Origin: Sabellastarte sp. h YS-2021
Taxonomy: Eukaryota > Annelida > Polychaeta > Sabellida > Sabellidae
Direction of reading: 5' to 3'
NCBI GenBank assembly: GCA_964017235.1
Contig: OZ024927.1
Span: 44,769,293 to 44,833,292 of the forward strand
DNA length: 64,000 nucleotides
The position numbers and the translations under genes were made by a program. Shown here in pieces: positions 1 through 64,000 of the stretch. The notes beneath the pieces are model-generated. The model made no database searches. It worked only from the letters and a program-made list of their open reading frames with translations, and was not told where the DNA came from. Each line of letters starts with the position of its first letter. Positions within the stretch are counted from its first letter, which is position 1.

Positions 1-486
1 CATTTGATAAGCTCATGCAGTATACGTGTTAATGTAATTGTAGAATTTGTAATTGCTTCTCATAAAGCACACACATAACTCCATATCTTAATGCTTGGTG
101 TGATTTGGATTACTGGAGGGTTGCCAAGGTAACAAGTTGGTAATGTATATGAATTTAAGGTAAATATACTTGTTTAAGTCACCATCAAAAGTAATTAAGT
201 AATTAATTATTAAGTTTAACTTTAATCAGAAATGTGTAATAGTGGAAGTGCTGATGAGTGAATAAGGGTATTGGGAGTGTAAAGTTTCACTTAAATGTGT
301 ACAGATAATAATATATAACTGTATATATCCTCCTAAAGATGAAATCCTGGTGACTCCTGCATATTATTTGACAAGTAACACTGCACAATTGTGATTTGTT
401 TATTTTTGCTTTCTTTTAGCCAAACTTGGAAAAAATCGAACACAAAAACTTTCAGATATCTTTTGGTTATTCTTGTATTTTATCTT

Positions 487-492
487 TTTATT
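487..492 (-). terminator. candidate poly(A) signal of beta-tubulin
   Basis: AATAAA on the minus strand, 209 nt past the stop codon, in an AT-rich stretch. Other AATAAA-like hexamers lie nearby, so the real site is uncertain. The rest of 1-700 is AT-rich 3' UTR/flank with no other feature that I can support. Confidence 0.3.
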
Positions 493-700
493 AAATTTAT
501 TTAATCTGGTATAAAATATTTCGTTTTATTTTGTTGGTATTCAGACACCAAGCCATTTATATTGGCTTCTACTTAAAAATAATATAGAATGCATTTTTTG
601 ACAATTGATTTGAATAATTACATAGATGATGTTTTAGGCACATAAAGTTTTAAAAAGGGATGTTCCAGGTAGATGTTGTTCTGACATTGAGATGTGTTCA

Positions 701-17445
<16,745 letters not shown>

Positions 17446-17576
17446 GTTTGTATGTAAATGTCTATTTATAATGAGATAAAAAAAGAAATTCCTTTTCTCT
17501 GAATAAACCCACAACCCACTTCTTCCTTTTGCCAAGTCAATATGGCCTCTGTGATGAGACTCACTGATGCCGATGG

Positions 17577-17584
17577 TTATATAA
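17577..17584 (-). promoter_or_regulatory. candidate TATA box upstream of beta-tubulin exon 1
   Basis: The palindrome TTATATAA lies about 132 nt upstream of the start codon, a distance that fits a short 5' UTR. Only the motif and position support it; no transcript start can be seen. Confidence 0.3.
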
Positions 17585-17919
17585 GTAGTCTAGCCTTTGT
17601 AAAGGCTGAAGTTTCTTTGTAATTAACAAAAGATGTCTGTACGAGTGTATATCATATGTACATTCTTTTATTTTCCACCATGAGCCATATTGGTTTTAAA
17701 TAGTGGAACGTACAGACTGTAACATTTTCTTTCTATTCACTGGTGACACTTACCATGTATAATTAGCGCAACAAATTCGTCCCAATTTTCCATTTATATT
17801 TCTTAAACAGCTGCACTAAAATCTGTGGTGAAATGTCGGAGAAGTCTCAAGTGAAATATTGGTGTTTTTATAGTCGCTAATGCAACTATAAATATTACTA
17901 CTTTAATTTACTTATTAAC

Positions 17920-18288
17920 ATATGTCACTTATGAAAATTAACAACATAATATTCATGCTATGCACTTGCATAATTAAGCATCTCCTTATCTGTTGCATTT
18001 AGAGCTTTAAAATTGTAATATTGGGAGGTCACACGATACCATATGCAGAGAGTCACGGTCAGTGTTAACCACCACCCCCCCCCCCCCCCCCCCCCCCCGG
18101 CCTATGAGTCGCAGATTTTGAATTTTTGCCTCTTATCTCCTTTATCGTTGCTTTTAGAGCTTTCGAATATATTAGGAGGTAGTTGAAAGCCATATATATG
18201 CATTGAGTCTAGAGGGCAGGTCAGACACTTACACGCTTGTCCTCCTTATGGGCCAAACTGGGGTCATGAACTCGCAGATTTTGTGTTT
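17920..18288. repeat. imperfect ~140-bp repeats and poly-C tract
   Basis: Related units share a GAGCTTT(A/C)(G/A)AAT core and TCTCCTTATC-type segments (near 17982-18066 and 18134-18215), and CTCGCAGATTTTG recurs at 18110 and 18271. A run of about 30 C lies at 18068-18098. The outer Ngaro-like element is inserted into the last unit. The part at 17931-17985 also matches one arm of the foldback at 59362-59480. Confidence 0.6.
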
Positions 18289-18322
18289 TGACGAGCACAA
18301 CCCGGGAGAGTTTGTGGTATCA
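18289..18322 (+). repeat. A1 repeat, first part, of outer Ngaro-like element
   Basis: TGACGAGCACAACCCGGGAG onward to GGTATCA. It matches 33016-33049 with one change. Cut off by the inner element right after GGTATCA. Confidence 0.93.
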
Positions 18323-21218
18323 GTCCCAAGCCCAAAGTAAAATAAACCAAGATGGAGGAGATCAAAGATGAGAGTTGGTAGACCTTTGAGATTAACAACT
18401 CCGCTTTTGCGGAATAAAATTATTTTATTTTTTAAAAATTAGTATAGTTAGTTGATTACACACATAAATCTACATCTACATAACAATAGTTGCCCTAGGG
18501 TGACCTTGACCTTAAGGTCACCTTAACTATACCAAATAATCGTACATAAACAACATTGGGCAACTCATCAAAATACATATTTGTACGTACACTATATTAG
18601 CTAGATATACACATAGTTAGCATTGTATTCACTGAGACAATTACATACTAAGAAGTTATAAAACAAAATTACATGAGAATACGATTTCATAGATTACATA
18701 AGGTAGTATATATACTGTATCTGTACAGATTGTATGTTTATACACTAATAGCTTGTAAAATGTATTGTTTCACAGTACAGTTAAGACACACAAAATATGT
18801 ACAAGATAAATATCGGTAAAATTAAAGAGTACAATACTTTGGTTACAGACAGTTGAAGCTAGAATTTATGATGAAATCATAAAGCCCCCTTGTAGGGGAT
18901 AACTACACAAGAGTGATAATGCACTCTAACCAATCATATATAGCTGCTCATGTCACAACTTAGGAATCTGTTTGAAGAATTTTAAGTACATAATCAAAGT
19001 TATTTACATTGTACAGATTGTAACTCATTCAAGAAAAACCCACCTAGCGAAATAGCAATAATTATAACCAACTGTCACCTTTGAGGGAAGGGAGGGATGG
19101 GTAAAAATTTAAGTCTTGTTTGAACATCAACTTTCTAAGGAATAAACAAAGAATGGCGGGAAAGTGCTTATATAGGGGGAAGGTGTAGTAATTGATACAA
19201 AATAGTGCCTGGTGCATACTAATCTGTGAGACTAAGAGAGGGCAGTGACTGAACCACCTTCCCCCAGGTTAAGGGTAAGGTTGCTACAGTCCCAAGCCCA
19301 AAGTAAAATAAACCAAGATGGAGGAGATCAAAGATGAGAGTTGGTAGACCTTTGAGATTAACAACTCCGCTTTTGCGGAATAAAATTATTTTATTTTTTA
19401 AAAATTAGTATAGTTAGTTGATTACACACATAAATCTACATCTACATAACAATAGTTGCCCTAGGGTGACCTTGACCTTAAGGTCACCTTAACTATACCA
19501 AATAATCGTACATAAACAACATTGGGCAACTCATCAAAATACATATTTGTACGTACACTATATTAGCTAGATATACACATAGTTAGCATTGTATTCACTG
19601 AGACAATTACATACTAAGAAGTTATAAAACAAAATTACATGAGAATACGATTTCATAGATTACATAAGGTAGTATATATACTGTATCTGTACAGATTGTA
19701 TGTTTATACACTAATAGCTTGTAAAATGTATTGTTTCACAGTACAGTTAAGACACACAAAATATGTACAAGATAAATATCGGTAAAATTAAAGAGTACAA
19801 TACTTTGGTTACAGACAGTTGAAGCTAGAATTTATGATGAAATCATAAAGCCCCCTTGTAGGGGATAACTACACAAGAGTGATAATGCACTCTAACCAAT
19901 CATATATAGCTGCTCATGTCACAACTTAGGAATCTGTTTGAAGAATTTTAAGTACATAATCAAAGTTATTTACATTGTACAGATTGTAACTCATTCAAGA
20001 AAAACCCACCTAGCGAAATAGCAATAATTATAACCAACTGTCACCTTTGAGGGAAGGGAGGGATGGGTAAAAATTTAAGTCTTGTTTGAACATCAACTTT
20101 CTAAGGAATAAACAAAGAATGGCGGGAAAGTGCTTATATTGGGGGAAGGTGTAGTAATTGATACAAAATAGTGCCTGGTGCATACTAATCTGTGAGACTA
20201 AGAGAGGGCAGTGACTGAACCACCTTCCCCCAGGTTAAGGGTAAGGTTGCTACAGTCCCAAGCCCAAAGTAAAATAAACCAAGATGGAGGAGATCAAAGA
20301 TGAGAGTTGGTAGACCTTTGAGATTAACAACTCCGCTTTTGCGGAATAAAATTATTTTATTTTTTAAAAATTAGTATAGTTAGTTGATTACACACATAAA
20401 TCTACATCTACATAACAATAGTTGCCCTAGGGTGACCTTGACCTTAAGGTCACCTTAACTATACCAAATAATCGTACATAAACAACATTGGGCAACTCAT
20501 CAAAATACATATTTGTACGTACACTATATTAGCTAGATATACACATAGTTAGCATTGTATTCACTGAGACAATTACATACTAAGAAGTTATAAAACAAAA
20601 TTACATGAGAATACGATTTCATAGATTACATAAGGTAGTATATATACTGTATCTGTACAGATTGTATGTTTATACACTAATAGCTTGTAAAATGTATTGT
20701 TTCACAGTACAGTTAAGACACACAAAATATGTACAAGATAAATATCGGTAAAATTAAAGAGTACAATACTTTGGTTACAGACAGTTGAAGCTAGAATTTA
20801 TGATGAAATCATAAAGCCCCCTTGTAGGGGATAACTACACAAGAGTGATAATGCACTCTAACCAATCATATATAGCTGCTCATGTCACAACTTAGGAATC
20901 TGTTTGAAGAATTTTAAGTACATAATCAAAGTTATTTACATTGTACAGATTGTAACTCATTCAAGAAAAACCCACCTAGCGAAATAGCAATAATTATAAC
21001 CAACTGTCACCTTTGAGGGAAGGGAGGGATGGGTAAAAATTTAAGTCTTGTTTGAACATCAACTTTCTAAGGAATAAACAAAGAATGGCGGGAAAGTGCT
21101 TATATTGGGGGAAGGTGTAGTAATTGATACAAAATAGTGCCTGGTGCATACTAATCTGTGAGACTAAGAGAGGGCAGTGACTGAACCACCTTCCCCCAGG
21201 TTAAGGGTAAGGTTGCTA
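18321..21218 (-). repeat. three tandem 966-bp A-linker-B units of the inner element
   Basis: Units 18321-19286, 19287-20252 and 20253-21218 are each exactly 966 bp and nearly identical (for example TATATAGGGGG in unit 1, TATATTGGGGG in units 2 and 3). Within a unit the first 725 bp equals B1 (21219-21943), about 55 bp is linker, and the last ~187 bp equals A1 (27524-27710). Each B contains TGACCTTGACCTTAAGGTCA (18501-18520 in unit 1). Confidence 0.97.
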
Positions 21219-21943
21219 CAGTCCCAAGCCCAAAGTAAAATAAACCAAGATGGAGGAGATCAAAGATGAGAGTTGGTAGACCTTTGAGATTAACAACTCC
21301 GCTTTTGCGGAATAAAATTATTTTATTTTTTAAAAATTAGTATAGTTAGTTGATTACACACATAAATCTACATCTACATAACAATAGTTGCCCTAGGGTG
21401 ACCTTGACCTTAAGGTCACCTTAACTATACCAAATAATCGTACATAAACAACATTGGGCAACTCATCAAAATACATATTTGTACGTACACTATATTAGCT
21501 AGATATACACATAGTTAGCATTGTATTCACTGAGACAATTACATACTAAGAAGTTATAAAACAAAATTACATGAGAATACGATTTCATAGATTACATAAG
21601 GTAGTATATATACTGTATCTGTACAGATTGTATGTTTATACACTAATAGCTTGTAAAATGTATTGTTTCACAGTACAGTTAAGACACACAAAATATGTAC
21701 AAGATAAATATCGGTAAAATTAAAGAGTACAATACTTTGGTTACAGACAGTTGAAGCTAGAATTTATGATGAAATCATAAAGCCCCCTTGTAGGGGATAA
21801 CTACACAAGAGTGATAATGCACTCTAACCAATCATATATAGCTGCTCATGTCACAACTTAGGAATCTGTTTGAAGAATTTTAAGTACATAATCAAAGTTA
21901 TTTACATTGTACAGATTGTAACTCATTCAAGAAAAACCCACCA
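21219..21943 (-). repeat. B1 repeat of inner element
   Basis: Same as the first 725 bp of each 966-bp unit. Identity stops at AAAACCCACC, after which the sequence runs into the 3' end of the YR region. Confidence 0.95.
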
Positions 21944-22028
21944 AGCACCCAATCAAAGTAGGGGTAGGGTAGAAATAAGACAAGAATATAAATTACACAT
22001 GAAAACCGTGAGCCCCAAGTGCGATACT

Positions 22029-23063
22029 TTATTTGGCAAACACTTTCTTAAATGTTTCAGCCACACCTTTGGCATTGAGTGGATCCGCCACTATATATGT
22101 GTATACTGAATCTGAAGACCATGTTCCGTGGTCTTTAATTTTTTGCAAATCAATGTTCTGGTTGAAGGCCAGGGTCGCCCCTGACCTTCTGAATGTGTGA
22201 AAATTATGGAACTGAGGATCTAAACCTATTATGGAGAGAATTTTCTTGAGGTGGGAACGTGCCCTAACCTGTGTGACTGGTGATTGGTCAATGCAAAAAA
22301 GAGGGGAATTATCTGAAACTGGGTAGGCCTTGTGCATCTCTATAAAACTGGTGAGTGGGCATAACAAGGAGTTCTGTAAACGAGGTAAGATAATAAAGGA
22401 GCCCTGATTAGAAGCTTGAAGAGTCTTACTCCATTTGACCAGTACTATGGCATAGGAAGAATCCACTAAAATGTCCCCTCTACATAGCTGTTTACTAAGG
22501 TCGAAGGAGAGCCTGGAGGGGGGAAGAAGATTCGAAATTCTTAGGAAACCAAAGAATGCAAAAAGATAAAGAGTACTAAACACAAGTGGATGGGGGAGGA
22601 GTTGACAAGCTCTTATAATCTGGATCAGGGAAGAGATGTCAAAAATTCCTTTGAATTTAGGGGGCTGTCTAATTGATACATTGACAGCTTTCAGCATTAA
22701 TCTTACTTTGATGTGGTCAAAGATAGTGTCTGGTATTTCAAACCATTTCAGTTGAGATTTAATGGCCGATATGTAATTTAAAATAGAAGAATGCCTGAGG
22801 CCATTGTATGTGAGAAATTCAATAAACATGAGTACTGTGCTTAACTCAATAGACACGAAACTTTTACCTACAAATTCACAAAAAGCCATGAAGGTGATAA
22901 ACATGCCCTTGTAAGAGCTCCAAGTTTTGGGTCTGTAAGCCTGAGTGAGTCTATGAGTAACTCTGGACAGCAAGGCTGAGGCCAGGGGAGATGAGTCTGT
23001 AATAATGAGAAAAACACAAAATAAATTAAATATCATAATTGATTTCGAAGAAACTTGGATCAA
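22029..23063 (-). CDS. tyrosine recombinase of inner Ngaro-like element
   Basis: 344-residue frame for the integrase of the element, which joins a circular cDNA to the target by strand exchange through a covalent 3'-phosphotyrosine. The catalytic set is visible: first Arg in FFGFLRISNL (about residue 176), HTFRRS with His and second Arg (about 293-296), HGTW (about 315) and Tyr in YTYI (about 322). An N-terminal SAM-like core-binding part precedes it (YRPKTWSSYKGMF.., about residues 42-130). The first ~25 residues look non-coding; the frame overlaps the RT frame by 38 bp, so expression may need splicing, reinitiation or frameshifting. Intact. Confidence 0.93.
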   Translation of the reverse strand: MIQVSSKSIMIFNLFCVFLIITDSSPLASALLSRVTHRLTQAYRPKTWSSYKGMFITFMAFCEFVGKSFVSIELSTVLMFIEFLTYNGLRHSSILNYISAIKSQLKWFEIPDTIFDHIKVRLMLKAVNVSIRQPPKFKGIFDISSLIQIIRACQLLPHPLVFSTLYLFAFFGFLRISNLLPPSRLSFDLSKQLCRGDILVDSSYAIVLVKWSKTLQASNQGSFIILPRLQNSLLCPLTSFIEMHKAYPVSDNSPLFCIDQSPVTQVRARSHLKKILSIIGLDPQFHNFHTFRRSGATLAFNQNIDLQKIKDHGTWSSDSVYTYIVADPLNAKGVAETFKKVFAK

Positions 23064-25725
23064 TCTGATGCCAGATTGGATCCCTTATTAGGTGGTTAAT
23101 TGTAGCTTCAAAGGCCTTGTGACTGTCCATACATGATAGCATGTCTGCTATTTTGTTGTGTTTGCCTGGAATATGAACAACTTCTAATTCTATATCCCAC
23201 ATTGCTGTTAGGAGCCATATGTTCCGAATCATGGCTCCCAGGTGTCTACATTTAGTATAACCTCTACCACATACTGTGACAACTGCTAGATTGTCAACTT
23301 TAAAAACGACTCTTTGATGACGCCACATGTGACCCCAAACGCGTAATGCTATCAAAATATTCAGCATCTCATACTGGGTTATGCTTAGTTCATGCTGAGT
23401 CTGGAGAGCGTCAGGAATAGGAGTTGTGTAAACCCTATTACCCCAAACCCCACCCATGCCCTGGAGACAGGCATCAATTTCAATTGTCTCATGAAACAGT
23501 GCATTTACATGGTCATATGTGGTGAGGCCATTAAAAGATGGCATGAACGCCTGAAACCAGGCTATATCTCTTCTAATATCTGAATTAACTTCAATGTTAC
23601 TGCTAGTTGCCTGCCTAAGAGCATTCAGTAATCGATTTGTAAAATATCTGGAAGATTTAACACATTTATGGACGAACATGATGCTACCTATGATGGACTG
23701 GAGCTGTCTTTTTGTTATATGAGTTTGAGTCTGAATGTGCTTACATTTATTAATAATCTCCTGCTGTTTTTCATCTGAGATGAACAGAGTTTTGTCTTTG
23801 GTGTTTACCATGATACCCAGACAATTGCAAACCTGGGTAGGCCTAACCAATTTCTTTGGACTGATGGGAAACCCTAGCCTTTCCAAAAGGCTTAATAAGA
23901 AGTCACATTGGTCATCTGCATCTGATTTTTTTGAACATCCAATCATATCATCAACGTAGGCAAACATCTGATAACCCTGCTTGTGCATGAGAAAGCGAAA
24001 GAAGCTGGTTAGTCGGGTCATGGCCATGCTCCCAGATCTGTGTCCAAATGGACAAAAAAGATCGCTATAATACTGATTATTCCAATGCAAACACAACAGA
24101 TTATAGTCACTGGGGTCAATACGCAGCTGCCTGAAGGCCCGAGATAGATCAATCTTATACAGGACAGCATCTGGACCTAAACTTTTTAGTGTATCCGTGA
24201 TATTATCTACAGTGGGGTATTGTAATTTATAAATGGTATCCATGTAAATATTAGCCGGAGTAAAGTAATTTACAGAATTTTGAAGAGGCCAGCTGAGATC
24301 TATTATAATGCGTCTGTTATCACTGTCTATTTTGTTTCTAGACATAAAAGGTGACACATGGGTTGCTTTGCCGTAAGGGGGTTCTGTAAAAGGGCCTGCT
24401 ATAGCCCCATGTTCTAATTCTGTTGTTAAATAAGTATCTACATGGTCAGGAAATTTAGTAGCCGATGTATGATTATCAGTATCATGCTCAAGCTGATGTT
24501 CTTTGCTATAGGGGAAATCAAGAGGGAAACCATATTTTATGAAGTATGGCAGTTGCCAATCCCAGAAACCTTCAGCTAATTCCTCAAATAATTTGAAGTT
24601 AATCTTTGAAGGAAGCAAAATACGGGCTTCTTCAAAATTGTACTTTCCTGTTCTTCTGACCATACGATGTATGGCCACTGGATCAAAATTGTTATCACTG
24701 ATAATTATTTTTGGTTCTAAAGATAGGCGAGTACTTTTATAGGTCAAATTGTTAATAGGCAGAAAACCCAATGCATTTGTTTGTTGCCTCAAGCATTTGT
24801 CTAAGTCTTGACATTTGTCAGTGATACAAGGGACATTTACCTTCTTGATATGATTTTTTCCCAGTCTAGTTACTGTTATGATATCTGCAGACTTAGTCAA
24901 ATCTATGTCTGAATGCAGGCCAATGACTGAATTTGCCTCAATAGTATCTGATTTGTAGTCATGCTCAGTTGCTATAGCATCCATGGTTTTGATACTAGTT
25001 TTTCTTTTGACTTGCCCCATACATATTGGGTTGTCCAATGTTTTCTTAATGTCAAATTCGGTTAATGAGTCACTTGAGTTAAGTGAGTCATAATTGTCTC
25101 CGAGTGGTGATTTGTTCTGAACTATAGTAATCCCCTTTATTTTACAATAGTCTGAACCTACATCACTCTGTACGCCTGGAAAAATGTCTCTGGAGGGATA
25201 ACCCTCATTGTCTTTACATTTTTTATATACAGTCACACATTCACTGGTAACCTTAGCACCAGATGATAAAGTACTTTCATATGTTAAGGGTAACACTTTA
25301 TCAGACATTTCATGTGCAAGTCCACAGTGACGTTCATCTGGTGAACTTTTTTGAGATACTTCATTGACAGTACAACCAGTCACTTCTTTTGTACCAACAG
25401 TCCCGTTTCTGCGGGTATCAGTTGAATTTTTGTCAAGCAGTTTAATGATTTCTTGTTCCGCCAAAACCCCTAATACAGCAAAACGATTGCTGTCTGTTAA
25501 TTTTTGAGATTTATGTGAAATTGGGTTAGAAACATTGGAACACTTCTTTTTACCGCCTTGAATAGGACTGATGGTACACTTGTTTTTTGCATAAAAGGTT
25601 CTTGATCTTACTACTATGCTAGTGGACATATCTTTAACCCTGTTCTTGTCAACGCTGTTTCCCCTACGACCATCTAAACTGTTACAAACTTGTTTAATAT
25701 TTCTATTTACATAAGAATTATACAC
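23026..25725 (-). CDS. reverse transcriptase-RNase H of inner Ngaro-like element
   Basis: 899-residue intact frame. Residues 1 to about 340 are a poorly conserved extension of unknown role. RT fingers-palm follows (about 345-650), with IDLSRAFRQLRIDP and the catalytic YVDDM at about residue 590 (23941-23965). RNase H follows: IDACLQGMGGVWG (about 750), YEMLNILIALRVWG, VFKVDNLAVV (about 810) and GKHNKIADML (about 855), giving the Asp/Glu/Asp/Asp set. The frame ends soon after RNase H with no methyltransferase, as in Ngaro. It copies the element RNA into cDNA and removes the RNA strand. Confidence 0.95.
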   Translation of the reverse strand: MYNSYVNRNIKQVCNSLDGRRGNSVDKNRVKDMSTSIVVRSRTFYAKNKCTISPIQGGKKKCSNVSNPISHKSQKLTDSNRFAVLGVLAEQEIIKLLDKNSTDTRRNGTVGTKEVTGCTVNEVSQKSSPDERHCGLAHEMSDKVLPLTYESTLSSGAKVTSECVTVYKKCKDNEGYPSRDIFPGVQSDVGSDYCKIKGITIVQNKSPLGDNYDSLNSSDSLTEFDIKKTLDNPICMGQVKRKTSIKTMDAIATEHDYKSDTIEANSVIGLHSDIDLTKSADIITVTRLGKNHIKKVNVPCITDKCQDLDKCLRQQTNALGFLPINNLTYKSTRLSLEPKIIISDNNFDPVAIHRMVRRTGKYNFEEARILLPSKINFKLFEELAEGFWDWQLPYFIKYGFPLDFPYSKEHQLEHDTDNHTSATKFPDHVDTYLTTELEHGAIAGPFTEPPYGKATHVSPFMSRNKIDSDNRRIIIDLSWPLQNSVNYFTPANIYMDTIYKLQYPTVDNITDTLKSLGPDAVLYKIDLSRAFRQLRIDPSDYNLLCLHWNNQYYSDLFCPFGHRSGSMAMTRLTSFFRFLMHKQGYQMFAYVDDMIGCSKKSDADDQCDFLLSLLERLGFPISPKKLVRPTQVCNCLGIMVNTKDKTLFISDEKQQEIINKCKHIQTQTHITKRQLQSIIGSIMFVHKCVKSSRYFTNRLLNALRQATSSNIEVNSDIRRDIAWFQAFMPSFNGLTTYDHVNALFHETIEIDACLQGMGGVWGNRVYTTPIPDALQTQHELSITQYEMLNILIALRVWGHMWRHQRVVFKVDNLAVVTVCGRGYTKCRHLGAMIRNIWLLTAMWDIELEVVHIPGKHNKIADMLSCMDSHKAFEATINHLIRDPIWHQIDPSFFEINYDI

Positions 25726-25766
25726 AACTCTTGCTGAAACGGGAAAGGGAACATGAGCAGCTGTTT

Positions 25767-27374
25767 TCAGTTTTTTGGAAGCTTAAAGCAGTCTTTTTTG
25801 CTATGATTTTCATGTTTATTGTACATTGAGAAACAGTGTTGACAACTGTGCTTTAAGAGCATGTTCTGCCACTCATGATCACTGTGTTTTGCACAAGTAC
25901 CTTTATTATACTTAAAACATGGCACAATCTTGGTTATTCTACCTTTCTCCCCCCCTGCCCCATTCTGTGAGGATGATGTGTGGGCATAACGCTTACGAAT
26001 TTTGTTAACCTCCTTCAGGTTATCCCAGGCTACAACCCCATCTTGCATGCGGTGTAGTAGTACACTATGTGCGCCCTTAGCAGCCTCCCAACTATAGTCG
26101 CATGCATCCTGAAGCAACTCTGTCAAATACTCAACCATGTTCTCTTTAATGACTGGGTCCTGTTCCTCCTGACGGATCCTCAAGAACCCTAACATCCACT
26201 GACATGTAGTGAGATTATCATATGATGGGCGTTTGCGAAGACTTCCAACAAAAGCAAGGTCCTGAGGCCACTTTACTTTCTGCTTGCTATCTTTATGAAC
26301 TTTCTTCTGAATTGTTTCTAGTAAGATATCTAGGTTACCTGGTGACATATGCATAGCCCCTTCCAGTTCCTGGTATCTTTTGTTGACCTTCTGATGGATT
26401 TCCTGTGAGTTTCTGAGTGCCTGTAATGACGGTATCAGTGTGTCATCCTCCACCCCTGTCTGGTTGATGTGCTGTCTGACATCTGTGGTAGCCAAGGTCA
26501 CTGCAGCATCCTTCTGTGTTTGGTGCTGCTGCTGATGTGGTTGACCCATTGACGCCTGGGGAGCTACAGAAAACAAATGAGATGGGCCAGAAACCTGATC
26601 TTGGTTTAAGGATAAACAAGTATTAGAAAAATGTGACAGTGGCTCATTGAGTGTCCTAGCAGTCGTCTGCAACCCAGCTCCTATTGACGTCACACCAGCT
26701 GCACCTTGAACCTGTAACTGTGCCTGTGAAAGTGATGGTGATGCAATCATATTATGTACTGATGACACTGTTGAATTATTGTGAAGTGATATCTGTGGAT
26801 TCTTGGGGGCTCGCACTGCATTCAGTCTTACAAAGCTCTGTGTGGGGATCTGTGAGAATACACCATGATGTGGGCCACTAATTAACGTTTGATTGACATT
26901 ATGAAGGCTTGTGACACTGTTCATTTGACTAGTCAATGTAGATTGCCTCACCTGTTCTTTTCTTGGAGACATAATTAGATTGACACGCTCTGATTGATTT
27001 CTACTTTCTTGGGCTTGTATCTTACTTGCCATACTTGCTATAACCAATCTGTCTTTGGCTGCCTGCTCTTCTAGGGTATTGAAACGTTTGCTAATACTTT
27101 TTAGCTCTCTTAAGAGCAAAATGTCAGTACTGGTTGTCTTAGCACTGGTATCTGATGATGAATTATCAATGAGGCCACTGCCACTTACTTGCTTAGGTGT
27201 GTCCATGCCCTGTTGTTCTATAGCTCTTGTGTCAGTAGAATTCATAAAACTCGCCTGTGAGTCTCCAGACTGTGGGTCCTCTTGGTCCTCTGAGTTGCCA
27301 GGTCTGAGTGGACATCTCCTATGAAGTGGAGGCTCATGTATAGACCCACATCCACTGCAGTCTTTAGCTGCCAT
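25767..27374 (-). CDS. Gag-like protein of inner Ngaro-like element
   Basis: Open from 27506, but the first 44 codons are hydrophobic and unlike protein, so I choose the second Met (CAT at 27372-27374), giving 535-536 residues starting MAAKDCSGCGSIHEPPLHRR. The N-terminus has a CxxC..H..C cluster. The middle (about 60-330) is Gln/Ser/Thr rich and likely disordered. A conserved globular part resembles the Gag of the outer element (GSLRKRPSYDNLTTCQWMLG against LGPARRRLPFDDLNMTQFVM), and the C-terminus has CCCH/CxxC-H-C fingers (CFKYNKGTCAKHSDHEW, then CQHC..H..C). Presumed to package element RNA. Intact. Confidence 0.85.
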   Translation of the reverse strand: MAAKDCSGCGSIHEPPLHRRCPLRPGNSEDQEDPQSGDSQASFMNSTDTRAIEQQGMDTPKQVSGSGLIDNSSSDTSAKTTSTDILLLRELKSISKRFNTLEEQAAKDRLVIASMASKIQAQESRNQSERVNLIMSPRKEQVRQSTLTSQMNSVTSLHNVNQTLISGPHHGVFSQIPTQSFVRLNAVRAPKNPQISLHNNSTVSSVHNMIASPSLSQAQLQVQGAAGVTSIGAGLQTTARTLNEPLSHFSNTCLSLNQDQVSGPSHLFSVAPQASMGQPHQQQHQTQKDAAVTLATTDVRQHINQTGVEDDTLIPSLQALRNSQEIHQKVNKRYQELEGAMHMSPGNLDILLETIQKKVHKDSKQKVKWPQDLAFVGSLRKRPSYDNLTTCQWMLGFLRIRQEEQDPVIKENMVEYLTELLQDACDYSWEAAKGAHSVLLHRMQDGVVAWDNLKEVNKIRKRYAHTSSSQNGAGGEKGRITKIVPCFKYNKGTCAKHSDHEWQNMLLKHSCQHCFSMYNKHENHSKKDCFKLPKN

Positions 27375-27523
27375 GATCTTGTTGTGTCTCAGCGTGTGTA
27401 GTAAATAGAATAACAAAGTACATAAGCACACATCAAATGGTAAAACCAAGTTAAAAATCCATAAAATAACACAATAAATCGAAACTATAAATACAGAAAG
27501 CCACAACTAAAATGGCGTCATAA

Positions 27524-27710
27524 TAAAAATTTAAGTCTTGTTTGAACATCAACTTTCTAAGGAATAAACAAAGAATGGCGGGAAAGTGCTTATATAGGGG
27601 GAAGGTGTAGTAATTGATACAAAATAGTGCCTGGTGCATACTAATCTGTGAGACTAAGAGAGGGCAGTGACTGAACCACCTTCCCCCAGGTTAAGGGTAA
27701 GGTTGCTACA
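27524..27710 (-). repeat. A1 repeat of inner element (5' end)
   Basis: 187 bp matching the right end of each 966-bp unit (for example 19102-19288). It is the outer 5' terminus, ending TTGCTACA at the junction with the outer element. It should hold the element promoter, but no core motif stands out. Confidence 0.93.
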
Positions 27711-27848
27711 TTCAGGGGAAGTGTTGAATCGTGATTGGTCCAGTTGGGCAACTGCGCATGCGCGAGGCGCGAAAAATCACCGCATGTTTTGTGGGGTTCA
27801 TCACTTTTAGCTCAGACACATAACGAGTCACATCGTTTTAGAGATTTG
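27711..27848 (+). repeat. A1 repeat, second part, of outer Ngaro-like element
   Basis: Continues exactly where 18322 stops. TTCAGGGGAAGTGTTGAATC to AGAGATTTG matches 33050-33187 with one change. Includes a CpG-rich segment (CTGCGCATGCGCGAGGCGCG) that may be a promoter core. Confidence 0.93.
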
Positions 27849-27997
27849 GACTAACTTTAATTGTTAATGCACGTGGTGTGGCGAGTGGCCATCACTTACT
27901 GTGATTTTAGTGTGTGTTTTGTTCATATTGCCTTGGGATATTTTATGTGGTGTAGGCCGTCGGCAGGACAAGTTTTAAGGGTTAGTGGATTTGAGTT

Positions 27998-28945
27998 ATG
28001 AGAACAAGAGAGAAATCCAAGTTGGATATGAGTAAAACGGACAATCCAAGTGATGTAGCTTCGCGCAGAGAGGTGAGTGTACAAGATAATCCTTGCACTG
28101 TTACACCCCAGGAGGTCAGTCAAAGTAGACCGGAACCCATGACAGTAATGTTGAAAAAACTCATCTCAGCTGTGGACGGAGTATCGTCGAAAATTGGGAC
28201 AATAGAAACCAGGCTAACGTTGTTAGAGGGTGAAGTACGCAATAGCGGTGATTCAGACTGTTATGTCAGTGGAATCCAACCTGCCGTGGGAGAGCCGTTA
28301 TTTGGTCCTCAGGCTGTAGGGGGGGCTAGGCCAAAGATTAAAAAATCGAAACCCGTTGGAAGTGACATAGAGACGTTGGAGTGTGATATAGATTCAAAGC
28401 AACGGAAAAAGAAAAAACAAGACAAGAAAGGGGTTCACACTGTTAAAGCTATGCCGCAAGAGTACGTCCAACAGTTGAGCAAATATACGGATAAGACAAT
28501 AATCGAGAGAAAGAAGAAACCTACAGACCCACTAGCTGGCACACTACATTTTTTGGGGCCGGCTAGGCGCCGTTTGCCTTTTGATGATCTTAACATGACG
28601 CAATTCGTCATGGGCTTTATTAAAAATGTGAACGATACCCTGGACTCTTTGACACGTCAGTATATGCTAGCAGAGTTATATGACCTCATGAAGTTAGCAG
28701 ATTCCACTTCATGGCCGGTTGCTAAAGGTGCGTTTATCTCCTCTATGCACTCAATTGAAGATGGGGAAATAGCGTGGTCCGACCGTTCAGCCCTGCTACA
28801 ACGTCGCATGACCCAAACACACGCCACCATGTTTGCTACTCAGTCTGTGCAGAGAACACCAGCAGGTCGACCTAAGGATACTGGCAGTGATCGAAAGTTG
28901 TTTTGTAAGTTTTTCCCGTTCCGGCAGTTGCAGAGAGACAGGTGA
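27998..28945 (+). pseudogene. Gag-like ORF of outer Ngaro-like element, 3' frameshifted
   Basis: 315 codons starting MRTREKSKLDMSKTDNPSDV. A coiled-coil-like stretch (about residues 45-75, MTVMLKKLISAVDG..) precedes a Lys-rich linker, then the conserved Gag-like block FLGPARRRLPFDDLNMTQFV, matching the inner element. The frame ends KLFCKFFPFRQLQRDR, but the next frame from about 28908 reads SGSCRETGDSHVDPMTGLTY, restoring a C..C..H finger. A one-base shift near 28905-28912 has removed the zinc finger. The start lies 150 bp past repeat A1. Confidence 0.8.
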
Positions 28946-29039
28946 CAGTCACGTAGATCCTATGACAGGTCTCACATATGTACATGATCAGGCAGGCCGC
29001 CGTAAGTAGGGGACCGCGGATGACTGCCATGTTAAACGA

Positions 29040-30026
29040 GTGTTTCAAGATGACTTTGTAAAACAAGGGTTGGGTAGTCGCCATCCGGCCCGCCACATTA
29101 GGGACGTGGACGACAGGAATCTCGCCTTGGATGAAGCCAGTGTTATCACAGCCGAATGGGCTGGTAATCAGGAGATTGAGACCTTTTTTACTGGCATCCC
29201 GGGACTTGTTGTGAGTCAACATGCATCAAAGAACTCAGGAGTTCAGCATGTAAGGAACATTGGAGCTGTGGAATACTATCCTCGTACTACGTTGGTTGGT
29301 GATTCAGTGCGGAACGTTCAGCATGTCTGGAATGTTGATGCTGCGGAATTTTACCCTCGAAACGTTCAGTATGTGTGTGATACTGGTGATGCGGAATGCC
29401 ACCTCCGCAATGTGCCAGCTAGTGGGTCAGGGTGGAACGTTTACGCGCCTGAATTTATACCTAATGTGAATGTGTGTGCCAATAAAGATGTGAGGAGTCG
29501 AGTGGATTCCAAGTGGGGCCATATGAGTGATATGGGTATGTCAGTGTTAAGGGGTGACAAGTGTGCAGAGGTAGTGAAGTCACCTCACAGTGTGTGTTCC
29601 TATGCCAGCCCTCAGGATGGGGACTGTTGTCGTCTCGGACATTTGTGCCGGGCCGTTTCTGGTGGCAATGACTGTAACATAGTTAAGCGTGTAATTGACA
29701 ACGAAGTTAAAAATTTCTGTGACGATGATATTGAGTGGTGTGGACGTTTGATAAATCCAGCTGACGTAAAGTGTCAATGTAATTTGCAATTAGTCAATGA
29801 TGTTCAGGATATGCTTTCTGTTGGTGTAGATAAGTGTGTCTTATATAAATCTTGTGGCTCACAAAGGCAGCCCCAGTTTTGTTGGAATAACTTTGTGGAC
29901 GGTGTTGGTAGCTTGTGCGTATCGCAGGTAGATTTGACAGACGTGGGGAGTGTGTATGATTTAATAAAGAAGGGGGGGGGGGGGGGGGGAGGACAAATCA
30001 ATGTAATTGTTCAGAGACACTTTTGA
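29040..30026 (+). pseudogene. N-terminal extension of outer-element Pol, broken at a poly-G tract
   Basis: 328 codons with no recognisable domain. It occupies the place of the ~340-residue N-terminal extension of the inner element's RT frame. Residues about 75-140 contain imperfect repeats of about 18 residues (RNVQHVWNVDAAEFYPRNV and relatives). It runs into an 18-G tract (about 29973-29990, read as poly-Gly) and stops 30 bp later, so slippage there probably split it from RT. It could instead be a separate accessory ORF. Confidence 0.5.
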
Positions 30027-30047
30027 GTAGTCTGGGGTGTACTATAT

Positions 30048-31888
30048 GTGGGGAGGGGAATAAAGTTCAAGGGGAAGAGAATTGGGGGGATGAGATGTGT
30101 AGTTCATCAATGTCAGTTAAAAATAAGAATTTGCAGCAACCATTGCGTTTCTCTTGCGATCATAATGATCATAATGGGTTTTATTCAGAATACACATAAG
30201 GTGGGAACACGCCCCCCTCTCGCTCATCTAGAGAGCCATGGCGCCATTAGGGATAGTAAAGAATACCTACGAGCAGCAGTCCAAATCTCAGAAACAGGAG
30301 CATATAATTGTGATGTTGCACGAATACCGGTGCACTCGCAATTGAACTTGGTGAAATGGGCTCACTACTTAGATAAATATAAAGATAGTCGATTGCTACA
30401 ATTTTTGGTTTATGGCTTTCCCCTAGGTAGAACAGCTAAAGGTCCATTTTGGGACAAGGTGTTGAATCATAAATCAGCACAGGAGTTCCCGGACGCAATT
30501 GACCAATACATAAGCAAGGAATTGTAATGTAGGGCGATATTGGGACCGTTTGAGTCCCTACCAGTGCCCGGATGCCATGTTTCCCCACTAATGACCAGGC
30601 CCAAGGATGGCAATAAACGCAGGGTAATAGTGGACTTGTCATACGGGGAAATTCAGTCAATGGCCTAACAGCTAAGTCATTATATGACGGGGCACCTTTC
30701 TCTCTTACCCTTCCCAACCTTGATTATCTTATTCAGGACATAATAGATTGCAAAAGTACCCCGAAAGTAATGAAGATTGATATAGTTAGAGCATTCAGAA
30801 ACGTCCGGGTAGATCCGGCGGATGCCCTAAAATTAGTGATACAACATGGGAGCAGATATTACGTTGATAAATCCCTAGCTTTTGGGGCGGTGCACGGCAC
30901 CGCCATATTTCAGAGAATTTCGGATGCCATCAGGGCCATATTGAAGACAGAGGGAATAACAGTCTGGAATTATATCGATGACATATTTGCATATGCGGAA
31001 GAATCAGAGGCGGAACGTGTCTTTAAACGCCTGTTTGAGTTAATACAAGAATTAGGCTTGCCCATTAACGAGGAGAAGGTTGTACATCCCACTGATGTCA
31101 TGACTTGTATGGGCATTCAAGTGGATGCCAAACGTAAGGTTGTGTCATTAACACAGGATAAGTTGGATGAAATTAAGCAGGCTTGTTATGACTTCGTAGG
31201 GAAGAAACGCGTGAGTCGTAAGCAGCTACAGTCTATATTAGGTAAGCTACTGTACCTCACAAAAATCCTTACTCCAGCCCGTGCTTTTTTGAACCGCATG
31301 TTGTGGTCCTTAAGGGGTCAACAGAGTTTTTTCATTAATTTGGGTGAAGGTTTTAGGAGGGATCTACAATGGTTTATCCGTCTGCTTTCGGGGTTCTGTG
31401 AGCCTCCAAGTTTTTATATGATCAATGACGAGGAGACACTTGACGTCTTCGTGGATGCGTCACTTGAAGGGTTGGGGGCCGTGTGGGGTAGCAGAGCCTA
31501 TGCAGAAGCCATACCCAGACATATTCACGCTGGTAGATCGATAGTTCATTTTGAAATGTATAATGTTAGTGTGGCTATAGCTCATTGGGGAAGGGATTGG
31601 ATTAATAAATGTGTCAGGATTCATTCCGATAACATGGCAGTCGTCCAGGTCCTGAATTCTATGCGTACGAATGATGAGTTTTTGGGCGTGTGCATTCGTA
31701 ACATATTGACACAGGCCGCGAAGTATAACATCCACATATGTGCGGAACATATACCCGGCGAAGACAACAAGACGGCGGATGCCTTGTCGCGACTGATAAC
31801 AGGGGCGGGGCAATTTCAGTGGGTGCGAGAGTGTGTGCAATTGGAACCAGTACAGGAAGTGGCGAATAATGTAGATTTCTCATTGTAG
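30048..31888 (+). pseudogene. RT-RNase H of outer Ngaro-like element, with nonsense codon and frameshift
   Basis: First part (to 30527) matches the start of the inner element's RT (WAHYLDKYKDSRLLQFLVYG against an FIKYGFPLDFP-type segment). A TAA at 30525-30527 interrupts YISKEL*CRAILGPF, where the relative reads through. The frame then carries RPKDGNKRRVIVDLSYG and shifts by one near 30648-30655. From 30770 it reads MKIDIVRAFRNVRVDPADAL, catalytic YIDDI (about 30972), then RNase H: VFVDASLEGLGAVWG, HFEMYNVSVAI, IHSDNMAVVQVL and GEDNKTADALSR. All catalytic acids are present, but the chain is broken twice. Confidence 0.88.
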
Positions 31889-31902
31889 GTTCGGGCCGAG
31901 CA

Positions 31903-32849
31903 GTGGGATTGGCGGAGGAAGCATACTTAGCAGCCTGTGAAGCGTCCCTAGCATCTGGTACCATGAGGACTCGGAAAAGGATATGGACGGACTATTTGGG
32001 GTTTCTACAGTTTTATGGCATATCACAGACGGTCTCCTCAGGAGCATTATTGGCCTATTTGCAACACCTTAAGTTAAAGGGACTACAGAGTCGCACCATC
32101 CTTAATTACCTTTCGGCCCTAAAGGCCCAATTGGATAGTCTGGGGGTGGATACTGGGGTGTTTAATCAGTACACAATAAAAGCATTTTGCAGGCACTTGA
32201 CCCGAATTCCTAGGTCTGTTGACCCCAAAGGGGTTCTCACGGTGAGTGAGATTGACACACTGTTTAGGATTAATCGGTCGCTACCAGATTACCAGCCATA
32301 TGCGCTTGCTTTTGTGTGGGGTTTTATGCTTGTTTGCGTATCTCGAATATTGTCCCTCCTGGGAGGTGGGCGTTTGATGGGAATCGACAACTAACCAGGG
32401 CCGATATTGCCGTTGAATCTCAGGGTGCCGTCATAAATATTAGGTGGGCTAAGAACCTTCAGCGTGCTGATGAATCCCACAAGGTCCGAGTTCCGCGGTT
32501 GGCAGCGAAGCCGTATCTTTGCCCTGTCAAGGCTTTACTGGACATTTTACGTTGTCAACCGGGTATCCCGAGTTCTCCCCTTGTTATGTGGAAATCCCAG
32601 GTCATTACTCAGAGACAGGTACGACAGAGGCTGGATAGGATAGTTACGGCTATGGGACGTAGAGCCTCTGGTGTGTCATTCCACACCCTTAGGCGTTCGG
32701 CTGTGACCTTGGCATTTGGAAATAATGTCTCTCTTCACCATATTAGAGCCCACGGGGCCTGGCGTTCCGACGCGGTGTGGCATTACATAAAGCAGTCGGA
32801 CCGGGTTACCAAGGTAGTCCCTGATGCGTTACAGGCTTTACTGGGATAG
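31903..32849 (+). pseudogene. tyrosine recombinase of outer Ngaro-like element, frameshifted
   Basis: N-terminal part in one frame (31903 to about 32330: MRTRKRIWTDYLGFLQFYGI.., core-binding domain) and catalytic part in another (about 32316-32849). The shift falls within ALAFVWGFML/CLRISNIVPPG, just before the first catalytic Arg. The catalytic part keeps Arg (CLRISN), HTLRRS, HGAW and Tyr in VWHYIKQ. It ends just before B1. It is related to the YR of the inner element but clearly a different family (different repeats, low protein identity). Confidence 0.9.
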
Positions 32850-32851
32850 TT

Positions 32852-33016
32852 TGGGCATGCGTACGCCTGTGCGCATCTGTAATGATAATGTTATTTGCGT
32901 AATAGTTTGGATGTCTATGATGTTTATACTAGATTAACGATGAAATAAAAGGAAATCCCCAAAAATGTAACTTGTTATATTTCTTCATTGTTACTCGCAC
33001 ACGCACCAATGAATGT
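32852..33016 (+). repeat. B1 repeat of outer Ngaro-like element
   Basis: TGGGCATGCGTACGCCTGTG to CACCAATGAATGT. It differs from B2 by one substitution and a 2-nt indel (TTATATTTC against TTATTTC). Contains AATAAA (near 32943), a plausible poly(A) signal for the element. Confidence 0.93.
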
Positions 33017-33187
33017 GACGAGCACAACCCGGGAGAGTTTGCGGTATCATTCAGGGGAAGTGTTGAATCGTGATTGGTCCAGTTGGGCAACTGCGCATGC
33101 GCGAGGCGCGAAAAATCACCGCATGTTTTGTTGGGTTCATCACTTTTAGCTCAGACACATAACGAGTCACATCGTTTTAGAGATTTG
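33016..33187 (+). repeat. A2 repeat of outer Ngaro-like element
   Basis: 172 bp, uninterrupted copy of A1. It abuts B1 at TGACGAG. It supplies the reference for placing the inner insertion (GGTATCA/TTCAGG at 33043-33055). Confidence 0.95.
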
Positions 33188-33260
33188 CCACTCCCACCCT
33201 CCCTGTTTTAGTATTTTAGTTTTTTTATTATATTGTTATTGGGATTAGTATGGATATAAG

Positions 33261-33423
33261 TGGGCATGTGTACGCCTGTGCGCATCTGTAATGATAATGT
33301 TATTTGCGTAATAGTTTGGATGTCTATGATGTTTATACTAGATTAACGATGAAATAAAAGGAAATCCCCAAAAATGTAACTTGTTATTTCTTCATTGTTA
33401 CTCGCACACGCACCAATGAATGT
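33261..33423 (+). repeat. B2 repeat, 3' end of outer element
   Basis: Copy of B1. After GAATGT the flanking sequence TGCTCTTATCTCC resumes the host repeat seen to the left of 18289. The 75-bp linker 33188-33260 separates it from A2. Confidence 0.93.
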
Positions 33424-34735
33424 TGCTCTTATCTCCAACTTGCTTACTGTCGACGATGTCACTGTTGGCGTGTGCATTTTTCTGTTGGCGTGTGTTCATT
33501 TTTCTGTTGGCGTGTGTTCATTTTTCTTTTGGCGTGTGTTCCGTTTTTTGTTGGCATGTGTTCATTTTTCAGTTAGAATTTGAGTAAGATTTTTCCTGCT
33601 GATGGTTTAAACTGTTGGCCTATTGTATATTTTAACATTTAACGTGGTTAAAACTGGTAGTAGTAATATTTGTGTGGCTTTATTTTTTAGGGTTTAAACG
33701 TTGGTGGTATATTACATCTAATATTGCTACTGTTGGTGTTACTATAACTTTAATGATTCATGTAACTTTGTTACAGCTGACAGTGTTACTGTTGGCATCA
33801 GGTGTATGCCTTTTTAAGTATGACACTTGGTCATTTCTTGCTGATGGTTTTAACTGTTGGCTTGTTTTAATTTCACTTTTATTACCTTTTGTATTGTCAG
33901 CTGTCAGTATTACTGGCCTTTGTTTGGTTTATTTCTGACTCTTAACATTTGTGGATTTTTACAGTTGACACTACTACTGATGGTCAATCTAGTGTTACTT
34001 TTACAGTTTAAGTTATGAGCTGGCTATGTAGGTCTTGGCTTGTCATGTGTTTTAGGGTTACTTTTAACACCCTTTAAGTATACCTATGTTCTGAATTATA
34101 ACTTTTTACTCAGGGTGTACTGCTGGCATGTGTGTATTATAACTACTGTAATGGTTAACACTTATCAGTCATATCCATCTCAGCCCTGCTTTGTATTTGT
34201 TAACTTTGTACATTTTCCCAATGTACGGTTTATAACCTTTTTTCTCACAGTGTCATTTTGAGGCACTGTCTTATGTAAAACTGATTCTTTTTTTTAAAGT
34301 TACTGATCCAAAGTTCACCACAGCTTTTGGCCATCCGAAAGGCCTTTGCATATGTGTCTTACATACTGTTGTTTGTCTTGTTAAGTGTCATTGTTGTAAA
34401 TTTAGATTTCTGGTAAACTTCTTTTCAAAATTGTTAATGTTACATATTTTTGGGGGGTTGTAAGTTAGGTTCATTCCTCTTTGGCTACTTTCTGTAGGTT
34501 TTAAATTTTTTAAAGTTTCTATTGACATTTCATTTCTTATAAGTTGTAATACATTGGTTATGTATTATTTTGCAGTATTAAGTTAACATGGTTTTGTTAC
34601 TGTTGTGATTTGTCCCCATGGTTTCAGTAATGAATTTTGTTACTTTTTCTGTGCCTTATTATTACATTTCTATACCTTGTTTCTTTTTTTCTTGTTAGAT
34701 GAATAAAATTAAGAAATATTTAATTTGGGGTATTA
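33424..34735. other. T-rich, strand-asymmetric region with a short minisatellite
   Basis: About 1.3 kb strongly enriched in T on the plus strand. At 33462-33570 there are four to five units of about 22-27 bp (TTGGCGTGTGTTCATTTTTC). Words such as TGCTGATGGTTT and TACTGTTGG recur to 34000. Short frames here are Phe/Val/Leu-rich by composition; no gene is supported. Confidence 0.6.
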
Positions 34736-35041
34736 TTTGTGCTGTCTTATAAGACATACAATTGCCATGGTGAAACATATGAATTTAAATGAATACATAA
34801 GAACAATGCCTTAATCTGACCTCCAATGTGACCTTGGACAAACAGAGTTACTGTTGCCGTTTCTGTGTTTATTGACCTATATTGTTCAGGTAGAGTATAA
34901 CTGGCAAAAATAAACTTTTTATCAAACTTCAACAAATTACCTTATAGCACTTAATACTTAATAACAATGACAGTAAATACAGTAATAAACAACAACAGTC
35001 AAGATATAAAGTTATTCATTTCCTTGAACTAGATCATATCA

Positions 35042-35640
35042 TTCTGCCATGGAACTGCCCCAAGAGCCTTTTTGTAGTAATACTTCAAATACTCTCTCTG
35101 CCCCTTGGCTGTGATTGTAGCGAAGTTCTGTTGTTGTGATTCCCTAATTTCAGGCAGAACTTGAACTTGCCTCCAGCCACCTGCCTGTGATTGTTGTACA
35201 CCTCATGTGCTAGTCCTTGATGGTCTGCCCAATAACGCGTCCTAATTATGTTGTTCAGGGTCACACAACTAAAACCACTGATGTGACATTGTGTGGCTCC
35301 TGGGCCATTGTGGTCAATAGGCATTTAAAGCGATTGGCTAATATACTAAACGCATTCTCCACCACATGTCTGGCTCTGGATAGTCTATAGTTGAAGATGG
35401 GTTCTTGATCATTAAGGTTTCTACCAGAGAAAGGCTTCATTAGCCAAGTCCTCAAGGCAAAGGCATCATATGCCACAATAAAGTATGACATGTCCCTGTT
35501 ATCACCTGGCAGTGGATCAGCGTTGGGAAAACCTATGGTCCCATCCAAAAAGTTATGCTTCAGCACGGCACTTGTTGAAGATCTGTGCATCAGAACAGCA
35601 CACATTACTCCCGACATCTGATTTCCTGTATGACATAATT
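35042..35640 (-). pseudogene. PIF/Harbinger-type transposase relic (DDE domain)
   Basis: Encodes the C-terminal half of a Harbinger nuclease: NFLDGTIGFPNADPLPGDNR, YFIVAYDAFALRTWLMKPF (an Asp-bearing DAFAL motif), GRNLNDQEPIFNYRLSRAR and VVENAFSILANRFK, where the Glu of VVENAF is the third catalytic residue. A frameshift near 35270-35285 moves the tail to another frame (LNNIIRTRYWADHQGLAHEV). The first catalytic Asp region and the N-terminus are not seen. Its neighbour upstream is another transposon-like relic, so the junction near 35640 may be an old insertion boundary. Confidence 0.8.
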
Positions 35641-35689
35641 TTGAGGAAAACATGATAACCCACACAGATAAGAACTTCAATAAGTTAAT

Positions 35690-37245
35690 CTCCAATTCAT
35701 TTTTTTCAAAAGTGTATCCCCAGATGACAGGTAGATGACTAGCAAGAAAACATTTTATTTTATCAATTATATGTTCAATGTTCTTGAAAAGAGAATGTAG
35801 GTCCAAATAAAATTGGTCAATATCTTTACCATACTTCTCCAGGGCCCGTATTCATGAAAGGTCTTAGCCAGGGCTTAGGCTTAAAGTTCAGATTTTTGTC
35901 TCAACTTTCGCAGAAAATTGCTAAGACTTTTGTCTTAATTTTAGCGGTATTTACAAAGAAGTTAAGACCAGTCTTAGGCTTAAATAAGGGCTTAACTTTA
36001 AGACTGGTTGATAGTGGGCTTAAATTTTGTAAGGAGGACTTAAATATGGCTGCCATAAACTTTTCTCCACTTCAAAATTTGAAATGGCTGTAAATAAAGT
36101 ATAATTATACAGAACACCTCACTAAAGCAGTCTTTGGGAAGTTTATATGTGGTAACAAGGTTTTCCCTTTCAAAGCAGCACTTTTCCTTAGATAAAATGC
36201 ATTAAATGAAGGATATATATCACCAATAGTATAGTTTGAATAGAGAAGAAAGGTTACATGACACAGAAAACCACTGTGATTATTTGATAATCTTGGACTT
36301 AGCTAAGTCACCCTTTGTGAATACAGTTTTAAAACAAAACTTAGCTGAGACAAAAGTTTTAACTTTAAGACTGGATTTAAGCCTAAGACCTGGCTAAGTC
36401 TAAGACCTTTCATGAATACAGGTTCAGACCTTTGCCAAAGGCATTGTGAACTATATTTAATACACAACTACCAAGAACCACAAATCCACCAAATTCTGGA
36501 TGTTCCATATTATTGGGTTCCGGTAGCCTCCTCACTATTGTCTTGTTAACATTAGGGCCATCTCACACAAGTGCAATAAGCTTGGTCACTGGAATCTTGC
36601 CTGCTGCTAGTTGTTCAAACATCTTTTATGCCAATTTGTCTTCTTCAGCATGGCCAAAAGCAGTAATGTGTAGGTGACCTATACTTTGTTGTGAGTTGGT
36701 GACCAGTACCCGAATGTGAAATTCGTTTGTTTCTTAACTTGCCCAGTGCTGGTTTAATCAAAATACAGGGTAAATTGCAGATCAGACTTGACCAGGTCCT
36801 CAACAGTACATTTTTTTTAAAATATGGGGCAAATCATGTATGAAGCACTGGTCCTGCTCAAACAAAAATTTGTTGCTGTTTACTGTCTGAAAACATTTTA
36901 TGAAAGTACAGCTGGCCATTTTTGCCATCCAATATATTTGTGCCTCAAGGGAGGCATTGTTATGTATAGTTCATCTCACGTTTAGAAGTGGCGGAACTTA
37001 TACTGCTATTTTATTTTAGTATTTGCTAATTCTGGACAAAAGTACAGTTTTACATGTTGTCACCCTGCATGTACTTGATAGCTTGTTTTTGCTTATCCTT
37101 TTTGGCATGTTGCAGCTGCATGAATGTCATCATTTCCATTTCTATACACACTTAATGCTTGTCCATTAGCATCAATACATGTGAGCCAACCAGTACTAAA
37201 ATTTGTCCAGCAGGCATTTTTATCTCCTGGCAGCAGCTGAAGGCC
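35690..37245 (-). pseudogene. hAT-like/uncharacterised transposon-derived ORF relic, split by a MITE
   Basis: Minus-strand translation gives broken but clear blocks: NFSTGWLTCIDANGQALSVY, ASLEAQIYWMAKMASCTFIK, VEDLVKSDLQFTLYFD*TST, GQVKKQ, DGPNVNKTIVRRLPEP, VLGSCVLNIVHNAFGKGL, then after the MITE KYGKDIDQFYLDLHSLFKNI. The order and motifs (DGPNVNK, LxxVHNAFxKGL) resemble a transposase-like family common in mollusc and cnidarian genomes (from memory). Several in-frame stops and shifts mark it as dead. Family name uncertain. Confidence 0.5.
35844..36424. mobile_element. MITE with inverted terminal repeats
   Basis: Left end CCCGTATTCATGAAAGGTCT, right end is its near complement (AGACCTTTCATGAATACAGG); the subterminal TTAAG/CTTAA-rich text is also mirrored. 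About 580 bp, no ORF. It splits the coding text AFGKGL / EKYGKD of the surrounding relic, so it is younger than that ORF. Flanks TCCAG and TTCAG may be an imperfect target duplication. Confidence 0.75.
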
Positions 37246-39335
37246 ATGGTTGGGAGATTATAAAAAGCCTTTTGTATGTATGTGCATGCGTTTGTCCGTT
37301 TGTCATGTTTTACATAAACCCTAATATGTCATTCATTTATTAAGATATCTTCACCAAATTTGCAGTGCATGTTTATGGCTATGAAAACATATATGTGCAA
37401 AAATTTTGACCTCATTTTGAAAAACAAAATAGTCTTCATAGGCGATTGTTTGAAAATAATAAAGATGCTCTAAATCTTGAAATATTGCAGCTAGCTTCAT
37501 TAAATTTGTACAAAGATATATGGCAAGGAAAGCTAGCCTGATAGTAACTTTGGCCCAGTTTCAAAAACAAAATGGCCGCCATATCAAATGTTTGATGTCA
37601 AATGGGGTTATCTTATTAAAAAGGCCTTATAGCACCCTTATAACTACCTTACCATTGCTCCTAGATTTCGGAATCTTTTCCAAGTGTAGAATTTGACCTT
37701 TGACTCCTGCTTTAAGGTTAAGTGGGGTCTTCACACTGAACCATCCTTATATCTCCTTTATTATTGCTCCTAGGGCATAAGAATGTCAAAACACTCCATG
37801 GGAAGTCGATCCTGGTCTGCGAATGTTTTGCATGTAAAAAATTTTGGCTTCATTTTGAAAAACCAAATAGCCACCATAGCTGACTGAAAATCATTAAGAT
37901 GCTCAAAATGTTGAAATATTGCAGCTAGATTCATCAAAAGATACATGGCTAGGAAAGCTATCCTGATAGTAACTTACCCTAGTTCCAAAAACAAAAAGGC
38001 CACCATATCACATGTTTAATGTCAAATCTCCGTAATATCCAGTGTGAGATAAACACTGTGGCAGAGGTTTTGTAATAACTAATTCATACATATATAGTAT
38101 TACTATATGTTATAAGTAAAGATTTTCAAAAAATATGCTGCCACCAAGGTTACTACTGAAAAAAGAGAAAATACATATTTGGGCATTATGTTGACATACT
38201 CATCCAGGGGAAAAAATGTTCCCCTCAATATAATTTAACAACGGACCTTAAAATATCGTTAAATATATGTCATATATTTTATAGAATAATATTTAACCTA
38301 AAAGTTAGTTGATTATATTGTATTACTTGAACATGAAATTATAATTTTAATGATTTAAAAAATCTACTATGCATAGGAGAATTTATTCTTACCTCGGGTC
38401 ATGTTTCAACATAATGCCAGATTATTAGAAATACTACAATCATCTCATCTAAGAATTTTAGAAATCATTGTTTAGTCCACATCTTTTACAGATTTAGTTC
38501 AGATGTGGCAAACAATTGTTGCTAAAAGGTCAGAGTTACTTAACTGAAGCATTAATATCATTCAGCTAAAAATATCTAATCTATATTGACCAAGCATAGC
38601 AACAACATACATGATTTTGTAAATAACAGTTAAAAATAGCCAGCCTCGGCAGGCAAGAACACCCAAACCAAAGGTACAAGCCCAATGAGATTTGGGAAAA
38701 TCTTAGGAACAACTTCAGTTGTAAGAAGTATACAGAATCCACGAAATGTTTTCAGATGCAAGTTTCACAGGCCATGAATTCTTATAAGTTGTTTTCATAT
38801 TTTGAAGCCCCAGAACCAATCATAAGGGAGATACAAGGCCCTTTTAGCATGATGACCCTACATGACCTGGAAGCAGGGGTCAAAGGTCAAATGTGACACT
38901 TGCAAAAATTGGCAGACCACGATTTCCAATCATTTTCTCATTCTATATCCCTAGGATCAATGATAAGGGAGATATTAGAGATTTTTGATATTAAAAATGT
39001 GGTATGGCAGCCATTTTGTTTTCTTAACAAGGCCAAGCTTTCCTAGCCATTTACATTTTGTGCAAAACTGACACAGTTAGCAGAAATATTTTCAATTTTA
39101 GATCATATCAATGATTTTCTAACAATCGGCTATGACGACCATTTTGTTTTTAAAATGAGTACAAAATTTTTACAGACATGTTTTCACAGCCATAAACGTT
39201 CTCTACAAATTTGGTGAAGATATCTACATAAATTAATGATATATAAAGCTTGATTGACATGCACCCACAGCGTTTCATAATCTCTCAAACCCAGCATAGA
39301 CAGGTGGGAGATAAAAATGCAACTGTGTAGTAACA
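37246..39335. repeat. old repeat with inverted arms
   Basis: 37320-37610 (ATATCTTCACCAAATTTG, TTTATGGCTATGAAAACAT, CAAAATGGCCGCCAT) reappears complemented at 38995-39250. A second, direct partial copy lies at 37840-38040. The centre (38060-38640) is AT-rich without features. A run of about 18 C sits at 39349-39366, just outside. Probably a degenerate foldback-type element. Confidence 0.5.
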
Positions 39336-39404
39336 TCAGTTTAAAATGCCCCCCCCCCCCCCCCCTTTTCAATTAAGAAAAGACAGAAACGTATTTAAAT
39401 CATT

Positions 39405-39930
39405 GCGATGGCAACACGTGTTGCCAGATACCCTCCAAAACCTACTCAGCTCTAGTTCCGGTTTTGGTTAACATATCCTGAAAATGTGGTGAAAATCCAT
39501 GCATTGGTTTAGGCTGTGGAACACCCACAAACTTTAAGACCCCAAAATCTTAAAACTGTTGCCATGGAATCATTTGCTATCAGATACTCCCCAAACCCTG
39601 AACAACTCTAGATCCTTTTGGGGTAAACATACTCTGAAAATTTGGTGAAAATCTGTGAATGGGTTTTGGCTGTGGAACACCCACAAAATTTAAGACCCCA
39701 AAATTTTAAAAGTGTTGCCATGGCAACAGTTGTTACTGGATACCCTCAAAACCTAATCAACTCTAGATCCTCTTGGGGTAAACATACTCTGAAAATCTGT
39801 GCATGGGTTTTGGCTGTGGAACAACCAAAAAATTTAAGACCCCAAAATTTAAAAAGTGTTGCCATAGCAACAGTTGTTGCCCGATACCCCCAAAAACCTA
39901 ATCACCTCTTGGGGTAAACATATCCTGAAA
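39405..39930. repeat. four ~150-bp degenerate tandem units
   Basis: Units share TTGCCATGGCAACAGTTGTT-like starts, GATACCC(T/C)CAAAACC, CTCTAGATCC, GGGGTAAACATA, ATGGGTTTTGGCTGTGGAAC and AAGACCCCAAAAT. They begin near 39405, 39560, 39715 and 39855. The first contains the perfect palindrome GGCAACACGTGTTGCC. Confidence 0.7.
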
Positions 39931-40299
39931 ATAGAATCAGAGATGCCCGTACCCCACAGCCTGGGAAAATAGTTTTCAACACCATGAGATGTAGAAGCAG
40001 TCAAACAGAACAAAGATTTGGATACTTTCAGAGCAATATCAGTTATATAAAGCTCTAAATAATGTTTAAATAGAGAAAATAACATCTAAGAGAATGAAAA
40101 TGAATGTAAAGATAAAGTATTAAAACAAGACCATTCAATAGCAAGATGACAGCATTAATCAGTAAGCCAAAAATTATGAAGCTGTAAAATTTATTAATTG
40201 GAGAATAGCTGTCGATGGAAATAGCACAATTATGTTAAAGTGCATATAATAATTAGTTGCAGCAATCCATATATCTTTGTCATAAGAGAAAGATGTCTC

Positions 40300-41150
40300 A
40301 AATATGGCAGGTGAACACACATTGGCAGAGCAAAGAGGTCACATCATGTTGCACACCTATACCTCCAACCAATGTCCCAAGTGTCAATCTTCTACACCTT
40401 ATGGAATCCAAGAAATAGTCTGGACAAGATTTTCAAACTCATGGTCACTATGACAAGGTCAAAGGTCAAATCAAGGTCTCACCATGACGTTGCACACCTA
40501 CAACCCCGATCAATGTCCCTACTAATTATCAACTTCCTACACCTTATGGTTTCCGAGATATAGCCCAGACAAGATTTTATAAGTGAAGGTCACTATGGCG
40601 AGGTTAAAGGTCAAATAAAGGTCACACCATAAAGTTCCACACCTACAACCCCAACCAATGTCCCTACCAAGTATCAACCTCCTACACTTTACTGTTTCCA
40701 AGATATAACCCGGATAAGATTTTACATCAATGTCAAATCAAGGTCACATTAGGACGTTGCACACCTACACCCCCCTAACCAATGTCCCTACCAAGTATCA
40801 ATTTCCTACACCATATGGTTTCTGGGATATAGCTGAGACAGGATTTTATAGATCAAAGTCATTACAGCAATTTTAAAGGTCAACTCAAGGTCACACCATG
40901 ACGTTGCATACCTACACCCCCTAACCAATGTCTATCTGTCAAGTAACAACTTCCTACACCTTACGGTTTCCAAGATATAGCCCAGACAAGATTTAGTAGG
41001 TCAAGGTCACTATGGCAAGGTTAAAGGTCAAATCAAGGTCACACCATGATGTAGTACACCTACAGCCCCTCACCAATGTCCCTACCAAGTATCAACTTCC
41101 TACACCTTATGGTTTCTGAGATACAGCCCGGACAAACTTCTCCTGCCACC
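40300..41150. repeat. six ~140-150-bp tandem units rich in AGGTCA
   Basis: Each unit has GTTGCACACCTACA, CCAATGTCCCTACCAAGTAT, CTACACCTTATGGTTTC, GATATAGCCCAGACAAGATT and AAAGGTCAAATCAAGGTCAC. The last ends in a G/C-rich coda (CACCCACCCAAATGCCCG). Divergence among units suggests age. Confidence 0.75.
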
Positions 41151-41452
41151 CACCCAAATGCCCGCCGGCCCATCAGGGACACAGTGAGTGAAACAATATT
41201 AAGGGCTGTAGGGTAAAACTTTGGTGAAAATCTGTGCCGGCTTACTTTATGGGCTGGGATTAAAAAGACATGCACTACATATAAAACAATTACAATTTTC
41301 AATTACCAGTAATATCATTTTACTCTTAGCTTCTAAATTAAAATAAACAGCAAAATAATAGTTTAGATCATATTTTCCAGAAGCTATAACACACACTTAT
41401 TTGATTAGTCCATGTGCCTGTCAAACTTACACATGAACTTGAAAAATTCATA

Positions 41453-43320
41453 TCATGTATGATGTAAAAAATAGTAATTTTGCATGTGATCCACAAAAAT
41501 TAGCATAATCATCATCAAAAATAGGAATAAATAGGAATTGAGTAAATAATAGGAAAAATGGCAACTTGTTGCCCTGGAACTCATATGTAAAGGCGATTTT
41601 CTGAGGGAGTCCAGTGTATCCTGCTTGACCCCAACCTTCAAAGAGCCCACATAATTGTCACAGCGTGCAAGGGTGAGATTAGCCATGCTGATGAATATAC
41701 AGTTTAAGAGGTCCGGCATAGTTCTGGTCATAGCTTGAGTGATGCTCAGATTAAAAGTCACTAAATAAGCTAGTTCGTCTGTGGCTTCCTGTGTCTTACT
41801 AGCAGACTTCCCCTTGGGTTTGTCACTCTGGATGGTTCTTAGTTGGGTGGCCAGAGTCCTTGACCTTAGTCACAGAGTGACTAAAGCCAGCTGACTGGTT
41901 GCACATGTAGGACTGGTCTCTGGCCGACCTCTCCCATCTTCTCAGGGTATCCTTGGGTATAGGTCGGGAAGCTGGTGCTGAAGGCAGTGACTTACAATTC
42001 TGTGGAAGGAACTGTTAAGCTGGTTAGTCCAACAGTGCACTTCGGAGCGGGAAAAGTTTTGTCAGCATACATAATATTTCTGTGTCTAGGGAACCCTGAC
42101 AAACTCATCTCTTGACAGACCAAAAGTGTTGAACTATGAGTAAGGTAGCCTTTAGTGTGAGTGATTTTGAGTTTCTCCATCTTTCTACACAGCCACTCAT
42201 CAGAGGGTAGTTTGACTGATTGACTTTGCCAGTTGGCTGGGTCATGGAACAAGCAAATGGGTTGTCATCTTGAGATGTGGCTGAACTCTCGAACTCAGGG
42301 GACCTGGTGCCACCCCATAAAAGACCTGACCCCTCTGATGGTTTGCTGGTAGTTCCGCTCATCGCTCAACTGCTGGTACAGTTCCTGCTTTGGCATAGCA
42401 GTGTCTTAATCAGAGACCTTACTCTTCCTTCATGTGGTGAGCAGGGAAGGATGGATAGCTATGCTGTTCTAGATCGGACTCCAGGTGATGTGAGAGAGCA
42501 ATACCGGTCAATGATGACATGGACAGGACCTTCTTGCTGGTAAGAGTCTGACTGGAGATGTTCTGCCCAACAGGTCTGGTGGGTTGATTGGTAGACTGAG
42601 CCAAAAGCATCTCATGGGAACATAACAGTCTGGCTTCTATGACTTTGGCCGACGGTCCGCAAGATTGCAAAGCTGGATCATTCATAAATCATAAATGGGG
42701 CAATGACTGACTGCCAGAGACCTGGGTGAATGGTCCAGTGAACTGTGAAGTGCTGGAACCAGTAGCAGGTGACTTGGAGATATAAAAGGTCTCTCTGAAG
42801 TCAACATAGTAAATGGCTGCTTCACCAGTGAAACTGGTATGGTGAAGTCGTGGCTGACAGCATGACTTCAAGCCTAGCAAAATGCTCCAACAGCTTCTCG
42901 TCCGAAGCTCTTAGATCTTCACTGGAGCTGGCAGAACTAGACGACTTGGATTATTCCAGCCTCTTTAGCAGGCGATACTAGTCTGAGGCTTTTTACTTTC
43001 CAGTGGTTGTAGATTCTGTAGGTTTCTGTGGTTCTACCTGCCCTAGGATCTGAACTGTGCCATGATCGACTATGGAGGGAGAAAGGCTTGTATTCTTGGT
43101 TTTCTCATTGCGGGACTTACATGTGTGGGTATTGAGTTGGTTCTTCTGTTCAGATGTTAAAACGTTGCAAAACTTGCATACTTTTTTCAAAAGACACAGA
43201 TCAAACCCAATGCACCACGGTACCTTGCACACTTACTATGTCCTTCAAAACCAGCCATTAGATGCCTGCAAGTGCTTCGTATTTATCCAGGAGAGGCCAT
43301 GTTACAAGCAGAAATAGTTT
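41453..43320 (-). pseudogene. degenerate Gag region of a DIRS1-like element
   Basis: Minus-strand text near 41905-41985 reads SRPIPKDTLRRWERSARDQS then YMCNQSAGF, matching SRPISQESLRKWERSAHEST and ICNQAADF at 47585-47668 of the neighbouring DIRS1-like element. Further pieces (around 42100-42360, 42890-43010, 43072-43232) correspond in order to its Gag region. No long frame survives. It lies directly left of the better preserved element, same strand, and is an older relative. Confidence 0.65.
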
Positions 43321-43336
43321 ATATAACAATAAAATG

Positions 43337-43555
43337 AAATTGCAAATTTAATAAAGTAACTAAAATTTTTATAAGTTAATACCCTATCCAATGGACAATT
43401 GCTATACCGGTCGGCGCAGATGGGCCCGCCAAACATCAGAAAAAACGTCCTGTGTTTCCACCGGATGGCCGGTCCTCACACTGTGCACTCGCCAGGTGGC
43501 GTGTCGTACTTCCTTCCTGTCTAGACAGCGTGACGTCATAGCATCTTTTTCGTTG
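43337..43555 (+). repeat. left inverted terminal repeat of DIRS1-like element
   Basis: AT-rich outer tail, then CTATCCAATGGACAATTGCT, ATACCGGTCGG, CCGCCAAAC, and CACACTGTGCACTCGCCAGG to TAGCATCTTTTTCGTT. Mirrors 49150-49304. It has about 37 extra nt (near 43434-43471) that the right repeat lacks. Confidence 0.92.
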
Positions 43556-43613
43556 TCTAAACCAATTAGACCCCTAGTAAGCTGATAGCGGGGTCGGTGG
43601 GAGGGTCTTGTGT

Positions 43614-43702
43614 GTCCATTGGATATGGCATTAACTTATAAAAATTTAATTTACTTATTAAATTTGCAATTTTATTGCGTTAATACATCCTATCCAATGG
43701 AC
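43614..43702 (-). repeat. internal complementary region (ICR)
   Basis: Complemented, this segment reads the right end of the element (TCCATTGGATAGGATGTATT..CGCAATAAA) joined directly to the left end (AAATTGCAAATTTAATAA..TATAAGTTAAT..ATATCCAATGG). That is the circular junction of the two termini in inverted form, the defining feature of DIRS1 replication. Confidence 0.9.
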
Positions 43703-43852
43703 AATTGCTGAATAACTACCGCTTGGATGGCGGGTAAGTTACTAGGGACATTGGTGAACTCATAAACAGAAACAACATAAGACTTTTTCTCCAGGCCTGG
43801 GTTGACACATTATTTACATATGTACAGCTATTTACATATGTACAAATCTCCT

Positions 43853-44935
43853 CTATGTCCTGGGTTGCTGGTGGATCTGCTGAGCAGCCACTACAGGTCC
43901 CAGGTGGTAGAGCTCTGAATCAGCCCAGGCCACATCCTTCAGATAAAATTGTGTGAAGGTGTTGTGTAATTTCCAGTGGCAGGCCAATAGGATCTGTTCC
44001 AAGGAGACTCCCGACTGGAAGGCCTTAGAAGTAGCAAAGGCCCTGACATCATGGGCTTTGACCTGATGTAAGGTATGGGCCTCTTGATCAGAAAGCTCAT
44101 AACATAGGATCACAGTTTCCTTGGTCCATGAGGAGATAGTGGCAGGCGAGATGTCTTTGTCAAAACCTTTCTTGAAGGAGACAAAGACTAGCTCCTTATT
44201 CTGCCTGATGTCTGAGGTCCTACCCAAATAGTAGCGGAAGGCTCTGACCGGACAGAGGGACCTGTCAGACTTGAGGGATCAATCCAGAGTTGGGGCCAGG
44301 GCTGGTAAAACTACTGGGGCCACACTGTCTGGGCCCTCTTTGGTCAGCTGGTTCTTGGAGAGAAACATGGGTGATGGGTACAGGGACACCTTTGACCAAT
44401 CAGATTGGTGTCTAATATTTTTGTTTTGCCAAGCATGAATCTCACTGCATTTTCCGACCCAAGGGCTAAGAGGAAAACTGTCTTGAAGGTCAAATGCTTC
44501 AAGGAAGCCTCCTTGATTGGTTCAAAAGTCTGCCTTAGTCAGCAGGTGCAAGACCAGGGATAGGTTCCCCCCTCCTACCCTTGGGTTTGTCTCTATGGAA
44601 ACTGTCCAGGAGATTTTCTTCTTTGCTGATGTTAACGGGTAAATTCCCCAGCTTATCAGCAATGGCAGACCTGTAACTGTCAATGGTGCTGGGCTGTAGC
44701 TTCCTATCCTCAAAGAGGTACAGCAGAAAGTCAGCAACTGACTTTACAGGGGGTGACCTAAAGTCCACCTTATGAGTGATGCACCACTTTGTAAAAACAT
44801 CCCACTTTGCTTCATAGACTGATCTGGTTGATCCCCTTTGAGTGGCCTCAATTCTTGCTGCCACAGCCTCAGAGATGCCCTGCTCCTTGATTGCTGTGGC
44901 TCTAGGAGCCATGCATGAAGGTTTAGGTTTGTCAG
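43853..44935 (-). pseudogene. tyrosine recombinase of DIRS1-like element, frameshifted
   Basis: Core-binding part in one frame (about 44535-44930: RGSTRSVYEAKWDVFTKWCI, VADFLLYLFEDRKLQPSTID), catalytic part in another (43853 to about 44285: CPVRAFRYYLGRTSDIRQ with Arg, KAHDVRAFATSKAF with His and Arg, ACHWKL, and Tyr in FTQFYLKDV). The stretch 44285-44535 joins them with more than one break. All catalytic residues are present; only the frame is lost. Confidence 0.87.
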
Positions 44936-46870
44936 ATTTCTGTGAGGGATCTGATTGAAGGGCTGGGTCAACAGGTTCGGCAGATGGGGCAGAGTCAAAG
45001 GGATCTGGCTGGACATTTCCACTAGGTCCCAGAACCAAGGCATGTTGGGCCATCCCGGGGCAATAAGAATCAATCTTTTGCAAGGGGAGTTTTGCAGCTT
45101 CTCCACCACTTTGCCCAAGATGGCTGCTGGTGGGAAGGTATATGCGTCCAGATCCTCCCATGGCAGACTGAGTGAGTCTACTGCAGTGGCCAGGGGATCT
45201 GGCACTGGTGACACAAACCGAGGTAACCTGTTGTTGAACCTCGTAGCAAAAAGGTCTATCTGTGGTCGGTGCCACTTGCTGCATACTGTCTGAAAAATCT
45301 CTGGAAGGAGGGACCATTCGGTCTGAATGGTCTGGCCTAGTCTGGATAGCTTGTCTGCCACTACATTCAGTCGGCCTGGGATGTGTCGGGCCTTTAAAGT
45401 CACTTATTTCCTGGAACACCACGTCAAGATTCTCCAAAGTAGGGCATACAGAGGGCCCGACCTCATTCCTCCCTCCCTGTTTATGTAGGACACTACTGTA
45501 GTGTTGTTGGTTGCCACTAGAACCATCTTGCTTATGCAGAGATCTCGGAACTCTTTTAAGGCTAGAAAAACTGCCTTGAGTTCTACGTAATTTATATGCA
45601 GCTTGCTTTCCGGGAGGGACCAGGTTCCTCTGGCAGTGTGTTCGTTTAAGTGAGCGCCCCACCCTTCTTTTGATGCGTCTGTAAAGATCTGGAGAGCATG
45701 TTTTACTGGGTGTAATGGTTGTCCTGTGAGAACATTGTCTTCTATTAGCCACCATTGTAAGTGTGGGTGCAGGGACCTGGGTAGTGGAATCATCTTTTCT
45801 AACGATTCCGGTGTCCTCCAATTGTTTTTGAGATGCCACTGAATGGGTCTCATGTGCAGTCGGCCTAAGCGAACTTGCTTTTCTGTGGCGGTTAACAAAC
45901 CTATCAGGGACATGAACTCCCGGACCAGACAAGCCGGTAGGGATAGAAGATTCAGTATTTTTCCAGAAGGCTTTGCCAACGGTCCGGTGTGGGTCGGACC
46001 CGACCGGACTCGAGGTCGAACTGATAGCCTACGAAGTTGAAAACTTGCTTCGGTACCAGTTCTGACTTTTCCATGTTCACCAGCCACCCCAAATTCTGGC
46101 ACACTGTTACTAGGGCCTGTGTATGTTAGAGACAAAGCCGGTGGGAGGTGGCTCTCACCAACCAGTCGTCTAGGTACTGGTGGATCCTTATACCCTTGCG
46201 TATGGCCATCAGTTTCACCTCCTTTGCTATTACAGTGAACTCCATGGGCGCTGTTGACAAACCGAAAGGAAGTGCTTTGAACTTGTAAGTGTGGCCCTGG
46301 ACATGAAATCTCAAGTATTTCCTGGACTGTTCCTGTATTGGGATGTGGAAGTAGGCGTCCTTGAAGTCTATCGAGGTGACCCACTCCCCTTGTTGGAGGG
46401 ATGTCCTGATGGTTTCCGGTGTCTCCATTTTGAATTTTTCCGCCTTGAGGAATAGATCAAATTGCTCAGGTCTAGTATTGGTCTCCACTTGTTGTTGGGT
46501 TTTGGGACTAAAAATTGTCTGTTGAAGAACCCTAGTGAATTGTGTTTGTGTACCAGTTCTATTGCATTTTTGTTCATAAGCTGATGCAATGCCTCTAACA
46601 GGTTGAGGTTCCTGTGAGGATTGCCATAGCAGCATATGACTGTGGGAGACCTTGTCAAGTTCAGCTGGATCCGAAAGGGGAGGGCATAACCCTCTTTGAG
46701 GATTTGAACAACTTTCAGACCGGCACCCAGATCCAGCCAAATATCCCAAAAGTTTTGAAGTCTGGCCCCTACAGGCAGATTTGTGGCAACATTTGGAGCA
46801 TTTATTGCAGGTTTTACAGAGGACAATGGAATGACACAAGAAACACCTTTCACAAATTTTAATCTGTTTC
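44936..46870 (-). pseudogene. RT-RNase H-methyltransferase-like region of DIRS1-like element
   Basis: RT start NLPVGARLQNFWDIWLDLGA (about 46790), then QFLVPKPNNKWRPILDLSNL. A one-base shift near 46455 leads to WVTSIDFKDAYFHIPIQEQS and catalytic YLDDW (about 46165). A second shift enters the frame with RNase H: FTDASKEGWGAHL, HINYVELKAVFLAL and VATNNTTVVSYIN, where the usual Asp-Asn is Asn-Asn. A TAA at 45404-45406 precedes VTLKARHIPGRLNVVADKLS. Then comes the methyltransferase-like block (WHRPQIDLFATRFNNRLPRF, PWEDLDAYTFPP, LILIAPGWPNMPWFWDL) found in DIRS1-type but not Ngaro elements. Confidence 0.9.
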
Positions 46871-47033
46871 TTTTGTAATGACAAACTGCTGCCCCGGGAC
46901 TTATTTCGTTCTTTTGCCCGGGTGCAGTAGGAACAGGATGTACAAGATTTAGATTTACACTTGAAAAATTGTTCTTTGTCTCTTCTGTTGAGATCCCGGC
47001 CAGCAGTCCTGCTTGTAACTGAATTACACATTG

Positions 47034-48897
47034 TCATTTATAGGACTGGTGGCCCTTGGCTGGTCGTGAGGAATACTGCTGCTTTCCCTTGCTTTTCCTG
47101 CGTTGAGTACGGGAGAGATTTTTCCATGCAGGTCTGTCCTGCTTCTTGTCCGACCTAGGTTCTTGTCTCTCATAGTTGTGGTATCTACGCCCTTTGTAAA
47201 CAGATCCTGACCGACCTTTATCAAAATCAGCTATGTCCTCCTCAGCACGTTTTACAGTACTATCCGGAAAAAGAGTGTCCAGATGGAGAGGCGCAGTCCA
47301 GAGAGCATTCAAGGTGTCAGCCTTCACACCAGCTTTAAGATAGGCAAGGTAGGAGTCACGTCTGAGTAGTGTTGCAATAGCTATGCTGACAAAACAAACT
47401 CAGTTAGGTGCTCCATGGATTTCGCCATGGCCTGGCAAACACTAGAATTAAAGTCTAGTAGGAATTGAAGTTCATCCACTGCTGTTGAAACCTTGGCCGG
47501 TGTCTTTCCCTTTGCCTCCACCAGAACAGCCTTTAACTGAGAGTGCATACTTTGCTGAATCTTCAACAGGCAACGGTTAAAATCGGCTGCTTGGTTGCAA
47601 ATAACTGTGGATTCGTGCGCAGACCTCTCCCATTTGCGAAGACTCTCCTGGGAAATGGGACGCGACATGGGAGGTGAACTAGCAATACCGGCCTGTCGAG
47701 CAATTCTTAAGTATGTGCTGTTCAGTCTTGAAGATCCGGTGTGCCAAGAGGAGATAGTTTGGTCAGAGTCCTTCTTAGGGTTAGCTTGGAACCCATACCA
47801 CTATCCTTGCGACTTGGGTGGACGCACGAACTGGTCCTTTAAAGGTCCACCGGCCTCTGAAATGCGTGTAGGGTGGCCCTGTACCAGTTTAAGATTTAGC
47901 TTTTACATTTTCTTGCACAACTTCTCGTCGGTGGGTAAGTTCACTGAGACTTTTCCTGGTGTATGCAACTTGTGACCCGCAAAGGGGTTATCTTCAGATG
48001 TAGTGGCACCGGAATCAATGTCTGGGATGTGATTCCAACCCATATACGACCGAATCCCTCTCATGGTCTCCCAGTAGGATTGTTCCTCCGAGAGGGATTG
48101 GTCATGGTCAGATAGGTTAGCCTCTTGATCTTCAAAAGTTCACCCTCTTCCGGGAAAATATCCAAGAGTGGTCGGTCTGATGACAGACTGTCCGAATCAG
48201 AGTCACTGGGTGAGAATTCGATCCTAGACGTATCAAAGGCACTAGATAACTGTCTCTGAGAAGTCTGTGCAGTGATCGGTTCTGGTTGAGCTGAAGAGGA
48301 GGCAGTAGGTTTATGCTGAGAAAGGTCGATGGTCGGTGGGTCAACAGCAGGTCGGTCGGTGATCTGAGAAGGCTGAGTGACAGACTTTAAAAAAGGGTTG
48401 GTCCTAACTACACTAGCAGGTGGTGGTATGTGTAGGCACCACCTTGATGGTGCTAAATGTAGGGTCCTGAGGCTGGGCCAGTGTCTTGGCCATCAAAAGA
48501 GCCTCTAGTCGGTTGAACCTGTCCGACCATTTCCTGTCGAGGTGAGAGATTTTTGAGTCGGTAGAGGAAGTGGAAGCCCTTCCTTGGTTGATCATGTAGC
48601 CGGAGGCCGGCTAGATGATGACTTCACCGACTTATCATACTTGACCGACTTAGAAGATTTCTTGGTGTCAGCCTTCTTCTTTTCAGCTGGTCCACTCAAA
48701 CCAGAGGTGCTCTGGCCATCCACGACCCCCACTACCGACACAAGTGCCGGGTCCACGAGAGTGGGACTGAGAGTGTCTGCAGCCTGTTCTTTACTGGGGG
48801 TAGATGACTTGGCTTCTTTCTTCTCCTCCTTCAACTTATACGAGGGAGTGGAAAGCTGGGTTAATTGCTCTGGAGTTAAAGATGTTGCAGAGAGCAC
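47034..48897 (-). pseudogene. Gag region of DIRS1-like element, fragmented
   Basis: Three or four frame fragments in order: 48592-48897 (Lys-rich), 48413-48595, 47381-47668 (SRPISQESLRKWERSAHEST, LQFLLDFNSSVCQAMAKSME, helical) and 47034-47327 (basic tail RRYHNYERQEPRSDKKQDRP). Basic composition suits RNA binding. Frameshifts near 48590, 48000 and 47330 separate them. Assignment rests on position, composition and the homologous relic at 41.9 kb. Confidence 0.65.
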
Positions 48898-49149
48898 AGT
48901 CCGCCTCAGGCTTCTCTACACAAGGGTCTGTGCCCTTCTTCTTATCACGGCAACGCGCAGATACAGAGTGAGGGTGAAACCCTGCCATCATGTGGCCACA
49001 ACCCCTGCGACGCTGGCTAGAAGACATAATGATCTATAAGATCTAAGGAAGTAAATAATAAAGTTATAAAACTTAAAACCTTCCGTAACACACAAAACTT
49101 TAAAAGTTTCCAATCAACTAAAATTTCCATGCAGGCAGTGCATGCGCCA

Positions 49150-49304
49150 AACGAAAAAGATGCTATGACGTCACGCTGTCTAGACAGGAAGGAAGTATGA
49201 CACGCCACCTGGCGAGTGCACAGTGTGAGGAACGTTTGGCGGGCCGGTCTGCACCGACCGGTATAGCAATTGTCCATTGGATAGGATGTATTAACGCAAT
49301 AAAA
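49150..49304 (-). repeat. right inverted terminal repeat of DIRS1-like element
   Basis: Complement of 43370-43553: AAACGAAAAAGATGCTATGA, GTCTAGACAGGAAGGAAGTA, CGCCACCTGGCGAGTGCACA, ending GTATTAACGCAATAAA. It is the 5' end relative to the minus-strand ORFs. Confidence 0.92.
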
Positions 49305-49504
49305 ACTAGAAATAGGCCGCCCTGTTGATAGTAGATGCGAATAGAAACAGGATAGCATAGAAGAACACACATTATCATGTGTAATGTCCACCCATGAACC
49401 TTTTGCCCAAATTGTACAGTAGTCTTACAAGACCCTGTTTCATTTGTAAAATATATCAATGATGCTTAAATATTTGATAGTGTAGATGTAATTTATTTCA
49501 GCTT

Positions 49505-52500
49505 CATGCCTTTTTGCATTGGTTGGGTTGAAAATTTTGACGAAATCACTCTATCTTGCACGGTTAAGAAGATAGAAGCCAATTCCTGTTTTTCTATTTT
49601 TGGCAAAAATTTGAAAATTCAAAATGGCCGCCATTATTGGGAAAAGGAAATTTTTTTGAAAATTGCCAAGAGTACATTTCTTAGATACCCTATGGGTCGA
49701 AAATTTCAACAAAATAACTCTATTTTGCACGGTTAAGGCCAGTTTGTGTTTTTCCATTTTGGGCAAAAATTCGAAAATTCAAAATGGCTGCCATTTTTGG
49801 GGAGGGGAAAATTTTTTGAAAATTGCAGATTACATTCCTTAGATACCCTGTGGGTTGAAAATTTCGACGAAATCGCTCTATCTCGCATGGTTAAGGAGAT
49901 AGAAGCAAATTTGTGTTTTGCCATTTTTGGCAAAAATTTGAAAATTCAAAATGGCCGCCATTTTAGGGGAGGGGAAAATTTTTTAGAAATTACCAAGAGT
50001 ACAATGCTCAGATACCCTGTGGGTCGAAAATTTTGACGAAATCACTCTATCTCGCACGGTTAAGGAGATAGAAGCAAATTTGTGTTTTGCCATTTTTGGC
50101 AAAAATTCGAAAATTCAAAATGGCCGCCATTTTTGGGGAGGGGAAAATTTTTGGAAAATTGCAAAGATTGCATTCCTTAGATACCCTGTGGGTCGAAAAT
50201 TTCGACGAAATCGCTCTATCTCGCACGGTTAAGGAGATAGAAGCAAATTTGTGTTTTGCCATTTTTGGCAAAAATTCGAAAATTCAAAATGGCCGCCATT
50301 TTTGGGGAGGGGAAAATTTTTTGAAAATTGCAAATATTACATTCCTTAGATACCCTGTGGGTCGAAAATTTCGATGAAATCGCTCTATCTCGCACGGTTA
50401 AGGAGATAGAAGCAAATTTGTGTTTTGCCATTTTTGGCAAAAATTCGAAAATTCAAAATGGCCGCCATTTTTGGGGAGGGGAAAATTTTTGGAAAATTGC
50501 AAAGATTGCATTCCTTAGATACCCTGTGGGTCGAAAATTTCGACGAAATCGCTCTATCTCGCACGGTTAAGGAGATAGAAGCAAATTTGTGTTTTGCAAT
50601 TTTTGGCAAAAATTCGAAAATTCAAAATGGCCGCCATTTTTGGGGAGGGGAAAATTTTTTGAAAATTGCAAAGATTACATTCCTTAGATACCCTGTGGGT
50701 CGAAAATTTCGACGAAATCGCTCTATCTCGCACGGTTAAGGAGATAGAAGCAAATTTGTGTTTTGCCATTTTTGGCAAAAATTCGAAAATTCAAAATGGC
50801 CGCCATTTTTGGGGAGGGGAAAATATTTTGAAAATTGCAAAGATTGCATTGCTTAGATACCCTGTGCGTCGAAAATTTTGCCGAAATCGCTCTATCTCGC
50901 ACGGTTAAGGAGATAGAAGCAAATTTGTGTTTTGCCATTTTTGGCAAAAATTCGAAAATTCAAAATGGCCGCCATTTTTGGGGAGGGGAAATTTTTTTGA
51001 AAATTGCAAATATTACATTCCTTAGATACCCTGTGGGTCGAAAATTTCGACGAAATCGCTCTATCTCGCACGGTTAAGGAGATAGAAGCAAATTTGTGTT
51101 TTGCCATTTTTGGCAAAAATTCGAAAATTCAAAATGGCCGCCATTTTTGGGGAGGGGAAAATATTTTGAAAATTGCAAAGATTGCATTGGTTAGATACCC
51201 TGTGTGTCGAAAATTTTGCCGAAATCGCTCTATCTCGCACGGTTAAGGAGATAGAAGCAAATTTGTGTTTTCCCATTTTTGGCAAAAATTCGAAAATTCA
51301 AAATGGCCGCCATTTTTGGGGAGGGGAAAATTTTTTGAAAATTGCAAAGATTGCATTCCTTAGATACCCTGTGGGTCGAAAATTTCGACGAAATCGCTCT
51401 ATCTCGCACGGTTAAGGAGATAGAAGCAAATTTGTGTTTTGCCATTTTTGGCAAAAATTCGAAAATTCAAAATGGCCGCCATTTTTGGGGAGGGGAAAAT
51501 ATTTTGAAAATTGCAAAGATTGCATTGCTTAGATACCCTGTGCCTCTAAAATTTTGCCGAAATCGCTCTATCTCGCACGGTTAAGGAGATAGAAGCAAAT
51601 TAGTGTTTTGCCATTTTTGGCAAAAATTCGAAAATTCAAAATGGCCGCCATTTTTGGGGAGGGGAAAATTTTTGGAAAATTGCAAAGATTGCATTCCTTA
51701 GATCCCCTGTGGGTCGAAAATTTTGCCGAAATCGCTCTATCTCGCACGGTTAAGGAGATAGAAGCAAATTTGTGTTTTGCCATTTTTGGCAAAAATTCGA
51801 AAATTCAAAATGGCCGCCATTTTTGGGGAGGGGAAATTTTTTTGAAAATTGCAAATATTACATTCCTTAGATACCCTGTGGGTCGAAAATTTCGACGAAA
51901 TCGCTCTATCTCGCACGGTTAAGGAGATAGAAGCAAATTTGTGTTTTGCCATTTTTGGCAAAAATTCGAAAATTCAAAATGGCCGCCATTTTTGGGGAGG
52001 GGAAAATTTTTGGAAAATTGCAAAGATTGCATTCCTTAGATACCCTGTGGGTCGAAAATTTCGACGAAATCGCTCTATCTCGCACGGTTAAGGAGATAGA
52101 AGCAAATTTGTGTTTTGCCATTTTTGGCAAAAATTCGAAAATTCAAAATGGCCGCCATTTTTGGGGAGGGGAAAATTTTTTGAAAATTGCAAAGATTACA
52201 TTCCTTAGATACCCTGTGGGTCGAAAATTTCGACGAAATCGCTCTATCTCGCACGGTTAAGGAGATAGAAGCAAATTTGTGTTTTGCCATTTTTGGCAAA
52301 AATTCAAAATGGCCGCCATTTTTGGGGAGGGGAAAATATTTTGAAAATTGCAAAGATTGCATTGCTTAGATACCCTGTGTGTCGAAAATTTTGCCGAAAT
52401 CGCTCTATCTCGCACGGTTAAGGAGATAGAAGCAAATTAGTGTTTTGCCATTTTTGGCAAAAATTCGAAAATTCAAAATGGCCGCCATTTTTGGGGAGGG

Positions 52501-52945
52501 GAAAATTTTTGGAAAATTGCAAAGATTGCATTCCTTAGATCCCCTGTGGGTCGAAAATTTTGCCGAAATCGCTCTATCTCGCACGGTTAAGGAGATAGAA
52601 GCAAATTTGTGTTTTGCCATTTTTGGCAAAAATTCGAAAATTCAAAATGGCCGCCATTTTTGGGGAGGGGAAATTTTTTTGAAAATTGCAAATATTACAT
52701 TCCTTAGATACCCTGTGGGTCGAAAATTTCGACGAAATCGCTCTATCTCGCACGGTTAAGGAGATAGAAGCAAATTTGTGTTTTGCCATTTTTGGCAAAA
52801 ATTCGAAAATTCAAAATGGCCGCCATTTTTGGGGAGGGGAAAATTTTTTTGAAAATTGCAAATATTACACTCCTCAGATACCCTGCGGGTCGAAAATTTT
52901 GCCGAAATCGCTCTATCTCGCACGGTTAAGGAGATAGAAGCAAAT
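49505..52945. repeat. ~169-bp satellite array (about 20 units)
   Basis: Near-identical units containing TTTGCCATTTTTGGCAAA and AAAATGGCCGCCATTTTTGG, CCTTAGATACCCTGTGGGTC, GAAAATTTCGACGAAATCGC and GCACGGTTAAGGAGATAGAA. The first three to four units (to about 50040) are more diverged. One unit near 52295-52310 lacks about 9 bp. A block starting about 51568 recurs at 52405 (837 bp apart, five units less that deletion). Open frames on both strands are periodic artefacts of a 169-bp unit (169 is not a multiple of three). Confidence 0.97.
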
Positions 52946-53371
52946 TACTCAAAAGTAGTACTGAAAATACACAATGAAGTACCTAAATGGCTATTACTCA
53001 TGTACTGACAAAGCTATCAGTCCCAAATGCAATACCAAGCGAGCTATGGACATAACAATCTTGTATTCAAAATTGTAGTAAAATATCTTTAATTATTTTG
53101 GCTTAAATGCACGGAAACCAATGGGTACTGAAAATAGCTGTACTTAAGTATTACTCAGTAAGCAAAAGAGGTACAACAGCCAAAAGCAATCCCAAGCAAG
53201 CTACTGACCCAATAAGCCTGCATACCAAATTTGGTGACAATAGCTCTAATACTTTTCCTTTAAATGAGCGGAAACCATGCGTGACGCCGGACATCGGACG
53301 CCGGACAACGGACATCGGACGGCGAAAAAAGCAAAAATAATATATCCACCCCCCAGGGGGGTGGACATAAT
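52946..53371. mobile_element. tail of the element carrying the 169-bp satellite, with terminal hairpin
   Basis: After the array come two related segments (CACAATGAAGTAC.. and AACCAATGGGTACTG.., about 130 bp each), a microsatellite-like GACGCCGGACATCGG series (53281-53322) and a near-perfect hairpin at 53345-53365 (TCCACCCCCC / GGGGGGTGGA). This satellite-then-hairpin order parallels the 146-bp elements. Confidence 0.6.
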
Positions 53372-53437
53372 AAACTTTCATTACTTAGAATAATCCACAA
53401 AATTCTTCACTTTGAGATCTTCTAAAAACACGTCTGC

Positions 53438-53648
53438 AAAGTACATGTGCCAAACTAGAAAGATGACGGGACATTGCGCTGTCCAGACAGGGAGTATGAC
53501 GCGCCACGTAGCAAATGCACAGTACCGGACCGGTTCTACCAGTGAATAACACAGGAAGACTTTTTCTTTTGCATGATGGGACCAGTCATGCTTACCAGTA
53601 CGGGAAATTGTCCCTAAGGTAAGATGTACATGTATTAACACAATAAAA
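53438..53648. mobile_element. solo DIRS-type terminal repeat
   Basis: Diverged copy of the right ITR: ATGTGCCAAACTAGAAAGAT, CTGTCCAGACAGGGAGTATG, CGCGCCACGTAGC, GGGACCAGTC, AAATTGTCCCTAAGGTAAGA, ending ATTAACACAATAAAAA. No partner ITR or ORFs nearby. Confidence 0.7.
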
Positions 53649-53923
53649 ACATGTTTTTGTCTTCTCAGGCAAACTTTTAGCTGGAACTTCAGTCTGTGAC
53701 CTAGACAGCTTTAAGTGACCACAGATCCATTTCTGACTTAAAGTGGCAATAAGTTCTTATTTAGAGTTTAAGGTCACTGTAAACTAGGAATCTTCCTTTG
53801 GCCATCCTTAATATGCGCATAAAGTTTGATAAAATTATGTTGATCGGTTTTTGGGTTATCGTGTACACAAGGAAATTTATATGGCAGCGGCTTTTGTCTG
53901 GGGATATAATTACTGAACTAGAC

Positions 53924-55735
53924 CTAGCGCATCGGAAAACCGATGCAAATTGTATCCACCGTAAAACAATGCACCAAAACCTCTAGGACCAATAATAAGC
54001 AAGTTATAAGCACGTTTAAGTTTGGCTGTCCTCATTTGACCTTCAAGGAGGGGCCCAAGGTCAAATCTGACCACGCCAGAAGATTCCCAGCGCATGATTT
54101 CCTATATGTTAGTTTACCATCCCAAACCTCTAGGACCAATAATAAGCGAGTTATAAGCACTTTTAAGTTTGGCTGTCCTCATTTGACCTTGAACGAGGGG
54201 CCCAAGGTCAAATCCGACCACACCAGAAGATTCCCAGCCCATGATTTCCTATACTTTGGTTTACCATCCCAAACCTCTAGGACCAATAATAAGCGAGTTA
54301 TAAGCACTTTTACCTTTGGCTATCCTCATTTGACCTTCAAGGAGGGGACCAAGGTCAAATCCGACCACACCAGAAGATTCCCAGCCCATGATTTTCTATA
54401 TGCTGGTTTACCATCCCAAACATCTAGGACCAATAATAAGCGAGTTATAAGCACTTTTAAGTTTGGCTGTCCTCGTTTGACCTTGAATGAGGGGCCCAAG
54501 GTCAAATCCGACCACACCAGAAGATTCCCAGCCCATGATTTTCTATATGTTGGTTTACCATCCCAAACATCTAGGACCAATAATAAGTGAGTTATAAGTA
54601 CTTTTAAGTTTGGCTGTCCTCGTTTGACCTTGAATGAGGGGCCCAAGGTCAAATCCGACCACACCAGAAGATTCCCAGCCCATGATTTTCTATATGTTGG
54701 TTTACCATCCCAAATCTCTAGGACCAATAATAAGTGAGTTATAGGCACTTTTACCTTTGGCTATCCTTGTTTGACCTTGAAGGAGGGGCCCAAGGTCAAA
54801 TCCGACCACACCAAAAGATTCCCAGCCCATGATTTCCTATATGCTGGTTTACCATCCCAAACCTCTAGGACCAATAATAAGCGAGTTATAAGCACTTTTA
54901 TGTTTGGCTGTCCTCGTTTGACCTTGAATGAGGGGCCCAAGGTCAAATCCGACCACACCAGAAGATTCCCAGCCCATGATTTTCTATATGTTGGTTTACC
55001 ATCCCAAATCTCTAGGACCAATAATAAGTGAGTTATAGGCACTTTTACCTTTGGCTATCCTTGTTTGACCTTGAAGGAGGGGCCCAAGGTCAAATCCGAC
55101 CACACCAAAAGATTCCCAGCCCATGATTTCCTATATGCTGGTTTACCATCCCAAACCTCTAGGACCAATAATAAGCGAGTTATAAGCACTTTTATGTTTG
55201 GCTGTCCTCATTTGACTTTGAAGGAGGGGTCAAAGGTCAAATCTGACCACATCAGAAGATTCGCAGCACATGATTTCCTATAGGTTGGCTTCACATTGCA
55301 AACCTCTAGGACCAATAATAAGGGAGATATAGGCACTTTTAAAGTCCTCTATGTGGGTTACTTCGGCACTCTGTGGATGACCTTGAGTTAGGGATTTCAA
55401 GGTCAAATGTGTGCAAGGTTGTAGAGGACATTTATATGTGTCATACATATCACCTATGAAAATATTTAACCTTCTACCTATGAGGAACAGCCAGTAGAAA
55501 AATGTAGATTATTTTCAAAGAAATGCCTGTGGTGGCCATCTTGTTTTTCAGAATGAGGCCATTTTCCTTCCCAGAGAAGCTTACCCCCCAATGAAGATAT
55601 CCTGCAAATTTGTTGAACCTAGTTGATGTAGTTTTCTTCTTAGAGCGTTAACGCCGAAAATCTCTCTACGCGCGGCGGCGGCGTAGCGAACGCTAAACCA
55701 AAGTATCCACCAGATGCCTCCGGTGGATACAATTA
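53924..55735 (+). mobile_element. hairpin-ended element carrying the 146-bp satellite (right copy)
   Basis: 5' end: hairpin GCATCGG-AAAA-CCGATGC (53926-53943) followed by AAATTGTATCCACC. 3' end: hairpin GTATCCACC..GGTGGATAC (55703-55730) followed by AATT. The ends are thus inverted repeats of AATTGTATCCACC. Between lie about nine satellite units and a unique 3' part (55330-55700, with TCTCTCTACGCGCGGCGGCG near 55658). Structure recalls Helentron-associated/DINE-like elements; no autonomous partner is visible. Confidence 0.65.
53975..55330. repeat. 146-bp satellite, inverted orientation (about nine units)
   Basis: Reverse complement of the 6.7-13.5 kb monomer: CTCTAGGACCAATAATAAGC, GAGGGGCCCAAGGTCAAATC, GGTTTACCATCCCAAA. 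Adjacent units form a long open frame that is a repeat artefact. A 292-bp higher-order pattern is also seen (copies near 54771 and 55065). Confidence 0.95.
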
Positions 55736-56157
55736 ACCAAAACACCAAAATAAGTATAAAATTTATTTCATTCTTGAACATGTCTCTCTTTAACACAAAG
55801 TATATATACAGCAAACAGGACAAACATGAATTATTTCAGCGTATCACTGCAAATTGCTACATTTTAATATTCATGAACACTTTGAAGATATGGGTTTTTA
55901 TAGAAATTCTAATTAAACGACAATTGTAACATGTGTCTGTGAAATTTTTTATTAATATTATTATTATTTTGATTACTTTGATCATTTCAAACATAATATG
56001 GAACATTCTAGTGATTTTAACAAAATATGAACACAATGTTTATATATCTGAACATGATGTCCTTGCCGACAAAATCTGAACTGATCTTTTCAAAAACACT
56101 TAACTATATGTAAACTTCTCAAAGAATTGATTAAAACATAACTAGACCAAGGACGCA
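55736..56157. other. AT-rich spacer between the two hairpin-ended elements
   Basis: No gene, repeat or signal that I can support. Confidence 0.5.
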
Positions 56158-56935
56158 TCTGTGGCCAGATGCAAGATGTATCCACCAGAAAAGGACAACT
56201 GAGTTTGCAGATGAACAGCATTTTTGAAGATGGCAGTCAAAATTAAGAAAATTCTAAATTATTCACAGGAACTAAAGGAATAGTCCTTATTGTCTAGTAG
56301 GGGCCAAAATCTGACCACATCAGATGAATCCTAGACGATGATTTCCTAGAAGTTGTTTTCACATTGCAAACCAAGAATAAGTGAGTTATAAGCACTTTTA
56401 ATTTTGGCTATCCTCATTTGACCTTGAAGGAGGGGCCCAAGGTCAAATCTGACCACACCAGAATATTCCTAACCCATGATTTCCTATAGGTTGGCTTCCC
56501 ATGCCAAACCTCTAGGATAATAATAAGGGCGATATAGGCACTGTTAAAGTCCCGTACATGGGGTACTTCGGCGGTTTGAGGATGACCTTGAATGAAGAGC
56601 TTCAAGGTCAAATGTCTGCATGCTTGTATAGCACATATATATCTATATACATACCAACTATGAAGAGATTCAACCCTCTAGTTACGAGAACCAGCCAGTA
56701 GTAAAAGGTAGACAATTTTCAAAGAAATTCCCAGGGTGAACACCTTGTTTTCTGCATGAGGCTAATTTCATTTACAGAGAAGCTTAAGCAGAGAAGCAAT
56801 GAAGATATCCTGCAAATTTGGAAGCTAGCTGGTTTTCCGCTGAGAGTGTTAAAGTTGAAAATCTCTCTATGTGCGGGTGGCGTAGCAAACGCTAAACCAA
56901 AGTGTCCAACTGGCTGCATCTGGTGGATACAATAT
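56158..56935 (+). mobile_element. second, shorter copy of the hairpin-ended element
   Basis: 5' hairpin GCATCTG-TGGC-CAGATGC (56156-56173) then ATGTATCCACC; 3' end CTGGTGGATACAAT (56919-56932). Holds about two degenerate 146-bp units (56290-56620) and the same unique 3' part (GCAAATTTGGAAGCTAGCTG against GCAAATTTGTTGAACCTAGT in its neighbour). Confidence 0.65.
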
Positions 56936-57249
56936 GCAAATTAAATCAATCACACTGCAAAAGAAAAAAAAACATTTTCTATGACCTGAACAAAACATTT
57001 TCGAAAGTGGTATTAATGTAACTCATTCCCTGAAACACCAAAATTTGTTATTTTAACAATAACTTTCTGAAGTTTTCTTAAGTGTGGTTTTTCATGTTGG
57101 CAATTTAGTTATGAACCATAGGCAACGCTAATATCGCATTCACTATTACATTAAAAATAGGTGCAGATATTATGCATGGGAGTGTCACATAGTGCCCATT
57201 TTAGGTCACGGATCTAAACCCAAATCTGGAAATTTAATAAGTAAATTAC

Positions 57250-57657
57250 ATTTTATATACAACTTAATACCCCACCTAATGGACAAATATCTATACTGGT
57301 CGGCGCAACCAGTCCCCCCACACGTCAGAAAAGGATGTCCTGTGCAAACATCGGCAGGACCGGTCATAGTGTGCATTTTTAGATCTGAAGAAATGAGCTG
57401 TATTCTTGAAGAATTTTACAAAATTCTAATCCACTTTGGAAAAGTGTGCGATTGCACATGTGCCAAATAAACAAGATGCTATGACATCACATCGTCTAGA
57501 CAGGAAGGAAGTAGGGTGTGCCACGTAGTGAATGTACACTATGATTGGTTCTGCCGGTGCTTGGACAGGACGTCTTTTTCTGGTATTTGGCGGGACCAGT
57601 CGCGCCGACCACTATAGCTAATTACCCATTAAGTAAGATGTATTAATGCAATAAAAA
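57250..57657. mobile_element. internally deleted DIRS-type element: two ITRs with almost nothing between
   Basis: Left ITR (57264-57380: CCTAATGGACAAATATCTAT, ACTGGTCGGCGCAACC, GTCAGAAAAGGATGTCCTGT) and right ITR (57460-57657: CAAGATGCTATGACATCACA, GTCTAGACAGGAAGGAAGTA, TATTAATGCAATAAAAATG) face each other with about 80 bp between. It resembles a MITE-like derivative of a DIRS element. The left ITR matches the version with the extra AACGTCCTGTG-type segment of the 43.4-kb ITR. Confidence 0.75.
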
Positions 57658-58620
57658 TGTTCTTTTCACAGACAACACATATAATCATACAGATATGAGA
57701 TGATGTACTAGAAAATGACCATGATAAAGTTCTGCAAGTTATATCTCCAGCTACTTTTCTAAATTATTACAGCTGAAGACTTCGCCAAATGCTCACCAAT
57801 ACTGTAAATGCAAGCTGTTAAATGAAACAGTTTTTTTCTGCATCATTTTACCCTCTTGAAAAACGCATGTTCTGTAACTCTGATTCACATAAAATCATGT
57901 CAATTTAAAAGTAACCTCTGCTGATAACTTGCACCAAGACAATATCTGTGCATGATAAATTAAGCTGTACAAACACAAACAAAGTACCTTGATTTACTGA
58001 GATAACTTAAACAGATTGACAATCTTAATTATTAAACAATAAAATCACCCTATTTATCAAGCTATTACCTGGGCTCAATTTTAAAAATTAACAAGATTAA
58101 TTTTTATGTAACACTTTACTAACCCAAGAATCTGTCTTAAAATCATAGCTGAAGAACTCCAATGCTTGAACATTTTGCAGACAATATACTTTTATTGTGA
58201 TTTAATAATTTATCCATGTATCAAAGTAAGAACTCAAAATAACAAACTTAAGGCTATATTTTTTGTCAAATTATACAACTAATTTGTCATTCACATGTTC
58301 TAAATTGTGAGATATTTGCATTTTCTAATAACTATTAAGAAGACTACAAAAAAGAACAGAGAATAGAATACACAGATACAAAACTGATTCTATGACACTA
58401 GTTACAATTATTTAGCCACAACAGACACACTAAATTAAACCAGAGTTTTCTTTTTCTTGGCAAACTGTCACCAGCACAAAGGTTTCTACCCATTCAGTTT
58501 TTTTTTTTTTGGTAAAATAAACTCAGTTAAAAACTCAGCAGTCTTTGTAACAATACTTGATTTCAGATTGTGGCCCTATACATATTTACACAGTCTTATT
58601 GTTGGGAGATTGTCCAGCTT
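57658..58620. other. 3' flank/UTR of the GLYR1-like gene
   Basis: AT-rich. It should contain the 3' UTR of the minus-strand gene ending at 58621. AATAAA-like hexamers occur on the minus strand (for example near 58190), but none stands out. No other feature. Confidence 0.4.
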
Positions 58621-58695
58621 TTACAAATCTGCCGCTCTGTACACTGCTGTTGTGTCATGTTCTCCGTACCCTTTTGCTTTCGCCTTTTTGAACAA
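58621..58695 (-). CDS. GLYR1: GLYR1-like terminal exon
   Basis: 25 codons including the stop: [20 protein letters not shown] then AADL and TAA. It follows acceptor GTTTCAG and continues ..SSVNE in frame; human GLYR1 has a VYKRAKALDQSDND-type counterpart, and AVYRA is the usual C-terminal motif. Too short for ORF detection. Confidence 0.85.
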   Translation of the reverse strand: MFKKAKAKGYGEHDTTAVYRAADL

Positions 58696-61600
58696 CTGAA
58701 ATGGAGATACAACTATTACACATCACTTCTGAACACACAGTAATAGGCTATTATGCATGGTCAGTTGGTGAAAGAAACCAGTCCAATTACTTCAATATAA
58801 CCCTGCTTTTTTTAAGCTGTTACAATGAATTCATAACAATTAGAGGATTTGTGAAATACAGAAAATACTGTACACTTTTATACTACTTAAGTGTAGTTTA
58901 AGCCATCTATGACAAACATTCTTAAAAAAGCCACTGCACTTTTGTACTTGCAATATTACTTTATGCCTGATGAACATAACCAACTGAACATGATATTATA
59001 ATTTATTATCCACTGCACGCCATACAGGGGAATATATGGAGTGGGATATAGTTATTTGTATACAATGGCGCCTCTGTACCATGGATAATTAGTGTCAATT
59101 ACTTCTGGTTTTTCACTAATATCTTGGAAACTATGCAACCTTCAAATATGTACGATATATCATTAGAAACATCTTTAAACAGCAAAAAAAAAATCCAAAC
59201 GGAAATGGCTAAAAAATCGCAAGTTAAATATGGAGGCTTTAAAATTCACTGGTGCCCCTGCATATATAGGTCAGCAATTTTCAAATTCTCTCTTTAGATA
59301 TGGATTTATTTTATTTATAAATCATGCAAAATAGTGGATAACAAAAGTAAAAATTCCCTCATTAGACATATACAGAAAAAATAGATCACTCGTGAAGATT
59401 AACAATAGAATACTCATGCTATGCACTCGTATAATATTATCTTCATTCGTGATATATTTTTTTCTGTATATGTCATTCGGGAAGTTTTGGTATTTTATAA
59501 ACATATACATTTTTTTTTAATTCCAGGGTTTCTTGGGGTTAAAAATTTTCTCATTTATCCGTGTGAAAGTTCAAGCGGAGACAGCAATAATGGAATCCAT
59601 CACAGTGTGATCAACAAGGGTGAATGTTGGTACTGTATTTAAGTAAGTGGTGTAGAAGAGTGCATTGTCGCTTTACTTTTAGCTAAAATATTAATCAAAA
59701 CTGCTCCCGGAAGGCATTGTCTGATAATAAATTTTCTCAATTAAATGGATCAAAACCACACAAGGTGACAGAATATTTCTGCTCTATCATTACAGCGAGT
59801 TAAAATGACAACACATCAGAACCTATTTTAAGTTGAAACCATTACATTACAGCTTTCACATGAAAAGCTTCTTATTTACTCAGAATTTCTACAATAAAGT
59901 AGAACCTCTTTTACCTGAACAATCTATTTTATGGACTTATTTCATCTACTCCTAAAATTACTTTTCTACTACTTCACACTGAATTTCTAAGTAGTCATTT
60001 TTGTACTAGTCAAAGTTGGGGTTTTACGTCCCGTTCAACAGCCAGGGTCATATCGGGACAGGTCCTCAGAATTGCCACTTGTGGGACTCGAACCCACAGA
60101 GGTGACAGCCTATGATTAGATGCCAAACTTGCTAACCACTAGGCCACTGAGGACCTATTTTTGTACTCTACATGTACTAGAGTAATACTATTTACTCACC
60201 TCGTTGACTGAAGATCCCACATGTAGAGGCTGGTCCACTGAGTCTGACATGTTGACAGCCAACCGCAGATCCTTCTGCATCACTTGCAGCTTGCTGTTTG
60301 GATCATTGTAGTTACTCTGCAGCATGTCTGAAACACACAAACATGGTGATATGACTGTGGAAAACGTTCGACCGAAGCTTTCTATTTTTAATTTGGGCCA
60401 ACATAAACAGAATACAGCTCTATACCTGTACCACAGGAATAGGTCACGCAACAAGTAAACCTTCAGGTCACTTCAATACAGATTTACTTCTGGTTTAACA
60501 TGACTTTAAAAATGTACAACTCATATCGGTAGGGAGTTGGAGGAGGATGAAATTATTTTGGTAATCACTTGCCAACTTTTCTACTTAAAGAAAAAAATAA
60601 GATTGGTTACCACAACCTCACACATGGGAGACAAGTGTGTTGCCTATAGAGGCCCAAGTCAGTAACACAGAAATAGAGGAACGGAACAAACACATGAGTT
60701 ATATGTTGTTCTGATTATATGATGACAGGCCCCTCTCATATTGCTATGAGCTATGCACCACAGCAGAAATATCTTTATGCTCAAAAAAGAGTACAAAACA
60801 ATGCAGCTAGTCTCTATCTAAATGTAAACCACTTTCCTGTTCCAGGCAGCTAAAGGTTTATAGAAGACTATGGATTTATTACTGTTACCTAGCTGATACA
60901 TCATGGGACTGTATATTGAGGTCCATTACTTACCATTGGCTCGCCAATGCATTGGGGGACTACAGATTCAGTTCCTAGCTGATGTGTGGGGATGTAAATT
61001 AAGTTACTGACCAGTTCATCATGGAACTATACAGGTATTTAGTTTCACTAATTTACTGTTGATTAGTCGTTGCATTATAAGACTGTGGATTTATTTTTAA
61101 GCTGATATATCATAGGATTGTAGATGTAGTTCCACTACTTACCGTTGGCTTAGCAAAACCATCAAAAGATTGTAGATTTAGTTCCATTATTTATCACTGG
61201 CTAGCCAGTGTATCATGGGAGTATAAACTTAGTTCCATGACTTACTTTTGGCTAGCCAGTGTACTATAAGAATGTAGATTGGTTCCACTACTTGCTGTTG
61301 GCTGGCTTGTACATCATAAGACTGTAGATTTATTTCCTAGCCAATATATGTCATGGTGATGTAGATTTAGTTGTATTACTTGCCGTTGGCTAGCCAGTGC
61401 ATCATAAGACTGTAGATTCATCTTCTAGCCAATATATCATGGTGATGTAGATTTTGTTTCATTATGTTCTGCTGGCTAGCCAGTGCATTACTACACTGGT
61501 AGATTTAGTTCCATTATGTAATGTTGGCTGATCAGTGCATGATAGAACTGTAGATTTAGTTCTATCACTTACAATTGGCTAGCCAGTGTATCATGGGACT

Positions 61601-63758
61601 GAAGGTTTACTTCAAATACTTACTGTTGGCTAGCCTATAGATCATGGGACTGTAGATTTAATTCCATTACATTCAATTGGCTAGCCAGTGCATAAGAAGA
61701 CTGTAGATTTAGTTCCCCTACTTACCATTGGCTAGCCGGTGCATCATGGGACTATAGATTGGATGCATACTGAGGATCTGTAGGAGTTCGTCGGTGTCCA
61801 GTCCCACCTTCTCTGCGAGGGCAAGGCTTTCAGCCAGTCCCGCAATCACGCTGCCTGTTAAAAGTTGCAGCACCAACTTCACCTTGGATGCACTGCCTAT
61901 TTCACCTGAAATATGTGTGCATTTACAATTTAAAATCTGGTTTTATGTATTTTTGATTTGATTTGATTTTAACTTAATTTTTTTCAACACTTTCTGAAGA
62001 GAGATTGATTAGTTAAAACCCCATTCACACTACAAGCAGTATCGCCCGCGGGAACCCTCGTCTGGTGAAACGTCTATGTCCTTGGATCACCATCTGACGT
62101 TCGTATGCAACCTTAGGAGTCAGTGGTGAACCGTCCATTACCTTGCGAGTCCCACGATGTTTTCAAAAGTTTCAAATTTCCGCCTCTGATTTCATTACCA
62201 TGAGCATGCACAGATAATTTCGCACATGCGTGTATGAGTTTCTGACTATGGTAACCAAAAGTGTAGTCTACAGTGTACATAAGGTTGGGATTCGGTCGTC
62301 TTTCGATGTAATACAGCAACGTAAGGTGAGTTAAGGTATTTGTCATTTCGCCATGTGTTGGTAAGACAGCTACTGAAGGGGAGTTGAAGTTAATTGAGGT
62401 TGTCTTTTGGTGACCAATGTTTGTGGTACTGTCATCCGACTGTTATTTACGGTTAAAAAACCGTGTCCAATCAGTGGTTGTCCGCCTGTAGTGTGAACAA
62501 CTTGGAGCAAAAGGGGCGACCTCTAACCGTGGGACATACTGCCTACACAGAAATTCAAGATGGCCGTCAAAAATGGCGGGAAAACGATTTTTGGGCAAAG
62601 TCGCCAGTACACTCTGCAGATACCCCGGGGGTCAAAAATTTCGTTGAAAACGCTCCATCTCACTCCGTTTCCCAGATAAATACGTTTTTGCGTTTTACAC
62701 AGAAATTCACGATGGCCGCCAAAAATTGCAGGAAAATAATTTTTGCGAAAAGTTGCCAGTACACCGTGTAGATATATAGTGAGTCAAAAATTTCATCGAA
62801 ATTGCTCTACCGCTAAGGTTTTTTATTTTTGGCATTAAGAAAAATCATTAATTAAGTTAAATTAGTTAATCATTAATAAGTCGGCCATTTTGTATTGGAT
62901 CACTTCCAAAAGTTAATGATTTCAAGATATCTATATAACGAACCTATTTGCCGAATTTCATGTAAATAGGTAAAGTGCTTTTTAAGTTATCATCCGGACA
63001 AGCATACCCCTTTCAAAAACATGTTTTCAGTCATGTGACTTCTATGACTGGTTGAAATGTCATGGCACCATATTCAGAAATTTTTCCCAGGGTCACTGCA
63101 TACATAGGCTAAATTTGAAGAGAATCCGCCCAGTAGTTGCTGAGTAATAAGCAATAGAAAATGCAGGAGATGGCAGACCCACCCTCACTCCCCTTTCCCC
63201 TAAAAAGAAACAAAATTACTTTGGGGGAACCTTAATAATAGGATCAACAAGGGAACTTGATATAGTTTTTATTGTTACAAGGTCTATTTCTCACCATTAT
63301 CTAAAATGACATTGACATATTCTGGACTTCTGATATTATACAAGGATAAGAAACCTATACAATTTTTTATAGATCACAGTAAATTTATGAAAAATGAAAA
63401 AATTCTGCGATGGAACTGAGACTTCAGTTATCCATTTGACGAATAACTTTACAAGTACAAAAATAGAGGAGAACCAAACTTCAGGTGTTCTTTGTATACT
63501 TACAAAACCTTTGACATTTTTCGACAACTGCTGATATATTTGTGATAATATATACTGATATACACTGTTAAAGACAACTCCTCATAGTCTCATACCCAAG
63601 TAAAATGTCTTCTTTCCCATGGCTGCAAAACATGAGTAGCAGTCTTCATAGAGACTGTGGTCCCCTGAGGCCAAAATGACTAAGGAGCCTTCACGTGCTG
63701 GGCCTTTAGTTCCAATGACTGGAGCCTCCAAAAAGCGACCTCCTCGTGCCATTATCGC
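58621..63758 (-). CDS. GLYR1: GLYR1/N-PAC-like beta-hydroxyacid dehydrogenase gene, 3' part (5' end outside window)
   Basis: Exons seen: 63596-63758, 61726-61906, 60200-60327 and 58621-58695 (stop). They encode the second half of the dehydrogenase: the substrate-binding end of the Rossmann domain and the all-helical NAD-binding-11 domain. Signatures are [57 protein letters not shown] and AVYRAADL at the C-terminus, each close to human GLYR1 (from memory). In vertebrates GLYR1 is a nucleosome-binding co-factor with a PWWP domain; that region would lie to the right, outside the window, so a plain dehydrogenase paralogue is possible. SKVKLV has Lys where human GLYR1 lacks the catalytic Lys. One extra T at 61856-61865 breaks frame in exon 61726-61906. 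Confidence 0.85.
59362..59480. repeat. foldback hairpin of about 120 bp
   Basis: GACATATACAGAAAAAATAG at the left is mirrored by TTTTTTCTGTATATGTC at the right, with mirrored CTCGTGAAGATT/ATCTTCATTCGTG. The centre (CTCATGCTATGCACTCGTAT) also occurs at about 17952-17975, so this is one copy of a dispersed small element. Confidence 0.6.
60012..60155 (-). mobile_element. tRNA-derived SINE, well preserved
   Basis: Minus strand: GTGGCCTAGTGGTTAGCAAG (A box) and GGGTTCGAGTCCC (B box, a perfect pol III match), body CTGAGGACCTGTCCCGATAT, tail GAACGGGACGTAAAACCCC. The tail resembles those of other mollusc SINEs (from memory). Not a tRNA gene: no acceptor stem pairing or intact anticodon arm is apparent. 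Confidence 0.8.
60200..60327 (-). CDS. GLYR1: GLYR1-like exon (MQKDLRLAV block)
   Basis: 128 nt: completes Asp across the splice, then [20 protein letters not shown] to HVGSSVNE. Acceptor TGTGTTTCAG, donor GTGAGTAAA. QKDLRLA is a hallmark of the family's C-terminal helical domain. Ends in phase 0, matching the last exon. Confidence 0.88.
60880..61725 (-). repeat. 51-bp tandem array derived from an exon end plus its splice donor
   Basis: About 14 units; the five on the exon side are spaced exactly 51 bp (GGCTAGCC or its variant at 61526, 61577, 61628, 61679 and the exon copy at 61730). On the minus strand a unit reads AGTCCCATGATGCACTGGCT AGCCAAnn GTAAGT..GGAACTAAATCTAC. The first part is the coding end of exon 61726-61906, the second its donor and first intron bases. 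At least five copies besides the real site keep GTAAGT (60928-60933, 61137-61142, 61240-61245, 61567-61572, 61618-61623); two more have GCAAGT. Confidence 0.9.
61726..61906 (-). CDS. GLYR1: GLYR1-like exon ([11 protein letters not shown] block), frameshifted by one T
   Basis: Acceptor TATTTCAG, donor GTAAGTAG. Encodes [15 protein letters not shown], then, one base out of phase, [20 protein letters not shown] and [14 protein letters not shown]. Flanking exon phases require 180 nt here; the exon has 181, the extra base lying in a run of five T (minus strand). Read literally it meets a stop within about 14 codons. The last 28 nt plus the donor are the seed of the tandem array at 60880-61720. Confidence 0.82.
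62020..62492. mobile_element. MITE with TTCACACTACA termini
   Basis: Left end TTCACACTACAAGCAG (about 62026) and right end complement CTGTAGTGTGAA (about 62489). Non-coding, no transposase. Lies in a GLYR1-like intron. The target duplication is not clear. Confidence 0.6.
62530..62830. repeat. two diverged relatives of the 169-bp satellite
   Basis: Two units of about 155 bp share with the 49.5-52.9 kb array, in the same order: AGAAATTCA(A/C)GATGGCCG, a GAAAA..TTTTTG segment, AGTACAC then AGATA, GTCAAAAATTTC(G/A)T, and CGCTCCATCTC. Too diverged to be recent copies. Confidence 0.65.
62831..63595. other. GLYR1-like intron remainder
   Basis: AT-rich. 62880-63190 resembles a dispersed invertebrate repeat (GAATCCGCCCAGTAGTTGCT) but I cannot name it. 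No gene. Confidence 0.45.
63596..63758 (-). CDS. GLYR1: GLYR1-like exon ([10 protein letters not shown] block)
   Basis: 163 nt, [20 protein letters not shown] to MGKKTFYLG. Acceptor AACTTTCAG at the right, donor GTATGAG at the left. The LEAPVIG segment is the conserved substrate-side strand of the family (usually EAPVSG). Phase 0 to phase 1. The intron to its right (63759-64000) shows no further exon that I can support. Confidence 0.88.
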
Positions 63759-64000
63759 CTGAAAGTTGACATGAAAACTGTAATTATCACTCCCAAGCTA
63801 GTGTAAAAACTATGATATAAATTTTTAAAGAATCGCAGATAAGACCTATTAGGCAAGTTCCATTTCTATTTTATGACTTACAATTTTCAACTATATGATA
63901 CAATTTAAAAGGGAAATTTGGCTCCCAAGAAGTGATACCATCACACATGATAGCCTGCAAGAAAAAAATACAGCAATCTCCTACAAAAAGACACAAATTT

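Follow-up and report, generated by a model that had tools for sequence, protein, structure and literature searches.

An intronic tandem array of exon-end and splice-donor copies in a GLYR1-like gene, probably the decayed leftovers of an old minisatellite

When an intron opens on one good splice donor and then presents several more, does splicing keep to the first? The question is raised by a GLYR1-like gene in the window (the whole stretch of 64,000 nucleotides analysed here), one intron of which is lined with copies of its own 5' boundary. The array amounts to a natural test of spliceosome fidelity to one donor with several good ones following within 800 bp. If the decoys are used, they would represent a simple evolved route toward poison-exon-like regulation, and if they are not, exon-proximal donor choice would appear to be robust.

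The host is apparently an intact beta-hydroxyacid dehydrogenase gene (N-PAC/GLYR1-like). Its coding exons in the window are as follows.

63594 to 63761, minus strand: upstream coding exon, end of NAD_binding_2 (family-match coordinates, not exact splice sites)
61726 to 61905, minus strand: exon of 180 nt, with its last 35 nt (61760-61726) forming the exonic share of the repeat unit (CAG acceptor with its end at 61906, 61725 donor, PF14833, PDB homologues)
60200 to 60327, minus strand: next coding exon, 128 nt (protein homology, acceptor, open frame)
58621 to 58695, minus strand: last coding exon, 24 residues and a stop (missed by motif searches and found by reading the sequence; open frame)

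The exon at 61726 to 61905 matches NAD_binding_11 (PF14833) and the upstream exon matches the end of NAD_binding_2 (PF03446), both above cut-off, as is expected for a dehydrogenase domain of the beta-hydroxyacid family such as GLYR1 / N-PAC has. The top solved relatives are 3pdu and 3pef, which are 3-hydroxyisobutyrate-dehydrogenase-like, and N-PAC itself comes next (2uyy, E 6.9e-14). True GLYR1 / N-PAC has an N-terminal PWWP domain, and GLYR1-like is a fair label for a gene recognised by its dehydrogenase domain alone. The first 39 positions of PF03446 match C1:44873915-44874031, which has the same orientation and lies some 41 kb beyond the window's upstream exon in the upstream direction, and a weak match to positions 33-76 (E 7.9) lies between the two; we infer that both far-upstream matches belong to the host gene. 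At the other end, the joined frame through 60327-60200 and 58695-58621 stays open as far as the stop that follows AVYRAADL. A PF14833 profile search of the genome gave two matches at the locus and two on another contig, C21, where the profile ranges suggest different exon boundaries. No processed copy and no close paralogue recording the junction was found, as the two matches obtained were both host-gene exons. An Rfam scan and a tRNA scan of the window (ARAGORN, bacterial setting) gave 0 matches each. On the minus strand just inside the next intron, a tRNA-derived SINE-like stretch was seen at 60010-60183 (TAGTGGTTAGCA ... GGTTCGAGTCCC, which we take to be tRNA-derived SINE motifs).

The array, the splice signals and the stop codon on which the argument turns are listed here.

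60876 to 61760, minus strand: tandem array with a unit of exon end, donor and intron (Tandem Repeats Finder and wraparound alignment)
61720 to 61725, minus strand: presumed real 5' splice site GTAAGT, context AATG/GTAAGTAGGGG (homology continues over the junction)
61718 to 61720, minus strand: in-frame TAG, met on any read-through of the real donor (frame reading)
61618 to 61623, minus strand: decoy GTAAGT, context ACA/ (motif and donor score)
61567 to 61572, minus strand: decoy GTAAGT, context ATT/ (motif and donor score)
61378 to 61383, minus strand: GCAAGT copy (motif)
61290 to 61295, minus strand: GCAAGT copy (motif)
61240 to 61245, minus strand: decoy GTAAGT, context AAA/ (motif and donor score)
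61137 to 61142, minus strand: decoy GTAAGT, context ACG/, with U1 pairing that matches the real site (motif and U1 pairing)
60928 to 60933, minus strand: farthest decoy GTAAGT, context ATG/, with U1 pairing that matches the real site (motif and U1 pairing)

Read on the minus strand, the 51-bp unit consists of the last 35 exon bases, the GTAAGT donor and 10 further intron bases. A first-pass annotation had described the unit as a copy of the exon-intron boundary with about 28 exon bases; the copying is borne out by the wraparound alignment, which runs into the exon end with 33 of 35 bases identical to the unit, and the figure of 28 gives way to 35. The exon (61905-61726) ends in AATCTATAGTCCCATGATGCACCGGCTAGCCAATG; the bases after it, GTAAGTAGGGGAACTAAATCTACAGTC, are already the start of the next copy. 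Aligned to the 51-bp unit, the array is unbroken from 61760 to 60876: after the exon end come 17 rows, and then a stub of 7 bases, so that the earlier count of about 14 copies was correct in unit length and too low in number, about 17 following the exon end. Row 1 starts with the real donor, leaving 16 decoy donor rows and the stub. Every row count is based on this single wraparound alignment, in which rows 61056 and 60993 are unsure, needing 12 and 9 inserted bases, respectively. Tandem Repeats Finder reports 61473-61760 (period 51, 5.6 copies) and 61272-61512 (period 88, 2.8 copies), the second period probably because several rows have deletions (61469, 61425, 61383, 61341, 61142, and 61099).

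As a repeat, the array is far above chance expectation. Donor-like 9-mers were scored by a donor matrix, with cut-offs of at least 6.9 and at least 9. At the lower cut-off the array holds 5, where the mean per 860 bp is 0.94, and the window's densest 860-bp stretches (8) overlap the array region while one place elsewhere also reaches 5; at the higher cut-off the array holds 3, as does one other place in the window. What distinguishes the array is its periodicity and its exon identity, not its donor count.

Other tandem repeats were also observed in the window. A satellite of about 147 bp occupies 6701-13514 (overlapping period-147 rows, 8.4 and 44.5 copies) and 53977-55342 (9.3 copies), the consensus units of the two places being mutually reverse complement by eye. 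A separate 169-bp array lies at 49524-52946 (20.4 copies, 93% matches), and smaller arrays of 156 bp and about 145 bp lie at 39403-39909 (3.3 copies) and 40348-41135 (5.6 copies).

Either the repeat grew out of the exon end or the exon end was captured from the repeat, and both origins had been proposed. In the five PDB alignments shown, protein homology extends across both the repeat-like end of the exon and the 61726/60327 junction; the stretch is without a gap in three of them (2uyy N-PAC, 3doj, and 5je8), while the remaining two (3pdu and 3pef) have a gap of one residue within the exon end. The SPMM encoded in the repeat-like part is aligned with NPMF in 3pdu, 3pef, and 3doj. Copies of the unit elsewhere in the 1.79-Gb genome were also looked for, and matches were found only in this intron: among the matches listed, 7 of 7 and 2 of 2 in the unit searches are this locus, and a 31-base core with at most 3 mismatches matched three times, each time here, with 0 matches for its reversed control. 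As far as these searches reach, the array is confined to one intron, and a dispersed repeat is rejected for the unit on the matches listed and on the core search. It is most likely that the repeat grew from the exon, because homology crosses the exon end and junction and no copies were found elsewhere. Under the opposite course, an older intronic minisatellite would have given the gene its present exon end and donor after the original donor was lost. The 33/35 identity would fit such a capture, though identity alone has no direction, as would an exon end that is not strongly conserved among homologues and carries the one-residue gap in two of five alignments; the homology that still crosses exon end and junction, the SPMM facing NPMF in three of five, and the lack of unit copies elsewhere among the matches listed and in the core search make it highly unlikely. 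Growth from the exon end is favoured on homology.

The intron runs from the real donor at 61725 to an acceptor whose AG ends at 60328, as the first-pass annotation had it. Its five decoy GTAAGT (starts 61623, 61572, 61245, 61142, and 60933) and two GCAAGT (61383 and 61295) were all recovered, and they do form a row of donors, but the decoys cover about 790 bp (61725 to 60933) instead of 850 bp, and the 60928 assigned to the farthest site is the low end of a GTAAGT that starts at 60933. In principle, the decoys may be able to work as donors. The pairing energy with the U1 5' end is -10.7 kcal/mol at the real site, -10.9 at 61142 and -10.7 at 60933, with lesser values at 61623 (-7.5), 61572 and 61383 (both -6.2), 61245 (-5.6), and 61295 (-4.4). 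Use of these donors would lengthen the exon from 180 nt to 282 (61623), 333 (61572), 660 (61245), 763 (61142), or 972 nt (60933), and the GC copies would give 522 nt (61383) and 610 nt (61295). On general grounds, the real site should be favoured by proximity and exon definition, because the near decoys are weaker and use of the strong ones would make the exon unusually long. By reading, GGGG directly after the donor occurs in the real-donor row only, and although this is a single observation, it is possible that it acts as an intronic enhancer. Local folding predicts a different order: the real-site 9-mer has an unpaired probability of 0.003-0.019 over three settings and is less open in all three than 61623 (0.09-0.20), 61572, 61142, and both GC sites, and the 9-mer at 60933 is less open than the real site, yet its 6-mer is the most open of all (0.35-0.48).

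The frame GGT AAG TAG directly after the real donor was confirmed, with the stop at 61720-61718, and this TAG would be met with all seven decoy junctions, so the proposed consequence of decoy use, a premature stop, holds throughout. By the usual rule, a stop more than 50-55 nt before a junction suffices for NMD, and from the TAG to the seven decoy junctions the distances are 94 to 784 nt. It could be argued that real and decoy donors compete functionally and that their balance sets the level of productive mRNA through an NMD-coupled switch. Five perfect decoys, two of them equal to the real donor in U1 pairing, a stop placed far enough upstream for NMD, and a real donor predicted to be less accessible than several decoys are all in keeping with such a switch, and repeat donors are known to be used in IFI6 (excerpt of PMC4526556). 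However, splicing at the two strong decoys would call for exons as long as 763 and 972 nt, while the near ones (282 and 333 nt) pair more weakly (-7.5 and -6.2), and the history of the array bears on this reading as well.

Among the 17 rows, mean pairwise identity is 0.72 (range 0.58-0.86), corresponding to a Jukes-Cantor distance of 0.35 between rows and about 0.18 to a common source. Neutral rates run at 1-4 substitutions per site per billion years, and from this rate the depth of the array may be put, as a rough guide, at tens to more than 100 million years. Adjacent rows are 0.707 identical versus 0.718 in shuffled order, and lags 2 and 3 likewise have no excess. Rows at lag 4 are 0.746 identical (fraction 0.0076 against shuffles, as one of four lags and uncorrected), and this likeness points to some block duplication. 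The rows look like an expansion of old date, now decayed and largely frozen, perhaps with block duplication, and, in the one assembly, not like a currently variable array.

The donors have decayed with the rest. In a test that left out the real donor row and the 3 of 16 rows with gapped donors, and that excluded columns 27, 28, 49, and 50 from the base rates, the unit bases kept outside the donor were 0.90 of cells for A, 0.78 for C, 0.75 for G, and 0.92 for T. From this per-base decay, 5.04 intact GTAAGT are expected in 13 complete decoy rows and 5 are seen; donor cells are kept in 71 of 87 cases versus 74.4 expected (p = 0.29), and 6 of the 13 rows retain GT itself versus 9.0, below expectation. 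At least five intact copies of 16 are retained by 25 of the 51 six-base windows of the unit, GTAAGT among them. The decoys have no sign of preservation and their decay looks neutral, in a test that on 13 rows is blind to weak selection or to selection on one or two copies. Given a donor motif that decays as the rest of the unit does, a GT kept less often than expected and little sign of recent copy turnover, a switch is highly improbable. The copy-number-variable regulatory switch once suggested for this array is likewise not sustained, as the donors decay like the rest, the rows are diverged, and similar amphioxus arrays are reported without disturbance of splicing.

As a separate observation, it is AATCTACA and not the donor that has survived best in the unit, its six-base windows AATCTA, ATCTAC, and TCTACA being intact in 10 of 16 rows each. 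This retention is possibly due to A+T content, because A and T are better kept throughout the unit.

The exonic part of the unit includes a palindrome, GGCTAGCC, found eight times in the window, every time in the array (exon end included), and the array RNA folds better than shuffled sequences (z -4.16, with 0 of 20 shuffles as good). These two observations would suit a role in RNA structure: in many copies GGCTAGCC sits immediately 5' of the donor, and base-pairing of one copy with another would then mask or uncover splice sites. However, a tandemly repeated palindrome yields such folding without selection and the real site gains no predicted accessibility over most decoys, so we regard this role as very improbable. 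Units acting as microexons were also considered and are thought unlikely. Seven of the nine TA[C/T]AG sites in the array have 5-7 pyrimidines among the 16 upstream bases and two have 10, whereas three presumed true acceptors, which end in TTTCAG, have 7, 10, and 10; with overlapping counts, this comparison does not separate the two cleanly.

We conclude that the array is very probably an old intronic minisatellite of the type termed a mirage in amphioxus, formed by tandem duplication of a boundary segment and now reduced to decayed leftovers. A 51-bp segment of 35 exon-end bases, the donor and 10 intron bases would have been duplicated in tandem into the intron and expanded to about 17 copies, after which turnover would largely have ceased and point mutation and deletion would have set in. 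Splicing most likely still connects 61726 with 60327, since no donor is closer to the exon than 61725 and the protein read over this junction fits the family, and the other GTAAGT copies would be leftovers without function. Occasional decoy use would give a longer exon with an immediate TAG, and the transcript would be expected to be lost to NMD, as splicing noise and not regulation. Set against this leftover reading are the U1 pairing of 61142 and 60933, as good as that of the real site, the real site's lower predicted accessibility relative to several decoys, the folding z of -4.16, the lag-4 likeness, and the donor use known from the IFI6 repeat. A regulatory version, in which a mirage-type array, possibly outside lancelets, leads from every unit to the same stop and the number and strength of its decoys tune the share of transcripts passed to NMD, is distinctly unlikely. 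Two aspects may be new: the host, provided that it is no lancelet, and the fact that so decayed an array still has two decoys of full strength, although the neutral expectation already covers this second point.

Among open-licence papers, queries made without the gene name found no mention of the present array. The nearest known systems are the amphioxus mirages, described in excerpts of PMC3087553 as tandem repeats over exon-intron boundaries in the Adh3 and globin genes and in excerpts of PMC3902484 also for the troponin C and PGBD5 genes. Like these, the present array has a minisatellite-like unit of exon end, splice signal and adjoining intron, in the mirages at a 5' or 3' boundary (excerpts of PMC3087553 and PMC3902484): the 51-bp unit here spans the boundary, with 35 exon bases, the donor and the intron start. 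The unit length of 51 bp falls within the range covered by mirage units of 10-72 bp (Adh3) and 150-160 bp (globins) (same excerpts). Mirages have splice signals in many but not all repeats (excerpts of PMC3087553), and here GTAAGT is kept in 5 of 16 decoy rows and GCAAGT in 2 of 16. The units of the BflGb6 globin mirage are 81-100% identical (excerpts of PMC3087553 and PMC3902484), whereas the present rows average 72% identity and have no neighbour similarity. The same excerpts report that BflGb6 unit number varies between haplotypes, and the PGBD5 repeats are called imperfect (excerpt of PMC3902484). Adh3 data and globin RT-PCR suggest that regular splicing is undisturbed by the mirages (excerpts of PMC3087553 and PMC3902484), and in the authors' view the copies could act as cryptic sites or as sources of new introns (excerpt of PMC3087553).

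A related intron-gain model invokes duplicated segments holding AG/GT proto-splice sites (excerpt of PMC3087553); like it, the present locus has a tandemly duplicated piece with splice signals, and unlike it, the copies lie inside an existing intron, with no new exon or intron seen. Human IFI6 splices from two downstream units of its repeat (excerpt of PMC4526556). As in IFI6, tandem units here offer donors at an exon end, but the decoys of this array would lead straight to a stop, and at 12 bp the IFI6 unit is shorter than the 51 bp found here. Turri et al. reportedly described in 1995 (NAR 23:1854) that the IFI6 (6-16) minisatellite provides multiple splice donor sites. As both silent (mirages) and used (IFI6) arrays have been reported, both outcomes have precedent, and the present array may extend a repeat type described in lancelets.
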